Below, in pieces: positions 1-64,000 of a DNA stretch of 64,000 nt. The DNA is taken from positions 682,001-746,000 of the forward strand of contig NZ_OX296583.1 in NCBI RefSeq assembly GCF_946463545.1. The letters are read 5' to 3'. This stretch comes from Methanothermococcus thermolithotrophicus DSM 2095 (GTDB lineage Archaea; AGJL01; Methanococci; Methanococcales; Methanococcaceae). The notes under the pieces are model-generated. The model searched no databases and was not told where the DNA came from. It saw nothing but the letters and a program-made list of their open reading frames with translations. A program made the translations under genes and the position numbers. How positions within the stretch are numbered: the first letter of the stretch is position 1; every line of letters starts with the position of its first letter.

Positions 1-1
1 A

Positions 2-1522
2 AGGGATTTTTTAATAAAAAATGGCCATAAATTTAAATCACACACTGATACAGAAGTAGTCCCGCATTTAATCGAGGAAGAATTAAAGAGATATATAGAC
101 AAAACTCTATCCGAGGAAGATTACATAAATGCAGTTAAAAATGCAGTTAAAAAATTGGATGGTACCTATGCACTTTTGATATTGAATAAAAAGTTTCCAA
201 ACGTGTTAATTGGTATTAGAAATGAAAGCCCACTTATTATGGGGATAGGGGATGAAAGCAATAATAAAGAATGCTTTTTAGGGAGCGACATATCTGCGTT
301 TTTAGAATATACAAAGAATATTATTCCTTTGGAGGATGGAGATATTGTAATTTTAAAGAAAGATAATTCTAAAAGTAATAATAACAATAACGTAACTTAC
401 AAGATATATAACAACGAGAAAGACGTTAGCAAAGATAGAAACGTAATGAAAATAGAATGGGATATAGAAAGTGCAGAAAAAGGTGGATATGATCACTTTA
501 TGTTGAAGGAAATAATGGAAGAACCTGTGATTATTAAAAATTCTTCAAAGATATGCAGGGAAGAGATTAAGGAGCTGGCAAAAGCTGTAAAAGATTATGA
601 AAGAATTTACATCGTTGCTATGGGGACTTCACTTCATGCAGCTATGGTTGCAGAATACTGGTTTTCTAAGTTAAATAAATTGGTAATTCCATGTGATTCA
701 TCAGAATTTTTAATTAAAGGTATAGTTGATGAAAAAACGTTAGTTATTGGTATCACCCAGAGCGGGGAAACCTATGACACCATAAAAACAATAAAATACG
801 CAAAGAAAAAAGGTGCAAAAACTGCCACAATAGTGAATGTCTTAGGTAGTACTGCAACGAGGGAAGCAGACATCACAATTATGATGGGCTCAGGTATTGA
901 AATATCAGTATGTGCAACAAAAACCTACATGTCCCAGTTAATGATTTTGTACAGGCTGTTTATTGAATACGGTGAAGTTATCGGCAGAAACATGGATAGA
1001 TATAAAAAAGAACTTGAAAATATCCCAAGTTACATAGAAGAGGTCTTAGAAGAAAGGGAAAATATCAAACAGGTTGCAAAAAACCTAAATGTTAAAAATT
1101 ATATTTTCATTTCAAAGGGTATAAACCTACCTAACGCATTGGAAGGAGCTCTGAAATTTAAAGAAATAACATACCTACATGCCGAAGGGATGAGCAGCGG
1201 GTTTTTAAAGCATGGGACAATATCCCTAATAGATGAAAATATGGATACTGTGGCTCTGATTCCACCTTCAAATTCGGAGCTCTTTAAATCTGTAATCTCA
1301 AATATTGAAGAAATTAAGGCAAGGAATGGAAAAGTAGTAGGGATTAGCCCAGTAGGTATGGAAAATACCGATTATTTAATAAAAGTTCCAGATGTTTTGG
1401 AAGAGGTAAGTCCTTTTGTATATGCCCCTGCCTGTCAGTTGTTGGCATACTACAAAGCAGTTGAACTTGGAAGGGATGTGGATAAGCCAAGGGGATTGGC
1501 AAAGAGCGTAACTGTTGAATAA
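2..1522 (+). CDS. glmS: Glutamine--fructose-6-phosphate aminotransferase, 5'-truncated by window edge
   Basis: Makes glucosamine-6-phosphate from fructose-6-phosphate and glutamine, the entry to amino-sugar synthesis for surface glycans. The reading frame is open from base 2, so the gene begins before the window; 506 residues are visible. The visible N-terminal part is the end of the glutaminase domain (SHTDTEVV, LDGTYALLIL). Two SIS sugar-isomerase domains follow (AMGTSLHAA, TQSGETYDTI; then ALEGALKFKEITYLHAEG), and the end PRGLAKSVTVE is the usual GlmS C-terminus. The catalytic N-terminal Cys lies outside the window. The TTG at 155 is an internal Leu codon, not a start. It converges with the next gene, 9 bp away. 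Confidence 0.93.
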   Translation, partial: RDFLIKNGHKFKSHTDTEVVPHLIEEELKRYIDKTLSEEDYINAVKNAVKKLDGTYALLILNKKFPNVLIGIRNESPLIMGIGDESNNKECFLGSDISAFLEYTKNIIPLEDGDIVILKKDNSKSNNNNNVTYKIYNNEKDVSKDRNVMKIEWDIESAEKGGYDHFMLKEIMEEPVIIKNSSKICREEIKELAKAVKDYERIYIVAMGTSLHAAMVAEYWFSKLNKLVIPCDSSEFLIKGIVDEKTLVIGITQSGETYDTIKTIKYAKKKGAKTATIVNVLGSTATREADITIMMGSGIEISVCATKTYMSQLMILYRLFIEYGEVIGRNMDRYKKELENIPSYIEEVLEERENIKQVAKNLNVKNYIFISKGINLPNALEGALKFKEITYLHAEGMSSGFLKHGTISLIDENMDTVALIPPSNSELFKSVISNIEEIKARNGKVVGISPVGMENTDYLIKVPDVLEEVSPFVYAPACQLLAYYKAVELGRDVDKPRGLAKSVTVE

Positions 1523-1531
1523 TATAAGTTA

Positions 1532-2791
1532 TTAATTTTCATCCTCTCTTCTATCCAACACTTCTATTAATTCCTCCATCTTTGGAGGTAGTTCGTCCCA
1601 TCTCCAAAATCCTCTTAAAATATCTTCTTCGTCATAATACTTTTTTAGATAGTTTACCCATTTATTGAAGAGATCGGGGTGGAGCTCCTTGACCCTTAAA
1701 AATTCACTGTTTAAAGCTGCAGGGCATAGGTAACATCCTATTCTTTCAAATCCTTCTTCATAGAATGGATTGTACATCATGTTTCTTGAATATATGTAGC
1801 TCCATACATCAACGGCATTCCAGTCAAGTATTGGGAATACATTTGTTTGGAAATCTATATATCCATTTTTTCTTTCATAATCTAATTTTGACCTTGTAAA
1901 GCTCTCATACTTCCTTGAACCATCAATTGTTAGGATATTTTTATCCCCGTATTCATTCCTTAAAAATTCTTTTAAAGGGATAAGTTTACATGTGCTGTTA
2001 CACCATCTGTTATCCTTGGTAGGAATCCCTTGGCTATCGAGCTCACTCCAAAAATCTCTACCCTTTACCACGTGTAAATTTAAATCGTATTCTTTGGCAA
2101 AATCTTTAACAAATTTTAAAGTCTCAGGGTATTCTAACCCAGTATCTATAAATATTACATCAATATCTTCAATTACCTTTTTAGCAAGGAGTGTTGATAT
2201 AGAACTATCCTTACCACCACTAAATGACGCATTTATAACATAACCTTTTCTTTTATACATATTAACGTATTTTTTAAGTATTTCCAAGGACTTTTTTTCA
2301 AGGGCGTCCAGTCTCTTCTTATTTTCATCCAAATAATCCTTTATTTTCTTAGTTTCTATTTCCTTCTTTTTTACTAAATCCTTAACTTTCAATCTATTAT
2401 TTTTTTTAACGCCAACACCTATAAAATCCCCTAATTCCAATCCTAAATAATCCATATCTCCGTTCATCAATTCTTTAAATTCTTCAATATTCTCCACCAA
2501 ATCTTCATTAAGCCATTTTCCTTTAAGTCTTCTCTTTGTACGTTTTAAACTTACTTTCGGTTTTTCTAACAAATAGTAATATGGGGAAGGAATAAACTTC
2601 CAATCGAGGTCCACCAAATCAAATTCAAGAATGCCTATCTGAGTATCATTTAAATACACTCTTTTTCTGTAATCCAAACCACTGATTTTTTCAAGAAATA
2701 TCAAATCATCGTATTCAAAATTCTTACCTGTAAGCTTGTTCAGTACATCAATTTCATACCTTGAAGCAAATTTTGTATCTTCTCTAAACAT
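1532..2791 (-). CDS. PAPS-reductase/PP-loop family protein with N-terminal extension
   Basis: 419 residues. The P-loop pyrophosphatase motif SGGKDSS near residue 190 is followed by an adenylyl-binding region (DTGLEYPET) and two Cys pairs (WCNSTCK and GCYLCP), the pattern of the long phosphoadenosine-phosphosulfate-reductase-like proteins of methanococci. About 180 residues of unassigned sequence precede the PP-loop domain. Such proteins may act in sulfur assimilation or tRNA thiolation; the substrate cannot be read from the sequence. The ATG at 2791 is preferred over the upstream TTG at 2803 because GTGTGAT sits just before it. Confidence 0.8.
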   Translation of the reverse strand: MFREDTKFASRYEIDVLNKLTGKNFEYDDLIFLEKISGLDYRKRVYLNDTQIGILEFDLVDLDWKFIPSPYYYLLEKPKVSLKRTKRRLKGKWLNEDLVENIEEFKELMNGDMDYLGLELGDFIGVGVKKNNRLKVKDLVKKKEIETKKIKDYLDENKKRLDALEKKSLEILKKYVNMYKRKGYVINASFSGGKDSSISTLLAKKVIEDIDVIFIDTGLEYPETLKFVKDFAKEYDLNLHVVKGRDFWSELDSQGIPTKDNRWCNSTCKLIPLKEFLRNEYGDKNILTIDGSRKYESFTRSKLDYERKNGYIDFQTNVFPILDWNAVDVWSYIYSRNMMYNPFYEEGFERIGCYLCPAALNSEFLRVKELHPDLFNKWVNYLKKYYDEEDILRGFWRWDELPPKMEELIEVLDRREDEN

Positions 2792-3067
2792 GATATCACA
2801 CAATAAAGTTTATTTTGACATACTTAATTTATTATAATTAGAATAGATCTATGGAGTGCAATTTAATTAAAATATAATATATTTAAAATTAAAAACAGCC
2901 TATTGTTTAATGTATCTACCCAATATAATTAATTAAAAGTAAATTTCATTTATTCATTTATTATTCTTATGTTATGTAATACACACACCACTTAATTTGA
3001 TAAAATAGTCGAGATTTAGGAAACTATAAAATCCATAGGATTTTTCAACTTTTTTAAAAAATTTCTT

Positions 3068-4483
3068 TTAAAGGATATCCTCAAGATATTTTATAAAATC
3101 TCCTTTTTTAGGTATGTAGGAACCACAGGCAAACTTGTGACCTCCACCACTTCCTCCAACCTTTTTTGAGGCGTATTTGATAGCTTCTGCCAAGTTTATA
3201 TCTTCTGCAAATGAAATAAGTTTTGGACATCTTGCAGATACCTTGTAACCTTCATCGATCTCAGAAATTGCAAATATGGGTTTTTTCCAGTCTACTTCTT
3301 CTATAGAGTAACTCATCCCAGCTATAATACCTACAATATTTCCCCCTATTTTATTGTTTTCCACTTCAAAATATTGGAACTTATCCCTCTGAATTATTTC
3401 AACTTCGTTTTTTATATAGTCCAATGATTCTGAAATATTTCTCTTGTGGGACCTCAGCATTTTTTTCATTTTATCATAGTATTTATCCCTATCTCCTTTT
3501 AGTACTTGAAGGGGTGTTTCATACTCTCCGTATCTTGAACATGAATTTATACAGGTTGAAAACTCCTCTAAATTCCTTAGAGGTGACTTAATTTCTTCAC
3601 TTCTAAGTTCATAACTTTCCCCAAATATTACCTTTGGCAGGTATACAATCCACTTTGGGGGCACATGCCGGTTACATTTACTTAGAAATTCAGTTCCAAT
3701 CATTCTCTTTTCATCGAGTGTTAGTTCACATAGGTAATTTTTAGGTAGTATATTTGTATCGTATTTCCTATTTATTTTATTTATGAAGTCGATAATTCTA
3801 GAGTCGTTGTTCATTAAATCGGTCCTAACATCAGTGAAATACTTAATCGAAGTAAAAAGTGGTTTAGTATGTTTCCCATAGAACTGCAAATCAGGGAAAT
3901 TTACAATATCTCCTGCTTCAATGGCATCCTTTAAAATTACCTCCCGATTAAGCCCCACCAACTTACCTTCAAGGTTCTGAATATCACCAACTGCTCCAAG
4001 TATGGCATATTTTGCAAGATCTGTATATCTAGGATCGCATATTTTAGCAAATAGATAACAAACTCCTGCCCCACAGATTTCCTTTCCACCGTCAATATTG
4101 TTATTCCATGGATTTACATTGATGATATTTTCAGGAAGTTTGGTATCGTCAATAAGGTGATGGTCCAATATAATTATATATTTATCCTTTCGATCCAGTA
4201 GGCCGTATTCATTCATTTTTTCCTTTATTAGTTCAAGCTGACCGCTACCTAGATCAGCAAATATTATTACATCGTAGTCAAAAGGAATTGTATCTATAGT
4301 TTTAAAATCTATCTGTCTTAGAAACATAAACTCTGCATCAATGTTGAGCCTTTCCATTAATTTTTCAAGTATTATTCTTGAATTTATACCGTCTGTATCA
4401 ATATGCGTACAGATGAGAATATTTTTATCTCTATTTTTTCGAAGAACTTTCACCGCTTTTTTTAAATTTAAGATATACTCCAT
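3068..4483 (-). CDS. DHH-family (RecJ/GAN-like) phosphoesterase or exonuclease
   Basis: 471 residues. The N-terminal DHH domain shows motif I (THIDTDG), motif II (FADLGSG) and the metal-binding triad ILDHHLID. The C-terminal DHHA1 domain ends in the glycine-rich [15 protein letters not shown]. These are the archaeal RecJ-like nucleases, some of which bind GINS in the replisome (GAN). Whether this copy is replicative or an oligonucleotide phosphodiesterase is not decidable here. The ATG at 4483 follows GGTG by six bases; the longer frame starts at a GTG inside that site. A perfect inverted repeat (4482-4499) overlaps the start. Confidence 0.85.
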
Positions 4484-4499
4484 TTTCGGCACCGAAAAT
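4482..4499. repeat. Perfect 8-bp inverted repeat over the start of the DHH-protein gene
   Basis: ATTTTCGG and CCGAAAAT are separated by CA. On the transcribed (minus) strand the hairpin would enclose the GGTG ribosome binding site and reach the ATG. It may be chance, an operator, or a translational hairpin. Confidence 0.4.
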
Positions 4500-4563
4500 A
4501 ATTAATATTAACTTAATTAAATAATCTATTAATTTAAATTATTTTTAAGAGGGGGTGGCGGTA

Positions 4564-5235
4564 TTGCACATGGTACTTTATTTGGTTATTTTAGGTGTTA
4601 TAGGACAGGTGATTATAAATTACACAAAGTCAAAGCCATTAATATATGTTTTTTTACTAATATTTTGTGCTGCAAACTTCCACTCAGTACTCAATTTGAT
4701 AAGCTCTGGAAAAGTGGTAGGAGACCTAATTTCCATAGGAGGGTTTGCAATAATTACCATGATAATTTTTGAAATCTCTAGGGCATACTTTGATAACGCA
4801 TTACACTATGATATTTCACCCGCCGCCGCTACCTATGATATTGAGGAAAAGTTACTTGAATACTATGCTGTAACAATTCTGTTCTATTCTGCATTGTTCT
4901 TTATTTTCTTATTGTATATAATACCCCTGGGATACTCAAGCTTATTCTACTTATCTTCAATTATGTTATATATTTCAATTACTATGCTAGGTAACAGTAT
5001 TGTAAGGTTATGGACTTTTGAAATACTTATAGTGATCTATGTATTATTTCTAGTCGGAGCTCTATTGATTGAATTAATTGAATTTAGCTACTACATGGAT
5101 ATATTAATATCCTATGTGTTTTTGGTTCTATTCTATTTTGACCTAAAAGCACTGATAAAAAAAACAGTTGATAGAAAAATATCCTCTAGAAAAGTACTTA
5201 GGAAACTATACGATAAACATGATCAGAAAGATTAA
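4564..5235 (+). CDS. Integral membrane protein, function unknown
   Basis: 223 residues, mostly hydrophobic, with about six predicted transmembrane segments by eye and a short basic C-terminal tail (RKISSRKVLRKLYDKHDQKD). No catalytic motif was recognised. The TTG at 4564 lies behind a strong GGGGGTG site; the frame could also start at GTG 4555 or ATG 4570. It is transcribed divergently from the DHH nuclease and followed by a cluster of small hairpins. Confidence 0.6.
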   Translation: MHMVLYLVILGVIGQVIINYTKSKPLIYVFLLIFCAANFHSVLNLISSGKVVGDLISIGGFAIITMIIFEISRAYFDNALHYDISPAAATYDIEEKLLEYYAVTILFYSALFFIFLLYIIPLGYSSLFYLSSIMLYISITMLGNSIVRLWTFEILIVIYVLFLVGALLIELIEFSYYMDILISYVFLVLFYFDLKALIKKTVDRKISSRKVLRKLYDKHDQKD

Positions 5236-5371
5236 TTTAATCATCGAACGAAGTGAAGGTGAGCTATATCCACCGCAACCTACGGTTGCAGGGATCGAAG
5301 CAAATCGAAGATTTTCATCGAGAGTTGAATAATTGTAGATTATTCAACTAAATCCGAAGGATTTTATTAAA
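5236..5371. repeat. Cluster of small hairpins between convergent genes
   Basis: This gap holds at least three perfect inverted repeats: GCAACC/GGTTGC around TAC, GTTGAATAAT/ATTATTCAAC around TGTAG (5323-5347), and AAATCC/GGATTT around GAA. They probably help end transcription from both sides. Similar TTCG-looped or CGAAGTGA-containing stems recur near 14.4 kb and 25.4 kb. Confidence 0.5.
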
Positions 5372-6049
5372 TTAAAATTCCAAAATTTCCAGATACGCTG
5401 ATAAGCGTGACGGGAGAACTGATTTATCCTTAATTTTAGTTTCTGAGTCATATACTGAAAAACATTCTGGAGATGGGTTGATTATAATAGTATCCCCTAT
5501 TTTATCTATACACCTGCTTTCATGGATATGACCACATATACATAGTTTTGGTTGATATTCCTCAATTATTTTTCTTACAGCTTCACTGCCAACGTGGGTA
5601 TCTCTCACTCTATCAGCCATAGTATCTTTAGGTGGGGCATGGGATAAAAATATAAAATTACCCCTCAATTCATCCTTTTGAATGTACTTTACGGCATTTT
5701 TAAATTTATTGTATAATTCCTCTTCACTATATTCGTTTGGAGTGTTGAATGGTGTTTTGTTACTCCCTCCTAACCCTATAATTTTAAGGTTTTTGAATTC
5801 TATATATTTTCCATCCATATTAAATCCATAATCATCCAGCTTTTTTATAACCTCAGGGGTATCACAGTTGCCGGGAACTGTCAAAATTCTTACCTTTTTA
5901 TTCACATTTTTCAAAATATCCAATATTCTTAAATCTCGTCCAAAATGGGTTATATCCCCCGCTATTAAAATTAGGTCTGGCTTATACATTAAAATTTTAT
6001 TGAAGTGTATTAATTTGCCATGTAAATCGGTTAAACCCATTATCCTCAT
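5372..6049 (-). CDS. Calcineurin-like metallophosphoesterase
   Basis: 225 residues. The five metallophosphoesterase motifs are present in order: TDLHG, AGDITHFG, PGNCD, SHAPP, and GHIHES near the C-terminus. The enzyme binds two metal ions and hydrolyses phosphoesters; the substrate is unknown. No signal peptide is seen, so it is probably cytoplasmic. The start at ATG 6049 follows AGGTG; the upstream GTG (6058) is part of that ribosome binding site. Confidence 0.85.
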   Translation of the reverse strand: MRIMGLTDLHGKLIHFNKILMYKPDLILIAGDITHFGRDLRILDILKNVNKKVRILTVPGNCDTPEVIKKLDDYGFNMDGKYIEFKNLKIIGLGGSNKTPFNTPNEYSEEELYNKFKNAVKYIQKDELRGNFIFLSHAPPKDTMADRVRDTHVGSEAVRKIIEEYQPKLCICGHIHESRCIDKIGDTIIINPSPECFSVYDSETKIKDKSVLPSRLSAYLEILEF

Positions 6050-6080
6050 TTTTGACACCTAAATAAAACTAATAAAAAAA

Positions 6081-6206
6081 CTATTCTACAGTTATATTGC
6101 TTATATTATTTGATACATCCTCGGATATATTGTTTAACGCCTGAATTGTTTCATTTGCCTTCTGCCCCGCTATATCCATTTGAGTTCCTAAACCTAAGAC
6201 TATAAA
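6081..6206 (-). pseudogene. Remnant of a class III (type IV-like) pilin gene
   Basis: The frame reads FIVLGLGTQMDIAGQKANET and continues through two NNIS stretches to a TAG stop at 6081; a stop just upstream (about 6213) closes it. The sequence looks like the C-terminal half of a small archaeal pilin (short hydrophobic residue, then an A/N/S/T-rich amphipathic helix), but it has no signal peptide, no processing motif and no ribosome binding site. An intact pilin lies 260 bp upstream on the same strand, so this is probably a decayed or truncated paralog. A 32-residue ORF from ATG 6179 is possible but unlikely to be expressed. Confidence 0.5.
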
Positions 6207-6258
6207 CTAATGAACAATAGACAACGATATGATAATAAAATTAAAATATTTTAAAATA

Positions 6259-6392
6259 TTAGTTGTTCACAAATTTTTCTGTACATATTATCAACATCAA
6301 GTTTAAATAGGCATCATTCTTCTTAAAAAATTAATTAAAACCTATAATCTAAAAATTTGTAGTTTTAGTCAACTTATAACGCGAACAACTAA
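6259..6392. repeat. Segment bounded by 12-bp terminal inverted repeats
   Basis: TTAGTTGTTCAC at 6259-6270 and the reverse complement of TTAGTTGTTCGC at 6381-6392 match at 11 of 12 positions and bound a 134-bp non-coding AT-rich segment. It lies between the pilin remnant and the intact pilin and could be a small miniature element or a pair of protein-binding sites. Confidence 0.4.
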
Positions 6393-6466
6393 TTAAAACT
6401 ATAAAAATACATTAAAAGAATTATAAAATTTGGAGTAAAAAATAATGGTAAAAGTAGATAAATAAT

Positions 6467-6685
6467 CTAAAGATTACTTATCTCTTGGGCTTTTGATGTA
6501 GCTGCAGACGATAAATTACCTACTGTTGCGTTTGCACCTTCCCCTGCTTTTTCTGCAGCTCCTTTAACATTCTTCACATAGAAGTAAGCAGCTATTGCAG
6601 CAACGGCAACTGCAGCAGCTACTAAAATACCGATTTCCATTGAAACCTGCCCCTTTTTGGATGCTAATTTTTTTAAAAATCTCAT
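6467..6685 (-). CDS. Class III signal peptide pilin
   Basis: 72 residues. The N-terminus MRFLKKLASKKGQVSMEIGI has the basic leader and the Q-x-S-x-E motif of methanococcal class III pilins, which EppA-type peptidase cleaves just before the Gln. The next 25 residues are a hydrophobic Ala/Val-rich helix (ILVAAAVAVAAIAAYFYV) that forms the fibre core, and the tail is small and polar. It should be a minor or major subunit of a surface pilus. A GGAGGG site precedes the ATG, and a TATA-like element (TTTATATA) is on the minus strand at about 6752-6759. Confidence 0.88.
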   Translation of the reverse strand: MRFLKKLASKKGQVSMEIGILVAAAVAVAAIAAYFYVKNVKGAAEKAGEGANATVGNLSSAATSKAQEISNL

Positions 6686-6851
6686 CTAATCCCTCCAACA
6701 AGATTAACTACCATACGGTTAGTATCTATATGGATATATGTGTAAAAAAAGTATATAAACTTACCTATTCTCGACAAAAACCTAAAAGGTTTAGTTGAAT
6801 AATCAAATTTGCCTCGATTAACCCATTAATTTATAACAACAAAAAAATAAG

Positions 6852-6966
6852 TGGGGGTACTGGGATTTGAACCCAGGTCCAGGGATTTCTCCTGCATCGG
6901 GTTTTAGTCCAAGCCCATATAGGCACTTGGAGTCCCCGATGATGGGCCAGACTACACCATACCCCC
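6852..6966 (-). tRNA. tRNA-Trp (CCA) with a 40-nt intron
   Basis: Acceptor GGGGGTA (6966-6960) pairs with TACCCCC (6859-6853), with discriminator A at 6852 and no encoded CCA tail. The anticodon loop is CT-CCA-A; T stem CTGGG/CCCAG with loop TTCAAAT. An intron of 40 nt (6926-6887) follows position 37. Exon CTCC pairs with intron GGAG as the central 4-bp helix, flanked by 3-nt bulges AAG and AAA, a canonical bulge-helix-bulge for the archaeal splicing endonuclease. Exons are 6966-6927 and 6886-6852, giving a 75-nt tRNA. Confidence 0.95.
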
Positions 6967-7067
6967 GAGCTCTAGAAAAATAGCAATGTTATATACTCAA
7001 ACGCTATCATTAATTAGTAGCATGACTAATAGATAAAAAAAGATATATATATAGTTTTCTATTTTAT

Positions 7068-8645
7068 CTATTTCTTACCTCTTCTAAAGTATAAGTATGC
7101 AGTTACTATCAATAGTGTAGCTATCGTAATTGATGGAATTAAGGACCAAGTGCTACTTTTCTCAACCTTTAATTTTACAGTTTTTTGAGTTATATATACG
7201 TTGTCGTCCCCTTCTTCCCTATCTCCTACGGCCCTTAACTCAACTGTTATTGTGTATTCCTTTGGAATTGCATTTTTATCCACAGCTACAACAATAGCCC
7301 CAGTTCCCGTCTCATTTGGACTTAATGTTCCAACTATATCGCTTTTTTGGGGATAGTCAAACGGCTGTTTTGAATTTCTTATTGCACTTATTTTTATATT
7401 CTCCCCTTTCTCATTTCCTATATTTTTTACAGTTATGTAAATGGTATTTTCCTTACCTGCCTGTACAATGTGTTCTTCTGGGATTATTTCAACTATGGGC
7501 TTTGGTTTTATGTAAATATCTACGGTCTTAGTTAAAGAGTGTTTTTTGTTAAATATATCCAAATAAGTTATGTTTATAGGCACTTGATAGTGTTTTGGTG
7601 GAGTATACCTGCCAACATCCACGTAGAAACTTACCTCTTTACTATCCCCACCAAATAATGTTCCAATATCCTTAAAGTTTGCATTACTCCAGCTGTCCTT
7701 AAATGGATAATCTGCAATAAGTTTTAACTGTATGTCCTTTGCTTTACCATGTCCATTGTTTGTAATTGTTGTGTCTATTCTAACATAGGTATCTCCAGGC
7801 TTAATCTCTTTTGGTGTTGTAACTACATTGGAGATTCCCAACAAAACATCCCCTTGAACAACAAATCCAATATTTATATTTTCAGTCCTTTGGATCCCAT
7901 CCTCATCAATCCAGTTTAAGGTTGCTGGTATCAAATAAGAACCTTCTGGTGTTTTTTCATTTGTATACAGTTTTAAATCTAAAGTTTCACTTTCACCAGA
8001 GTTTAAACTTCCCATGTAAAATTTGGTGGTATCTACTGGAGTTATGTAGTCATTTCCATTTATTGTTAAAGTGCATTGTTTTGCGGTTCCAGTTCCTTTA
8101 TTTTTAATAACTATTGGAATTGTTTGGGTTTTTGCAGGCGTTAATGTAACGTTATCATTACTATTCGTTATTTCAAAGTTTGCAAGACCATACACTGGCA
8201 AATAGTAGATTTTTGTAAATTCATAATGGGTTACAACCTCTTCTCCATTATCATATTCAACAACATCGTAATATATGGTTACATCCAATCTATAGTCTCT
8301 TGAAGGGGCCTCTTCATTTACATGCAGTTTAAAATAAACTGTATCGCTCTCTCCAGCATTCAAATGGGTAATTGTGGCAACACCCTTGGTAGGATTAACC
8401 TGTTTTAATTCAAATGGATAGTGGGATTTTATTGATACTCTAACATCCCTTACTTCATTGTTGTAATCATCGTTTGTTATTTTAAACCATAAATCCACAT
8501 CATCTCCAGGATGGATTATATTTGGATTGTACTGTGGTTCATCCATTTGTAAAGCATAAGCACTTGAAATAGTAACAATTACCATCAATAAACATACTAT
8601 AAATTTACTCACATGTTCAATAGGATTATCAATAATTTTTCCCAT
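7068..8645 (-). CDS. Exported surface protein with CARDB/Ig-like repeats, C-terminal membrane anchor
   Basis: 525 residues. There is an N-terminal signal segment (FIVCLLMVIVTISSAYA), then four to five beta-rich repeats marked by P-G-D and N-x-G (IHPGDDVDLWFKITNDD, VIKNKGTGTAKQC, TTITNNGHGKAKD, TVKNIGNEKGENI), and one C-terminal transmembrane helix (SLIPSITIATLLIVTAYLYF) with a basic RRGKK stop. This is the COG1361 S-layer-like architecture facing the outside. It is the last gene of an operon with an RND exporter and a GbsR regulator, so it may be the exporter's extracytoplasmic partner (inference). ATG 8645 lies behind GGGGGAG. Confidence 0.8.
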   Translation of the reverse strand: MGKIIDNPIEHVSKFIVCLLMVIVTISSAYALQMDEPQYNPNIIHPGDDVDLWFKITNDDYNNEVRDVRVSIKSHYPFELKQVNPTKGVATITHLNAGESDTVYFKLHVNEEAPSRDYRLDVTIYYDVVEYDNGEEVVTHYEFTKIYYLPVYGLANFEITNSNDNVTLTPAKTQTIPIVIKNKGTGTAKQCTLTINGNDYITPVDTTKFYMGSLNSGESETLDLKLYTNEKTPEGSYLIPATLNWIDEDGIQRTENINIGFVVQGDVLLGISNVVTTPKEIKPGDTYVRIDTTITNNGHGKAKDIQLKLIADYPFKDSWSNANFKDIGTLFGGDSKEVSFYVDVGRYTPPKHYQVPINITYLDIFNKKHSLTKTVDIYIKPKPIVEIIPEEHIVQAGKENTIYITVKNIGNEKGENIKISAIRNSKQPFDYPQKSDIVGTLSPNETGTGAIVVAVDKNAIPKEYTITVELRAVGDREEGDDNVYITQKTVKLKVEKSSTWSLIPSITIATLLIVTAYLYFRRGKK

Positions 8646-8657
8646 TTTCTCCCCCAC

Positions 8658-9842
8658 TTATTTTTTCATGTCTTGAGCTCCGCTCGAGGATAATGAATTA
8701 TTATTTTTTTTGTATCGTGAAGTTACATATTTCTCCTCAATTACTAACAAGGCAGGTAATAGTGCTATGACGACACACATACAGAAGAAAATACCTATTG
8801 CACAAACTCTTCCTAAGTTTGCCATCAGTGGTAGTGGGGCCATTGTAAGTGCTAAAAACCCAATAATTGTTGTTGTAGTTGTAGTAAATATTGCAGTTCC
8901 GGTGCTTACAACGGCGGTTTCTAGTGACTCCTTCATAGGTCTTTTATTTTTAGTCCTTTCTTCCTCATACCTGTGCATTAGATGTATTCCATAATCAATA
9001 CCCATACCAAGTAACAAAGAACCCATACCTGCAGTTGCCATATCCAATGGGATACCGAGTAGTCCCATCGCCCCGCCAGTCCAAACTACTGCAATTAACA
9101 CAGGAATTAATGGCATAGCTGCAGAAAGTGGCTTTCTAAAGTAAAGGTATAGTACGATTAAAATTCCGGCTAAACCCAGTAATGTTGTAAAAGATTGGCT
9201 CTTTTTCATTAATTTATCTGTTAAAAGGTTCATCGCAGGCGTTCCGGTATATACAACCTCTACACCAGGAGGAACCGGAGCATCATCCACAGTCTCATAA
9301 ACATCGGCCATAACTCTCCTTAACTTACTTTTATCTCCCCCCACATCGGTATCAGCATTTACTATCACCATGGAGTAATCAGCATTATAAATTCTATTTT
9401 TTTTATCATCGGGAAGTGAATTGTAAATTTCTTTTACTGTATCCAAATCATTCGGGATATTCCCATCATTTCTTTGGATTATTTCATCTGCAGGTGAACT
9501 TACCTTAGTAATGCCGTTGACATCTTTTAAATCGTCTTCAATAAACTTTATCAATTTAAGAACCCTTGGATCTCTTATGTCGTTTACCTTATCGGGGCTG
9601 TCAGAAGGTTTTAATTTTATAGCTATTGCAACAACGTCAGTTCCTCCAAAATTATCCCTAACCTCGTATAATGTCTTTATTACAGGATCATCCTGAGGAA
9701 GCATCTTTTCAAATGCAGTTTGAGATTTTATATTTGTTGAAGAAATTCCCGCAAAGATCGTAATAATAAGAATAATCAAAACCATTAAAATGGGATTTTC
9801 TTCTGAAAAACTGGCTGTTTTTTTTAAAATCTTTTCAATCAT
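8658..9842 (-). CDS. RND-superfamily (MMPL-type) exporter, half-size
   Basis: 394 residues. One transmembrane helix near residue 20 is followed by a porter domain of about 180 residues, then a five-helix bundle including GMGIDYGIHLMHRYEEE, the MMPL motif 4 with the proton-relay Asp. It is half the size of bacterial RND pumps and so probably works as a dimer or trimer. The order regulator, exporter, surface protein matches a conserved Methanococcales set resembling MJ1563-MJ1562-MJ1561 (recalled, not searched). ATG 9842 follows GGTGAT. Its substrate is unknown; a lipid or hydrophobic compound is typical of the family. Confidence 0.85.
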   Translation of the reverse strand: MIEKILKKTASFSEENPILMVLIILIITIFAGISSTNIKSQTAFEKMLPQDDPVIKTLYEVRDNFGGTDVVAIAIKLKPSDSPDKVNDIRDPRVLKLIKFIEDDLKDVNGITKVSSPADEIIQRNDGNIPNDLDTVKEIYNSLPDDKKNRIYNADYSMVIVNADTDVGGDKSKLRRVMADVYETVDDAPVPPGVEVVYTGTPAMNLLTDKLMKKSQSFTTLLGLAGILIVLYLYFRKPLSAAMPLIPVLIAVVWTGGAMGLLGIPLDMATAGMGSLLLGMGIDYGIHLMHRYEEERTKNKRPMKESLETAVVSTGTAIFTTTTTTIIGFLALTMAPLPLMANLGRVCAIGIFFCMCVVIALLPALLVIEEKYVTSRYKKNNNSLSSSGAQDMKK

Positions 9843-9922
9843 TTAATCACCATAACCTACCAAGTGCTGTCTTGAAAACCATTATTGATTTCCAATCTAC
9901 CTTGCTGGATTAATCAAGTAAC

Positions 9923-10381
9923 CTAGTAGCTTAATTCATCAAGAATTTGTAAAACCTTCTCAGAAGCTTTTTTCATCCTCTCAATCCCCTTTATCTTCTG
10001 TTTTATGAATTCTTTCTCTTTCCCTTCTGATTTTTGTTCTATTTCTTTTAATTTCTCATAAGTCTGAGCTACGAGCGCATGTCTCTTTTCTACTATATTC
10101 TTAAATGGGAAAAATCTATCTACAGTCTCGTAGTAATTTTTTCTATCTCCTTTAATCCAGACTTTTCTAATTAAACCCAATTCCTCAAGTTTTCTTAGGG
10201 CCATGCTCACGTTACCCTTACTTATTCCCAACTCCTCCATAATGTCGGCTATACAGAGAGGTTTTTCTGAAAGGTAAATCACCGCATGAACTTCGCCTAC
10301 TGATTTACTGTGACCATGAATTCTAGCCAGTTCTGAAAATAACTCTACAATAATTTTTTTAACATCTTCGATATCTCCCAT
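9923..10381 (-). CDS. GbsR/MarR-family winged-helix transcriptional regulator
   Basis: 152 residues. The winged helix covers residues 20-100 ([40 protein letters not shown], wing KGDRKNYYE), followed by a long C-terminal dimerisation helix ([20 protein letters not shown]). The sequence closely resembles MJ1563, whose structure is known. It probably represses the exporter operon that follows and its own promoter, where a large palindrome lies at 10425-10455. ATG 10381 has GGTGGT upstream; the longer frame would start inside the leader. Confidence 0.88.
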
Positions 10382-10424
10382 AATAATACCACCGAACGAA
10401 ACTCCAGTTTTCATTCAACATCTA

Positions 10425-10455
10425 TTGTTCAAAAATTTTTGAATATATTGAACAA
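10425..10455. promoter_or_regulatory. Nested palindrome, candidate GbsR operator
   Basis: TTGTTCAA (10425-10432) and TTGAACAA (10448-10455) form an outer inverted repeat, and TTCAAAAATTTTTGAA (10428-10443) is a perfect 16-bp palindrome within it. A further TTCAACA half-site is at 10414-10420. It lies 44 bp upstream of the regulator start, over the likely promoter. Confidence 0.55.
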
Positions 10456-10581
10456 ATATAAAATTAAAATAACATATAAACTTTACGGCTGTCACTTGTA
10501 GATATTACAAAGACAGAAACATGCACCAATAAAAACCATAAATTACAATGTATAATATGATAATATATACTATGGGAAATT

Positions 10582-10764
10582 ATGTTAGAAATAACATTTG
10601 AAATAGTAGTACCAATTGTTTTGGGAATTATTGTAGGATATATTTTAGGGATTAACTATGACAATAATATTTTTATCGTAATCGGATTTTTTATCGGAAT
10701 TTTAGTAAGTTTTTTAAGAATTGTAAAATTCATTAAAAATTATAATAAAAAAGGAAGGAAATAA
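10582..10764 (+). CDS. Small two-helix membrane protein, AtpZ/AtpI-like pattern
   Basis: 60 residues. Two hydrophobic helices carry spaced glycines (GIIVGYILG and GFFIGILVSFLRIVKFI), with a basic tail NYNKKGRK. The glycine spacing resembles the small AtpZ/AtpI proteins, but the resemblance is short and no ATP synthase gene is nearby. It is followed by cbf5 with a 43-bp gap on the same strand, so they may be cotranscribed. Confidence 0.55.
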   Translation: MLEITFEIVVPIVLGIIVGYILGINYDNNIFIVIGFFIGILVSFLRIVKFIKNYNKKGRK

Positions 10765-10807
10765 AAGTAAAAAATAGAAATTGACGATGTGATAATTAGG
10801 TGATACA

Positions 10808-11782
10808 TTGGAACTTTTAATTAAGGAAGAATCTGATACCAACCCAGAATATGGAACAAACCCTTATGATAGAGATATGAATGAGCTCTTAAAAAATGGG
10901 CTTGTATTAATAGACAAACCATCTGGTCCAACATCTCACGAGGTATCTTCGTGGGTTAAAAATATTTTAAATATAGATAAGGCAGGGCATGGAGGAACCC
11001 TTGACCCAAAGGTAACTGGAGTTTTACCTATTGGACTTGAAAACACCACAAAATGCATTCCAATCTGGCACATGCTCCCAAAAGAATACGTATGTCTAAT
11101 GCACCTCCACAGGGAGACTGACGAGGATAACTTAAAAAAAGTTTTTAAAGAATTTACTGGAAGAATACTACAAAGACCCCCATTAAAAGCAGCTGTAAAA
11201 AGAAGTTTGAGAATAAGGAAAATATACAACATGGATATTTTGGAAATCGATGGAAAAGATATATTATTCAAAGTTAGATGCCAATCTGGAACATACATAA
11301 GGAAGCTTGTAGATGACATTGGCGAAGCTCTTGGAACCTCTGCCCATATGCAGGAGTTAAGAAGAAGCAAAAGCGGGCCTTTTGAAGAATCTGAGACCAT
11401 TTATTTGCAGGATTTAAAGGATGCATACCATTTTTGGAAAGAAGATAATGACGAAGAAGAGCTCAGAAAAATAATAAAGCCCATGGAGTACGGACTACGG
11501 CACTTAAAAAAGATAGTGATCAAAGACAGTGCCGTAGATGCAGTATGTCATGGCGCAGATGTTTATGTTAAAGGTATTTCAAAACTAAGTAAAGGAATAG
11601 GTACTCAAGAAGTGGTATTGATAGAAACACTAAAAGGAGAAGCTGTTGCAATAGGTAAAGCCATCACTAACACGAAAGAAATTTTAAAGGCCGAGGATGG
11701 TGTAGCTGTAGATGTTGAAAGGGTATTGATGGAACCTGGAACCTATCCTAGAATGTGGAAGAAAAATAAAAATAAAAAATAA
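10808..11782 (+). CDS. cbf5: H/ACA RNP pseudouridine synthase Cbf5 (TruB family)
   Basis: 324 residues. It is the catalytic subunit of archaeal H/ACA ribonucleoproteins, which convert uridine to pseudouridine in rRNA, and it can act alone on tRNA U55. The catalytic motif GHGGTLDPKVTGVLP contains the essential Asp; a further TruB motif is CQSGTYIRKLVDDIG. A C-terminal PUA domain ends in VLMEPGTYPRMWK. The start is TTG 10808, five bases after GGTGA. Its partner Nop10 is encoded at 30994-31140. Confidence 0.96.
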   Translation: MELLIKEESDTNPEYGTNPYDRDMNELLKNGLVLIDKPSGPTSHEVSSWVKNILNIDKAGHGGTLDPKVTGVLPIGLENTTKCIPIWHMLPKEYVCLMHLHRETDEDNLKKVFKEFTGRILQRPPLKAAVKRSLRIRKIYNMDILEIDGKDILFKVRCQSGTYIRKLVDDIGEALGTSAHMQELRRSKSGPFEESETIYLQDLKDAYHFWKEDNDEEELRKIIKPMEYGLRHLKKIVIKDSAVDAVCHGADVYVKGISKLSKGIGTQEVVLIETLKGEAVAIGKAITNTKEILKAEDGVAVDVERVLMEPGTYPRMWKKNKNKK

Positions 11783-12013
11783 ATAAAAGAATCTTTAAAA
11801 TATAAAAAGTCAATTTGGCAATAAACGATATTGTTTAAATTTTTAAATTATCACGACAACATTACGATCATTAATATTGTCAATATATAAATTTTAAATT
11901 CCTACTAACATAATGTATTATAATTAGCCAAACAGGCCATATAAAACTCTAAAATTCGAAACAACATAACAACATAGAGGCATAATATTATCAATGAATT
12001 ATAAGGTGATTCC
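11783..12013. promoter_or_regulatory. Intergenic region with imperfect 27-bp palindrome before a ferredoxin gene
   Basis: No gene is visible. GACAACATTACGATC at 11855 is mirrored by a strand reading GACAATATTAATGATC that ends at 11881, an imperfect dyad centred on GATC. It directly adjoins a TATA-like AATATATAAA. The position suits a repressor or activator site for the ferredoxin gene at 12014. Confidence 0.4.
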
Positions 12014-12214
12014 ATGAAGATAACAATAGATGAAAACTACTGTAAAGGTTGCGACATATGTATAGTTGTATGCCCCAGAGACGTTTATGTAAAATCTGAT
12101 AAATTAAATAAAAAGGGAATATATCCCCCAAATCCTGTAAACGTAGATAAATGTACAAAATGTCAACTATGCATCCTCCAGTGCCCAGATCAAGCTATAA
12201 CCCTTGAAGAATAA
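12014..12214 (+). CDS. 2[4Fe-4S] ferredoxin
   Basis: 66 residues with two cluster motifs, CKGCDICIVVCP and CTKCQLCILQCP, each supplying Cys for one [4Fe-4S] centre. It is similar in size and motif spacing to delta subunits of 2-oxoacid:ferredoxin oxidoreductases (KorD), but no other subunit is adjacent; korA is 47 kb away in this window. It could equally be a free electron carrier. ATG 12014 follows GGTGATTCC. The next gene starts 32 bp later on the same strand. Confidence 0.85.
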   Translation: MKITIDENYCKGCDICIVVCPRDVYVKSDKLNKKGIYPPNPVNVDKCTKCQLCILQCPDQAITLEE

Positions 12215-12246
12215 GAAGATAAAAATTTTTAATTAAGTGTGATTTC

Positions 12247-13032
12247 ATGCTGCTGTGTATTGCCACAAAGCTTAGCCAGATAAATAAAAACGATAAATTA
12301 AATGAATATAAAGATTCTCGAACCCACCTCCAGAGGTTAATTGAGTTAAATAAAAAAGTATCCAAACATTTTGACTACCATGTTATTGATGCTGAGGAAC
12401 ATCCATTGACCGATGAAGAAACTTTAGAAAATTTAAAAAAAGCTGTTTTGACTATTCAAAGCAGACGAAAAGATGCTTTTGATTTACTGGATCTTTACAG
12501 TTCCTACGACATTGAAATATGTGTAGTCCTTGGAAATAAAGCATATTTGTCTGGGGAGGAATTAAAATTCAAAAGATCCAGAATTTTGGATGTTTTGAAT
12601 AGGGCATTGGAGTTAAAGAACGATATATGGGTTGGGACTGAAGGTGTAGAAGATATTGTAAAAAATATAATAATAGAAAACGATTTAATATACTATTATG
12701 TGTACGGCTGTGATACTCCAGATTCGAGCTCGGAAATTAAACAAATTGCCACATACATCCCTTTTGCCAATAATGTGGATACAGAAATCCTAAAATCCAT
12801 GGAAGGTTATTTAAGCAGAAGGTTTGGTAGAACCAGTTCATCTCATCCAACCCAGAGCTCTGAATCCTTTCAAAATTATTATATGGAAAACTGGAAAAAT
12901 TATATATTGTCATTAAATGATATGGATGAAGATATTATAAAAGAGATAAAAAACAAAAATAAAATCATTGTTGGATATCCCATAAATTTAGATTTCGATG
13001 AGATTATTGGTTTTAAAAGAATTTTTATTTGA
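12247..13032 (+). CDS. Conserved hypothetical protein next to ferredoxin
   Basis: 261 residues, not recognised. It is soluble, with Lys/Glu-rich helices; a segment VLGNKAYLSGEELKFKRSRI precedes a hydrophobic strand region and a Ser-rich linker (RTSSSHPTQSSESF) near residue 200. No catalytic motif is evident. The start follows GTGTGATTTC. Its position directly after a ferredoxin suggests cotranscription and possibly a redox role, but that is inference only. Confidence 0.6.
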   Translation: MLLCIATKLSQINKNDKLNEYKDSRTHLQRLIELNKKVSKHFDYHVIDAEEHPLTDEETLENLKKAVLTIQSRRKDAFDLLDLYSSYDIEICVVLGNKAYLSGEELKFKRSRILDVLNRALELKNDIWVGTEGVEDIVKNIIIENDLIYYYVYGCDTPDSSSEIKQIATYIPFANNVDTEILKSMEGYLSRRFGRTSSSHPTQSSESFQNYYMENWKNYILSLNDMDEDIIKEIKNKNKIIVGYPINLDFDEIIGFKRIFI

Positions 13033-13061
13033 TTTAATTATATTAAAAATATAATTATTGT

Positions 13062-13637
13062 TTAATTCTTATTTTTGTCTGAATTTAATGCGTTCATAAA
13101 CCTGTGTTTTATCACAACAGGATTTATATCGATATTTTTAACTTTTTCATTGTATGCCGTAGCCTTTGCAACAATGACTTTTGTACCATCCTCTCTTAAA
13201 GATTTTTTTATGGCCTCCCTTAATTCATCTTCACTTCTCACTTCTACGGCATCGAGCTCACATCCTTCAGCTATTTTAGAGATAATTACTTTGTTTGTAT
13301 GGGTAGGTTGGTTACCAGTTGAGCCATAGGCAGAGTTATCCACAATTAACAAAACCAGATTCTTAGGTTTAACATGCCCTATTGTAGATAGTGAGCCCAT
13401 ATTCATTAAAACTGAGCCATCTCCATCGATTACAACTACCTTCTGTTCTGTTGAAGTAGCCAATCCCAAACCTATTGAAGAAGCCAAACCCATTGAACCG
13501 AGCATGTAAAAATTCTTTTCTCTATCTTTTACATGGTAGAGTTCCTTACTTGGAATACCTATGTTGCTGATTACGAGCTCATCGTCAATGTATTCCATCA
13601 ATATTCTTATTATATCTATTCTTCTAAGTTCTCCCAT
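13062..13637 (-). CDS. comE: Sulfopyruvate decarboxylase, beta subunit
   Basis: 191 residues. It decarboxylates sulfopyruvate to sulfoacetaldehyde in coenzyme M synthesis, with thiamine diphosphate bound at the interface to the alpha subunit. The TPP motif GDGSVLMN followed by DNSAYG is clear, and the length fits the separate beta subunit of methanococci. No comD is adjacent, unlike the comD-comE pairing known from Methanocaldococcus. ATG 13637 is preferred because GGGGAATGA precedes it; ATG 13652 lacks a site and overlaps the upstream gene. Confidence 0.88.
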   Translation of the reverse strand: MGELRRIDIIRILMEYIDDELVISNIGIPSKELYHVKDREKNFYMLGSMGLASSIGLGLATSTEQKVVVIDGDGSVLMNMGSLSTIGHVKPKNLVLLIVDNSAYGSTGNQPTHTNKVIISKIAEGCELDAVEVRSEDELREAIKKSLREDGTKVIVAKATAYNEKVKNIDINPVVIKHRFMNALNSDKNKN

Positions 13638-13641
13638 TGTT

Positions 13642-14319
13642 TCATTCCCCATATTTTTGAATGATTTCCTTTAGATTTAAAGTACCGTTATGAATTGATG
13701 TTCCTATTAAAACACCCTTAACTCCCAAATCACCTGCAGTTTTTAGGTCGTTTTCGTTTTTAATACCTCCTCCAATATAAACCGGGTTGTTGGTTTTGTC
13801 CATGATTTTTTTTATCAATTCCTGATTAATACCTCTTTGAGTACCTACGGAGGATATATCCAAAATTATCAAAGGAATTTTATCATTGGTATTGTTGACT
13901 TCATTTAAAATATGATCCAGATCATAGTTTAAAAGCTTCCCATCTTTAAAATCCAAACTAAGTATGATGTCTTTTTCTGTTAATAAACTCAAATCCTTTA
14001 AGGTTTCTGTTCCAATAATTGCCTTATCGCAAATTTTTAAAACTTTTTGTAAATCATCTCTATTCTTTACTCCTGCATCCACAATTTTGTTAATATCTAT
14101 TTTTTTGATTGTCTCAAAATTATCTCCCTTTCCCATTATAGCGTCTAAGTCAGCAATATATACGGTTTTTACTCCGTTTTCTTTATATTTTTCTACTATC
14201 TCCACAGGGTTGGAAGAGTTACATAAAATAGATTTTAATGGTTTATACTCTTGTCTATTTCCGCTTTTACCATGAACTGCAATTTTATCCATTAAATCTA
14301 AAACCGGTATAATTTCCAT
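13642..14319 (-). CDS. HisA/HisF-related TIM-barrel protein (hisAF_rel family)
   Basis: 225 residues. The barrel starts EIIPVLDLMD as in HisA, has YIADLDAIMG on strand 3, SLDFKDG in mid-barrel, and the phosphate-binding pair YIGGGIKNENDL and GVLIGTSIHNG. The catalytic Asp pattern differs from true HisA, and an authentic hisF is present at 45334. It belongs to the HisA/HisF relative family of methanogens (TIGR00734 type) whose reaction I cannot state. It lies 4 bp upstream of comE, so translation may be coupled. Confidence 0.78.
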   Translation of the reverse strand: MEIIPVLDLMDKIAVHGKSGNRQEYKPLKSILCNSSNPVEIVEKYKENGVKTVYIADLDAIMGKGDNFETIKKIDINKIVDAGVKNRDDLQKVLKICDKAIIGTETLKDLSLLTEKDIILSLDFKDGKLLNYDLDHILNEVNNTNDKIPLIILDISSVGTQRGINQELIKKIMDKTNNPVYIGGGIKNENDLKTAGDLGVKGVLIGTSIHNGTLNLKEIIQKYGE

Positions 14320-14329
14320 GAATATCACT

Positions 14330-14574
14330 GCATTATTTAATATTTGTTATTTAAATTAGATATAAGGATTAATTAGGATAATATATTATTAAATTAAAAT
14401 TAAATAAAATCACTTCGTGATTTTGTAGCTCTTCGCTCACTTCGTTCGCTCCGATAAACATAGAAAAACAATAGCATATAGAGTCGTTTAACATTAATGA
14501 CAATTAACAGCTACAAAATAGATGTACGTGTTATTGTTATTTATTAGTTATTATTTATGTAAAAAGAGATTTGT
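14330..14574. other. Intergenic region with TTCG-loop hairpin
   Basis: No gene is visible. AAAATCAC-TTC-GTGATTTT (14406-14424) is a perfect 8-bp hairpin, followed by a CGCTCACTTCGTTCGCTC run (about 14433-14450) that can fold on itself. The rest is AT-rich. It separates the fwuB 3' end from the hisAF-type gene promoter. Confidence 0.45.
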
Positions 14575-14605
14575 TTGAAGGGTCCCTAAAAGGGTTCCCC
14601 TTCAA
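14575..14605 (-). promoter_or_regulatory. SECIS element of fwuB
   Basis: On the minus strand TTGAAGGG pairs with CCCTTCAA (lower stem), and an internal loop has GAA opposite A. The upper stem CCCT/AGGG is closed by TTT. This is the archaeal selenocysteine insertion pattern, in the 3' untranslated region 73 nt after the fwuB stop codon. Confidence 0.85.
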
Positions 14606-14677
14606 TACACGGGCGTATATGTTTGGATGTAGGATACCTAATATTTTATTTTTTTATTTTAATAGTATTTAGATTAA

Positions 14678-15988
14678 TTACATCATTTCGTCTACTTTCT
14701 TAATAAGCATCTTAAGTATTTCTGTGTCAGTTAGAAGTCCTTCAGGAGGATCAACGACTTTTTTAAGAGCGATTGGAACTCCGTCCATTCTATAAGCAGT
14801 TCCTCCAAGTTCCACTCCAGCAATTGCTGGCGGTATTATTATGTTTGCCAGCTCAGTTGTTGGAGTTTGGTGAGGGTCTATGCATACCAGTGGTATTTTT
14901 GCCATATGTTGTACTGCCTTTTGAGGGAAGTGAGCTCCAGGGTCTGAAGCAATGTTCATCATCATATCTGTTTCTCCTCTCTGGAGAAGGTCGTTTGCAG
15001 CAGTTTCTCCAGGGTTATACCTTGGGTAACCTTTTGAGAAGTCTACAGCGTATGGATAACCGGTTAGCCAAGTACTTACTTGGTTGAAACCGTTAACGTT
15101 GTAGTGACCTCTCATTGGTATAAGACCAAATTTGGTGTAGGCATTTAAGTCTATGATCAACTGAATTGCGTTGTCGATAATTCTGTGCTTTCCTTTGCTC
15201 ATTGTTACTCCCATTGCAAAGTGGAGCTCCCCGAATTGAGCACTTTTACAGACATCCATTGCTTCATAGATGGTTTCTGTTGGAATTCCTGCTACCTGAT
15301 CTACTTCTAACTTGAACCCTTTTAATGCTGCTCTCATCGCGCTGATAAGTTCATAGTCCTTGTGAGGTTCTACCTGTAAGTGTATGTCAGCCAATTTTGC
15401 TGTATCTGTTTTCCTTGGATCTACGACAATCATTGTTCTGTCTTTTCTACCTCTTTCCCTGAAGAACCCTCTAGCAAATACTGAATATCTGCTCATGTGT
15501 CTTGGGTGGGCATGCATTGGGTTTGAACCCCAGAATATAACTGTATCAGCTCTGTTTTTAATTTCTCCAAGGGTACATACTGGGTATCCTACATCCTGTA
15601 CCGCTAATAATGATGGCCCGTGTCAAACACTCGCAGTGTTATCAAGTACTGCTCCTACTTTTTCTCCAAGGATAATACCTTTTTGCTGTGCGTGGCATTC
15701 TGTAGCACTCCATCCATAGATAAGAGGAAGTTTTGCTTCAACAAGCAATCTAGCAGTTTCTTCAACTGCAGTTTCGTAATCAACTTCCTTAAAATCATCT
15801 TTCTTATTTTCTCTCATTAACGGTTTTGTATATCTAACCGCACCTTCAAAATGCATGAACTTTGCATTTCCTATTCTACATGCGTTTCTTGTTCCCACGA
15901 TGTGATTGTGGTCATCGACGAGAACTTCTATATCATCACATAGTGTCCCACAAAAAGGACATACTACGTTTTTAACAACTTTTACCAA
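14678..15988 (-). CDS. fwuB: Selenocysteine-containing formylmethanofuran dehydrogenase subunit B
   Basis: 436 residues including one Sec. This catalytic subunit reduces CO2 (as formate) to formylmethanofuran, the first step of methanogenesis, with a tungsto- or molybdopterin. An N-terminal cluster motif ([12 protein letters not shown], then NACRIG) binds [4Fe-4S]. The in-frame UGA at 15625-15623 (residue 122) lies in TASV-U-HGPS, where homologs have the metal-ligating Cys or Sec. Downstream the frame continues with [14 protein letters not shown] and the molybdopterin-binding folds. TTG 15988 follows GGGGTGAT. It is last in the hdrA-vhu operon and is served by the SECIS at 14575-14605. Confidence 0.95.
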
Positions 15989-16063
15989 ATGAATCACCCC
16001 TTGAGGGTATATGTGTGTATAATATTGTAAGAATTATTTAGTATATTTGTGTTATTCTCTCTG

Positions 16064-17254
16064 TTATTTTAATACCAAAGCTTCTTTTTTAGCCTTGTTA
16101 CATGCGTCAATGCACTTCAAGCACATAACGCAGTATCCCTTTAAAGGCATTTCGTCGTCGTCGCTAAGTTCCAACGTGCTCTGTGGACAGACTTCAACAC
16201 AAGCGCCACATTTATCACATAATGATGGATTGAATTCTATTCTGTCGTATTCTTTCCCATCATGGGTTACTTTTCCCATTTTCAAAGCGCCTGTTGGACA
16301 TGCCACTGTACAGGCCCCACACCTAATACACATTCTAAACTCATTTTTCCTGTCGGTCTTTTTTCTGCTTGGAAGTTCCATCCCTTTTGCATTGACTACT
16401 TTTATTGCTCCTGTTGGACACTTCATAGCACATGGTCCACAGTATTTACACTTTTCTTCGAGCCACACTAGACCTTCCTGTGTTATTGGTTTTGGAGGTT
16501 CGTACTCTACCTCCAAGTTTATTGCATCGACAGGACAGTTAATTTCGCATAGATGACATGCTGGACATGCTGCAGGTAAATCCACTAGAAGCCTATCTGC
16601 ATCATATTTGATCATGCTTCCTGGACAGATTTCAACACATTTTTCACAGCCGATACATACTTCATCATCAACTGTGAATGATTTAATTGTTTTCTGTCTT
16701 TTTTTAGGCATTTTTCCTGCAACGAATATTGCATTCCATGGACATGTCTGTGAACATACTGTACAGTAGATACATTTATCTTTGTCAACTACTGCCTTAC
16801 CTTCTTCAACGGTAATTGCATCAACTGGACATTCATCCACGCAAACTCCACATGCTACACAGTCGTCAGTAACTGCTATTGGTTCTTGTGGGATGGTAAC
16901 TTCTTTTTTAGGTTTTTCGATTTTTCCAGGAATTGAAATTATATCTATAGGACAAATTTCAACACATTTTTCACATAGGACACAGTGGCCCTTTGAATAT
17001 GGGAATCTATCATCTACTTTTTTAATTCCAACTGGACATGCTTTTGCACATGCTCCACATTTTACACATTTTGTTCCATTAAATATTATCTTGCCGTCCT
17101 TCTCAACCAATGCTCCTGTAGGACATGCTCCTGCACATGAGAAACATAATATACAGGTCTTGAATGGAGCGATTTCTATTGCCTCTGTAGGACATGCCTT
17201 AGCACAGGCATTACATACAAGGCATACATCCTCTTGTATTGATATTCCTGCCAA
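16064..17254 (-). CDS. vhuB: Polyferredoxin of the F420-non-reducing hydrogenase
   Basis: 396 residues and twelve CxxCxxCxxxC-type cluster motifs, i.e. six tandem 2[4Fe-4S] ferredoxin units. The first is [12 protein letters not shown]; the last, [12 protein letters not shown], has Asn after the final Cys instead of Pro. It carries electrons between the Vhu hydrogenase/Hdr complex and the formylmethanofuran dehydrogenase. It sits between vhuU and fwuB, which fits that link. The start TTG 17254 lies six bases after GGGGGT. Confidence 0.93.
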
Positions 17255-17320
17255 GTGATAACCCCCATGAAGTTTTTATGGAGTATAATCTTTTTCCTTC
17301 TGCGTAGAAGGATTTTTTCC

Positions 17321-17350
17321 TTTAACCTCCCATTTCTGGGTTCGGTTAAA
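17321..17350 (-). promoter_or_regulatory. SECIS element of vhuU
   Basis: TTTAACC and GGTTAAA form a perfect lower stem, GAA is opposite A in the internal loop, CCCA/TGGG form the upper stem, and GAAA is the apical loop. It begins 2 nt after the vhuU stop codon and is a textbook archaeal SECIS. Confidence 0.93.
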
Positions 17351-17352
17351 GA

Positions 17353-17487
17353 TTATTCTTCTTTAACTACTTCAAGGATGACATTTCCTTTTTCATCCTT
17401 GACGATCATGTGAGCTGCACATGAGTATCATGGGTCATAAGCCCTTAAAACCATCTCAATTAAGTTCAATTTTTTCTCATCAACCAT
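17353..17487 (-). CDS. vhuU: F420-non-reducing hydrogenase selenopeptide subunit
   Basis: A 44-residue selenopeptide: RAYDP-U-YSCAAHMIV with the UGA at 17430-17428 (residue 20). DPUxxC is the C-terminal nickel-binding motif of [NiFe] hydrogenases, encoded here as a separate peptide instead of at the end of VhuA. Sec and the later Cys ligate nickel. ATG 17487 follows GGTGG. It lies between vhuA (25 bp upstream) and vhuB, and its SECIS follows immediately. Confidence 0.95.
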
Positions 17488-17512
17488 ATTACCACCTTAT
17501 ATTAGGGGTTTA

Positions 17513-18775
17513 TTATTCTTGGTCAAAGATTATTTGTGCTGCCTGTTGGATAGCTTTTTCCATTGTAGGAACGTTATGGGTTGTTGCAACAATCATGTTT
17601 GCCTTTGTAACTATACCATTGTCATCGGTTTCATAGTTGTGGAATAACGTTCCTCTTGGAGCATATACTACTCCAACACCATTTCCTGCCTTTGGCTCAA
17701 CCTCTGCCTTAACATCTGTTGATGTTATTTCGCTGTCGTTTAAGAGCTCTTTAACTCTTTCGCATGCTTCAAGTAATTCTATTAATCTTGCATGGTTGTA
17801 TGCCAAGGATTGGTTTGCAGGTTTTCCAAATGTTTCTGCAAATTCTTTTCTTGCTTCCTCTGCTAAAGGTGTAGACATACTATCGCATACGTTTAACATG
17901 GCTAATGGACCGACCCTATAAAGACCATCAGGATAACCTACTTTTTTGTTGTATGGATATTTTACATAGCTGTGTGAAACTGCATGTTCTCCAATGTAGT
18001 CCATGTACTCGGATGGTTCGAACTCCATCTTTTCCTTTCCATCTGGTGAGAGGAATCTTAAGGTTCCGTTGTAGAAATCATGTTTTCCATTATTTACTAA
18101 ACCTAAGTACCAAGTGTCAATGACACCCAGGGTCTTTACTTGGTCGATGTACTGTTCATTAAGTGATTTTATCAATTCTATACCTTCACTGGCATATTCA
18201 ACCATTGTGTCGATTTCTTTTAAGAGCTCATCTCTTTCCTCTTCTTTCAACACCTTGGATATACCTCCAGGTATTGCAGTTACTGGATGAATTGGTCTTC
18301 CACCGGTCATTTCAACTAAGGTTTGACCGAATTTTCTCAGTGCTATTGCTTTTTTAGCCGCTTCTGGTGCTTTATCAATTACACCAACGATATTTCTAAC
18401 TGCAGGATCTGCATCAGGACCAACTACGAAGTCAGGTACAGCCAAGAAATAGAAGTGAAGTGCATGACTATGAATCATGTTACCAAGGTGCATTAACTCC
18501 CTAAGTTTGTTAGCTGCACTTGGTACTTCAGCTCCCCAAGCTGCATCAATAGCCTTGGCACTCGCCAGGTGGTGAGCAGTTTGGCAGATACCACATATTC
18601 TAGGAACTATCCTAGGAACTTCCTCTGCGGGTCTACCTACAACAAACTGTTCAAAACCTCTTAAAGCCGTAATATGCAACTTCACATCTGTTGGCTTTCC
18701 TGAGTCGTCCAATGTAATCGTAACTTTTCCATGCCCTTCAACACGGCTTATAGGTTCAATTGTAACTTTGCCCAT
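17513..18775 (-). CDS. vhuA: F420-non-reducing hydrogenase large subunit, lacking the C-terminal nickel motif
   Basis: 420 residues. The N-terminal nickel-binding motif RICGICQTAHH is present, with the usual large-subunit opening (TIEPISRVEGHGKVTI). The protein ends at AAQIIFDQE and has no DPCxxC; that half of the nickel site is supplied by VhuU. The complex oxidises H2 and passes electrons to VhuG, VhuD and HdrA for flavin-based bifurcation. ATG 18775 follows GGTGACTCT. No maturation-protease C-terminal extension is expected, since the ligand peptide is made separately. Confidence 0.95.
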   Translation of the reverse strand: MGKVTIEPISRVEGHGKVTITLDDSGKPTDVKLHITALRGFEQFVVGRPAEEVPRIVPRICGICQTAHHLASAKAIDAAWGAEVPSAANKLRELMHLGNMIHSHALHFYFLAVPDFVVGPDADPAVRNIVGVIDKAPEAAKKAIALRKFGQTLVEMTGGRPIHPVTAIPGGISKVLKEEERDELLKEIDTMVEYASEGIELIKSLNEQYIDQVKTLGVIDTWYLGLVNNGKHDFYNGTLRFLSPDGKEKMEFEPSEYMDYIGEHAVSHSYVKYPYNKKVGYPDGLYRVGPLAMLNVCDSMSTPLAEEARKEFAETFGKPANQSLAYNHARLIELLEACERVKELLNDSEITSTDVKAEVEPKAGNGVGVVYAPRGTLFHNYETDDNGIVTKANMIVATTHNVPTMEKAIQQAAQIIFDQE

Positions 18776-18916
18776 AGAGTCACCATGTTCTATTTTTATT
18801 AGTTATTTCTAATCTTCAATTTTGAAAATTATTTTTATCAGCTACCAAAGGTAGCGTAATTATGAATCGAAACAAAGCTTCAACTAATCCTTCGAGTTCT
18901 TATTCGAACTGAAGTT
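18776..18916 (-). other. vhuG-vhuA intercistronic region with hairpins
   Basis: The 141-bp gap on the transcribed strand contains GCTACC-TTT-GGTAGC and a CTTC..GTTC/GAAC..GAAG stem around GAATAA. No gene is visible. These may be processing or stability hairpins in the operon transcript. Confidence 0.4.
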
Positions 18917-19777
18917 TTATTCAATTTTCTTAGATATTAAGGCTGCAGGTAGTGTAAATCTATTAAATAATGCCGCTTTATCAGGAATCTCCAGTGCAGC
19001 ATCCCCTGAACATGCGTAGGTATTTGCTGCCGCAGCTCCCTGATCTAAAACTGCATCTGTCTTACCGTAACATCCCCTACATGGTACTCCTGCATTAGGA
19101 CACATGGCTCCACATCCAACTCTTGTAGCCATACCTATGCAGGTGTAACCTTGCTCAAACAAACATCTATCTGGATCAGGTGTTCCTTCAAAGGTCCTCT
19201 TGAATTTCTCAGGATAGGTACCTTTCTTCTCTCTCGGACACTCATCACATACTATTTTTGTTGGTAGTTGTAATTCTCTTCCCTCCAATAATGCAGCAAT
19301 GGCTTCTGCGTTCATTTCAGGTTTTGGAGGGCATCCTGGTAATATTAAATCAACATCTATAATTTCAGGAACAGGCTTTACAACATCTAGTAACTCAGGT
19401 ATCTCTTCTGAAGGAAGTTCTCCAGGATTGTCTGTTGTTGCTGTATTGTATACAGTCTTTTCAAGATCGTCTTTTGAATATAAATTACCCAGTCCTGGAA
19501 TTCCACCATAAACTGCGCAGGTTCCCCATGCAACAACTATTTTTGCCTTTTCTCTAAATTCTTTAATTAGGTGTTCTTCATGTTCGTTTCTTGCTCCACC
19601 TTCAATACACACTACATCACATTCTGGAATCTCCTTTGCATCGGCGATAATAGGAGCATAAACTATTTCCAAGTTTGGCAGAACATCCAACAGTTTTTCG
19701 TGTAAATCCAAAAGTGACATGTGGCATCCAGAGCATCCACACAACTGTATCATAGCCAGCTTAACCTTATCTGCCAT
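18917..19777 (-). CDS. vhuG: F420-non-reducing hydrogenase small subunit
   Basis: 286 residues. The small subunit carries the iron-sulfur clusters that take electrons from the NiFe site. Proximal-cluster motif QLCGCSGCH is at residues 12-20, WGTCAVYGG follows mid-protein, and further Cys lie in VCDECPREKKG, GYTCIGMATRVGCGAMCPNAG and VPCRGCYG. The length and Cys pattern match MvhG/VhuG. ATG 19777 follows GGTGATTAA. It lies between vhuD and vhuA. Confidence 0.94.
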   Translation of the reverse strand: MADKVKLAMIQLCGCSGCHMSLLDLHEKLLDVLPNLEIVYAPIIADAKEIPECDVVCIEGGARNEHEEHLIKEFREKAKIVVAWGTCAVYGGIPGLGNLYSKDDLEKTVYNTATTDNPGELPSEEIPELLDVVKPVPEIIDVDLILPGCPPKPEMNAEAIAALLEGRELQLPTKIVCDECPREKKGTYPEKFKRTFEGTPDPDRCLFEQGYTCIGMATRVGCGAMCPNAGVPCRGCYGKTDAVLDQGAAAANTYACSGDAALEIPDKAALFNRFTLPAALISKKIE

Positions 19778-19813
19778 TTAATCACCTTATAAAATTTAAA
19801 AATAAGTATAAAA

Positions 19814-19829
19814 CCCCTCACGTTAGGGG
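19814..19829 (-). terminator. Hairpin followed by T-rich run, after vhuD
   Basis: CCCCT-AACGTG-AGGGG is followed by TTTTAT on the minus strand, 6 nt beyond the vhuD SECIS. It may attenuate read-through into vhuG, giving more vhuD than vhuGAU transcript, or be an RNA processing signal. Confidence 0.4.
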
Positions 19830-19835
19830 CGGTCC

Positions 19836-19865
19836 TCCCACAGGTCCTTTCGGTTCCCCACGGGA
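19836..19865 (-). promoter_or_regulatory. SECIS element of vhuD
   Basis: TCCCGTGGG pairs with CCTGTGGGA (three G-U pairs), with GAA opposite A in the internal loop, a short CC/GG upper stem and a GAAA loop. It starts 21 nt after the vhuD stop. One element would have to serve both UGA codons. Confidence 0.75.
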
Positions 19866-19886
19866 TTCATCCTCTTTTTTACTTAC

Positions 19887-20291
19887 TTAAGCCTTGAGAG
19901 GGTTTGGACCTAATTTCTTAACCCTTTCGGTCATTTCCTTCACAGCATCGACGAATTTATCTGCTTCTGCACCACTCATGAAGTACATTTCAACCCTGTC
20001 TCCGCCAATGCCGAGCTCATCTAAAATTTGTTTGGTTAATTTAACCCTCTCGTCGGCTCTAAAGTTTCCAGCTTCAAAGGCACATTCGTTAGGTTTTCAC
20101 CCTGCAACAAATACAGCGTCAGCACCTTTTTGGAATGCCCTCAATGCGTAGGTAATATCAAATTTACCTGCGCATGGAACTCTTATAGGTCTGACGGTTG
20201 CAGGATACTGTACCCTACCTGTACCAGCCAAATCTGCTGCACCGTATCCTCACTGGTAGCATACAAAGGCCATAATTACCGGTTCAGCCAT
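19887..20291 (-). CDS. vhuD: Hydrogenase/heterodisulfide reductase linker subunit with two selenocysteines
   Basis: 134 residues including two Sec. It is the MvhD-type [2Fe-2S] subunit that joins hydrogenase to HdrA. In-frame UGA codons are at 20252-20250 (residue 14, in VCYQ-U-GYGAADLAG) and 20099-20097 (residue 65, in VAG-U-KPNECAFE), both at positions where homologs have Cys. The rest (RVPCAGKFDITYALRAFQKG, FMSGAEADKFVDAV) is normal MvhD. ATG 20291 follows GGGGATACT. The gene is split in three by the UGAs and is easily missed. A SECIS follows at 19836-19865. Confidence 0.95.
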
Positions 20292-20375
20292 AGTATCCCC
20301 TTTATGATTTTTTAAGAGTATATTGATTTAAAGATAAATTAATTCAAAGTTCCGTAAAGAGCTACATAGCTCCCA

Positions 20376-20416
20376 TCAGCACACCCTGGCAATGCCTTCG
20401 GGTAATGCCTCATCTG
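20376..20416 (-). promoter_or_regulatory. SECIS element of hdrA
   Basis: The core CCC-GAA-GGC-ATT-GCC-A-GGG on the minus strand has the GAA/A internal loop and is extended by a lower stem with small bulges. It lies about 170 nt after the hdrA stop and 85 nt before vhuD, within the operon. Confidence 0.75.
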
Positions 20417-20583
20417 TTAAACTTAACCACCCTTTTATGTTGAATATTAATTTTGCTGAGTTTATTTATTTTACAATTATTGTTTAATTCTAAATTTACC
20501 ATTCCCTGTTTAAGTAAGATATAATAATATTACATATCATTGCAATCCTGCTGGTTTAGTCTTGTAAGTCTTATTATTTTTAT

Positions 20584-22560
20584 TTATTCGTTAATCATTT
20601 TTCCGGCATCTAACATTCCGTCAATTATAGAGATTATTTGGTCATCTCTGTAGTATCTTAATTGCATAGCTCCACTTGGGCATGCTCCTGCACATGCTCC
20701 ACATCCTTTACATGCAACGTCATCAGTTACTGCGACTACGTGCCCATCCTTCTCCTCGTAGGATATAGCGTTATATGGACACATTGCACCGCAAACTTCG
20801 CATCCACCGCATACACTTTCATCTACGACGGCACGGATCATTTCGATCTTAAAGTTACCCTGAGACATTGGGATTGCCACTGCACTTGCAGCACCTTTTG
20901 CCTGAGCTACTGTATCAGGAATATCTTTTGGACCCTGAATAACACCCGCAATTGCTACACCATCAACTTTTGTATTGACTGGTGCTAATTTAGGGTGCAT
21001 TTCTTTAAGGAATCCTTCTGGACCTACGTCAAGTCCCAGTTTCTTAGCCAAGTCCTTGGTGTCTGGTTTTGCTACAAGTCCTGCTGAGAGAACTACTAAA
21101 TCAGCTTCTATTTCTAATATTTCTCCCATCAATGTATCTTCTACTCTGACAATCAAGTTCTTGGTTTCTGGGTCTTCAATGACGTTTGCAGGTCTTCCTC
21201 TTATGAACTTAACCCCAAACTGTTCCTGAGCTCTCTTGTAGTATTCTTCGTATCCCTTACCAAAGGACCTGATATCCATGTAGCAGATGTAAACTTCTGC
21301 ATTTGGATCGTGCATTTTCATTAACTGTGCGTTTTTCAGTGCAAACATACAGCAAATTCTTGAACAGTATGGGTTTCCAATTTTTTCGTCCCTTGAACCA
21401 ACACACTGTATGAATACGGTTTTGTGTGGATGTTTTCCATCGCTTGGTCTGATTTCGTGCCCTCCAGTAGGTCCTGCAGGGTTGATCATTCTTTCCAATT
21501 CTAATGTGGTTATAACGTTGTCGTAAACTCCGTAACCATATTCTTCCTTAATTGTTGGGTCAAATTCATCGTAACCTGTCGCTACGATTATTGTACCGAC
21601 TTTTATTTTGAGTTCTTCTGGTTCCTGCTTGTAGTTTATTGCATTAGGACCACAGACCTTTGCACATAATTCACAGTCGATACAATGTTCTTTATCTATT
21701 GTATAAACCAGCGGGATTGCTTGTGGGAATGGTACGTAAATTGCTTTCCTAGTACCTAACCCCATGTCAAATTCGTTAGGCACTTCAATTGGACAAACTG
21801 CGGCACATGCACCACATCCGGTACATGTACTTTCGTCAACATATCTCGCTTTTTTCTCAATGGTTACCTCGAAGTTACCGATGTAACCTGAAACTTCTTT
21901 TAACTCAGCATAGGTAATTAATTCAACATTAGGGTGGTTCGCTACTGTAACCATCTTAGGCGCAAGGATTCACAGTGCACAGTCATCGGTTGGGAAAGTC
22001 TTGGCAAGCTGCGCCATTCTTCCCCCGATTGACTCATCTTTATCCAACAAGTAAACTTTGAATCCCTGATCAGCCAAGTCAAGAGCTGACTGTATTCCAG
22101 CAATACCTGCTCCAACGACAAGACAGCTCTTATCGACATCTACCACTTTCTGTGGGACATCTTCTAATCTCTTGGCTCTTTCAACCCCTCCAGCAACTAA
22201 TTCCATCGCTTTCTTAGTTGCTGCTTCAGTATCATCCATATGAACAAATGAATCGTGTTCTCTAATATTTACAAACTCTAAATAGTAGGGTGATATACCT
22301 GCTTCTGCGAGACAACTTCTAAATGTTGGCTCGTGGATTTTTGGAGTACATGCTGCAACCACTATCCTGTCTAATCCATATTCTTTTATGGCATCTTTAA
22401 TTAAGTTCTGACCTGGATCAGCGCACATAAATGGATAAGTTTTTGCAACTACTACTCCATCAAGTTTGGAAGCAAAATCCTTAACAGCTTCACAATCCAC
22501 GATACCATTAATATTGGCACCGCAGTAGCATACAAACACCCCAACTTTGGGGTCACTCAT
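20584..22560 (-). CDS. hdrA: Heterodisulfide reductase subunit A, selenocysteine form
   Basis: 658 residues including one Sec. HdrA holds the FAD where H2 electrons bifurcate to ferredoxin and CoM-S-S-CoB. The FAD Rossmann motif [19 protein letters not shown] and [15 protein letters not shown] are present, followed by the in-frame UGA at 21972-21970 (residue 197, DDCAL-U-ILAPKM), where relatives have a conserved Cys or Sec. Four [4Fe-4S] motifs follow: [57 protein letters not shown] precedes ATG 22560. First gene of the operon; no hdrBC is nearby. Confidence 0.95.
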
Positions 22561-22766
22561 GGATTCACCTCCCTGGTAATAATATAACTATAGGATATAC
22601 ATCTATAACTACACTCACATTATTATAAAAACATATATTCTTAATTTTTCTAATAAGGGATATAAATTAATTAAAAAAACCTCATTTTTCTTAAAGTGAT
22701 ATTTATTATCATTTCTAGAAAAAATTTTAAGAATAAATATCGAACTGTATGCTTATTTTATCAATA

Positions 22767-22782
22767 CCGAAAAATTTATATA
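22767..22782 (+). promoter_or_regulatory. Strong BRE/TATA promoter for a probable RNA gene
   Basis: CCGAAAAATTTATATA matches the methanococcal stable-RNA promoter (purine-rich BRE plus TTTATATA). Initiation about 25-30 bp downstream falls at or near the G of TGCAC at 22806, exactly where a long stem begins. Confidence 0.6.
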
Positions 22783-22805
22783 TGTAAAGCTTAAATGTAT
22801 ATGAT

Positions 22806-22930
22806 GCACGGTGTGGGACAGTAGTAAACTAATTATTTTACACCCCCTCATACCCCCCTACCGCTGATAACACCGTGTAGGAGACATGTCTCCTAAATCC
22901 CATTCCCACCCCTCATACCCCCTAAATAAG
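22806..22930 (+). ncRNA. Candidate C-rich structured small RNA
   Basis: No ORF is present. Directly after a strong promoter, CACGGTGT (22807-22814) pairs with ACACCGTG (22870-22877). The enclosed loop holds a small GTAAA/TTTAC hairpin and an exposed ACCCCCTCATACCCCCCTA (22842-22860). A perfect 18-nt palindrome, TAGGAGACATGTCTCCTA, follows at 22878-22895, then a second C-rich box ACCCCTCATACCCCCTA (22908-22924). The two C-rich boxes are near-identical and lie outside the hairpins. The segment is far more C-rich than its surroundings, as known high-GC ncRNAs of AT-rich thermophiles are. The 3' end is uncertain. Confidence 0.6.
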
Positions 22931-23175
22931 GAATGTAATAAAAATTTTTAAGAATTTAATGATTTAAAAAATAAACCCCCCCGTTCTATTTTTTACCCCT
23001 CCCCTCTTATTTTAACGACTATTGTTTTGTAGGATTTATAGGACTTATGGAATTTTATATTTTTTTATCGTATATAATCGTGTATTTTAATATATCGATT
23101 TTAACTTTGAGAAATCTTTAAATATCATTTAAAAATATAGGTTAAAAAATGAGCATAGTTGAAAAGAGGGATTTT

Positions 23176-23721
23176 ATGAATTTAATTTCATTGTTATTTA
23201 GTTCACTGTTTTACATTCTACCAGCATACTTTGCCAATGCATTTGCCTGCATATTTGGTGGAGGGACACCTGTAGACCTGGGGAAAAACTTCATTGACGG
23301 TAAAAGGATAATAGGAAACGGTGTAACCTATAAAGGAACTTTTTTTGGAATATTATTTGGAACGATCGTAGCTATTCTACAGGGAGTTATTGTTAATCTA
23401 AAAATTATAAATATTGACGGCAGCAGTATTTTCTATTATAACGTTTTTGAATATGCATTTATAGGGTTTCTATTATCATTTGGGGCCCTTTTTGGAGATA
23501 TGATTGGAAGTTTTATTAAAAGAAGACTCGGGATAAAACAGGGGCGACCTGCACCACTATTGGATCAAACGGTTTTTGTCATATTTGCCATACTATTTGC
23601 ATATCCATTTTCGCCCATACCTTTTGAAATGATTGTTACATTGTTGATTATCTCACCTGTCATTCACCTATCTTCAAATATCATAGCCTACAAGTTGCAT
23701 ATAAAAAAAGTATGGTGGTAA
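23176..23721 (+). CDS. carS: CDP-archaeol synthase
   Basis: 181 residues. It transfers CMP from CTP to 2,3-di-O-geranylgeranylglyceryl phosphate, activating it for polar head-group addition in ether-lipid synthesis. The sequence has the DUF46/CarS features FIDGKRIIGNGVTYKGTFFG and GALFGDMIGSFIKRRLGIKQ and about five transmembrane helices. The substrate-binding DLGKNF and the PAPLLDQ segment are intact. ATG 23176 follows GAGGGAT; the ATG at 23149 lacks a ribosome site and adds nine polar residues before the first membrane helix. Confidence 0.93.
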   Translation: MNLISLLFSSLFYILPAYFANAFACIFGGGTPVDLGKNFIDGKRIIGNGVTYKGTFFGILFGTIVAILQGVIVNLKIINIDGSSIFYYNVFEYAFIGFLLSFGALFGDMIGSFIKRRLGIKQGRPAPLLDQTVFVIFAILFAYPFSPIPFEMIVTLLIISPVIHLSSNIIAYKLHIKKVWW

Positions 23722-23807
23722 ATTATAAATAAAACCAAAGTTTCAAAATCAACATTCAATCAATAATAACTGGTTATTTGCAACACATATTTAGAAAAGG
23801 TGAAAAA

Positions 23808-24287
23808 ATGATATACCTTGATTTAGAACTAAATGACACCCCTGGGGAGCTACTAAAAGCACTAACACCCATATCAACATTAGGGGCCAATATCATAAGT
23901 GTGATCCACCTAAGGGAAAAGAAAAGCAACAGTAGAGTTCCTGTAAAAGTAGTTATAGACAAAGTCGATGAAAAACTATTAAACATTATCATCGAAGAAC
24001 TTGAAAAAAGGGACATAATTGTAGCAAAAGTGAATGAAACTAGAAGAAAAATAAACTTAGATGTTGTAATTGTTGGACACGTGGTAGATACAGATGTAAG
24101 AGACACAATAGATAGAATAAACGAAATTGGTCTTGTAATCGATTTAGATTTGGTAATGCCAGATCCATACAAAGAATCCTCCGCAAGAATGAAGATAGTA
24201 ATAGATAGTGATAAGTTAAATGAGCTGTATAAAGAATTAGACAAAATCTCAAAGGAGAAGGACTTATTATTTATTAAATCATGTTAG
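23808..24287 (+). CDS. ACT-domain regulatory protein
   Basis: 159 residues. An N-terminal ACT domain ([34 protein letters not shown]) senses a small ligand such as an amino acid; the C-terminal half ([20 protein letters not shown]) looks like a second, degenerate ACT-like fold. The end is 10 bp before the homoserine dehydrogenase gene, so it probably gives threonine- or methionine-pathway feedback (inference from position). ATG 23808 follows GGTGA. Confidence 0.8.
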
Positions 24288-24297
24288 AGGGATGAAT

Positions 24298-25311
24298 ATG
24301 AAGATTATTTTAGTTGGGTTTGGAGTTATTGGAAAAGGTGTGGCCAAAGTCATTGAAGAAAAAAAGGCGCATCTCATGGAGAAATATTCTCTAGATTTGA
24401 AAGTTGTAGCCATTTGTGACAGTAGTGGTGCAGCAATATGCGAAGAAGGGCTAGACCTAAAAAAAGCGCTTGAAATTAAGGAAAAAACTGGAAAAATAAT
24501 AAACTATCCTGAGAAGGGTAAAGAAATATCTATTTTAGACGTAATTAAAACAGTTGATGCTGACGTTATTGTTGAAGCTACCCCTACAAACATTGAAACT
24601 GGTGAACCAGCAAAAACTTACATGCTTGAAGGATTTAAAAACGGTAAACACGTTGTAACTGCAAATAAAGGACCTTTGGCATTACACTTTAAGGAGCTCA
24701 TGGAATGTGCAAATAAAAACGGTGTAACATTTAGATATGAAGCCTCAGTTGGAGGGGCTATGCCTATAATAAACCTTGCTAAAGAAACCTTGGCTGGAAA
24801 TGACATAAAATCAATCAAAGGAATTTTGAACGGTACAACTAACTACATATTAACTAAGATGGAAAAAGAAAAATTGGACTTTAATACTGTTTTAAAAGAA
24901 GCTCAGGAATTGGGTATCGCAGAAACTAATCCTCATCAAGATATCAGTGGATTGGATACTGCCGCAAAAATTGCGATTCTTGCAAATTCAATTATGAACA
25001 AAAATGTTACAATCAAGGACATTAAAATTGAAGGGATAACAAGAATAACTCCTGAAGCGTTAGAAATGGCCAATAAAAGTGGCTATACAATAAAACTTAT
25101 TGGAGAAATTAACAAGAATAAATTGGAAGTAGGCCCGAAGTTAGTTCCACTCGATCATCCACTGAATGTAAAGGGAACATTAAACGTTGCGATGTTTGAT
25201 ACTGATTTGGCAAAAGAAGTTGTCGTTGTTGGTAGAGGTGCAGGTGATATCGAAACATCCTCTGCGATTTTAAGTGATTTAATAAATATCCATTTAAAAG
25301 AGAAAAATTAG
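24298..25311 (+). CDS. hom: Homoserine dehydrogenase
   Basis: 337 residues. It reduces aspartate semialdehyde to homoserine for threonine and methionine. The Rossmann motif [17 protein letters not shown] is at the N-terminus, the dehydrogenase motif [14 protein letters not shown] is mid-protein, and the catalytic-domain signature is [14 protein letters not shown] plus [19 protein letters not shown]. It lacks a C-terminal ACT domain, which is supplied by the separate upstream gene. The second ATG (24298) is chosen because GAGGGATGA precedes it; the first is inside the ribosome site. M. jannaschii Hom also starts like this. Confidence 0.93.
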
Positions 25312-25351
25312 TTTTAAGTAAATATAATTTCTATTTTTCCATCACTAATAT

Positions 25352-25622
25352 TCAGGTATTCTTTTCCTTCCATTCATTTAGTATACTCTCCCAGAAAGGG
25401 GCTTCGCCCTTTTCAAACCCCATACATACCTATTCACTTCGTTCATAGGTATTGTTTCTATTATCTTTAGAAATTTAACGGATAGTTTTGGAGCTTTGCC
25501 CCTTTTCAAACCCTGCACATACACCTATTCGCTCTGCTCATAGTATCGTTTAGGCATTTTAGTATGCTGGGAGTAGTTTAGTTGGTATTTTTTTCCTTCC
25601 ATTCATTTAGTATATTTTCCCA
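25352..25622. repeat. Duplicated cdhE 3' end flanking a hairpin-rich insertion
   Basis: On the minus strand 25393-25352 reads WESILNEWKEKNT-stop, a copy of the true CdhE end WENILNEWKEKNTN-stop (25622-25578), with mostly synonymous changes and its own TGA. Between them lie about 185 bp of short hairpins (AAAGGGG-CTTCG-CCCTTTT type; CCTAT..ATAGG) that are themselves partly duplicated: CCCTTTTCAAACCC occurs near 25408 and 25492, each followed by a CCTATTCnCT element. Confidence 0.75.
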
Positions 25623-27047
25623 GTTTTTCCTTAGGAATTCGCCTACCTGGGATGAGTCTCTTGTACCTACAACACAAGTCCAGCCTGTTTTATCCTCAAT
25701 ATCTCCTCTTGTTGAGGCAGCCAATCCTGGAAGTATTATAATTCTGTGATTTACTTTTTCTTCTAGTTTAGTTTCCTCAATTAGATTCTTAGCATTTTCT
25801 CCACAGTACTGTCCCCCTGCAACCGAAACGTCAACTGCCTTACCTTCAGTATCTAATGCAAGGAGCCAGCAATTAACATCGTCCTTTTCAAAGTCACCGG
25901 TTACTGTGTAGAATGTTAAAGAGAAGTTTGTAGTCATTATCACAGGGCTGTTTTCGTCAGGGTTTCCAACTGGATATAATCCAGGTTCTACTGCCTGTGG
26001 TTTTCTTGGATCAGTGTATATTGCCTGTCTGAGTGTCAATATAGGCATTAATTCCCATGTTTCTGTTCCATGGATTATCATAATATCGGCATATCTGTTT
26101 AAAAGAACGTTAGCTGTCTTAGCCTCTAAAATACCTGCAACTTTATCTTTTTCTCCTATAAAATCTCCCATTGGATTTTCATTGTTCATGGCATAGAAGT
26201 ATGTGTTTATTGGAAGAGCAAGGAGTGGGTATCCAAGTGCCCTGTCCTTTTTTTCAATTGCACTTCTTCGTATCATAACAAATTTATCCATAGTTTCTGC
26301 AATGTTTTCAGGTGTTGTATGAGGGTCTAAAACCAAATCCTCAATTCCGTGTTTTGCACATTCAGTAGCCATTGCCTTTAATTTTTTTACATCATTTGAT
26401 GAAAGTACAAGTGCAAAGTCCTTACCTGATTTTTTCTTTTCCACCAATATTTTAACCAATTCTACGAAATTATCTTCATTTGCAGCGTAAATTAATGGTT
26501 TTGATCTAACCACACCTAAAGCTTCACATATATTGTTTGGATTAAGTGAACATATCGCTATAGGTAATTTTGTTGTTTCTTGAACTATTTTTATAGCAGT
26601 TTTAAATTTTTCTGGATCATTTGAGGCATTTCTTATAGCTATAAAATCTAATTTTAAACGTTCTCCTGTTCTCTCAAATACAAATTCTTCTATGTATTTA
26701 GCCCTATTCTTTATTTCTTCTTCTGTTAAGTTATCGGATACATCTACACCAATTGGGGTTTGGTTGAAAAACGAGAGCTCATACCTATACATTACCTCGT
26801 CTCCACCTACTACACACTTTTTATCGTCATGGCCAAACCAAACTTCTTTAACTGGTGGAGAAAGCAACTCAATAAGTGTATTTTTATTTTTTTCAAATTT
26901 TGAATTGTTTAAAATTGGACATTGTACTACCATAGCCTCTTTATTTTGTAATTTTGTGGCAAAGGCCATACAGGAAGGTTCACCGCATTTTTTACAGTTT
27001 GTTTTTGGTAATAATTTATATATGTCCATTGCACTTACTTTTGCCAT
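25578..27047 (-). CDS. cdhE: Acetyl-CoA decarbonylase/synthase gamma subunit (corrinoid Fe-S protein, large)
   Basis: 489 residues. It carries the methyl group on a corrinoid between tetrahydromethanopterin and acetyl-CoA synthase. The N-terminal four-Cys [4Fe-4S] motif (NCKKCGEPSCMAFATKL, then VQCP) resets the corrinoid redox state; a TIM-barrel follows and the C-terminal part binds B12. The length is normal. It lies 79 bp after cdhD on the same strand, so the two form a pair. GGTGAT precedes two ATG codons; the second is preferred. Its C-terminal codons are duplicated downstream. Confidence 0.94.
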   Translation of the reverse strand: MAKVSAMDIYKLLPKTNCKKCGEPSCMAFATKLQNKEAMVVQCPILNNSKFEKNKNTLIELLSPPVKEVWFGHDDKKCVVGGDEVMYRYELSFFNQTPIGVDVSDNLTEEEIKNRAKYIEEFVFERTGERLKLDFIAIRNASNDPEKFKTAIKIVQETTKLPIAICSLNPNNICEALGVVRSKPLIYAANEDNFVELVKILVEKKKSGKDFALVLSSNDVKKLKAMATECAKHGIEDLVLDPHTTPENIAETMDKFVMIRRSAIEKKDRALGYPLLALPINTYFYAMNNENPMGDFIGEKDKVAGILEAKTANVLLNRYADIMIIHGTETWELMPILTLRQAIYTDPRKPQAVEPGLYPVGNPDENSPVIMTTNFSLTFYTVTGDFEKDDVNCWLLALDTEGKAVDVSVAGGQYCGENAKNLIEETKLEEKVNHRIIILPGLAASTRGDIEDKTGWTCVVGTRDSSQVGEFLRKNWENILNEWKEKNTN

Positions 27048-27126
27048 CATATCACCATTTATGAACGAACCGTGTTTTGTGAGTAAAGATAAGATATATT
27101 TATAAAAAAATAAATTAACAAGTTAA

Positions 27127-28317
27127 TTAGCAGGTTATCCAGTCATAGTTGTTTGTGTTTATTTTTACATCTCCTGGTTTAGATACAAGAGCTTCTCCTA
27201 CTTCTTTTAAAACTTTTATTGAGAGCGGATGAAGCATCATGAATATATCTACTCCACTCAAAAGCATGGTTAAACCGGTTGTAATTTCCCATAATGGTAA
27301 CCTGTATTGTCTGTCCCCCCATTCTGGGTTGTTCATCCATGCTTCCCTTGCTCCAATTGCGTTTGTAGTTCCAGAAGACATTGGCATGTTTATTACTTCA
27401 TCTCCATTTAAACCCGCCAATCTTAACCTTGTCATAGCATTTATGGAAAATTCAATACCATATCCTAATGAACATGTTGTTGGGTCCATTACAATTCTAT
27501 TTGGGTCTAAACCATGGGATATCAATCTTCTGTTTAAGTCCTTCTGCATGTTTGGATCCATAATGGTCCATGAAAGTACGTTATGGTCATACTTCATAGC
27601 AGCATCTGCAACTCTCTTATAGTCTAAATCAAGGTTTGCAGATGCGAGTAAACATTTTTCTCCTTCTGCAACTTCAGCACAGGCTTCCAATACCAAAGGA
27701 TCCTTCTTAGGGTCCCCACTACCACCAATAACAAATGGGACATCTACGGCTTGTAATAAATCTTCCATTAACTTAGCAGCTTCTCTAGGGGATGTATCAT
27801 TAATCTTAGGATCTGTAGAAATATGATGTATTGTCACCATATTTGCTCCAAACTCATTAACACACTTCTTAGCCCATTCACATGGATCTTCCATTACATC
27901 CTCAAAATAGACTCTAACATTTTTTGGCAATCCTCGCATAGGCATGTCAAAAATATCGAATGTAACAACAGGAGGATTTGGTTGAGGATCTTCAAATCTA
28001 TAAAGGGCTTTTTGACCTCCAATTTTTACTACCTTTCCCCTTCCTCCTTCAGATTTTGGTTTTCCAAACTGTACTTCTCTTATGTATCCGGGATATTCTT
28101 GTATAGGAGGTTCCCATTCTACTTCAGGCATTTCTATCTTTAAATCTTCTAAAACCCCTTTCTCACTGAGCTTTTCACTTACAAGAGGTGTTTGCGGGAT
28201 TACTACTGGTGGAGCCGATGGTATGTTTATTACCAATTCATCTGCGGTAACCTCTATATTTTCTATCTCAATGCGACCTACTTTCTCTACTATTTTCAGT
28301 AATGCACTTAAATCCAT
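27127..28317 (-). CDS. cdhD: Acetyl-CoA decarbonylase/synthase delta subunit (corrinoid Fe-S protein, small)
   Basis: 396 residues. Partner of CdhE in the corrinoid iron-sulfur protein. It is a TIM-barrel with FDIFDMPMRGLPKNVRVYFE, FVIGGSGDPKKDPLVLEA, DPTTCSLGYGIEFSINAMTR and NMPMSSGTTNAIGAREAW, all conserved in the family. ATG 28317 follows GGTGATTTC. A copy of the ATGAT-box motif shared with cdhA and cdhC lies 11 bp upstream, so the cdhDE pair is probably co-regulated with the other cdh operon. Confidence 0.94.
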   Translation of the reverse strand: MDLSALLKIVEKVGRIEIENIEVTADELVINIPSAPPVVIPQTPLVSEKLSEKGVLEDLKIEMPEVEWEPPIQEYPGYIREVQFGKPKSEGGRGKVVKIGGQKALYRFEDPQPNPPVVTFDIFDMPMRGLPKNVRVYFEDVMEDPCEWAKKCVNEFGANMVTIHHISTDPKINDTSPREAAKLMEDLLQAVDVPFVIGGSGDPKKDPLVLEACAEVAEGEKCLLASANLDLDYKRVADAAMKYDHNVLSWTIMDPNMQKDLNRRLISHGLDPNRIVMDPTTCSLGYGIEFSINAMTRLRLAGLNGDEVINMPMSSGTTNAIGAREAWMNNPEWGDRQYRLPLWEITTGLTMLLSGVDIFMMLHPLSIKVLKEVGEALVSKPGDVKINTNNYDWITC

Positions 28318-28328
28318 GAAATCACCAG

Positions 28329-28347
28329 ATTTATCATTATAAATCAT
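28329..28347 (-). promoter_or_regulatory. cdh ATGAT-box motif, copy before cdhD
   Basis: ATGATTTATAATGATAAAT on the minus strand, 11 bp before the cdhD ATG. It differs at one position from the cdhA copy and at two from the cdhC copy. Two ATGAT boxes start 10 bp apart, on one face of the helix. Confidence 0.6.
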
Positions 28348-28349
28348 TA

Positions 28350-28691
28350 CAAATTAAATTAATTAATATCTTTTTAAAAGATGTATATATATTTTTTGAA
28401 TCATATAAAACATAATAGCCCTAAACTAAACGATGTTTCTATTAATATTAATACTACATCATATATGTCAGCATAGAGGATATTAATATTAAAAAATTGA
28501 TAATAACCAACATTTTTATCAAAAAAGTTTTTATATGTGTTTTAAATATTGTATTACACAGACTTTTTAGACTAGGACAAATTACACGGTCATGAAAAGT
28601 TTGATCATAAAGTCTTTTATAACCTAAAAACTTTATGAAGAATGACTAATGCCGAGCTCGATGTGTGGTTATGTCATAAAACCGTCACTGT
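28350..28691. other. Intergenic leader region of tRNA-Sec
   Basis: AT-rich, no ORF. It holds the cdhD promoter region on the minus strand and possible TATA elements for tRNA-Sec (TTTTTATATG at about 28529, TTTTATAAC at about 28613). Which is used is not clear from the sequence. Confidence 0.4.
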
Positions 28692-28781
28692 GGCGCGGGG
28701 TGCTGGGCTTGGTAGCTCAGGGCGGACTTCAGATCCGTCGAGTTCCGTCGGAACTCGGGGTTCGATTCCCCCCCTGCGCCG
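28692..28781 (+). tRNA. selC: tRNA-Sec (UCA)
   Basis: Anticodon TCA in GGACTTCAGATCC reads UGA. A 9-bp acceptor stem (GGCGCGGGG with CCCCTGCGCC) and a long variable arm (GAGTTCC-GTC-GGAACTC) are typical of archaeal tRNA-Sec. The T arm is CGGGG-TTCGATT-CCCCC-like with discriminator G and no encoded CCA. It serves the UGA codons of hdrA, vhuD, vhuU and fwuB, 6-14 kb away. A TATA-like TTTTATAAC is at about 28613. Confidence 0.97.
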
Positions 28782-28813
28782 TTATTTTTAATAAACTGTT
28801 CCTAAAGATAGTT

Positions 28814-29770
28814 ATGGAAAAGATATACTCTAGAAAGGGAGATTTATCGAAATTAAAAAAAATAATGTCTGTTTTGCATGATTTTAATGGGATAATAAAA
28901 ATAGATAATTCTAGCCTCTACTATAGGGACTCCAAACTTGTTTTCTCGAGATATAATGACAAAAACACAGATTTAAGGGAAATTTTTAATAAACTACCTG
29001 AGATTTTTCTAATTGAGGTATATGCTTGCTCTTCTGACGAAATAAATGAAATTTTGGATAAATTCAATCAAAAAAGTAGTATTAGAGATATCTCCAAAAA
29101 CCTACCAAATAGAATCGACAAGAAACTGGAAAAGGGAGTTGTAATAAACCAGTATATCGATCTTTACAACCATATTGACAGCAATATCTGTAAAGTAGTA
29201 TTTAGATTCAAGAAATACAAAGGCGATGAAGGGATACTGATTTTCAGGAATAATGAAGAAATTCTTGCAGTTTATAAGTCTAAAGAGAAAATATTGGAAG
29301 GTAAAAGGGCACTTAGTAAAATTAAAACAGCCTTTGCAGTTAGTGACGTTGTCGCATTTATTGAAAAAATTTCAAGTAAAAAACTAAACGACATATCAAA
29401 AGAATATCCTGGTTCGTTACTAAAATCCCATGTTTCATTTGAAAACATACTCAAAAAAATAAGAGAAAAAGAATTTAAAACTGTTGAAAACGATTCCTTA
29501 CTAAACGTTATGACTGAAAGACCTTCTTTAATTGAAATACCTGAAAAAAACGCTTTAGTAGTTTCAAAAGATAGAAAACCTATTTTAGCATTTTTAAAAA
29601 CTGAATCTGAAAGTTTTGATGACCAATATGATGGGGATAAGGCATTTAGGATGATAAAAAATTTCTGCATACTATCTGATGTTAAATTCAAAATTTACGA
29701 GCTCGATGAAGAAGAGTTCAAGTTATTAAAAGAATTTAAACAAGGTAGAGTAAAAGATATAGAACTATAG
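28814..29770 (+). CDS. Hypothetical protein (possibly DUF2226-like)
   Basis: 318 residues. The ATG at 28814 opens MEKIYSRKGDLSKLKKIMSV; the longer open frame would run through the tRNA-Sec gene and is rejected. The protein has three similar alpha/beta segments of about 80 residues, each with a hydrophobic strand, a charged helix and an L/I-rich end (FNGIIKIDNSSLYY; GDEGILIFRNNEEILAVYKS; IEIPEKNALVVSKDRKPILA), suggesting internal repeats. The overall look is of the archaeal DUF2226 family, but this is from memory only. No catalytic residues are evident. Confidence 0.55.
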   Translation: MEKIYSRKGDLSKLKKIMSVLHDFNGIIKIDNSSLYYRDSKLVFSRYNDKNTDLREIFNKLPEIFLIEVYACSSDEINEILDKFNQKSSIRDISKNLPNRIDKKLEKGVVINQYIDLYNHIDSNICKVVFRFKKYKGDEGILIFRNNEEILAVYKSKEKILEGKRALSKIKTAFAVSDVVAFIEKISSKKLNDISKEYPGSLLKSHVSFENILKKIREKEFKTVENDSLLNVMTERPSLIEIPEKNALVVSKDRKPILAFLKTESESFDDQYDGDKAFRMIKNFCILSDVKFKIYELDEEEFKLLKEFKQGRVKDIEL

Positions 29771-29790
29771 AATAATTGATAAAATTTGTT

Positions 29791-30246
29791 TTAGAGTTGT
29801 TTTCTAATAATTTCGTAAGCTTTTCTTAAATCCCCAGTTTCAAGTATGGCTTTTTCTGCAACTTCTTTTGATATACCTTTACTTTCAAAAGTACTGACTG
29901 CCTCTTCAAAAAGCTTTGATTTTTTTATTATTTCTTCTGCAAGCTGTTTCTTTAATTCCATGTATTCGTCTTCACTAATTCCTGCCCTCATCATCTCACT
30001 GTCCCTAAATGGACATGGTTTTGTTATTTTACAGCACCAAACTAAACTACCAAAACAGGTTTGTCCCCCTTTTCCAAGATTGGTCTTCTTAGCAAATTCA
30101 TCCTTTATTTTCACAAATTCTTCAGGTGTCATTTTGAGTGCATTAAGTGCTTGGTGTATTGGGCAACTCTTTACAGGAGGGCAGCAAAAGGCCAAACCTC
30201 TTAAATCACCCCCTCTACAAACATGTGATGGAGCATTTTCCCACAT
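29791..30246 (-). CDS. Methanogenesis marker 9-type Cys-rich protein
   Basis: 151 residues. The N-terminal half has eight Cys: SHVCRGGDLRGLAFCCPP, SCPIHQAL, GQTCFGSLVWCCKITKPCPF, likely binding iron-sulfur or zinc. The C-terminal half is a helical UBA-like segment (GISKEVAEKAILETGDLRKA). The Cys-rich domain matches the methanogenesis marker 9 protein family, found only in methanogens and of unknown function. AGGTGA precedes ATG 30246. It lies 22 bp after arfB on the same strand. Confidence 0.7.
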   Translation of the reverse strand: MWENAPSHVCRGGDLRGLAFCCPPVKSCPIHQALNALKMTPEEFVKIKDEFAKKTNLGKGGQTCFGSLVWCCKITKPCPFRDSEMMRAGISEDEYMELKKQLAEEIIKKSKLFEEAVSTFESKGISKEVAEKAILETGDLRKAYEIIRKQL

Positions 30247-30267
30247 ATTATTTCACCTGCCTAATAT

Positions 30268-30951
30268 TTAATTTTTAAAATCATTGGTTAAGTTTTTGAT
30301 TATTTCTATACAGTCATAAATTAGCGTATTGAGCAACTTCTTTCCATGTTCTTTATCAAGTTTAACTCCTTCTTTTTCGACAATTTCTGCTTCTTTATTG
30401 ATTGCTTTATTTTTCAATCTAGCTTCTTTTAAGCCTACCATTCCTATTTCAGGATATTTTTTAAAATCATGATCTTTCATCCTATTCTCATCTACAATTC
30501 CAACAGCATAACCTAAAGAAACCTCATCTGTTGCCGCATGGGTAAGGCATACGTTCTTCATTTGTATGTCAACATCCAATTCTTTTTTTAAGTTCTCCAA
30601 TAAATCCGAAATAATTGTATTTCCACCATGGCAGTTAACAATTAGTATCTTTTTTATCCCCAACTTCTTCCCCTGTTCAATCAAAAATTTAATATATTCT
30701 ACAACATCTTCCTTTGTGTTGTGAATCCCATGTTTAACATAGTCGTATTCTGTTGAAGGGAGAACTACTCCTAAAAATTTAGCTCCAGTTAAAATTGAAA
30801 CATTTAAACAAATATATGATGCAATCTTTGCATCGGTATCTATAGGTAGTGCTGATCCATGATTTTCTAAAAATGATCCAAGGGCAATTATCCCAATTTC
30901 ATGGACTTTTTCATTTAAAATATTTCCAGAATCGTATCTCAATCTAACCAT
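30268..30951 (-). CDS. arfB: FAPy deformylase of the F420/riboflavin pathway (creatininase fold)
   Basis: 227 residues. It hydrolyses 2-amino-5-formylamino-6-ribosylaminopyrimidin-4(3H)-one 5'-phosphate, the second step of F420 and flavin synthesis in archaea. Creatininase-family metal residues are visible in [20 protein letters not shown] and VNCHGGNT. Length and order of motifs match MJ0116-type ArfB. Only a weak ribosome site precedes ATG 30951; the start is chosen by family length. Confidence 0.88.
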
Positions 30952-30993
30952 AATATCGTAACAGATAATTTATTAGTCTATATATATTTTATC

Positions 30994-31140
30994 TTATTTT
31001 TTCAACGATCTCTTTAGAATTCTCCTGTAACGTCCATATCTATCCTCAGGAGAAAATCTGGGAGGTTTAACTGTAACGGTATTTTCACCGCAACAGAGCT
31101 CCTTTAATGTGTATTTTCCACATTTTGAACATTTTCTCAT
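30994..31140 (-). CDS. nop10: H/ACA RNP component Nop10
   Basis: 48 residues. It binds Cbf5 and supports pseudouridylation by H/ACA RNPs. The zinc ribbon is MRKCSKCGKYTLKELCCG, then the Nop10 signature TVTVKPPRFSPEDRYGRYRR and a basic helix. It lies 17 bp after the aIF2-alpha gene on the same strand, the usual archaeal order S27e-aIF2A-Nop10. The start is ATG 31140 with GGGAGAT about ten bases upstream. Confidence 0.93.
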   Translation of the reverse strand: MRKCSKCGKYTLKELCCGENTVTVKPPRFSPEDRYGRYRRILKRSLKK

Positions 31141-31157
31141 ACGCACAGTATCTCCCT

Positions 31158-31952
31158 TTACTCGCTGTCCTGTCTAACAAAATTACCTTCTCCGCCTTCG
31201 TATTTCTTAATGTCTTCTATAGCACTTTCTGCTACTCTTTTTAAAACGTCTTCACCGCTTTTGTAGTCTGGAGCTATAACTTCAACCCTATACTTTGGAG
31301 CTCCGATGTACGAGATGCTAACTTTAACATCTTCATAAGGATTTTCTTTTAATGCCTTTTTTAGAGTGTTTTTAATTACCTTTATACCGTTTGGCTCGGT
31401 AGTGGTTAATGTAAGAATCCCATCAACCTTGACGTTAGTCAATTCTATGTTTTCTTTTGCAACTTCGTACAATACATCCCTCCATTCTTCAGGGATGTTT
31501 AATTCTTCTAAAAGTTCTTTTCCTTCAATGATCAATCCTTCTAATCCATCATAGAGCTCTCCAAATTCTTCTTCCAATGGATATGCCACTTCTCTCCTAG
31601 CATCATCTAAAGTTTTTCCAATTTTTTCAGCTACGAATCCTAGTAATTTTTCTGCCCTTTGGAACCTTTTCCAATCTTGGACTTTTACCCTTCTTTGCTG
31701 GTCAGTGACTCTTTTCAATGATAAATCTATCTGGCCCTTTTGTGGATTAACCCTCGTTACTTTGGCAACAACTCTCTGTCCTTTCTTTATATGGTCTCTG
31801 ATATTCTTAATCCAACCTGATGAAACTTCAGAAATATGAACCATTCCCTCCTTTCCAGGATATTCTAAGAGCTCCACAAAAGCACCAAACGATTTAACCT
31901 CAATAACATTTCCAATAACAATATCTCCTTCTTCAGGATACTCCTTCCTCAT
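31158..31952 (-). CDS. eif2a: Translation initiation factor aIF2, alpha subunit
   Basis: 264 residues. An N-terminal S1/OB domain (GDIVIGNVIEVKSFGAFVEL, MVHISEVSSGWIKNIRDHIK) is followed by a helical domain and a C-terminal alpha/beta domain (VKVSISYIGAPKYRVEVIAP). It binds initiator tRNA with the gamma subunit. The site corresponding to eukaryotic Ser51 is on the loop at HISEVSSGWIKN. GGTGA precedes ATG 31952. It lies downstream of rps27e after 255 bp and is followed by nop10. Confidence 0.95.
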   Translation of the reverse strand: MRKEYPEEGDIVIGNVIEVKSFGAFVELLEYPGKEGMVHISEVSSGWIKNIRDHIKKGQRVVAKVTRVNPQKGQIDLSLKRVTDQQRRVKVQDWKRFQRAEKLLGFVAEKIGKTLDDARREVAYPLEEEFGELYDGLEGLIIEGKELLEELNIPEEWRDVLYEVAKENIELTNVKVDGILTLTTTEPNGIKVIKNTLKKALKENPYEDVKVSISYIGAPKYRVEVIAPDYKSGEDVLKRVAESAIEDIKKYEGGEGNFVRQDSE

Positions 31953-32143
31953 GATTTCACCATTTGTTTTATTATTTTTTTATATTATTTACTACTCACA
32001 TATAGCCGCATAAAATTAAATTGCATACCATAATAATTAGGTCGTATAGTATATAACTATTTAGAGTTTTAGATGTAAAACATACAACCAAACCCAAAAA
32101 AGAACAGGATATAGAGATGTAAAAACAGTAAATCAAAATAACT

Positions 32144-32168
32144 CAGACGGGACCAAGGGTCTCGTCTG
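32144..32168. repeat. GC-rich hairpin in rps27e-aIF2A intergenic region
   Basis: CAGACGGGACC pairs with GGTCTCGTCTG around AAG, an 11-bp stem with one G-T pair. The flanking GGCCCGCCGAATC is also GC-rich against an AT-rich 255-bp gap with no ORF. It may be an mRNA processing or terminator stem, or part of a small RNA. Confidence 0.45.
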
Positions 32169-32208
32169 GCCCGCCGAATCTAAGATTGACAGGAATTACA
32201 AAAAAGAT

Positions 32209-32394
32209 TTATTCTAAAACTTCTAAAATTTTCGCTTTTATTGATCCTTTTGAAGCTTTTGGTTCAGCCAGTGTTTTTCCACAGGTTGTACACTTTACTA
32301 CAGTTGAAGGGCATCCAAAAACTACCTGTTCGCTATTACAGTCAGTACATTGAACTTTTAAAAATCTACTTTTTGGTTTTGGTATTAGTTCCAT
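32209..32394 (-). CDS. rps27e: Ribosomal protein S27e
   Basis: 61 residues. A zinc ribbon with [17 protein letters not shown] and [13 protein letters not shown], the C4 signature of S27e. ATG 32394 follows GAGGTGA; the upstream GTG is part of that site. It lies 32 bp after rpl44e. Confidence 0.95.
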
Positions 32395-32426
32395 ATGATT
32401 CACCTCATGGATGAAATTTTAAAAAT

Positions 32427-32708
32427 TTATTCTACTAATTCAAACATTCTTACTCTAAACCCGCCGTTTCTTCTTGTGTGCATTTTTCCGCACTCTGTAC
32501 ACTTGTATCTTAAGTCTAACTTCTTAACAGGTTTAGCTCCACTTGGTAACGGCCTTGGATAACCTCCGTAACCTGCAGTAACTCTTCTGAACTGTCTCTG
32601 ACCCCATGTTAACTCACTAGCTTTTCTCTTCTTTGCTCTTTCCACATTATGGAGTGTATGTTTTTTACAGTAAGGACAGTACCTTTTTATTTTCTTTTTC
32701 ATTTTCAT
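32427..32708 (-). CDS. rpl44e: Ribosomal protein L44e
   Basis: 93 residues. Zinc-binding Cys pairs [10 protein letters not shown] and [13 protein letters not shown] flank the L44e core [20 protein letters not shown]. The ATG at 32708 follows GGTGA by six bases. The gene starts inside the 3' end of the GINS gene (44-bp overlap), suggesting coupled translation. Confidence 0.95.
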
Positions 32709-33252
32709 GAACATTCACCTTTTTAACTACCCTGTGTTTCTCTAAAATCTTTGAAATTTTCTTGTTTAAAGAAATAATATCGTTCTTATTTAAAACGTAG
32801 TTAAATTTCCCATCTGTAAAGCCAGGGAACTTAGTAATAACTCTTACAATATCAATATCACTTTGAGTATTTATAGGTTTTGGTTTTTGGCAAGATGCTG
32901 TATTCTCAAGCTCATAACTATGATCAGTTTGAATTTCGTCATTTTGGACGTTATAAGATGGATCTCCAGTTATTCCCGCATTTCCTACATCAAAAACACG
33001 ATCAATATTTTCCACCAGTTTTAGAATATTTAGTTCTTCTTCAAGAAGATTTTCCCTGTCCTTCTGGTAAAATGCCTTGTAAAGTCTTAATTTTCTCAGC
33101 TCCCTTAAATAGTACTTAACTCTTTTAAGTTCGGTTTCATCCTGTATTTGATTTATATACTCACGGACATTATCATAGAAATCTTTAGATAACTTTAACA
33201 ATCCATCATTTTTTATTTCATTAAAAAATATATCAACTATCTTTTTGTACAT
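32665..33252 (-). CDS. Archaeal GINS replication complex subunit (Gins51/Gins15-like)
   Basis: 195 residues. An N-terminal helical A domain with [20 protein letters not shown] (typical of Gins51/Sld5-Psf1 type) is followed by an acidic, variable linker, then a small beta B domain ([40 protein letters not shown]). It links MCM helicase and the RecJ-like GAN nuclease at the fork. It follows pcn and precedes rpl44e, the conserved archaeal order. ATG 33252 has AAGTGA; the ATG at 33267 has no site. Confidence 0.85.
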
Positions 33253-33337
33253 AGTTTCACTTAACATATATTATTGGCAAAAAAGAATTAGGTAAAATCC
33301 TAAAGGATTTCACGAATTTCACGACTTTCTTCGAAAA

Positions 33338-34078
33338 TTAGGATTCTATTCTTGGAGCCAAGAGAAACAGAAGATTTGCATTTGCAATTTCATACTCTAT
33401 TTTAACTGGCATATCTGAACCAAGATATATTTTTAAAACATCATCGGCAGATGTTGATTTTGTTATATCTTTTAAATAAGCCAGATTGAAAGTACTTCTT
33501 GAAGGAGAATCTATTTTAAGATCTAAAATAGTCTCACTTCCGTTTTCAAAAACTGTTTCACTTTGATTTAAGTCTCCTTTTGAATAAACTGTAAATACGT
33601 CATTATCTACTTTTAAAGTTACGTGATCATTAACGAGCTCAGCATCTTTCAGTGCCTCTACAAACCCTCCCGCCTTAATTAAGATTTCGTTAGGGTACTC
33701 GATCTCTGGAACTTTCAAATTAGTTGATGAAACATCATACAACGCTATTGAGAATTTTCTAGTAGCTTCGTTTTTAAAAGTAATATTTAACTTGTTTTTC
33801 TCCTCATCTAACTCTAAAATCATTTTTTCGTTACTCTTCCCCCTACTCATGAACTTTTTAAGTGCCTCTAAATCTATACCGATATCATGAATATCTGCAA
33901 CATATTCATCAAATGCTTCTTTAGGTAAATTTACACTAACTAAAGCAACATGAGAAGGATCCATTGCACTTGCCTTAATTCCGTTTTCATCAACCTCAAA
34001 ACATATCTCATCAACAAGGTTACTCATAGCATCAACGATCTTTTTAAAATCCTTTGCATTGCATACTGCTCTAAACAT
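33338..34078 (-). CDS. pcn: DNA polymerase sliding clamp (PCNA)
   Basis: 246 residues. Two PCNA domains, [20 protein letters not shown] at the N-terminus, [20 protein letters not shown], an interdomain loop, and the C-terminal [20 protein letters not shown]. It forms a trimeric ring for polymerase and ligase. GGTGAAAACC precedes the ATG. First gene of the pcn-gins-rpl44e-rps27e group. Confidence 0.96.
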
Positions 34079-34192
34079 TGGTTTTCACCAGGATGAATTT
34101 AATATCAATTTATACCGCTATCCTATGATATGAGCTCAGCAGTATATAATATTTGTACATATGAAAATTTAATAAATGAAAATTTAATAAAT

Positions 34193-35080
34193 TTACCTAG
34201 TAACAAAATCCCAAAATGATTTAACAGCACTTGGATTTCCAGGTCTTTTTCCTTTAACTAGGTATAAATATCTTGTTAAATCCAGATCCACAATAGGTAT
34301 AATCTTTACAAGTCCTGCTTCAGCAGCTTTCTTTGCAGGTATTTCGGAAAGTATGCTAACGCCGTATCCTTCCGAAACCGCAGTTATAATCGAAGAGTTA
34401 CTCCCTAAACTCATTACAACATGCAGATCCATCATTGAATACCCTCTATCAGTCAGCGCCTTCATCAATATCTCTCTTGTACCAGAACCTTTCTCTCTGT
34501 CGATATAATCCTCTTTTAATACATCTGAGAGTTTTGCCACTTCTTTTTCAGCAAGATGATGATTTGGAGGCACTATCAATACAAGCCTATCCTTGCCTAT
34601 GACTGCACTATCATAGTTATCATCGTAAATATTACCCACTGCAATTATATCGACCATTTTATCTTCAAGTAATTTGAAACATTTTTCTGAATCCGTAATT
34701 TGAATTTCAAATTCAACATCTTTGAATTCCTTATTGTACTCTCTAATAATACTCGGTAAAAGATGTTCTCCTGGTGTAGTACTTGCTGCAATTCGTATCA
34801 CACCTTCAGGATGTTCGTGAAGTATTCTCATTTGTTGTTTAGCACTGTTCAAATAATCAAGTATCTTTTCAGCATTTTTGTATAGTGTTTCGCCTTCCAG
34901 GGTTAAATCTACACCTTCAGGAGTCCTTAAAAATAGCTGAGCATCAAAAAACTTTTCCAATACAGATATATGATTACTTACAGTCCCTTGAGTCACCCCT
35001 AGTTTTTTTGCAGCTTTTGAAAAGCTTTTTGTTTTTGCAGCGATGACAAATGTTTGAAAATAACTTATTTTAGGATCCAC
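34193..35080 (-). CDS. LysR-family transcriptional regulator
   Basis: 295 residues. N-terminal helix-turn-helix (TFVIAAKTKSFSKAAKKLGV, then QGTVSNHISVLEKFF) and a periplasmic-binding-like effector domain with VIRIAASTTPGEHLLPSIIR. The start is GTG 35080 behind GGTGAT, which gives the typical LysR length; 20 residues of upstream frame lack HTH sequence. It is divergent from an aminotransferase-like gene with a palindromic site between them, the usual LysR arrangement. It resembles MJ0300. Confidence 0.9.
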   Translation of the reverse strand: MDPKISYFQTFVIAAKTKSFSKAAKKLGVTQGTVSNHISVLEKFFDAQLFLRTPEGVDLTLEGETLYKNAEKILDYLNSAKQQMRILHEHPEGVIRIAASTTPGEHLLPSIIREYNKEFKDVEFEIQITDSEKCFKLLEDKMVDIIAVGNIYDDNYDSAVIGKDRLVLIVPPNHHLAEKEVAKLSDVLKEDYIDREKGSGTREILMKALTDRGYSMMDLHVVMSLGSNSSIITAVSEGYGVSILSEIPAKKAAEAGLVKIIPIVDLDLTRYLYLVKGKRPGNPSAVKSFWDFVTR

Positions 35081-35142
35081 AGTATCACCAAATAATAATA
35101 TTAGCAAATAATTATAAAGCCATTTGAAACATTCACTCATAT

Positions 35143-35159
35143 TATTAGAAAAACTAATA
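35143..35159. promoter_or_regulatory. Candidate LysR-type operator
   Basis: TATTAG-AAAAA-CTAATA is a perfect 6-bp dyad. T and A at positions 3 and 15 give the T-N11-A pattern of LysR boxes. It lies in the divergent promoter region between the regulator and the aminotransferase-like gene, next to TATATAA. Confidence 0.5.
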
Positions 35160-35303
35160 TATAAATCATTCTAATAACTGCATATTATTATTGAATTTAT
35201 TCCAAAACGGATAAGAATTAATTAACGTGTTTGAAATGAATTCATTTGCATAATAATGGCACTTTAACATGCTGTGTACGTATAACCATATTTTGGTGAT
35301 TTG

Positions 35304-36269
35304 ATGATAATTCCTCATAGAAAACCATGTATTGAAGCTCAGTTAAGAGTTAAAGGCGACGAACAGGAATTGAAAAACATAATAAATGATCTATTAAGAA
35401 ACAAAAAAGACATAGGCATATCAAATATAAATATACTTCCTTCTGGAAATGCAGCCATTTGTGTGTCTTCAAAGATTATAAAGGACATATATGGAGAGTC
35501 TAACGTTTTAGTTCCCGATATGGGAGGTTGGAAGGGTTTTATAACATATTCAAAGATGTTCAATCTAAACCCAATAAAGATTAAGACAGAACTTGGGATA
35601 ATTGATCCATCTACTTTAGACGAATGTATTAAAAAATATCAAGCCAAAGGGTTGTTCCTAACCTCTCTTGCAGGGTATTTGACCCCACAACCGCTGAAGG
35701 AAATTAAAAAGGTATGTGAAGAAAATGAAATTCTTTTTGTTGAAGATGCCTCTGGAAAAGTTGGTGGAGATTGTGGATATGGGGATATTATAGTCTGTTC
35801 AACAGGAGCTCCAAAAATAATAAACTGTGAATATGGAGGTTTTATTGGAATAGATAAAAAAATAAAGGATCACTTAAAAGAGCTCGGAAAATTGGAAGAA
35901 CTAAAAAGCTTTTTAAAAACCTACAAAACATTCAATATATTTGGTTCGATGAAGGAAGAAACGCTTAGGGCCAGAAAAACATATAAAAAATGTGTTTATC
36001 TATCGGATATAATAAAAGAAGAAATGGAAAATGCTTATTTTGAGGGAAAAGAAGGAGTTTCGGTATTCTTAGAATATGAAAACCCGAATGAAGTTTTAAA
36101 AAATTTTGAAAAAAATGTAAAATTGGACAATGGAAAATCCCTACTAACAAAATGTCCAAAATACGAAAGAATTCTTAGAAAAGGTGTCGTTGTTGAGATA
36201 AAGAAAATGGATGTTCAAAACCTAGACGATGAAGAAATATTGAAAATTTTAGATTTCTTAAAAAAATAG
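35304..36269 (+). CDS. PLP-dependent aminotransferase-fold protein (DegT-like)
   Basis: 321 residues. Fold-type I features: INILPSGNAAICVSS near residue 50, GLFLTSLAGYLTPQPLKEIK, the cofactor-contacting FVEDASGK, and a candidate Schiff-base Lys in CSTGAPKIINCEYGGFIG. Short for the family and the substrate is unknown; it could be a sugar aminotransferase relative. ATG 35304 is preferred because GGTGAT precedes it. It is transcribed divergently from the LysR regulator, which probably controls it. Confidence 0.65.
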   Translation: MIIPHRKPCIEAQLRVKGDEQELKNIINDLLRNKKDIGISNINILPSGNAAICVSSKIIKDIYGESNVLVPDMGGWKGFITYSKMFNLNPIKIKTELGIIDPSTLDECIKKYQAKGLFLTSLAGYLTPQPLKEIKKVCEENEILFVEDASGKVGGDCGYGDIIVCSTGAPKIINCEYGGFIGIDKKIKDHLKELGKLEELKSFLKTYKTFNIFGSMKEETLRARKTYKKCVYLSDIIKEEMENAYFEGKEGVSVFLEYENPNEVLKNFEKNVKLDNGKSLLTKCPKYERILRKGVVVEIKKMDVQNLDDEEILKILDFLKK

Positions 36270-36391
36270 TAATATATTCAGTGACGTGGGAACAGTGATA
36301 AGATACCACGGTATAAAAGATATTTAAATATTACATTAAAGTGGCAACCCGATAAAATACCATAAATTTAAAAAAATAATATGAAATATTA
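36270..36391. other. Convergent intergenic region
   Basis: No gene is visible. It contains two imperfect copies of GATAARATACCAYR separated by about 60 bp and AT-rich sequence. Confidence 0.3.
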
Positions 36392-36736
36392 TTATAATGC
36401 ACTCTTAATTTTTTCAGTTGCTCTTTTCATAGCTATTCTAATCAAACCAAGATTTACCTTTGAATCAGTTAAAACTACCAAAATTCCTTCACCTGCATCG
36501 GTCATCAATGTTTTCCCAAATTCGCCCTCAATCATCATCTGTTCTAATTTCCCCTGACCTATCTCTGTAGCAGTCCTTTCAGCTGAACCAAATGCAGCTG
36601 AAGCCATAGCACCTATTAATTCAGTATCAATACTTGAAGGAACCTGAGATGCTATAACTAAACCATCTTTACCTACAACCATTGAACCTTTTATACCTTC
36701 GGTTTTATTCAAATCTACAAGCATTCTATCTATCAT
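36392..36736 (-). CDS. Roadblock/LC7 domain protein (MglB-like)
   Basis: 114 residues, a single roadblock fold: [60 protein letters not shown]. Roadblock proteins act as partners or GTPase-activating proteins of small GTPases. It is cotranscribed after a Ras-like GTPase gene (31 bp apart), matching MglA/MglB pairs. ATG 36736 follows GGTGG; ATG 36748 is an alternative. Confidence 0.85.
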
Positions 36737-36767
36737 ACATTCCACCATAACAAATTTTTCACCAATC

Positions 36768-37283
36768 TTATTTAAACAATTTGTTTTTCAAGAAGTCCAT
36801 GAGCTCAGAAGTACCGTTTCCATTTAGTATCGAACCTTCAAAAATATCCTTGCAGTTCTGACCATTTTCTTCATTGAGCTCCCTTATATAATCTTTTAAT
36901 TGTTTTATTTTTTCGCAATCTTCACAAAGGTCCATTTTATTTATAAATACTATGTACGGTATTTTTTTAGTATTTAGCACATCTATAATCTTCTTATCAA
37001 CATTTCTTAATCCAACACTTCCATCCAAAACCACTATAACAAAATCTGCACCAGTTAATGCGATTTCCCTCATGAATTCAAATTTTTCCTGTCCTGGAGT
37101 TCCAAAAAAATGGACCTTTTTCCCATTCAATATTGTCTTACCATAATCTATGGCTACTGTGGTCCCATTATGTTCAACCTTACTTACATTGTCCAGTAAA
37201 TTTTCCATTAATGTAGTTTTTCCAACATCTTGGGAACCCATAACTACAATCTTTATTTCCTCTTTTTCCCTGTCTTTTATCAT
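36768..37283 (-). CDS. Small Ras/MglA-like GTPase
   Basis: 171 residues. G1 GSQDVGKTT, switch [14 protein letters not shown] (equivalent to DxxGQ), G4 NKMD and a GSILNGNG G5-like stretch. Membership in the archaeal MglA/Arf-like group is clear; its job (polarity, trafficking or regulation) is unknown. ATG 37283 follows GGGGTATT. The gene lies 12 bp after the Hmd-related gene and is followed by the roadblock gene. Confidence 0.87.
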
Positions 37284-37294
37284 AATACCCCGTT

Positions 37295-38323
37295 TTAATC
37301 ACTGAAGAGTTTTCTCATACTTCTCTTGATAGCACCCTTAGCCGCAGCTCCTCCTATTAAAGTTTCGATTTCCTTTACTAAAGATTGTGCAGCTACAAGA
37401 GTCGTTGGTTTTATTTCCGTTTCTTCTGATGATTTTTTCAATTCATCGTCTAAATTCTTAAGGATATCGAGTGCGGCATCCAACTCTTTTTGCTGATCTA
37501 ATAGACGCATTGATGAAGCTGATTTTGCCAATAACTCTGGATTTAATGCCTTTAAAAGTCCAGTAACCCCGGAGGTTTCTACAAGAGAAGCCATAGTTTG
37601 AAGCGTCATTAGTATCTGTTGTTCAATCATTTTTTCAGGAGCTTTTATAATCTTTTTACCTACCGAGTAGTAGTCTAAAATTCCTGCTAAAGCAACAGCG
37701 GTTAAAAGAGATCCCATATCTGAAACAGTTGATGAAACATCTGCTGGCACAACATAGGCTTTTTTACCAACACTTTCTACCAAGTCAATGCACTTTTTTA
37801 TCTGTTCCTCTGTGGCATAGTTGGTACCATCTGTAGAAGCTCCACCTATAACATAGTGCTCATGCTGAGGAGTTCCAGGAACTGCAGCAGGATGCATTGA
37901 TGATATCCCTACATCTTTTCTCTTTGTTCTTAATTCCACTTCCAACATGGCATATAGTACTACAGGAGATGCAGTACAAGTATTCGCAATTATTGCATTT
38001 TCAGGCAAATGAGGAAGAATATTCTTTGCTATCTCAACTGTTTTCTTTCCAAATGGTGTAAAAAATATTGCAACTTCTGAATTCTTCGCAGCTTCAATAT
38101 CATCTGAAACTACTTTAACCCCTGCATCCTCAACAGCCTTCCACATATCCTCTGTCAGCATATCTCTATTGGGTTCTGCCAAAATAGTATTATGTCCTGC
38201 CTCTGCAAACTCCATTGCCATTCTACTTCCGCCATATGGTGGAGCTCCCCCATATTTTTCAGGTAATTTCAATTCATTAACATAGAGGTTTTGATTCCCT
38301 GCCCCATATACTACAACATTCAT
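37295..38323 (-). CDS. Hmd-related protein (H2-forming methenyl-H4MPT dehydrogenase paralog)
   Basis: 342 residues. An N-terminal Rossmann segment (VVVYGAGNQNLYVNELKLPE) is followed by ANTCTASPVVLYAMLE and SSMHPAAVPG, and the helical domain VPADVSSTVSDMGSLLTAVALAGIL matches the folding domain of Hmd. It belongs to the hmd_rel family (TIGR01724 type, MJ0715-like), not to the true hydrogenase; the Cys in NTCT is at the position of the Fe-guanylylpyridinol ligand, but function in the paralogs is unclear. ATG 38323 follows GGGTGATT. Confidence 0.85.
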   Translation of the reverse strand: MNVVVYGAGNQNLYVNELKLPEKYGGAPPYGGSRMAMEFAEAGHNTILAEPNRDMLTEDMWKAVEDAGVKVVSDDIEAAKNSEVAIFFTPFGKKTVEIAKNILPHLPENAIIANTCTASPVVLYAMLEVELRTKRKDVGISSMHPAAVPGTPQHEHYVIGGASTDGTNYATEEQIKKCIDLVESVGKKAYVVPADVSSTVSDMGSLLTAVALAGILDYYSVGKKIIKAPEKMIEQQILMTLQTMASLVETSGVTGLLKALNPELLAKSASSMRLLDQQKELDAALDILKNLDDELKKSSEETEIKPTTLVAAQSLVKEIETLIGGAAAKGAIKRSMRKLFSD

Positions 38324-38398
38324 TGAATCACCCATAAATTTAAAAAAATAGCATGTAAATATTTAATTATAATATATGCGGCTATGATATATATTAAC

Positions 38399-39487
38399 TT
38401 ATAGCTTTTCTATTACAAAAATTCCATTGCTCAATGTTTTGTATTCAAAATCATATCCCATATGATCCAAGGTATTGATTATGTCTTCTTTAGATACATA
38501 TCCTCCGAAAAATTTATTCAACCTGTTGTAGAATTCAAATAAATCAACACTAACGTTAGTTGTATCTTTAAAAAACTCCTCTGCAATAACTACTTTTCCC
38601 CCAGTTCTTGTAGCATCCATCATTTTCTTTAAAAATGTCTTTATAGAGGGAGCGTATTTTAGTGTATATGTACAAATTACATAATCGTACTTGTTTTTAA
38701 TTATTGCATCACGGAAATCTATTGGTTTCAATGTTGCCCAGTCCATACCCTGTCTTTTAACCCTATTTTCTGCGATTTTAAGCAGTTTTTTTGAGAAGTC
38801 AACTCCGGTGTATTTCCCATTTGGCCCCAATCTAGAAGCATAAAATTCCGGAGATCTTGAACCACATCCAACATCTAAAATACTATCGTTAATATCTATA
38901 TCGAGGTACTCAGCTATTATCTCCCTACATGCATTTGAGTATGAAGTATTTGATATCATGTCCCAAATATCAGCATCCTTTTTAAAATTGAGTAATATAT
39001 CAGGGTGATCATAGCTTATAAGAGCATATCTAGCCAAATTTGCCATGAAATCATACCTTAATATATAATCTTCCATAAAGTAGTCATACAAAGGATGCTT
39101 AAGAGTTATTTGAAACTCGCTATTTAACTCTAGAACCTTATCTTCACATTTAATAATCCCGAGCTTTACTGCAGTTTTTATATAATCTATGAGAAAATCT
39201 TTATTTGGGTAACTTAAAAAATCGGTTACATTATCCAATTTAGGATTATATTTAATGGTCTCAAAAATCCCAAAGTTTAATCCCTGTTTGAAGAAGGTGC
39301 ATAACAAGTAATCATTTAAATACTCTATGGTAGTATCCATAGCTTTAAGATTATTTTTCATACTTTTAGTTTTGTAACCAGCAATGTTCTCATAAATTTT
39401 ATCTGTCATACCCTCACTTAGCGAGTTTGTTCTATTGTTATCCAATTCCCCTACCCTGACTTCATGATTGTATGCGCTATTGTCCAT
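38399..39487 (-). CDS. SAM-dependent methyltransferase, class I
   Basis: 362 residues. The SAM-binding motif is ILDVGCGSRSPEFYASRL with YTGVDFSKKLLKIAENR next and VICTYTLKYAPSIKTFLKKM as motif II/III. An N-terminal helical domain of about 180 residues may hold an O-methyltransferase-like dimerisation fold. Substrate unknown. GGTGAAAGC precedes ATG 39487, and the gene begins 4 bp after a winged-helix regulator gene, so they are likely cotranscribed. Confidence 0.82.
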   Translation of the reverse strand: MDNSAYNHEVRVGELDNNRTNSLSEGMTDKIYENIAGYKTKSMKNNLKAMDTTIEYLNDYLLCTFFKQGLNFGIFETIKYNPKLDNVTDFLSYPNKDFLIDYIKTAVKLGIIKCEDKVLELNSEFQITLKHPLYDYFMEDYILRYDFMANLARYALISYDHPDILLNFKKDADIWDMISNTSYSNACREIIAEYLDIDINDSILDVGCGSRSPEFYASRLGPNGKYTGVDFSKKLLKIAENRVKRQGMDWATLKPIDFRDAIIKNKYDYVICTYTLKYAPSIKTFLKKMMDATRTGGKVVIAEEFFKDTTNVSVDLFEFYNRLNKFFGGYVSKEDIINTLDHMGYDFEYKTLSNGIFVIEKL

Positions 39488-39491
39488 GCTT

Positions 39492-39824
39492 TCACCACTT
39501 GTTAATAGAATCGTAATCTTTCAAGTATTCAATGACGTTCTTGCCATACTCCGTCATTATGTATATTTTCATTCCCTCTTTACTTACGCATTCTACTAAA
39601 CCCAGCTCAACTAATGAAGAATTTCCATTGTAACGATTTCCCATTCCTTTTAAACATCCTAAAACATTGCTGGGGTCCGAATTTACCCTTCTTGAAAGTT
39701 CTGAGAGATATATCCCGTTAGGGTAAATCCGGTAAAGGAAATACATTATCTTCTTTCGCAATTTACTTTTATTTAAAGATCTTATTATGGTGGGGTTAAT
39801 AAAAATCATGTCATCTGTATTCAT
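39492..39824 (-). CDS. Winged-helix transcriptional regulator
   Basis: 110 residues. A single wHTH: KLRKKIMYFLYRIYPNGIYL, SELSRRVNSDPSNVLGCLKG, with VECVSKEGMKIYIMTEYGK as wing and final helix. GGGGAGGG precedes ATG 39824. It probably regulates the downstream methyltransferase gene or the neighbouring surface-protein gene. Confidence 0.78.
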   Translation of the reverse strand: MNTDDMIFINPTIIRSLNKSKLRKKIMYFLYRIYPNGIYLSELSRRVNSDPSNVLGCLKGMGNRYNGNSSLVELGLVECVSKEGMKIYIMTEYGKNVIEYLKDYDSINKW

Positions 39825-39854
39825 GGTACCCTCCCCAATGAACTTGTTATACAT

Positions 39855-42527
39855 TTAATTATTATTCAATGCAGTATTGGTTATCATAGATATTAGGCCC
39901 TTAATACTGTTAACCACTGAAGAAAATACGTTCCCTAAAAAACCCTGTTCCCTGCTCTCTTCCGGTTGTTTACTTGACTGACTATTTTCAGTACTGTTCT
40001 CAGCTAATTTATTAATATCTGGATTTTGTTCCTCTGCGTTAAACTCAGTATTTTTGTTGTTTTCTGTTTCCATGTGGCTTTCCTTCTTTTCGAGGGTCAA
40101 ATTTATGCTTTTCTTTAAAATCATTGGGTGATATTTTCCATTATCATATACGAAATCTGGTATTTTTGTATAAAGATTGGCAGTATAATTACCATTATCT
40201 AAGTCATTCACTGGGATATTAACTAAGTTAGTCTCTAAAGAGTGTAATGTTCCCCTGTAGTATTTACTTCTATAAACCGTAGAACCATTTTTTTCCATCT
40301 CTACCCAGTACTCATAGGATATGTTAACAGGATAGTTACTGGCCAGTTCTGAAGATATATGTGCATGAATTTGATTCTCATCGTAGGATAGATTATCTAT
40401 ATTGAGTGGTGCTATGACTTTAGTGACTTTATTGATACTTGTTGGCACTTTACTTAGTAGATCAATTGCAGAGTATCTCCCAATCTTATAGTAGTCACTG
40501 ATTTCCTTTGAAATCGTTCCGGTACCTTCAGTGTATATTATCTCGATATCTTTAAACTCATCAACAATTGGAACAGCAAAAAACACAGTGTATCCTTCAA
40601 ATCCTTCTTTAAATTCAATTTTAAAATCAACTGTAGTTATTCCATCATTAATACTCCTTGGTGGTACTTCCACTATTTTCTCCGAGCTCTTTGCCCTTAA
40701 ACTTCCATTATGATCTACCACCTCTATCCAGGTTTTATATCTAACTTTCTTATTTAAAGGATTTTCCAACACAACTACGCAGGTATTGTTAAAACCTGCA
40801 ACAGGATAATCAACAAATAAATGGGAATCTTTATTAACAGTGGCTATTTTAGGCTTTAGTGTATTATTATAATATACTTTCTTAATATTTAATATACTAT
40901 ACGCATTGAAATGAACGGTTCTTATACTATCGGCTAATGCATAATCGGTTTTCACAGTTATTTTTATGTCTCCATTAACTTCCCTATTAAACTTCATAGG
41001 TATTGAGTACGTTTCCTTTCCATGTGCCCTTACTTCAAAGTATATCTCAGTAGGATATTCTGCAACCTCTTCCTTGAAGTCATCTTCAACTAGGATATAT
41101 CCAGAAAGTGTTTTATTATAATTATTTTTTAGAGTTACTTCCATAGTATAGTTCTTTCCAACTAGAACATTACCGGAATTGTTAGTCAATAATGTTATGG
41201 AATCATCATTTGGATACTTTATTTCGGATATAATGACTGGAGGGATTTCTTCAGGAGTTACATCTATACTTTCAGTTTTGTTATAGGTAAATATTTTGTC
41301 ATCAGTATAAACTACAAATCCAATATCTTTAGGACCGGAATATCCAATATAACTTGGAGTGTAAATCTCTTTAACCTCAAATCTATCTAATTTTACTTTT
41401 ATAAGACGCTGACTTCCTGTTGGGTCCTTAATTAAAATATTTGCATTAACATCCTGATCAAATCTATTTTTCAGTTTTAATTTAAGAACTACCAAATAAG
41501 AGTCATTTGTTAAATAAACTCTTGGTAAAAGCTTTTTATTTTTATATTGTGATATTGCCCTACTTTTAAGGACTTTTTCAATCTCATCATCTTCAATTCC
41601 TGAACTATCGTAGAATTCTCTTACTATGTAAGAATTATTTTCATTTATTTCATTGACAACCGTGTAATCCATTAAAGATACTGGAAAAAGAAACTCCTTA
41701 TCACTTTTCTTGTAATCGTAGTATATCTTCCCATCGTTATCTATTTTTCTTTCAGTTTTTTCCTCACCATCGGTATAATCATGAAGACCCATTACCAGGG
41801 TGTGGACTTGAATTTTTACACTATCATCGTCATAAACTATAGGGGGAATCTTAAATGAAACTTCAGCTTCTCCATGTAATGGCAGGTATATGGTTTTACT
41901 GTCATTTTCACCGTAATAAAGAACTCCATCGTCATTTTCATTTTCACTGGCATCTTTATTGTAATTTTTAGATACTACTGCAATCCATGTCTTGACCTCA
42001 TAGTCTGTTTGAGAATATGGATTGCTCTCTAAAGTGACCCTAAACCATTGTGAATTACATACTTCAACATTTGGATTATTGTTATCTATGTAGGAATCCT
42101 CACAAGTTATACTTTTCACGTCTATGGGGTTAACCACATTTACAGTAATTGTTTTAGAATTTATGGTCTCCCCATCCTCTATGAGTGAAATATCCACATT
42201 ATGGGGGCCCACTTCTTTAAATTTCAATTTTATTTCAACTATATTTTCCTTATGTGAATTGGGAGAAAGCGGTATTATTGGAGACTCCCAAGTCTCATCT
42301 TCGTACTCTGCCTTAATTTTAACATTATGCTGGTAAGAATCATGATTTACAAGTCCAATATAGATAGACGGAGAACTGGGATCAATATAGAGGGCACCGC
42401 TGGTAGGATTTTCATTGAAAGCCCAAATTTTATAAATTTCAACATTATCCTTAGCCAGGACATCTTGGCAACCAATACCAGTTATAATAAATATTATTAC
42501 TAATAAATAATACTCCATTTTTTCCAT
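39855..42527 (-). CDS. Large exported cell-surface protein
   Basis: 890 residues. A signal segment (YYLLVIIFIITGIGCQDVLA) is followed by about seven Ig-like beta domains with recurrent N-x-S/T sequons (NNNPNVEVCNSQ, NNSGNVLVGKNY, YNNTLKPKIATVNKDSHLF) consistent with glycosylation. A Glu/Asn-rich linker (residues ~835-860) precedes a hydrophobic C-terminal helix. The Cys in GIGCQ could allow a lipid anchor, but that is unproven. Function unknown. It is divergent from another exported protein gene. Confidence 0.75.
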   Translation of the reverse strand: MEKMEYYLLVIIFIITGIGCQDVLAKDNVEIYKIWAFNENPTSGALYIDPSSPSIYIGLVNHDSYQHNVKIKAEYEDETWESPIIPLSPNSHKENIVEIKLKFKEVGPHNVDISLIEDGETINSKTITVNVVNPIDVKSITCEDSYIDNNNPNVEVCNSQWFRVTLESNPYSQTDYEVKTWIAVVSKNYNKDASENENDDGVLYYGENDSKTIYLPLHGEAEVSFKIPPIVYDDDSVKIQVHTLVMGLHDYTDGEEKTERKIDNDGKIYYDYKKSDKEFLFPVSLMDYTVVNEINENNSYIVREFYDSSGIEDDEIEKVLKSRAISQYKNKKLLPRVYLTNDSYLVVLKLKLKNRFDQDVNANILIKDPTGSQRLIKVKLDRFEVKEIYTPSYIGYSGPKDIGFVVYTDDKIFTYNKTESIDVTPEEIPPVIISEIKYPNDDSITLLTNNSGNVLVGKNYTMEVTLKNNYNKTLSGYILVEDDFKEEVAEYPTEIYFEVRAHGKETYSIPMKFNREVNGDIKITVKTDYALADSIRTVHFNAYSILNIKKVYYNNTLKPKIATVNKDSHLFVDYPVAGFNNTCVVVLENPLNKKVRYKTWIEVVDHNGSLRAKSSEKIVEVPPRSINDGITTVDFKIEFKEGFEGYTVFFAVPIVDEFKDIEIIYTEGTGTISKEISDYYKIGRYSAIDLLSKVPTSINKVTKVIAPLNIDNLSYDENQIHAHISSELASNYPVNISYEYWVEMEKNGSTVYRSKYYRGTLHSLETNLVNIPVNDLDNGNYTANLYTKIPDFVYDNGKYHPMILKKSINLTLEKKESHMETENNKNTEFNAEEQNPDINKLAENSTENSQSSKQPEESREQGFLGNVFSSVVNSIKGLISMITNTALNNN

Positions 42528-42674
42528 AATCTTCCCTCTATGTCTAAAACTTTCTAAATTTTATTTAAAATAATTTTTGTGTATATGTTTATGTAGGTTC
42601 ATATTAGCGATTCATCGAAAATGAGATATACCAATTAGCCACAGATGTGTATGTAATCATGCTAAGGTGATTTT

Positions 42675-44495
42675 ATGGGGTTGAAAATAGTAAGCTCAGT
42701 TATTATACTTTTTACATTGGTTGGAGTAGTTAATGGTGTTCCATATAAGTGGGCATCTACGATACCTGTTGAATTTGTTCCACTTTCAAATATGGATAAT
42801 TCAAAGGAGGTAGATTATTACCTAAACAAGCCAAATATTGTGATATTCTACATAGATGATAATTTTAAATTAAACGATCGAAGCAAGGAAATTCTTCGTC
42901 ACCTAAATATTACCCAGGATAAAGAACCCATAGGGGTTATTCCGGACTATGGAAACTATACCTTCATCAGTACAAATGGATTTTTTGTAGTATATCCAAA
43001 AAAATATGTGTATAGAAGCGAAAATGGGGGAGCATTAATCTTTAACCCACCCAAGGAAGTTAATGAAAATAAGGATGTGTTTGAAGTAAAAAATTTATTA
43101 CTTGATGAAAAGAATAGTATTTACGAAATTAAAAACAAAAAACTGTTTGTACCCTATCCAGCAAGTCTTGAGAATAAAAAAATTCTGGATTTCGTAGGCC
43201 AGTACGTTGCAGAAAATGGAGGCACTTTTGCATACATAAACAAAGTTCCACCATTTTACAAACAGGTTGTTATCAGCGGGGTTGCTGTACAAAATGCAAT
43301 TCCCGATCCTCAAGGAGATAGTGCGATTTCAGTCGCTGGAAGAAAAATAACGGTAGATGTACGTGATGAAGAAATTATCAATAAAAAGATAAATAAAATT
43401 AAAATAATCTCGAAATTATTAAACATCAATACAACATACATAACAACAGGTTCTGAAAATATCAATATAATAAAAGAAAATAGACCTACAAATGATGAAA
43501 TCAAAACCTTATTAAACGATTACTGGTTCAAGAAGCGTTATTTAGGATATTACTCCCACCTGCACTATGAACCCTCAAATCTAAATGAACTAACAAAAGA
43601 TTTTGATATTCTGGCTATGAGTTATTACCCACTAATTTATGTTGATAAAGCCCCTGAAACTTTCAAAAATGACCCAATCGGAGGATACTATCCAGAAACC
43701 ATCTCATATAAAGGTACTGAAGAAGTAGGGTACTGGGAAAAAGGCCCAAAATCTGAAAACAACTACTACCATTACGATGGGGAGGACTACTGGAAGGATG
43801 ACGAGAAAATCTCAGGGGACTACTGGAGTTTTCAAGGAAAAAGAGTCCCATTAAGGAATGAATCAGATTTAAATGACAAATATAGATACTTTAACTACTG
43901 GTTTGTTAAAAATTATGGCTATGCCATAAGTCAGGGAGTTAATGGAATAATTTTATTTACAAATGATGAAGATTTACTTGATGCAGTCTTTAAAAGGGAC
44001 AGCGAAAATATTCAATGGAAATTAAACATTGAAGATCTAGATTATATCGTAGTCCCTTATTACAGTAGTATAACCGAAGAAAACGGTGTTATGGTTATAA
44101 ACATTCCCGGAATAAACAACAATGAAATAAATGGCGTACATTTCATTAAAGAATACTACCTACCTCCAAAGGATGAAGAGTATGGAGTTTATGTTGCAGA
44201 TGTCATTGAATACGATATCAATAAAATTTATGGTCTGAAGGACAACTACACATGGATATGCTCATTCAATGATTATGCCAATTGGATAAAAAAATACAAG
44301 AAAAACAGTATTAAAATATTGAATAATAGCGTCTATTTAAAATCAAAGGATGGTGTAAAAGTAACTATCTATAAAAAAGACATGATTAATCTTGGAAAAG
44401 TGTCAACATGTCCAAATAGTTCTTTGGAGAACTATAATAAAGAAATAAACAAAATTGTTATTGCAAATCCCCCTAGGGAATTAGTTTTAAATTAA
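42675..44495 (+). CDS. Exported protein of unknown function
   Basis: 606 residues. A signal sequence (IVSSVIILFTLVGVVNGVP) and many Tyr/Asn residues indicate an extracytoplasmic protein. Its C-terminal DNYTWICSFNDYANWIKKYK plus a short beta tail weakly resembles the C-terminus of polysaccharide deacetylase-like proteins, but the catalytic motifs are not seen. AAGGTGATTTT precedes the ATG. It lies 27 bp before a MinD-like ATPase on the same strand and opposite the large surface protein. Confidence 0.6.
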   Translation: MGLKIVSSVIILFTLVGVVNGVPYKWASTIPVEFVPLSNMDNSKEVDYYLNKPNIVIFYIDDNFKLNDRSKEILRHLNITQDKEPIGVIPDYGNYTFISTNGFFVVYPKKYVYRSENGGALIFNPPKEVNENKDVFEVKNLLLDEKNSIYEIKNKKLFVPYPASLENKKILDFVGQYVAENGGTFAYINKVPPFYKQVVISGVAVQNAIPDPQGDSAISVAGRKITVDVRDEEIINKKINKIKIISKLLNINTTYITTGSENINIIKENRPTNDEIKTLLNDYWFKKRYLGYYSHLHYEPSNLNELTKDFDILAMSYYPLIYVDKAPETFKNDPIGGYYPETISYKGTEEVGYWEKGPKSENNYYHYDGEDYWKDDEKISGDYWSFQGKRVPLRNESDLNDKYRYFNYWFVKNYGYAISQGVNGIILFTNDEDLLDAVFKRDSENIQWKLNIEDLDYIVVPYYSSITEENGVMVINIPGINNNEINGVHFIKEYYLPPKDEEYGVYVADVIEYDINKIYGLKDNYTWICSFNDYANWIKKYKKNSIKILNNSVYLKSKDGVKVTIYKKDMINLGKVSTCPNSSLENYNKEINKIVIANPPRELVLN

Positions 44496-44522
44496 TAAAA
44501 CACATTTTGAGTAGTGATACTT

Positions 44523-45302
44523 ATGAGATTGGGATTCTATAACCTACAGGGCGGTACTGGAAAAACCACTATTGCAGGAAATATCGCATATTACCTCAGT
44601 GATAAGGCAAAAACAATTTATGTAGATTGCGATATATACGCAGGTTCTGGAGCGATATTATTTGGTCTTGAAAATGCCCAACACACACTAAATTCTTATT
44701 TATCTGGAAATAGTGGGTTAAACGACAGTATTAACCATTATAGGGATTTGGCAGTCATAGTAAGCGATTCAACACCCAATGCATTTAATACAGATATCGA
44801 TCAGAAGAGGCTTTTAGAATTAATAGAGACGCTAAACGAAAACTACGATATAGTAATACTAGATTTACCACCCAATATCACAGAAGGTAACTTATTATTC
44901 TCGTCTTTAAACTTGGAAGAAAAAGTTGTAAGTAAGATGATAGTTGTAGCAGAGGACAGTATTCCTGGAATTGCAAATACTCTTAAAACCATAGAGTTAC
45001 TCTATGCACTTGATATAGACGTTGTTGGTGTTATTGTAAATAAATACCGAGATATTACAAATTTTGAAGAAGTATTGGAAGATGTTATGGCAGTATTACC
45101 ATACGATGAAAAAGTTGAACTTCAATGGGTAGAAGCTGTCCCAATTATTGAGAAGAAATCAAAGTTTAGTAGGGAATTAAGTTACTTAGCAGAAGATCTG
45201 GCAGAAGTATATATACAGAAAGACTTAGCCGCATTGAGAGCTCTAAAATTAGCAAAAGAATTAAAAGAAATAGGTCTAAAAAAGGTAGATGAAGAAGAAT
45301 AA
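44523..45302 (+). CDS. MinD/ParA-family ATPase
   Basis: 259 residues. Deviant Walker [27 protein letters not shown], Walker [11 protein letters not shown]. Proteins of this type position cellular structures or act in cofactor loading. The C-terminal helix is Lys/Glu-rich rather than an obvious MinD membrane helix. AGTGATACTT precedes ATG 44523. It is downstream of the exported protein and upstream of hisF, with cdhA further on; a CooC-like nickel role is possible but not supported by a metal motif. Confidence 0.82.
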
Positions 45303-45333
45303 CATATGTATAAAATTCCATTTGGTGAAATAA

Positions 45334-46161
45334 ATGCTTACTAAGAGAATTATCCCATGTCTCGACATTAAAGAAGGTAGAGTAGTTAAAGGTACTAACT
45401 TCTTACAGTTGAAAGATGCTGGGGATCCGGTAGAACTGTCCAAGATATACAACGAACAAGGGGCCGATGAATTAGTATTCCTAGATATCACTGCATCCTA
45501 TGAAAAAAGAGACATACTAATTGATTTGGTTGAGAGAACTGCGGAACAGGTTTTTATCCCACTAACCGTTGGTGGAGGCATAAAATCAGTTGAAGATTTT
45601 AGAAGAATACTAAGAGCCGGTGCTGACAAAATATCAATAAACACTGCTGCAGTTAAAAACCCAAATCTCATAAAAGAAGCTGCAGATATATTCGGAGCTC
45701 AGTGTGTGGTTGTGGCCATTGATGCAAAAAGAAACTATGTAACTGAAGATGAACTGAGCTCTAAGAAGTTGGAAGATAAATACGTTATTAAAGTCGATGA
45801 TAACAAATACTGTTGGTTTGAAGTTTACATCTACGGAGGTAGAGAAGGAACAGGGATTGACGTGATTGAATGGGCCAAGGAGGCTGAGGAGTTAGGGGCT
45901 GGAGAAATATTATTAACAAGTATGGATGCAGATGGTACCAAAGATGGTTACGATAACCATTTAACAAAAGCCGTATCAGAAAATACCAAACTCCCAGTTA
46001 TTGCAAGTGGCGGTTGCGGCTGTGCAGAACATGTCTATGACACATTTAAATATGGAAAAGCGGATGCAGCTTTGATGGCCAGTATTTTACACTACCGGGA
46101 ATACACCGTTGAAGATATAAAAAATTATTTAAGAGAAAGGAATATTCCCGTCAGAATTTAA
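45334..46161 (+). CDS. hisF: Imidazole glycerol phosphate synthase, cyclase subunit
   Basis: 275 residues. TIM-barrel cyclase of histidine synthesis. [19 protein letters not shown] with catalytic Asp, [24 protein letters not shown], and [13 protein letters not shown] with the second Asp. GGTGAAATA precedes the ATG. About 20 residues longer than bacterial HisF, mainly in a charged insertion near residue 140 ([14 protein letters not shown]). Confidence 0.96.
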
Positions 46162-46268
46162 ACAATTAAAACTCCTTTTTATCAGTATTTTTTATTAATA
46201 CTCCACTTCAATAATTTCATAAAAAAGTATATATATACTAATTATACAGTATTTTTTTCAGAACTATC

Positions 46269-46287
46269 ATGATTAATAATGATAAAT
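46269..46287 (+). promoter_or_regulatory. cdh ATGAT-box motif, copy before cdhA
   Basis: ATGATTAATAATGATAAAT, 25 bp before the cdhA ATG and downstream of a TATATATA at about 46229. Just after it lies the palindrome GACAATTGTC (46290-46299). Confidence 0.65.
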
Positions 46288-46312
46288 TTGACAATTGTCG
46301 AATGGTGGGATA

Positions 46313-48631
46313 ATGAATATAGAATGTGATATAAATCATATATTATCATCAAATATTAAATCAAAAAACTTGAAAATAAAAGGAAATATAAAATTTTCGG
46401 AAGCTCCAGTGGCAGAGGAGGATTTTGAACCTATGGGACCTACCCCAAAGCCAAAAATACCGACCCTTAGGAAGTGGGATTTCAAACTGTTAAAGAGGTA
46501 TCCTCCTTTTTACATGCCAATCTGTGATATGTGCTGTCTATGTACCTTTGGAAAGTGTGATTTAAGCAGGGGTAAAAAAGGAGCCTGTGGGTTGAATATT
46601 TCATCTCAGCAAGCTAGGATAGTATTGATAGCGTGCTGTATAGGTACGGCATGTCATGCTGGACACAGTAGGCATCTAATACACACGTTGATTGAAAAAT
46701 TAGGGAAGGATTACCCTATAGATATGGGGAACAATATAGATGTAGAAGCACCAATAACAAGGACGATAATGGGCATTAAGCCAAAAACACTTGGAGATTT
46801 AGAAAAGGTTTTAGACTACTGTGAGGAACAAATCACACACTTACTTTCAGCAGCTCACACCGGCCAGGAAGGTAGCAGTTTAGACTTTGAAAGTAAGGCC
46901 ATGCATGCAGGTATGATCGACGATTTAGCAAGGGAAGTTGGGGACATTGCTCAAATAGTAGGTCTTAAAATGCCTTGTGGGGATGAAAATGCACCATTAA
47001 TCGATTTAGGACTTAAAACAGTCGATAAGAATAAACCAGTAATTCTGTGCATAGGTCATAACGTCGTTCCTGGCGCAGAGATTATGGATTACATAGAAAA
47101 GAAAAACTTAGAAGATGATATAGAAGTCTGTGGTATATGCTGTACTGCCATAGATGTAAGTAGATATAATGACAGGGCCAAAGTTATTGGACCTTTATCA
47201 AGGCAGTTGATGTTCGTCAGAAGTGGAATCGCAGATGTAATTGTGGTGGACGAACAGTGTATAAGAACAGATATATTGGAAGAAGCCAAAAAAACTGGAT
47301 CCATTTTGATAGCAACAAATGAAAAAATGTGTTTGGGATTGGAAGATCTTTCCCACTTAAGTGACGATGAAATTATAAGCACCATATTAAGAAATAGAGC
47401 TGGTTTAATACTGGATGAGAGCAAAGTCGGTAAAATAGCAGTTGAACTTGCAAAGATTGTTTCAGAAGAAAGAAAAGATAAAAAATATCTTCCTGAATTG
47501 GAAGAAGTTAGAAAACTTGCAAATGAATGTACAGAGTGCGAATGGTGTAACAGAGTATGTCCGAACTCATTTGAAATAAAAGAAGCCATGATAGATGCCA
47601 AGGAAGGGAATTTTGACAAATTCATTGAACTATATGAAAAATGCTACAGTTGCGGAAGATGTGAATCAGAGTGTGAAAGAAACCTACCAATCGTAACTAT
47701 GACCACAAAAGTTGGAGACTATTTCTTCAAAGATCTGAACTTCAAAATTAGAGCTGGAAGAGGTCCAGTACAAGATATTGAAATAAGAAGAGTAGGAGCT
47801 CCTATTGTATTCGGAGATATTCCAGGGGTTGTAGCATTGGTAGGTTGTAGCAACCATCCAAATGGGGAAGAGGAGGTAGCTCTTATAGCCAAGGAGTTCC
47901 TTGAAAGAAAGTACATAGTTGTCACCACAGGATGTGCCGCAATGGCAATTGGAATGTGGAAGGATGAAGATGGAAAAACACTTTATGAAAAATATCCTGG
48001 TGAGTTCACAGCAGGAGGTCTTGTAAATTGTGGAAGCTGTTTAAGTAACTGCCACATAACAGGAGCTGCCATAAAAATAGCCAGTGTATTCGCCAAAGTA
48101 CCTTTAAGAGGAAACTACGAAGAAGTTGCAGATTATATATTAAACAGAGTTGGAGCGGTTGGTGTTGCATGGGGGGCAATGTCCCAGAAAGCTGCTGCAA
48201 TTGCCACCGGCGTTAATAGATGGGGTATTCCAGTAATAGTAGGACCACATTCAACCAAGTACAGAAGAATGTACCTAAGTGACGGAGAAGACTTCGAAGT
48301 AATGGATAAGAGAACAAAAGAAATAATGAAAACAGATCCTACTCCAGAACATTTAATAACTTCTGCTGAGAGCATGAAAGAAACTATGGTATTAATACCT
48401 AAACTATGTATGAGACCTAATGACGGTCCTAAAGGTAGGGGAATGAAGATATATCACTACGTAGATGTCTATGAAAAGTACTTTGGTTGCATGCCACCAG
48501 ACCTGGAAAAATTCGTCAGAACAGAAGCAGATATTCCATTTATGATAAAGGATAAAGTTATGAAGTATTTAAAAGAAAAAGGATGGAAACCAAGAGAAAA
48601 GATACCAAAAGAGCCGACGTTAATCTATTAA
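46313..48631 (+). CDS. cdhA: Acetyl-CoA decarbonylase/synthase alpha subunit (CO dehydrogenase)
   Basis: 772 residues. Ni-Fe-S carbon monoxide dehydrogenase. N-terminal [20 protein letters not shown] (B/D cluster Cys), HAGHSRHL, two ferredoxin motifs [12 protein letters not shown] and [12 protein letters not shown], and C-cluster Cys/His in [22 protein letters not shown] and GSCLSNCH. Length and motif order match methanogen CdhA. ATG 46313 follows GGTGGGATA. It starts the cdhAB-ferredoxin group, with the ATGAT-box motif upstream. Confidence 0.95.
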
Positions 48632-48664
48632 ACTAAATACTAAAACATATTTTTGGGTGAAAAA

Positions 48665-49099
48665 ATGCTTGGAAAAACTACGCCTTATCAGCCAACTGCA
48701 GGAACTAATTTAAATCATGCTGAATTGATAAGTACAAAAATAGTCGCTCAAATGATAAAAAGAAGTAAAAATCCAATATTAATAGTTGGAGATAAAGGGG
48801 AAGGGATAGAACATTTAGAAAATCTCAATATAAAAAAAATCCATGTTCCAAAAGATATGAATTTACTCGATGCCATGAAGATGATTTCAAAGGAAGATTA
48901 TGATTTAGCCCTATTCTCTGGAATTACATACTACTACCTCGCCCAGGCTCTAACACATTTAAAACATTTCTCAGATATTGTAACTATAACAATTGACAGA
49001 TATTATCACCCAAATGCAAAATATTCATTTCCAAATATGGAAACTGTAGAATATATAGAAGCCGTTAAAAGACTTGTAATACTTTGCAATAATCCCTAA
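48665..49099 (+). CDS. cdhB: Acetyl-CoA decarbonylase/synthase epsilon subunit
   Basis: 144 residues. Small Rossmann-like subunit bound to CdhA; PYQPTAGTNLNHAELISTKI and PILIVGDKGEGIEHLENL are typical. ATG 48665 follows GGGTGAAAAA. It lies 33 bp after cdhA and 12 bp before the ferredoxin gene. Confidence 0.92.
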   Translation: MLGKTTPYQPTAGTNLNHAELISTKIVAQMIKRSKNPILIVGDKGEGIEHLENLNIKKIHVPKDMNLLDAMKMISKEDYDLALFSGITYYYLAQALTHLKHFSDIVTITIDRYYHPNAKYSFPNMETVEYIEAVKRLVILCNNP

Positions 49100-49111
49100 T
49101 TTGGTGAAAAA

Positions 49112-49567
49112 ATGAATCCAAAGATAATAGTACTTGACCCATCAAAGTGCTCAAAATGTGATGACTGCATTAATAAATGTAAAGAAGTTCATGGCACTAG
49201 CAGAATTAAAAAAGCAGGTACTGTTCCAGTGTTTTGCATGCAGTGTGAAAATGCTCCATGTATGGAAATATGCCCCGTAAACGCAATATACTTAAAAGAA
49301 AATATTACCATAGTAAACGAGGATAAATGCATTGGCTGTGGGATGTGTGAGATAGCCTGTCCAATTGGGGCGATATTCATTGAAGATGGAATTGCACATA
49401 AATGTACTCTATGTATGGATACTGATAGAATCACCCCAGCTTGTGTTGAAGCATGTAAGGATAACGCACTTAGATTTATCTGCAATGAATGTTTAGATAT
49501 GGTAAAAGAAGAAAGAAGAAATAAGTTAATGAAAATAATAAGTGATGAATGGAGAGAAGAAATATAA
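49112..49567 (+). CDS. CooF-like 4Fe-4S ferredoxin of the CODH cluster
   Basis: 151 residues. Four cluster motifs (CSKCDDCINKC, CMQCENAPCMEICP, CIGCGMCEIACP, CTLCMD with later CVEAC) match the CooF/HycB electron-transfer family. Located between cdhB and cdhC, it probably carries electrons from CO dehydrogenase. GGTGAAAAA precedes the ATG. Confidence 0.92.
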   Translation: MNPKIIVLDPSKCSKCDDCINKCKEVHGTSRIKKAGTVPVFCMQCENAPCMEICPVNAIYLKENITIVNEDKCIGCGMCEIACPIGAIFIEDGIAHKCTLCMDTDRITPACVEACKDNALRFICNECLDMVKEERRNKLMKIISDEWREEI

Positions 49568-49729
49568 TCTCAATAATCATATGAATTTTCTTATTTTATT
49601 ACATCATAATATTATTTTTAGAGTATATAATAAAAAGGCATAAATATCTTTTTTTAAAAATGTTTAACAATTATAATGATTAATAATGATGAATATACTT
49701 TATAATAGTCAATTGGCTTGGTGAGAAAA
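49568..49729 (+). promoter_or_regulatory. cdhC promoter region with ATGAT-box motif
   Basis: The 162-bp gap has a TATA-like TAAATATC near 49641 and ATGATTAATAATGATGAAT at 49676-49694, one base different from the cdhA copy, 35 bp before the cdhC ATG. A separate promoter for cdhC is therefore likely. No small gene is visible. Confidence 0.6.
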
Positions 49730-52003
49730 ATGGTCGTTGAAAATATAATTGAAGGGGCCAAAAAGGTGTTAAGTTTAACAAAAGAAAGCCTGAAAGATGT
49801 AGAAAACAAACCAGTGGGTTACAAAGATACAAACTATAATTTACCTACAATACGCGGGCTACTTGGAAAAGAGATCAAGAACCTTGACGAATTGAAAGAA
49901 TTTATAAATTCTCTCGAAGTTAAAGAAGAAGCTACCTTAGAAAATGCCCTTGATGCAGGGGTTTTAACCTTAATGTGTGCAGAGGCTTTAGAAACTCTAA
50001 AGTATGCTACAGAAGAAGAACCCTATAAGGAACCTTATGTTGGATTTATCCCTGATAAAATTATAAGGGATTTAGGGGTCCCACTTGTAGAAGGAAAGAT
50101 TCCAGCCATTTTTGTAGTTATTGGGAAAGTAGGGGATAGTGAAAAATTAAAGAAATTAATTGATGACATAAAAAAGAGAAATATTTTGACCTTATTTATT
50201 GGGGACATTGTTAAAGAATTGGATGAAGCAGGTATAGAGTACGGACTGGATAAGCTATTAGTTCCAGTTGGAGAAGGTATAACCTCCGCAGCTCATGCTG
50301 CAAACCTTGCCATAAGGGTGCCTTTAATATATGGAGGTATTGAACCTGGAAAAACAGAAGATATAATCGACTACATAAAAAATAAAGTTCCCGCAATTGT
50401 TATAGCATTGGGGGAAATTGATGATATAACCTTATCAGCAGGTGCTGGATGTATAAAGGCGGGGGTTCCTGTTATAACAAACAACCCAGTTCCTGAAATA
50501 AAAGGAGCTCTGGAAAGTTCAGACATTGATAATATTGTAGAAAATGCTTTAAAAATGAAAAATATTGAGGTAAGGACGGTGACAGAAATGGACGAAACAG
50601 AAATTCCTGTATCAGTAGGGCCTATGAATGAAGGAGAAAGAGTAAGAGGTCCAGACATGCATGTTGAACTTGCAGGACCTAAGTCATTTGGTTTTGAACT
50701 TGTAACGGTAGTAGATGAAGCTTCTGATGAGGTTAAAATAATTGGAAAAGACATTAAAGACATGGAAGAAGGTAGTAGATCACCTTTTGCAGTAATCATC
50801 AGAGTTAGTGGAGATAATCTGGAAGAAGATTTAGAAGGAGTATTGGAAAGAAGAATCCACGAGTTTTTCAACTACATAGAAGGTGTCATGCACTTAAACC
50901 AAAGAGATAGCGTCTGGATCAGAGTAAACAAAAACGCTGCTAAAAAAGGTTTAAGTCTCCAACACATAGGAAAAATTGTTCAAAGTTTATATAAGGCAGA
51001 ATTTCCATTCATAAAGAATATAGATGTCATATTGATCACAGATGAGGAGGAAGTTAAAAAAGAATTGGAAAACGCAAAACAAATCTACGACAGAAGAGAT
51101 GCAAGAGCCAGGGATTTAAATGAAGAAGATGTTGATGTATTTTACGGATGCATCATGTGTCAAAGTTTTGCTCCTACCCACATCTGTGTTATAACCCCTA
51201 ACAAACCTGCATTATGTGGTGGTATAAACTACTTTGATGCCAGAGCTGCAGCAAAAATAGATCCTGAAGGTCCAATATTTGAGATACCTAAAGGAGAATT
51301 AATAGATGAAACTAAAGGCATCTATAGTACTATAAATGAGGTAGTTAAAGAGAAATCACAGGGTTCAATCGAAGAAATAGCATTACATAGTATAATGGAA
51401 AAACCTTCAACCTCATGTGGTTGCTTTGAAGCCATTACCTTCTATATCCCAGAAGTTGATGGATTTGGTATTGTCCATAGGGACTTTAAAGGAGAAACCC
51501 CGATGGGCGTTCCATTCTCAGCACTTGCAGGACAGTGTAGTGGTGGAAAACAGGTTGAAGGTTTCTGTGGAATGTGTATTGAATACATGAGGTCATCTAA
51601 ATTCTTCCAGGCCGATGGAGGATGGAAAAGAGTTGTATGGATGCCTAGTGAATTAAAAGAAAGGGTTAAAGAATCAATCCCTGAAGAATTGCTTGATAAA
51701 ATAGCAACAGAAGAGAACGTATCAGATACAAACGAATTACAGGAATTCTTAAGAAGCAAAGCCCACCCAATCGTTGAAAGTTGGACTGAAATGGCTGAAC
51801 CTGAAATGGAGGAAGCTGTTGAAGAAGCAGGATTTGAAGGCGACTTTGAAAGTTCAGCAGGTTCTGACTTTGTAGTTCCTACCATGGAATTACCTGCAGG
51901 ATTTGGAGGACTACCGTCTAACTTCAAGATAATACTTAAAAATGCAGTTATTAAAGCTGAAAAGATAATAATAACAAAAGAAGATGGAAAATCAAAAAAA
52001 TAA
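49730..52003 (+). CDS. cdhC: Acetyl-CoA decarbonylase/synthase beta subunit (acetyl-CoA synthase)
   Basis: 757 residues, longer than the usual archaeal beta subunit of about 460-480 residues. The N-terminal part (residues 1-280) resembles the first domain of bacterial acetyl-CoA synthase. It is followed by the AdoMet-like region and the A-cluster Cys residues (FYGCIMCQSFAPTHICVI, CGGINYFDARAAA, PSTSCGCFEAITFYIPEVDG). The acidic C-terminal stretch precedes the FGGLPSNFKIILKNA motif. ATG 49730 follows GGTGAGAAAA. Nickel ligands CGC and the fourth Cys are intact. Confidence 0.93.
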   Translation: MVVENIIEGAKKVLSLTKESLKDVENKPVGYKDTNYNLPTIRGLLGKEIKNLDELKEFINSLEVKEEATLENALDAGVLTLMCAEALETLKYATEEEPYKEPYVGFIPDKIIRDLGVPLVEGKIPAIFVVIGKVGDSEKLKKLIDDIKKRNILTLFIGDIVKELDEAGIEYGLDKLLVPVGEGITSAAHAANLAIRVPLIYGGIEPGKTEDIIDYIKNKVPAIVIALGEIDDITLSAGAGCIKAGVPVITNNPVPEIKGALESSDIDNIVENALKMKNIEVRTVTEMDETEIPVSVGPMNEGERVRGPDMHVELAGPKSFGFELVTVVDEASDEVKIIGKDIKDMEEGSRSPFAVIIRVSGDNLEEDLEGVLERRIHEFFNYIEGVMHLNQRDSVWIRVNKNAAKKGLSLQHIGKIVQSLYKAEFPFIKNIDVILITDEEEVKKELENAKQIYDRRDARARDLNEEDVDVFYGCIMCQSFAPTHICVITPNKPALCGGINYFDARAAAKIDPEGPIFEIPKGELIDETKGIYSTINEVVKEKSQGSIEEIALHSIMEKPSTSCGCFEAITFYIPEVDGFGIVHRDFKGETPMGVPFSALAGQCSGGKQVEGFCGMCIEYMRSSKFFQADGGWKRVVWMPSELKERVKESIPEELLDKIATEENVSDTNELQEFLRSKAHPIVESWTEMAEPEMEEAVEEAGFEGDFESSAGSDFVVPTMELPAGFGGLPSNFKIILKNAVIKAEKIIITKEDGKSKK

Positions 52004-52027
52004 TTTAATTAATTTTTTACCATTTAT

Positions 52028-52513
52028 TTATTTTTTATTCTCTGAGCTCTCTATTTTTTTAATCATGTCTTCGGCAAATTTTCTTAATCGTTTAATCTCA
52101 AGGTCGGATTCACACAATACATCAAGGTCTATACCTTCTCCCCTTAAAAATGATATGTAATATAATGATAACAAATGAATAGTAACCATTTCTGAAACTT
52201 TTTCAATACTTTTTAATTCTGAATTCTCTTTTATATCAACTTCATCTAAAAACTTTAAAATAACACGTAATACATCTTCAGATATCCATTTTATATCGCA
52301 ATAGTATGGGAATAGTTTTTTTGCCTGTTCCTTTCCATAATTCGCAACAATATGCTGTATCCATTTCAAAAGAATAACCGTAGTTTCAACTGAATTATCC
52401 AATTTAGACAATAAATAACCATCATCATTCTGTTTTTTATTTTTAATTATCTCAGAATTTTCTAGTTTGGATATACATTCCTTAAGTTTTTCCAGTGAAT
52501 CCATGGACAGCAT
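52028..52513 (-). CDS. Stand-alone archaellum accessory ArlD/ArlE-domain protein
   Basis: 161 residues. The C-terminal domain (TVILLKWIQHIVANYGKEQA, YYCDIKWISEDVLRVILKFL, HLLSLYYISFLRG) has the FlaD/FlaE pattern, in which these domains bind the motor ArlH/ArlI, with an N-terminal coiled-coil-like region. No arl operon genes are nearby, so it may be an orphan paralog. Start at ATG 52513 has a GGGGT site three bases upstream; ATG 52504 is an alternative. Confidence 0.7.
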   Translation of the reverse strand: MLSMDSLEKLKECISKLENSEIIKNKKQNDDGYLLSKLDNSVETTVILLKWIQHIVANYGKEQAKKLFPYYCDIKWISEDVLRVILKFLDEVDIKENSELKSIEKVSEMVTIHLLSLYYISFLRGEGIDLDVLCESDLEIKRLRKFAEDMIKKIESSENKK

Positions 52514-52637
52514 AGTACCCCTACTAATAAGTTCTAAATTAATTAGGGGTACTATTTTATTTATATTTTTCTATAAAATAGCATATTTAAATTTACAAAT
52601 TTAGTCGATTATAAAAAAAGAATTTTTCCCTCAGGGA

Positions 52638-52682
52638 TCGTGCATAAGCCCCTTGTGTCTTTAAGTGTCCAGATATTCTGTT
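52638..52682. repeat. 3' arm of 23S pre-rRNA processing stem
   Basis: The segment complements 55649-55693 (arms AAACAGAATATCTGG and AGACACAGGGGCTTATGCAC with near-identical partners). The paired ends bring the two sides of 23S together for cleavage by the splicing endonuclease. Confidence 0.85.
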
Positions 52683-52683
52683 T

Positions 52684-55640
<2,957 letters not shown>

Positions 55641-55648
55641 TAGTGGAT

Positions 55649-55693
55649 AAACAGAATATCTGGATATCACCAGACACAGGGGCTTATGCACGA
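55649..55693. repeat. 5' arm of 23S pre-rRNA processing stem
   Basis: It pairs with 52638-52682. With the 16S arms it defines a short 16S-23S spacer of about 155 bp with no tRNA. Confidence 0.85.
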
Positions 55694-55749
55694 CCTTCAC
55701 TTAAAATCCAGTCCTTCATCCATAACCTTGCGATTATGGATTGCACGCG

Positions 55750-55785
55750 TGTAAGCCCACAATCATTTGGTGCCTAGTAACGACC
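55750..55785. repeat. 3' arm of 16S pre-rRNA processing stem
   Basis: TGTAAGCCCACAATC and CCTAGTAACGACC are complemented at 57316-57352, with the imperfect bulge expected for a bulge-helix-bulge cut site. Confidence 0.85.
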
Positions 55786-55793
55786 TTTTTTTC

Positions 55794-57265
<1,472 letters not shown>

Positions 57266-57315
57266 AGTTGCCTTTAAGGCAACTACTCTCGTGGAGTACG
57301 TAAGGAATTGACATT

Positions 57316-57352
57316 GGTCGTTACTAGGTTTCACCTAGATTGTGGGCTTACA
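57316..57352. repeat. 5' arm of 16S pre-rRNA processing stem
   Basis: GGTCGTTACTAGG and GATTGTGGGCTTACA complement the arm at 55750-55785. Confidence 0.85.
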
Positions 57353-57483
57353 TCCAACCTGAGCTCTTTTAGTCAGGTTATCACATTTGCATAATATGAC
57401 CGTGATCTGGAGTTTGTATTGTTTTTAGGTATGAAACAATAGTATTTATTGAAATATAAATATAATTATTGTGAGGTGATTAC
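57353..57483. promoter_or_regulatory. Divergent promoter region of rRNA operon and DUF2098 gene
   Basis: The minus strand has TTATATTTATATTT (57451-57467), a plausible rRNA TATA element; the plus strand has GTGAGGTGA as ribosome site of the next gene. No small gene or 5S is visible. Confidence 0.45.
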
Positions 57484-57765
57484 ATGGTTCAGGACATTAA
57501 CAATAAAGAAATCATGGTAGGTTCCTACGTAAGGTACATAAACACCGGGACCAAAGGAATTGTAAAAGAGATAAAAGAAATAGATGGTGAGGAGTGGGTA
57601 GTTTTAGATAACGACCTCATGTATAAGCCATATATATTGGAAATCATCGAATATGACAATGAAAATGAAGAAGTAGATGAAAAAGAACTGATAAAAAAAG
57701 TTTTAGAAAATGAAGAAGTAGATTTAAGTGGTTCTTTAGACACGGATTCATGCGGTGCTGGATAA
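57484..57765 (+). CDS. DUF2098-type conserved archaeal protein
   Basis: 93 residues. A small SH3-like beta barrel at the start (IMVGSYVRYINTGTKGIVKE, EEWVVLDNDLMYKPYILEII) is followed by an acidic tail and a final DTDSCGAG. This matches the DUF2098 proteins of methanogens; function unknown. GAGGTGATTAC precedes the ATG. It is followed after 28 bp by the SelA-like gene. Confidence 0.78.
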   Translation: MVQDINNKEIMVGSYVRYINTGTKGIVKEIKEIDGEEWVVLDNDLMYKPYILEIIEYDNENEEVDEKELIKKVLENEEVDLSGSLDTDSCGAG

Positions 57766-57793
57766 CATTATATTTACTTTTTTAGGTGAAATG

Positions 57794-58864
57794 ATGGATG
57801 CTAACGATGAACTTAAAAGATTGGAACGGGCCAGAGAAATAATAAGAGAAATCATCAGGGAAAAAGGCCGAGAAAACCTATATGACCTCACAGGAATTGC
57901 AGGAGGCTTCGAAATAAGTGGTGAAGATATTTGTATTCTTGAAACATACATTGGGCCCGCATTATTCTCAGAAAAATTAAACGAATTAGGAATTCAACAT
58001 TTAAAAGGAGATTCAAAATTACATAAAGCCGTAGGGTTCAATAGAACTTCATCTGCAATATTGGCAACCATTATGGCTTTATCAAGCCACTTAAATAAAG
58101 TTGTCCATTATGTTCCTGAAAAACCATCGCATCCTTCAATTCCAAAAAGCTGTAAAATCTTCAGCCTTGAATACTTTGAAAGTGACTGCCTTGATGAAGT
58201 ATTGGAACTCATAGATAGTAAAACGCTAACCATAATCACCGGAGCCACCATGGATCATAAAATAGTTAATCTAGAAACTGCAAGAAAGATAATTCACCAT
58301 AGCAAAGAAAATGGATCCATCATTTTTATGGATGATGCATCGGGTGCCAGACTAAGGTTACTTTACAATCAACCATCTGCACTTGAATTAGGTGCTGATT
58401 TAGCAGTAACTAGTACTGACAAGCTAATGAACGGACCAAGAGCGGGTTTAATGGGTGGAAGAAAAGATTTAATAGATAAAATATATTCAATGGGTTTAAA
58501 ATACGGCTTAGAAGCTCAAGCACCTATTTTAGCTGCCATGGTAAATGCTCTTAAAAGTTTTAGATTAGATGGTTTAAAAAAGGCATTTGAAAGGGCTAAA
58601 AAAATTGATTTACATCCTCTGGAAAAATTGGGATTAGTATGTGAAAAGACTCCAACAGGGTTTGTAATCAAAAACTTCTCAGATGAAGAATCAGTAAAGA
58701 TTGCCCTAAATCTACTTAAAAATCATGGAATAATAACAATAGCAGCAGTGGGAATGCCTGGAGCAAGTAAAACATTGAGAATAGACTTTTGCTCAAAAGA
58801 TGCTGAAGTAGTCTCAAATGAGTACATTATAAACGCAATTATTGATTCAATTATCGTTGAATAA
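57794..58864 (+). CDS. SelA-like PLP-dependent enzyme (MJ0158 family)
   Basis: 356 residues. Fold-type I PLP enzyme: FNRTSSAILATIMALSSHLN, FMDDASGAR with cofactor Asp, and the candidate Schiff-base Lys in VTSTDKLMNGPRAGLMGGRK. It resembles bacterial selenocysteine synthase but belongs to the archaeal MJ0158 family, which is reported not to convert Ser-tRNA-Sec (archaea use PSTK/SepSecS). The second of two ATGs (57794) is best placed behind AGGTGA. A DUF2098 gene precedes it, as in Methanocaldococcus. Confidence 0.88.
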   Translation: MDANDELKRLERAREIIREIIREKGRENLYDLTGIAGGFEISGEDICILETYIGPALFSEKLNELGIQHLKGDSKLHKAVGFNRTSSAILATIMALSSHLNKVVHYVPEKPSHPSIPKSCKIFSLEYFESDCLDEVLELIDSKTLTIITGATMDHKIVNLETARKIIHHSKENGSIIFMDDASGARLRLLYNQPSALELGADLAVTSTDKLMNGPRAGLMGGRKDLIDKIYSMGLKYGLEAQAPILAAMVNALKSFRLDGLKKAFERAKKIDLHPLEKLGLVCEKTPTGFVIKNFSDEESVKIALNLLKNHGIITIAAVGMPGASKTLRIDFCSKDAEVVSNEYIINAIIDSIIVE

Positions 58865-58945
58865 AATCCTTTGATTTTCATAACTCTTTGCTCACTACTA
58901 ACTTCGATCACTACGGTTGAATAAAAAAATAGTAGGCAAATGCTA

Positions 58946-60049
58946 TTAATTTTCAGATTTAACTAGTTTCATTAGCTCCTCTGGCCTATGTAATTCCCCT
59001 CCAATTTTATCCACTAAAACAACATCACATTTAGCATACTTCATAACTTCCCCATGTATCTGACCTAGGTTCATTTCTGGAACAATTATTTTTGAAGCCT
59101 TTAAACCACTTATAAGTTCTCCAGGGAATGGGTAAACTGTCATCAGTCTTATGTACCCAACATCTACTCCTTCCTCTCTAAGCACCTCTACAGTGTGTTT
59201 TACAGTTCTTGAAGGAGTTCCATAGCACACGAATATTGTTTCACTATCAAGGTATTTTCCTTCGTACTTTACAATATCATCTTTATTTTTCAATATCTTG
59301 TTGCATATTCTTCTAACTAATTTATCGTGCGTTTCTGCAGAAACATCAGGATAACCATATTCGTTGTGGGTTAATCCAGTTATATGAATGTTGTAACCTT
59401 CCCCAAATACAGGCATTGGCGGAACTTCCTTGTCAAAAGGATATGGCTTTTTACATGGCTTTTCATCAGGGAGCTCCCTATTTATTATTTCAAAATTATC
59501 ATGTAAAACCACTTTTTCCCTCATGTGTCCCACTATTTCATCACTCATTAAGAAAACTGGAACTCTATATTTTTCTGAATAGTTAAAAGCCATTATTGTA
59601 AAGTCATACATCTCTTGGACTGATGATGGTACCAAGACGATAGGCTCATAATCACCATGGCTTCCCCATCTAACTTGCATCATGTCTCCCTGACTTGCAG
59701 CAGTAGGTTGTCCGGTTGAAGGTCCACCCCTTTGAATATTAACTATGACACAGGGGGTTTCAGTCATAAATGCGTAGCCTATATTTTCCTGCATCAAACT
59801 AAATCCTGGCCCACTTGTGGCAGTCATGGATTTTGAACCTGCCCAGCTCGCACCTATAACTGCGGCCATGCTTCCAATTTCATCCTCCATTTGAACATAA
59901 TTACCTCCCACTTTTGGAAGTTTTTTTGCCATTCCTTCCGCAATTTCTGTAGATGGGGTTATTGGATAACCTCCGAAAAACCTGCAACCTGCTTTTATGG
60001 CTCCTTCAACACAGGCCATATTTCCCTGCATAAATTCAACTTTAGTCAT
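58946..60049 (-). CDS. korA: 2-oxoglutarate:ferredoxin oxidoreductase alpha subunit
   Basis: 367 residues. N-terminal pyrimidine-binding domain (MQGNMACVEGAIKAGCRFFG, YPITPSTEIAEGMA, TSGPGFSLMQENIGYAF) and C-terminal domain II (YIRLMTVYPFPGELISGLKA). It makes 2-oxoglutarate reductively for biosynthesis (incomplete reductive TCA). The other subunits are not adjacent. GGTGATAACTC precedes ATG 60049. It converges with the SelA-like gene. Confidence 0.85.
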   Translation of the reverse strand: MTKVEFMQGNMACVEGAIKAGCRFFGGYPITPSTEIAEGMAKKLPKVGGNYVQMEDEIGSMAAVIGASWAGSKSMTATSGPGFSLMQENIGYAFMTETPCVIVNIQRGGPSTGQPTAASQGDMMQVRWGSHGDYEPIVLVPSSVQEMYDFTIMAFNYSEKYRVPVFLMSDEIVGHMREKVVLHDNFEIINRELPDEKPCKKPYPFDKEVPPMPVFGEGYNIHITGLTHNEYGYPDVSAETHDKLVRRICNKILKNKDDIVKYEGKYLDSETIFVCYGTPSRTVKHTVEVLREEGVDVGYIRLMTVYPFPGELISGLKASKIIVPEMNLGQIHGEVMKYAKCDVVLVDKIGGELHRPEELMKLVKSEN

Positions 60050-60118
60050 GAGTTATCACCTTACCAAGATATTATATACTGATGATGAATTATACAACAT
60101 TATTATCGAAAATACTAT

Positions 60119-61027
60119 TTATTTTTCTGTAACGTAGTTATATAGATTTTCCACATTTTCCCTTATTCCATATTTTTTAAAGTATCTAAGTAAGTTTTCC
60201 AAATCTCTTTTTAAATAAAATTCACTATCGTACTCAACTTCATCAAATGGTAAATTATATATCTTTCCCTTTTTTCCAACTTCTATAGCTTGAGGCCAGT
60301 CTATAATTACAAAGTTCCCTTCTTGATCTACCAAAATATTGAATTCACTTAAATCTCCATGAACGTATCCTAAGTTATAGGCCTTTTTTACTTCATCAAT
60401 AATATCCCAGAAGAACTTATTTATATCGATATCTAGAGCTCCTAAATCTACCTTTTTTAATTCATCCCCATTTAGTTTTCCCATAATAATTGCATGCCTA
60501 TTTTGTTCTATTGGTTCCGGGACTTTAACTATGGGAAAAAGCCTATCTAAAACATTAAATTCCTTTTCTGCAGTTAATCTAGAAGCATAAAGCCAGCTTA
60601 TATGCCTTTTATTGGCTAAATAATCCCTATACCTTTTTCCTCTTGTAAAACAAGTTCTTCCTAACTTATGGAACTTTAAAACTGCTTCTCTGTTGTTTTC
60701 AAGAAGTATATTGTACACGTCCCCTTCCTTTCCAACTCCCAATTTACCTCCTATTGCAACAATAAGGCCTTTTTTAACAAATGCATTTATAGCCAGGATA
60801 TCATAACCCCAGTGAGAAAGTCTATATCCGTAGCTAGATCTATTTATGAGTTTGAATTTATCCAGTCTTCTCAATCTGAAAAGCACTTCTTTTCCATGAA
60901 AACCCGTTTTTCTAATTATTTCATCTAATGGAACCCATTCATGGTGTTTCATCAGTATTTCTATTATCTTCAGTACTTTCCAGTCTTCTTCCTTCATTTC
61001 TTTTAAAGTATTGATTAATTTTTCTAT
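60119..61027 (-). CDS. rio2: RIO2 family protein kinase, apparent AUA start
   Basis: 302 residues from ATA 61027. An N-terminal winged helix (KVLKIIEILMKHHEWVPLDE, HGKEVLFRLRRLDKFKLINR) precedes the RIO kinase: GGKLGVGKEGDVYNILLE (P-loop), GYVHGDLSEFNILVDQ (catalytic), FVIIDWPQ (metal-binding). It acts in 40S-type ribosome maturation. The perfect site GGAGGTG (61039-61033) lies 5 nt before an ATA. That start fits the length of other Rio2 N-termini. TTG 61075 and ATG 60997 have no ribosome site. Confidence 0.85.
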   Translation of the reverse strand: MEKLINTLKEMKEEDWKVLKIIEILMKHHEWVPLDEIIRKTGFHGKEVLFRLRRLDKFKLINRSSYGYRLSHWGYDILAINAFVKKGLIVAIGGKLGVGKEGDVYNILLENNREAVLKFHKLGRTCFTRGKRYRDYLANKRHISWLYASRLTAEKEFNVLDRLFPIVKVPEPIEQNRHAIIMGKLNGDELKKVDLGALDIDINKFFWDIIDEVKKAYNLGYVHGDLSEFNILVDQEGNFVIIDWPQAIEVGKKGKIYNLPFDEVEYDSEFYLKRDLENLLRYFKKYGIRENVENLYNYVTEK

Positions 61028-61075
61028 GTTTGCACCTCCAAATGAAGATAGTGAATGATCTTCGATAAGTATCAA

Positions 61076-61266
61076 TTGACATTATTTTATTAGATTTATT
61101 ATAACTATGGATTATTATTTAAATTAAATATTGGTAAAACTTTCATTAAGCATCAATTTTTCATATAAAAGTAGATATTTAGTAGATGATATATATAATT
61201 TGATTAGTATATTTAGTTAAATAACATGTTAAATAACGAATAAATCTAAATTATTTGGTGGTTGAG
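61076..61266. other. AT-rich intergenic region
   Basis: No gene or clear palindrome is visible; it holds the divergent promoters of rio2 and the hexuloisomerase gene. Confidence 0.4.
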
Positions 61267-61824
61267 TTGTTTTCAAATGCCGTAAACTCATTAATAGAAA
61301 ATTTGGAGGTTTTAAAAAAATTCGAACTCGATGACGAATTAAAAAATAAAGTAGAACAATTTTTAGAAATTATAACCAACTCAAAAAATATCTTTATTTA
61401 TGGAGTAGGTAGAAGTGGACTTGTTGGAAAGGCATTTGCCATGAGACTTATGCACTTAGGATTAAACTCATATTTTGTGGGAGAATCAACCTGTCCAGCA
61501 ATTAAAAAAGGGGATTCATTAATAGTTATCTCATGTAGTGGGGAAACATCCTCTGTTGTTAATGTTTTAAAAAAAGTCCAAGATATGAATAAGGAATCAA
61601 AGAATATTAAAACTGTTTCAATAACACGAAAATGCAATAATACAGTTGAAAAATTATCCGACCTTTGGATACCTTTAGAAATATTGAATAAAAAGGATTT
61701 TCCAATGGGCACACTTTTTGAAGAGATTTCCCTCATATTTTTGGACATAGTAACTACATTACTAATGAAAAAACTTGGAATCTCAGAAGAGGAAATGAAA
61801 AAAAATCACAATAACCTACAGTAA
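61267..61824 (+). CDS. hxlB: 6-phospho-3-hexuloisomerase
   Basis: 185 residues. SIS fold: IFIYGVGRSGLVGKAFAMRL, FVGESTCPAIKKGDSLIVIS, CSGETSSVV and FPMGTLFEEISLIFLD match MJ1247, which isomerises 6-phospho-3-hexulose and fructose-6-phosphate (ribulose-monophosphate pathway in reverse makes pentoses). The start is TTG 61267 with GGTGG five bases upstream; the longer frame from TTG 61255 begins inside that site. Confidence 0.87.
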   Translation: MFSNAVNSLIENLEVLKKFELDDELKNKVEQFLEIITNSKNIFIYGVGRSGLVGKAFAMRLMHLGLNSYFVGESTCPAIKKGDSLIVISCSGETSSVVNVLKKVQDMNKESKNIKTVSITRKCNNTVEKLSDLWIPLEILNKKDFPMGTLFEEISLIFLDIVTTLLMKKLGISEEEMKKNHNNLQ

Positions 61825-61979
61825 TATTATATAATTATTTAAGCTAATCTTTGATTATACCGTTTGACAAAAGAGAATATTATATTTACTCACATATCAG
61901 TAATTTTAATGGTAATGTTTAATTACAACTATAAACGACCATATGAATAATAATATAAAAAATCATCATAGGTGAAGCC

Positions 61980-63065
61980 ATGAAATTCGGATGGATACTG
62001 GCAAATGGAGAATCATGGGATGAAAGGAAAGAAAACGTAAAAGATGCACTGGAAAGTTCAATTCCAGGTGTAATGGTTAACAGAGAAGATATTGAAAGTG
62101 TAAGAGAACTAGGAAACATATCGGTAATATCAAATGATTTAGGTGCAGATATTGTTGTAATAAACAAAAACGAAGATTTAGAAATTTTAAAGAATGCATG
62201 GGAACTGGGCAAAAAGACTGGAGTCTATGTTCCTATTGAAAGTAAAGAAGATGAAGTATTTGCTTCAGAAGTTAGCAGACTCGAATACGTCAACTACATT
62301 ATTTTGGAGGGAAAAGACTGGACAATAATTCCTCTAGAAAACCTCATTGCAGACTTATTTAATGAAGACGTAAAAATAGTTGCAGTAGTTAACAGCGTTG
62401 ATGAAGCTGAAACATCCTATGAAATCTTAGAAAAAGGTGTTGATGGAGTCGTATTAATTCCGAAAGACACCAACGAAATCAAAGAGTTCTCAAGATTGAT
62501 AGAAAAAATGAATGCAGAAAAAATAGAACTAGATGTTGCCACAATTGTAAATGTTGAACCTGTTGGAAGTGGAGACAGAGTTTGTATAGATACCTGTTCA
62601 ATGATGAAAACTGGAGAAGGTATGTTAATAGGTTCTTACTCAAGAGGCATGTTTTTAGTTCATTCTGAAACTGTTGAAAACCCATACGTTTCCACAAGAC
62701 CATTTAGAGTAAATGCTGGCCCAGTCCATGCATACATCCTATGCCCAGGAAATAAGACAAAATATTTAAGTGAGTTAAAAGCAGGGGATAGAGTCTTAGT
62801 AATTAACAGCGAAGGAATGACAAAAGAAACAGTTATTGGCAGAGTTAAAATAGAAAAAAGACCATTAATGCTTATTGAAGCTGAATACAACGGAGACATA
62901 ATAAGAACTGTACTCCAAAACGCTGAAACTATAAGGTTGGTCGGAGAAGATGGGCAACCAATATCTGTGGTAGATTTAAAACCAGGGGATAAAGTTTTAA
63001 TAAAAGCCGATGAAAACGCAAGACATTTTGGAATGGCCATTAAAGAGACTATTATAGAAAAATAG
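61980..63065 (+). CDS. aroB': 3-dehydroquinate synthase II (archaeal, ADTH pathway)
   Basis: 361 residues. Converts 2-amino-3,7-dideoxy-D-threo-hept-6-ulosonate to 3-dehydroquinate with NAD, replacing AroB in methanogens. Conserved WDERKENVKDALESSIPGVM, VEPVGSGDRVCIDTCSMM, GEGMLIGSYSRGMFLVHSE and STRPFRVNAGPVHAY are the MJ1249-type signatures. GGTGAAGCC precedes the ATG. Its last codons (KETIIEK-stop) are copied downstream. Confidence 0.94.
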   Translation: MKFGWILANGESWDERKENVKDALESSIPGVMVNREDIESVRELGNISVISNDLGADIVVINKNEDLEILKNAWELGKKTGVYVPIESKEDEVFASEVSRLEYVNYIILEGKDWTIIPLENLIADLFNEDVKIVAVVNSVDEAETSYEILEKGVDGVVLIPKDTNEIKEFSRLIEKMNAEKIELDVATIVNVEPVGSGDRVCIDTCSMMKTGEGMLIGSYSRGMFLVHSETVENPYVSTRPFRVNAGPVHAYILCPGNKTKYLSELKAGDRVLVINSEGMTKETVIGRVKIEKRPLMLIEAEYNGDIIRTVLQNAETIRLVGEDGQPISVVDLKPGDKVLIKADENARHFGMAIKETIIEK

Positions 63066-63225
63066 GCATAATGCCAATTGGATCCAACTTTTTTAAAGGA
63101 GTTGGATGGAGATTGGATTACCAGTTCCTTATTAACTACTAAAAGACATTACCAAGTAAAACGGTAGTGCATTCTTTGGATCCAACCTTTTTTAAAGGTT
63201 GGAAGGAAACCATTATAGAAAAATA
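63045..63225. repeat. Duplicated aroB' 3' end flanking a repeat-bounded insertion
   Basis: GAGACTATTATAGAAAAATA (63045-63064, gene end) recurs as GAAACCATTATAGAAAAATA (63206-63225). Between them lie two TTGGATCCAAC-type repeats about 100 bp apart. The second, TCCAACCTTT-TTT-AAAGGTTGGA (63181-63203), is a perfect 10-bp hairpin. The copy keeps the frame KETIIEK-stop, with two synonymous changes. Confidence 0.7.
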
Positions 63226-63280
63226 AACAAAAACTTCACTTCTTATCTTTTTTAAATTTAAAAATTAACATGGGATGAGT

Positions 63281-64000
63281 ATGAGCATAAAAATAGGTAA
63301 AACAGAATCCAAATTGAACAGTATAATTGAAGAAGAAGGAGCTCTCTATTTTGTTTTAATTGACCCTGATGAAAGTAACTATGCAGAAGTTGCAGAAAAA
63401 GTCAAAGATTACGCTGATGCCATAATAATCGGAGGAAGCATCAGCATAACAAACTTAGACGAAATTACAAAAGATATAAAAGAAATTACAAACCTTCCTA
63501 CGATTCTATTCCCTGGAAACGTAGATGGACTAACACCTCATGCCGATGCAGTATTTTACATGTCACTTATGAACTCCAAAAACCCGTACTGGATGATAAA
63601 CGCCCCTACATTAGGTTCAATTACAATTAAAAAGTATGGTCTGGAAACCATACCAATGGCGTATTTAGGTATTGAACCTATCCAAAGAACTGCTGTAGGG
63701 TTCGTTGGAGAAGTTAACGAAATACCTCAGAGAAAACCAGAAATAGCTGGGATGTACTGTTTATCTGCATCATACTTTGGAATGAGATGGGCATACTTGG
63801 AGGCGGGAAGTGGAGCAGAATATCCAGTAAGTAATGAAATAATAGGTATTTCAAAAAAATTAAGTGGCATAAATATTATAGTCGGAGGGGGCATCAGAAA
63901 ACCAGAAATAGCCTATGAAAAGGTTTTAAGTGGTGCTGATGCAGTTGTAACTGGAACGCTGATTGAGAAAAATCCAAATGCAGTTAAAGAAATGAGGGAC
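63281..64000 (+). CDS. Geranylgeranylglyceryl phosphate synthase, 3'-truncated by window edge
   Basis: 240 residues are visible. It joins geranylgeranyl diphosphate to sn-glycerol-1-phosphate, the first ether bond of archaeal lipids. TIM-barrel motifs: YFVLIDPDESN, IIIGGSISITN, ILFPGNVDGLTPHADAVFYM, CLSASYFGMRWAYLEAGSGA, IIVGGGIRKPE and AVVTGTLIEK, all of the family's phosphate- and isoprenoid-binding strands. Only a short C-terminus and stop are beyond the edge. GGGATGAGT precedes ATG 63281. Confidence 0.93.
   Translation, partial: MSIKIGKTESKLNSIIEEEGALYFVLIDPDESNYAEVAEKVKDYADAIIIGGSISITNLDEITKDIKEITNLPTILFPGNVDGLTPHADAVFYMSLMNSKNPYWMINAPTLGSITIKKYGLETIPMAYLGIEPIQRTAVGFVGEVNEIPQRKPEIAGMYCLSASYFGMRWAYLEAGSGAEYPVSNEIIGISKKLSGINIIVGGGIRKPEIAYEKVLSGADAVVTGTLIEKNPNAVKEMRD

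Follow-up and report, generated by a model that had tools for sequence, protein, structure and literature searches.

A Methanococcales-specific small RNA family with a covarying core and C-rich boxes, encoded beside hdrA

Bacteria possess C-rich, anti-Shine-Dalgarno sRNAs, such as the "cuckoo" RNAs with their CCUCCUCCC motif and the RsaE-type RNAs with UCCC boxes; to our knowledge, the mechanism of action has been established for few archaeal sRNAs. In the order Methanococcales, Klein et al. and Schattner, both in 2002, reportedly described ncRNA candidates of M. jannaschii, GC-rich RNAs of small size encoded in AT-rich genomes. Reviews cite two early screens of this species that were based on GC content. 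The trans-acting sRNA162, sRNA154, and sRNA41 of Methanosarcina mazei, a methanogen of another order, are, to go by their descriptions, intergenic sRNAs with single-stranded seeds, features shared with the RNA described here, and sRNA162 binds a 5' UTR (PMC3510493, PMC3600222). Within the Methanococcaceae, Term-seq of M. maripaludis S2 gave 38 noncoding RNAs (PMC7515710; follow-up PMC8716108), two of which, unnamed in the available part of the text, were analyzed by Northern blotting. No Methanococcales sRNA with a described mechanism was found in the literature searched.

Here we describe an RNA of this order that resembles the bacterial sRNAs in its loop-exposed C-rich boxes, which could pair with G-rich ribosome sites. 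It differs from them in being archaeal and in having UCAUA between the C-runs, a single long-range P1/P2 structure, and an invariant internal loop, and we know of no homology between the two. Its gene lies in a window of 64,000 nt (G000:C1:682001-746000) of the 1.7-Mb genome of a member of the Methanococcaceae, Methanothermococcus thermolithotrophicus. The features of the locus are the following.

20584..22560, minus strand: hdrA, comprising ORFs 20584-21954 and 21970-22560, split by an in-frame TGA
22767..22784, plus strand: putative archaeal promoter of the stable-RNA type, with BRE-like CCGAAAAA and TTTATATATG, from sequence
22806..22994, plus strand: proposed ncRNA gene, about 189 nt, delimited by promoter spacing, the conserved U-run, and homologues
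22806..22814, plus strand: P1 5' arm GCACGGTGT; nine pairs, six with compensatory changes, 98.3% of cells paired
22815..22818, plus strand: internal loop, 5' side, GGGA in 24 of 24 aligned copies
22819..22825, plus strand: P2 5' arm CAGUAGU; seven pairs, three changed on both sides, 99.3% of cells paired
22843..22858, plus strand: box 1, CCCCCUCAUACCCCCC, in the P2 loop, from sequence
22860..22866, plus strand: P2 3' arm ACCGCUG, pairing with CAGUAGU
22867..22869, plus strand: internal loop, 3' side, AUA, replaced by AUG or AGG in two genomes
22870..22878, plus strand: P1 3' arm ACACCGTGT, whose last U may instead be part of hairpin P3
22878..22895, plus strand: P3, perfect palindromic 18-nt hairpin UAGGAGACAUGUCUCCUA, from sequence
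22897..22922, plus strand: conserved single-stranded stretch AUCCCAUUCCCACCCCUCAUACCCCC, mostly invariant or nearly so across the 14 Methanococcaceae copies
22909..22922, plus strand: box 2, within this stretch
22976..22994, plus strand: C-rich tract and U-run CCCCCCCGUUCUAUUUUUU, probable RNA 3' end, with counterparts in relatives
23149..23721, plus strand: CarS-like membrane protein gene, starting about 155 nt past the U-run

Extent, distribution, and fold of the RNA

The initial annotation of this DNA had proposed an unannotated small RNA with single-stranded C-rich boxes, a proposal borne out by the homologues and compensatory pairs described below, and had placed a stable-RNA-type promoter in front of it. 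A TATA-like element with CCGAAAAA upstream is indeed present at 22767-22784, 22 to 39 nt 5' of the RNA start, and the other copies, in both families, have a TATA-like element at approximately the same distance from the 5' G. The proposed 5' end is the G of GCACGGTG at position 22806, in agreement with the original placement, while the end had been set at about 22930 and the RNA probably reaches the conserved C-rich tract and U-run near 22994. The 3' ends were inferred from U-runs, which are a terminator signal in M. maripaludis according to the available parts of two reports (PMC7515710, PMC8716108). A U-run was found in every copy from Methanococcaceae and Methanocaldococcus; most Methanococcaceae copies have a counterpart of the C-rich tract and a T-rich end, and most Methanocaldococcus copies have CACCCCUCCCCCACA followed by the U-run. 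From the 5' G to the U-run, the proposed RNA measures about 105 to 120 nt in Methanocaldococcus, 125 to 130 nt in three genomes of the sister genus labeled g3, and 145 to 225 nt in the rest. To judge from these signals, the RNA has its own promoter-like element and, as read from the U-run, its own 3' end; an alternative shorter form ending near 22949 is possible. A second C-rich tract and U-run stand behind the first at 22995-23015, likewise in L012 and L015, and are perhaps a back-up terminator.

A nucleotide search yielded copies in 14 Methanococcaceae genomes. The first covariance model, made from these copies, also recovered copies in Methanocaldococcus (best E about 1e-6), which were confirmed by eye and by place, as they share the GGGAYAG...CUGAUAAC core and are divergent from hdrA. 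The second model, built on 24 copies, had one match each in 24 of 36 Methanococcales genomes, these copies matching by construction, and no match among 358 other archaeal genomes, for which the filters were stricter; the independent steps are thus the reach of the first model into a second family and the silence outside the order. No family of Rfam 15 was found at or above the gathering threshold for the window RNA or the relatives searched, including the Methanocaldococcus loci, and a match of the window RNA to MIR815 (E = 1.5) was rejected as chance. The RNA constitutes a Methanococcales-specific sRNA family that is absent from Rfam. It is not essential to the order, since it is absent from at least seven Methanococcales genomes of at least 96% completeness; the genomes lacking it include G012, several labeled g2, and several of Methanocaldococcus. 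In G018 the gene beside hdrA appears to be carS in inverted orientation, which is consistent with loss of the RNA by rearrangement.

A weak second match (E about 0.01) occurs in two g3 genomes (L062:1501-1577 and L063:1501-1598). It lies some 12 kb downstream of the RNA, flanked on one side by a PLP-like gene and on the other by the 3' end of a small, conserved gene in convergent orientation. It contains a P2-like hairpin, CAGU..CCCCC..ACUGCUGA, and is possibly a diverged paralogue.

The Methanocaldococcus copies, with 47 to 63% G+C, are the kind of RNA that GC screens of M. jannaschii find, and the copy of that species may be among the anonymous candidates of 2002. An orthologue may likewise be among the Term-seq ncRNAs of M. 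maripaludis S2; the RNA may, in other words, already have been observed, with no family or function assigned to it.

The 8-bp long-range stem named in the initial annotation is present where it was placed (22806-22813 with 22870-22877, or else 22807-22814 plus one outer pair), and so is the perfect 18-nt hairpin at 22878-22895, which is retained in most copies with differing sequences; the inner stem P2 and the invariant internal loop are additional to these elements. The folding z-score of the window RNA was -3.3 relative to dinucleotide shuffles, and none of 200 shuffles was equally stable. The structure alignment comprised 24 copies, 20 of them distinct, with nine pairs in P1 and 7+3 in P2. 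Standard pairs made up 97.1% of P1 plus P2, one P2 pair being broken in the window copy, and double (compensatory) changes were found at 12 of the 19 pairs, so that the paired positions turned out to be conserved in close relatives, a check that had been proposed with the RNA itself. Cells with double changes numbered 63, versus 16.9 in shuffles, and the covariation score was 0.597, versus 0.249 in shuffles, a comparison that relatedness can inflate, and at most 0.209 when the partners were slid by 1 to 3 columns, a control that preserves relatedness.

Box 2 reads GGGGGTATGAGGGGTGGGAATGGG on the minus strand, with four G-runs, and the conservation could accordingly be that of DNA rather than RNA, as a G-quadruplex, an i-motif, or the relic of a C-rich terminator. 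This explanation is barely credible, since the fourth G-run is missing in the g3 copies, only two runs are left in the Methanocaldococcus tail, and the compensatory changes in P1 and P2 need a structured single strand. We are almost certain that the locus is a real structured ncRNA gene. Comparison among genomes shows a conserved, single-copy gene whose P1/P2 core covaries and which is C-rich both in its apical loop and in its 3' part.

With the CarS-like gene on the same strand, about 155 nt beyond the U-run, the RNA might also be a leader or riboswitch of that gene (23149-23721). Most Methanococcaceae have a CarS-like gene at this place, whereas the downstream gene is unrelated in three g3 genomes (L008, L009, and L011) and in Methanocaldococcus, where it encodes a membrane protein family without a match in the window; moreover, U-runs lie between RNA and gene in most copies. 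Because the downstream gene differs between lineages, the RNA is regarded as a unit of its own, and a leader function is very improbable.

C-rich boxes and candidate modes of action

Two copies of the 14-mer CCCCTCATACCCCC are present in the window, versus 0.01 expected, and the pattern CCCC[CT]CATACCC has no site outside the boxes in the 1.7-Mb genome. The locus is the densest C-run stretch of the genome, with seven runs of at least four C in 200 nt. A contig search with the box pattern returned two Methanothermococcus records and unrelated bacteria. The full box, CCCC(C)UCAUACCC(C), is found in 14 of 14 Methanococcaceae copies at either of two positions: in the P2 loop in six g3 copies, in the 3' part in seven g2 and g4 copies, and at both in the window copy only. 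Thus the two boxes originally described both exist, while their doubling is peculiar to the window genome, each of the other 13 copies having exactly one; those without a full box in the P2 loop keep only a C-run there.

Since the full box is kept in every Methanococcaceae copy, at one position or the other, the box itself seems to be under selection. Its conservation as a unit, single-stranded in the model, fits a pairing seed, and an invariant or nearly invariant 3' stretch beside variable sequence is the usual look of such a seed. The minimum-free-energy fold closes box 2 by CATTCC/GGAATG, a pairing not seen in the alignment of relatives, and box 2 was therefore taken as single-stranded. 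The UCAUA box and the CCCAUUCCC stretch probably represent a conserved single-stranded seed in the Methanococcaceae only: the Methanocaldococcus copies have C-runs at both places but neither the UCAUA core nor the CCCAUUCCC stretch, which means that any set of targets must have changed.

The most likely modes of action are pairing of the C-rich boxes with G-rich ribosome sites and protein binding through these boxes. In the former case it would be a trans-acting regulator whose boxes, exposed in the P2 loop and the 3' part, would base-pair with the G-rich ribosome-binding regions (complement GGGUAUGAGGGG / GAGGGGUG) of a small set of mRNAs and hinder their translation; P1, P2, and the invariant internal loop would keep the boxes accessible and might also bind a protein. 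We hold this reading with slightly less than even confidence.

The initial annotation had gone further, taking the target of the box to be a ribosome-binding site with its AUG, which the RNA could mask, and no target has emerged so far. Elsewhere in the genome, none of the GGGGGUAUG sites coincides with a start codon, and the six genomic sites of GGGGGTATG are the two boxes, three sites inside coding sequences, and one tRNA 5' end, so that the search for starts complementary to the box returned none. We computed duplex energies for 1614 called start regions of the window genome and for those of orthologues from G010 (400 kb) and a Methanocaldococcus genome (280 kb), with gene starts taken from a simple caller and not from annotation. 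In the start regions of this one whole and two partial genomes, complementarity to the boxes was no more frequent than complementarity to shuffled or reversed boxes, and no target was conserved in the orthologues compared in the parts of the two second genomes. The counts of strong duplexes and the best summed energies lay in or near the range of the reversed or shuffled boxes; the one outstanding summed energy (box 2 with a gene at 891694) was obtained in the window genome only. With counts and energies in the control range, the pairing mechanism draws on the anatomy of the RNA and not on a found target. In tests for the rRNA complementarity of a guide RNA (C/D or H/ACA), seven of eight box/rRNA comparisons were within the control range, and the eighth, that of the 3' tail with 16S rRNA, was somewhat better than the controls (-23.8; controls, mean -18.1 and minimum -20.8).

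Two sequences complementary or nearly complementary to the box were noted individually. An intron-containing tRNA in the window (6852-6966, minus strand), found by Rfam and missed by ARAGORN, has at its 5' end GGGGGTATGG, which is among the few sequences of the genome that are complementary to the box. The sequence GGGGTATGAGTGG, one mismatch from the box complement, occurs at G000:C1:509060-509072 and in 12 other genomes of both families, where inspected within rfcS-like coding sequence, and its recurrence probably reflects protein conservation. The matches to GGGGTATGAGGGG with one mismatch in 41 genomes were discarded, as those examined outside the RNA fall in coding sequence.

The lack of enrichment of complementary start regions also bears on protein binding, according to which the RNA is a scaffold or decoy whose internal loop, C-rich loop, and tail titrate or position at least one RNA-binding protein, such as one of KH-, TRAM-, or Sm-like type, mRNA pairing being beside the point. 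What the two families have in common, namely the core of P1, internal loop, and P2, the C-rich loop, and, in most copies, a C-rich tail, without any one long seed, is in keeping with such a role. The exact UCAUA box, kept as a unit in all Methanococcaceae, is more specific than a plain C-run binder needs, and the proposal comes without a candidate protein; we consider it a tenable alternative of rather less than even probability.

Linkage to hdrA and the selenium context

On the opposite strand, 245 nt separate the start codon of hdrA from the 5' end of the RNA. We take the in-frame TGA of this gene to be a selenocysteine codon, as established for HdrA of the Methanococcales. The available part of a selenium study likewise supports this reading (PMC11097638). 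In 20 of the 24 copies, from both families, the RNA is directly divergent from hdrA, with about 190 to 400 nt between the RNA 5' end and the hdrA start in the 17 that were measured (start codon by simple pattern); of the others, L008, L009, and L011 have one gene in between, and the G022 copy is at a contig end.

This linkage, kept across both families, together with an hdrA start that ranks among the best 1% for box 1 in the window genome, would suit a cis element of the divergent hdrA operon or a regulator mainly targeting hdrA mRNA. On the other hand, the pairing is ordinary in most relatives, where the start codon was in some cases called crudely, and hdrA mRNA was rejected as a target for this inconsistency; RNA and hdrA have separate promoters, and several genomes have a selenocysteine hdrA but not the RNA. 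We regard such a dedicated role as unlikely. Upstream of hdrA, both families have a conserved motif, TTAAGAATATATNTTTTTATA (window, about 22619-22660; L002-L055), which is probably the hdrA promoter or operator.

A tRNA-Sec scored above the cut-off in 23 of the 24 genomes carrying the RNA and also in most of those lacking it, and the association of the RNA with selenocysteine among Methanococcales genomes was not distinctive. G012, with a single-frame hdrA and no tRNA-Sec above the cut-off, is the sole near-complete genome without both. The same region of the window contains a tRNA-Sec (28692-28780) and a LysR gene (34196-35170, minus strand), which looks like HrsM, the selenium-dependent repressor. 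In the selenium transcriptome of M. maripaludis, as far as its available text goes, hdrAU and the vhu genes are down without selenium, and a term search of the main text gave no small or noncoding RNA (PMC11097638).

The location beside a selenocysteine hdrA suggests a link to hydrogen- and selenium-dependent methanogenesis. Returning to pairing by the boxes, we offer only tentatively, and consider somewhat doubtful, the fuller proposal that this order-specific RNA, through its C-rich, anti-ribosome-site box CCCCUCAUACCCC at either of two exposed positions, tunes the translation of mRNAs of hydrogenotrophic methanogenesis. The RNA matters for the biology of these archaea as a strongly conserved, single-copy RNA that is linked to a gene central to methanogenesis and occurs in genetically tractable relatives.

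Follow-up and report, generated by a model that had tools for sequence, protein, structure and literature searches.

Why is the 3' end of cdhE, the gene encoding the ACDS complex gamma subunit, written twice in Methanothermococcus thermolithotrophicus DSM 2095, and what is the DNA that lies between the two ends? The window analyzed here is a stretch of 64,000 nucleotides from contig NZ_OX296583.1, and positions are counted from its first letter (Table 1). The first-pass annotation had described a duplicated cdhE tail around a hairpin-rich insert, and a repeat search of the window bears this out: positions 25355 to 25394 and 25584 to 25623 form a 40-nt repeat pair with 37 identities (93%) and a spacing of 229 nt. 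The local tail score is 32.5, against a maximum of 20.5 in a tail-to-downstream control with 441 re-paired genes. In minus-strand translation, the two copies differ by two synonymous changes and one nonsynonymous change and then end in AAC TAA versus TGA. Thus, the outer block was rightly said to encode the same gene end with mostly synonymous changes, although the two ends are not identical. A selenocysteine reading of TGA in Methanococcus cdhE was rejected; it is an ordinary stop.

Table 1. Features of the two duplicated gene ends in the window
Feature	Position	Strand	Remarks
cdhE (ACDS complex gamma subunit), with present end	25578..27050	-	NCBIfam NF003195 match, 1.1e-188
Inner (present) cdhE tail	25578..25622	-	Duplication start to stop, WENILNEWKEKNTN-stop
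Element copy B (worn)	about 25490..25551	-	First hairpin 25521-25549; GGGTTTGAAAAGGGG cap-like part 25490-25513
guaB 3'-end-like stretch	25458..25497	-	AACTATCCGTTAAA...; meets copy B at a GAAGC(C/T)CC-like word common to both
Element copy A	25394..25465	-	Hairpin 25426-25452, spacer, cap hairpin 25394-25421 abutting outer tail
Outer (displaced) cdhE tail	25352..25393	-	WESILNEWKEKNT-stop
Second case: inner tail of 3-dehydroquinate synthase II gene (61980-63065)	63042..63065	+	KETIIEK-stop
Second case: insert	63066..63202	+	Two GGATCCAAC...GTTGG hairpins; last (63182-63202) abuts outer tail
Second case: outer tail	63203..63226	+	KETIIEK-stop; differences all synonymous

Along cdhE, the inner tail and its stop are followed by a short stretch, a worn module (copy B, with 79% identity to the element consensus), a guaB-like piece, a fresher module (copy A), and the displaced tail. 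The partial duplications noticed earlier inside the insert are these two modules. The piece between them matches the guaB tail and its element at 83 of 94 nt, with guaB itself about 172 kb away; hence, a gene tail and a module are able to travel together. As the first-pass annotation had stated, the insert lacks an open reading frame (none of at least 60 amino acids in the window's list), and the repeat search reported no inverted-repeat pair around it. The 329-nt region folds better than 100 of 100 shuffles (z, -2.46). The cap stem is imperfect, and cdhE is one of the cases in which the outer copy has no perfect hairpin at a distance of 4 nt or less (see below).

Two comparisons suggested at the outset were carried out. 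The cdhE 3' ends of 27 relatives were examined, and none is duplicated. A search of the host genome (G000) for the insert found the hairpin module of copy A also 3' of guaB, where the outer tail is no longer present, and 3' of a zinc-ribbon gene, whose tail is itself duplicated (65 bp, 88%). In the same genome, a related hairpin lies within a duplicated dapF tail, leuD has a tandem array of four to five units, each a tail plus hairpin, and a second case is found in the window (Table 1). A one-off duplication at cdhE was therefore rejected, as there are many cases. The first-pass annotation had held that a copy in unrelated genes would count against its reading; the same hairpin module does occur in unrelated genes, yet this widens the finding rather than ending it. 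Separately, a gene at L064:13906-16536 (minus strand), encoding a HypF-like protein as judged by eye, contains about five near-identical short peptide repeats (TNPSDSLVSHSIRN), apparently an in-frame tandem insertion.

Matches to a 73-nt element consensus at E values of 0.1 or less occur in 17 of 41 genomes, mostly short and weak; strong ones beyond the host genome were found in G023, G033, G027, G029, and G003. A stricter cap pattern matches in 4 of 36 genomes of the phylum. Six genomes were then represented by twenty 20-kb stretches each (less than half of each genome), and gene tails were compared with downstream DNA. The host sample was enriched, in that L064 and L065 were taken for their element matches, and the guaB row of G023 was a site known beforehand. 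CRISPR, tRNA, and paralogue rows aside, duplicated tails around hairpin inserts are present in G000, G023, G006, G027, and G009. A stop-anchored peptide scan gave scores of at least 30 for 6 of 486 genes in G000, 6 of 389 in G023, 8 of 382 in G006, 4 of 393 in G027, and 4 of 384 in G009, counts that still contain CRISPR, tRNA, and paralogue rows, with 0 to 0.3 per scan in the re-paired control. The re-paired tail controls rule out a chance origin of the tail duplications.

In G005, which we take to be a genome of the Methanococcus lineage, the peptide scan found none of 395 genes at a score of 26 or more, the first scan found none of 372 genes with a tail or head score of at least 19, and a wider scan with 400-bp tails yielded paralogue rows and one weak noncoding head row. 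The genus that includes it (g3) is not wholly free of such duplications: G008 has one exact 26-bp case (L083), in a gene whose product, from its C-terminal end, looks like a tyrosine recombinase. The four other sampled genomes with this anatomy belong to the thermophile lineage of Methanococcales, and the cdhE case is one of many. Two observations concern hairpins elsewhere. CRISPR arrays of G035, G030, and G026 (L079, L081, L082, L088, and L089, near position 1500) contain a related hairpin, CCAATAGGGGCGAAGCCCCTATGG, that adjoins a CRISPR repeat present in a partial second copy, which looks as though the repeats of an array were targeted in the way that gene ends are. At L174:10850-11200, upstream of a gene, there is an intergenic multihairpin array in which the stems differ while the linkers recur (CTCGAC..GTGAGTC).

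The anatomy of these cases is regular. Cases were curated by hand into a set of 17, and a set of 20 was made by adding the window's second case, G006 L209:4704, and G008 L083. Left out of both were CRISPR arrays, tRNA clusters, tandem paralogues, low-complexity or weak rows (L183, L250, L246, L243, and L252), short matches starting less than 10 bp from the stop (L171, L201, L209:16365, and L254:4472), and the weak G006 rows L209:3417 and L210. Duplications vary in length from 26 to 75 bp (30 to 75 bp from start to stop in the 17 cases), the copies are mostly 80 to 95% alike, and the inserts measure about 26 to 242 nt. In 13 of the 20 cases, a hairpin with a perfect stem (at least 7) terminates no more than 4 nt from the outer copy (7 lack one), and in a single case such a hairpin starts that close to the inner copy; among random intergenic points, 137 of 3,291 (4%) have such a hairpin. 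The outer junction is thus where the cap sits. The first bases of the outer copies contain GTTG in 4 of 20 cases (background, 1.1%) and GGAG/GAGA-type words in 13 of 20 (background, 8%), a motif that was picked post hoc; the truA head, which is outside the motif set, reads GTTGGAAGGA in the same orientation.

Head duplications mirror the tails: in truA and L198 of G023, and in tfs (gene named by eye) of G009 and of L001, the cap hairpin lies at the outer copy or close to it. The head scan gave few cases, of which truA and L198 are the convincing ones. When the hairpins of the same tfs insertion are compared between two species (L241 and L001), paired changes are seen in both arms (GCAACC..GGTTGC versus GCACCC..GTGTGC, and ATAAAATTCC..GGAATTTTAT versus ATGAAATTTC..GAAATTTCAT). 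The inner copy of G027 L229 has no native stop, so a proper gene end is not rebuilt by every insertion. This nitrogenase-like gene (859-1932, minus strand) now continues into the hairpin insert, with loss of its native last residues, so that the protein is altered by the insertion. An intron or bypass reading was dropped, since the inner copy normally appears to have a stop of its own.

The divergence between the copies is of the coding type. Pooled over the 17 cases, whose alignments contain no gaps, inner and outer copies differ by 62.5 synonymous changes on 153.7 sites and by 27.5 nonsynonymous changes on 629.3 sites. Synonymous changes outnumber nonsynonymous ones in 14 cases, the reverse holds in two (1:7 in the zinc-ribbon gene and 1:3 in G009), and one case is a tie. 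Both copies were therefore coding until recently, and the coding-type divergence first remarked on at cdhE holds for the pooled set as well. A diversity-generating retroelement was dropped because the inner and outer copies of the zinc-ribbon gene do not differ in an A-specific manner.

This divergence bears on a rival reading, in which a hairpin element transposes in the ordinary way with a long, variable target duplication (26 to 75 bp). Insertions would survive only close to a stop or start, where the duplication reconstitutes the gene, and the two copies would stay similar through later gene conversion and through exchange with empty alleles. The excess of synonymous over nonsynonymous changes is unexpected for an untranslated outer copy. 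It is also at odds with this reading that homology ends at or near the stop of G023 hypE even at 95% identity, that the tails of G023 L184 differ by a whole codon while both retain ...LF-stop, and that the length is not constant; a constant-length target duplication was rejected for G023 hypE and G027 L229, where homology stops at 42 bp. Target duplication would, on the other hand, produce the exact or near-exact copies seen in guaB of G033 (73/73) and G027 (64/65) and in G008 L083 (26/26), and it fits the bound of 75 bp, as the 400-bp-tail scan added no longer convincing case. The tfs heads of two species, which vary together within each species, and the native-like inner atpD copy of G027 (see below) also favor it. 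Plain target duplication accounts for the exact cases and the 75-bp bound and leaves the synonymous excess unexplained, and we regard it as a rather unlikely account of the whole.

For guaB, atpD, and cas4, several species share the codon at which the duplication begins, and others lack the duplication. Among 29 relatives whose guaB end was examined, four (G023, G033, G027, and G029) have the element between duplicated guaB tails of 65 to 73 bp. Of 14 genomes of the genus, 5 carry the atpD duplication, all at one position, and the remaining nine have a single match. For cas4, 3 of 14 genomes (G027, G032, and G028) are duplicated, with gaps of about 184, 389, and 104 bp, respectively. At guaB, G023 and G029 share the inner tail without a single difference over 57 nt, along with about 75 bp upstream, whereas 9 of 57 positions distinguish their outer tails; this is expected from the transfer of an inner tail plus element into different resident tails. 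In the same insert (L122/L116), the first hairpin has its interior in opposite orientations in G023 (GAGCGAAGCGAGG) and G029 (TCGCTTCGCTCGG), a scar of hairpin inversion. At atpD of G027, the outer copy is the more diverged and the inner copy is closer to the empty relatives. Among 13 genomes of relatives, the inner-tail query gave the better match in 10, an equal one in 1, and the worse one in 2 (these last over different ranges). The proposal that the outer copy is the old end and the inner copy the newcomer is thus partly supported: it fits guaB in G023 and G029, may or may not apply to cdhE, and is contradicted by the opposite polarity at atpD of G027.

Two further readings can be weighed against these comparisons. 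In the first, there is no dedicated element, and the duplications are passive by-products of DNA uptake, in which incoming DNA recombines homologously with the gene and its far side is joined illegitimately at a hairpin, as in homology-facilitated illegitimate recombination. Coding-type divergence, the stretch of identity upstream of the guaB duplication in G023 and G029, and the joint move of a diverged guaB tail and its element into the cdhE insert would all fit. It is harder to see why the same few hairpin families should set the outer junction in unrelated genes, why outer copies should start at a recurrent purine-rich motif (chosen post hoc), or why 75 bp should be the greatest distance between duplication start and stop among the curated cases, and we think this origin unlikely. 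A purely local event, that is, tandem duplication or replication slippage at hairpins in one genome with neither transfer nor a mobile element, seems highly improbable. The leuD array and the apparently inverted hairpin interiors would suit it; the recurrence of the module in unrelated genes and other genera, the synonymous nature of the differences, the guaB-like tail piece inside the cdhE insert, and the identical inner tails of two species would not.

The reading that we prefer, at about even confidence, is that the cdhE insert is one member of a family of small, noncoding, mobile hairpin elements that reside at gene ends and spread by breaking and copying. The recurrent anatomy, the cap at the outer junction, the coding-type divergence, and the same-site presence or absence between species are observed; the break, the copying, the enzyme, and the direction of transfer we infer as follows. 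(i) A break would occur at a purine-rich site (often GTTG or GGAG/GAGA) within the last 25 or so codons of a gene or, in mirror image, within its first codons. (ii) The gene-side end would be extended on the template of a homologous allele with the element already in place, the gene end being copied first and the hairpins next. (iii) Copying would halt behind the terminal cap hairpin, and the cap would be joined to the other side of the break, such that a complete gene end is kept (the inner copy) and the resident end is displaced (the outer copy). (iv) Later exchange between inserted and empty alleles could spread the insertion among species and could also remove it precisely. Import of a gene end accounts for the coding-type divergence and the guaB pattern, and it leaves the site preference and the 75-bp bound to a putative enzyme. 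Against the preferred reading stand the failure of the searches to find an enzyme (see below), the more diverged outer atpD copy of G027, the cases with a nonsynonymous excess or a tie, the post hoc choice of the motif, the seven cases without a perfect cap hairpin, and the missing native stop of G027 L229. With respect to the earlier suggestion of tail-targeted integration, tail-replacing insertion is indeed the better class of explanation, whereas classical integrase targeting is unsupported, given the module in unrelated genes, the head duplications, and the absence of an insert-borne open reading frame.

The closest analogue, as far as the comparison of anatomies goes, appears to be the mobile-ORF elements of fungal mitochondria, here without the ORF. 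Those elements are described as replacing gene C termini in Allomyces atp6 and in atp6, atp9, cox2, and nad3 of a Glomus sp.; the foreign gene end takes over the function, the resident C terminus stays behind downstream, most differences between the copies are synonymous, the distribution is patchy among close relatives, and the inserts, of up to about 1 kb in mitochondrial DNA, carry a LAGLIDADG or GIY-YIG endonuclease ORF (PMC3630166). The archaeal cases share the duplicated gene end, the resident end displaced downstream, and the coding-type divergence. They differ in being short, chromosomal, made of hairpins only, and also found at gene heads, with polarity shown only at guaB, and because they lack an ORF we do not file them with the fungal type. 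Double-hairpin or repetitive hairpin-forming elements of mitochondria are described as small, intergenic, and patchy, with two hairpins and a mobility inferred from presence and absence (PMC2800124 and PMC5910586). Two hairpins and presence/absence between relatives are likewise seen here, and common descent is not claimed; unlike the Allomyces double-hairpin elements, for which flanking duplications are reported to be lacking (PMC2800124), the archaeal inserts have gene-end duplications as their hallmark.

Like MITEs, IS200/IS605 derivatives, and REP elements, the archaeal inserts are short and noncoding, have hairpin ends, and are probably moved in trans. IS200/605 insertion is not known to make a target duplication. 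The Y1 transposase family (PF01797) has matches in 5 of 41 genomes, G000 and G023 not among them, in contrast to what IS200/IS605 derivatives would need, and unlike a target-site-duplicating transposon or MITE the inserts have no fixed-length exact repeat, exact copies being confined to guaB of G033 and to G008. Integrative elements in gene 3' ends, such as icd, bring a replacement tail that displaces the old one, are kilobases in size, encode an integrase, and use one fixed site. The replacement and displacement would be shared with our cases, which by contrast have small inserts without an ORF in many unrelated genes. Candidate sources were also searched: within the sampled stretches, no ORF-bearing version was found 350 to 5,000 bp downstream, where only two rows had a noncoding outer copy (a CRISPR array in G000 and a weak row in G005). 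An Rfam search of six loci matched only tRNA and CRISPR repeats and nothing on the inserts. A phage or plasmid origin was rejected, as a plasmid collection had no match to the cdhE region or to a 68-nt element sequence and viral contigs had none to two cap patterns. The texts returned by a literature search hold no description of such gene-end duplications in Methanococcales; the accessible part of the RepRanger account gives 1,190 and 1,349 REP candidates for two Methanocaldococcus genomes, without the gene-end-duplication anatomy.

We raise tentatively, as possible though doubtful, the idea that these inserts make up an ORF-less homing system of archaeal chromosomes, in which hairpin-capped DNA spreads between species, has its favored site in the ends of housekeeping genes, saves the gene by means of a replacement end from the donor, and relies on a host enzyme in trans. 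They would then parallel, in archaea and without an ORF, the elements that swap gene ends in fungal mitochondria, and a record of cross-species exchange would be written into ordinary enzyme genes. The same-site present/absent pairs among Methanocaldococcus-type species are ready material for studying how hairpin DNA moves. They also carry a warning that gene 3' ends in such genomes can differ in history from the gene body.
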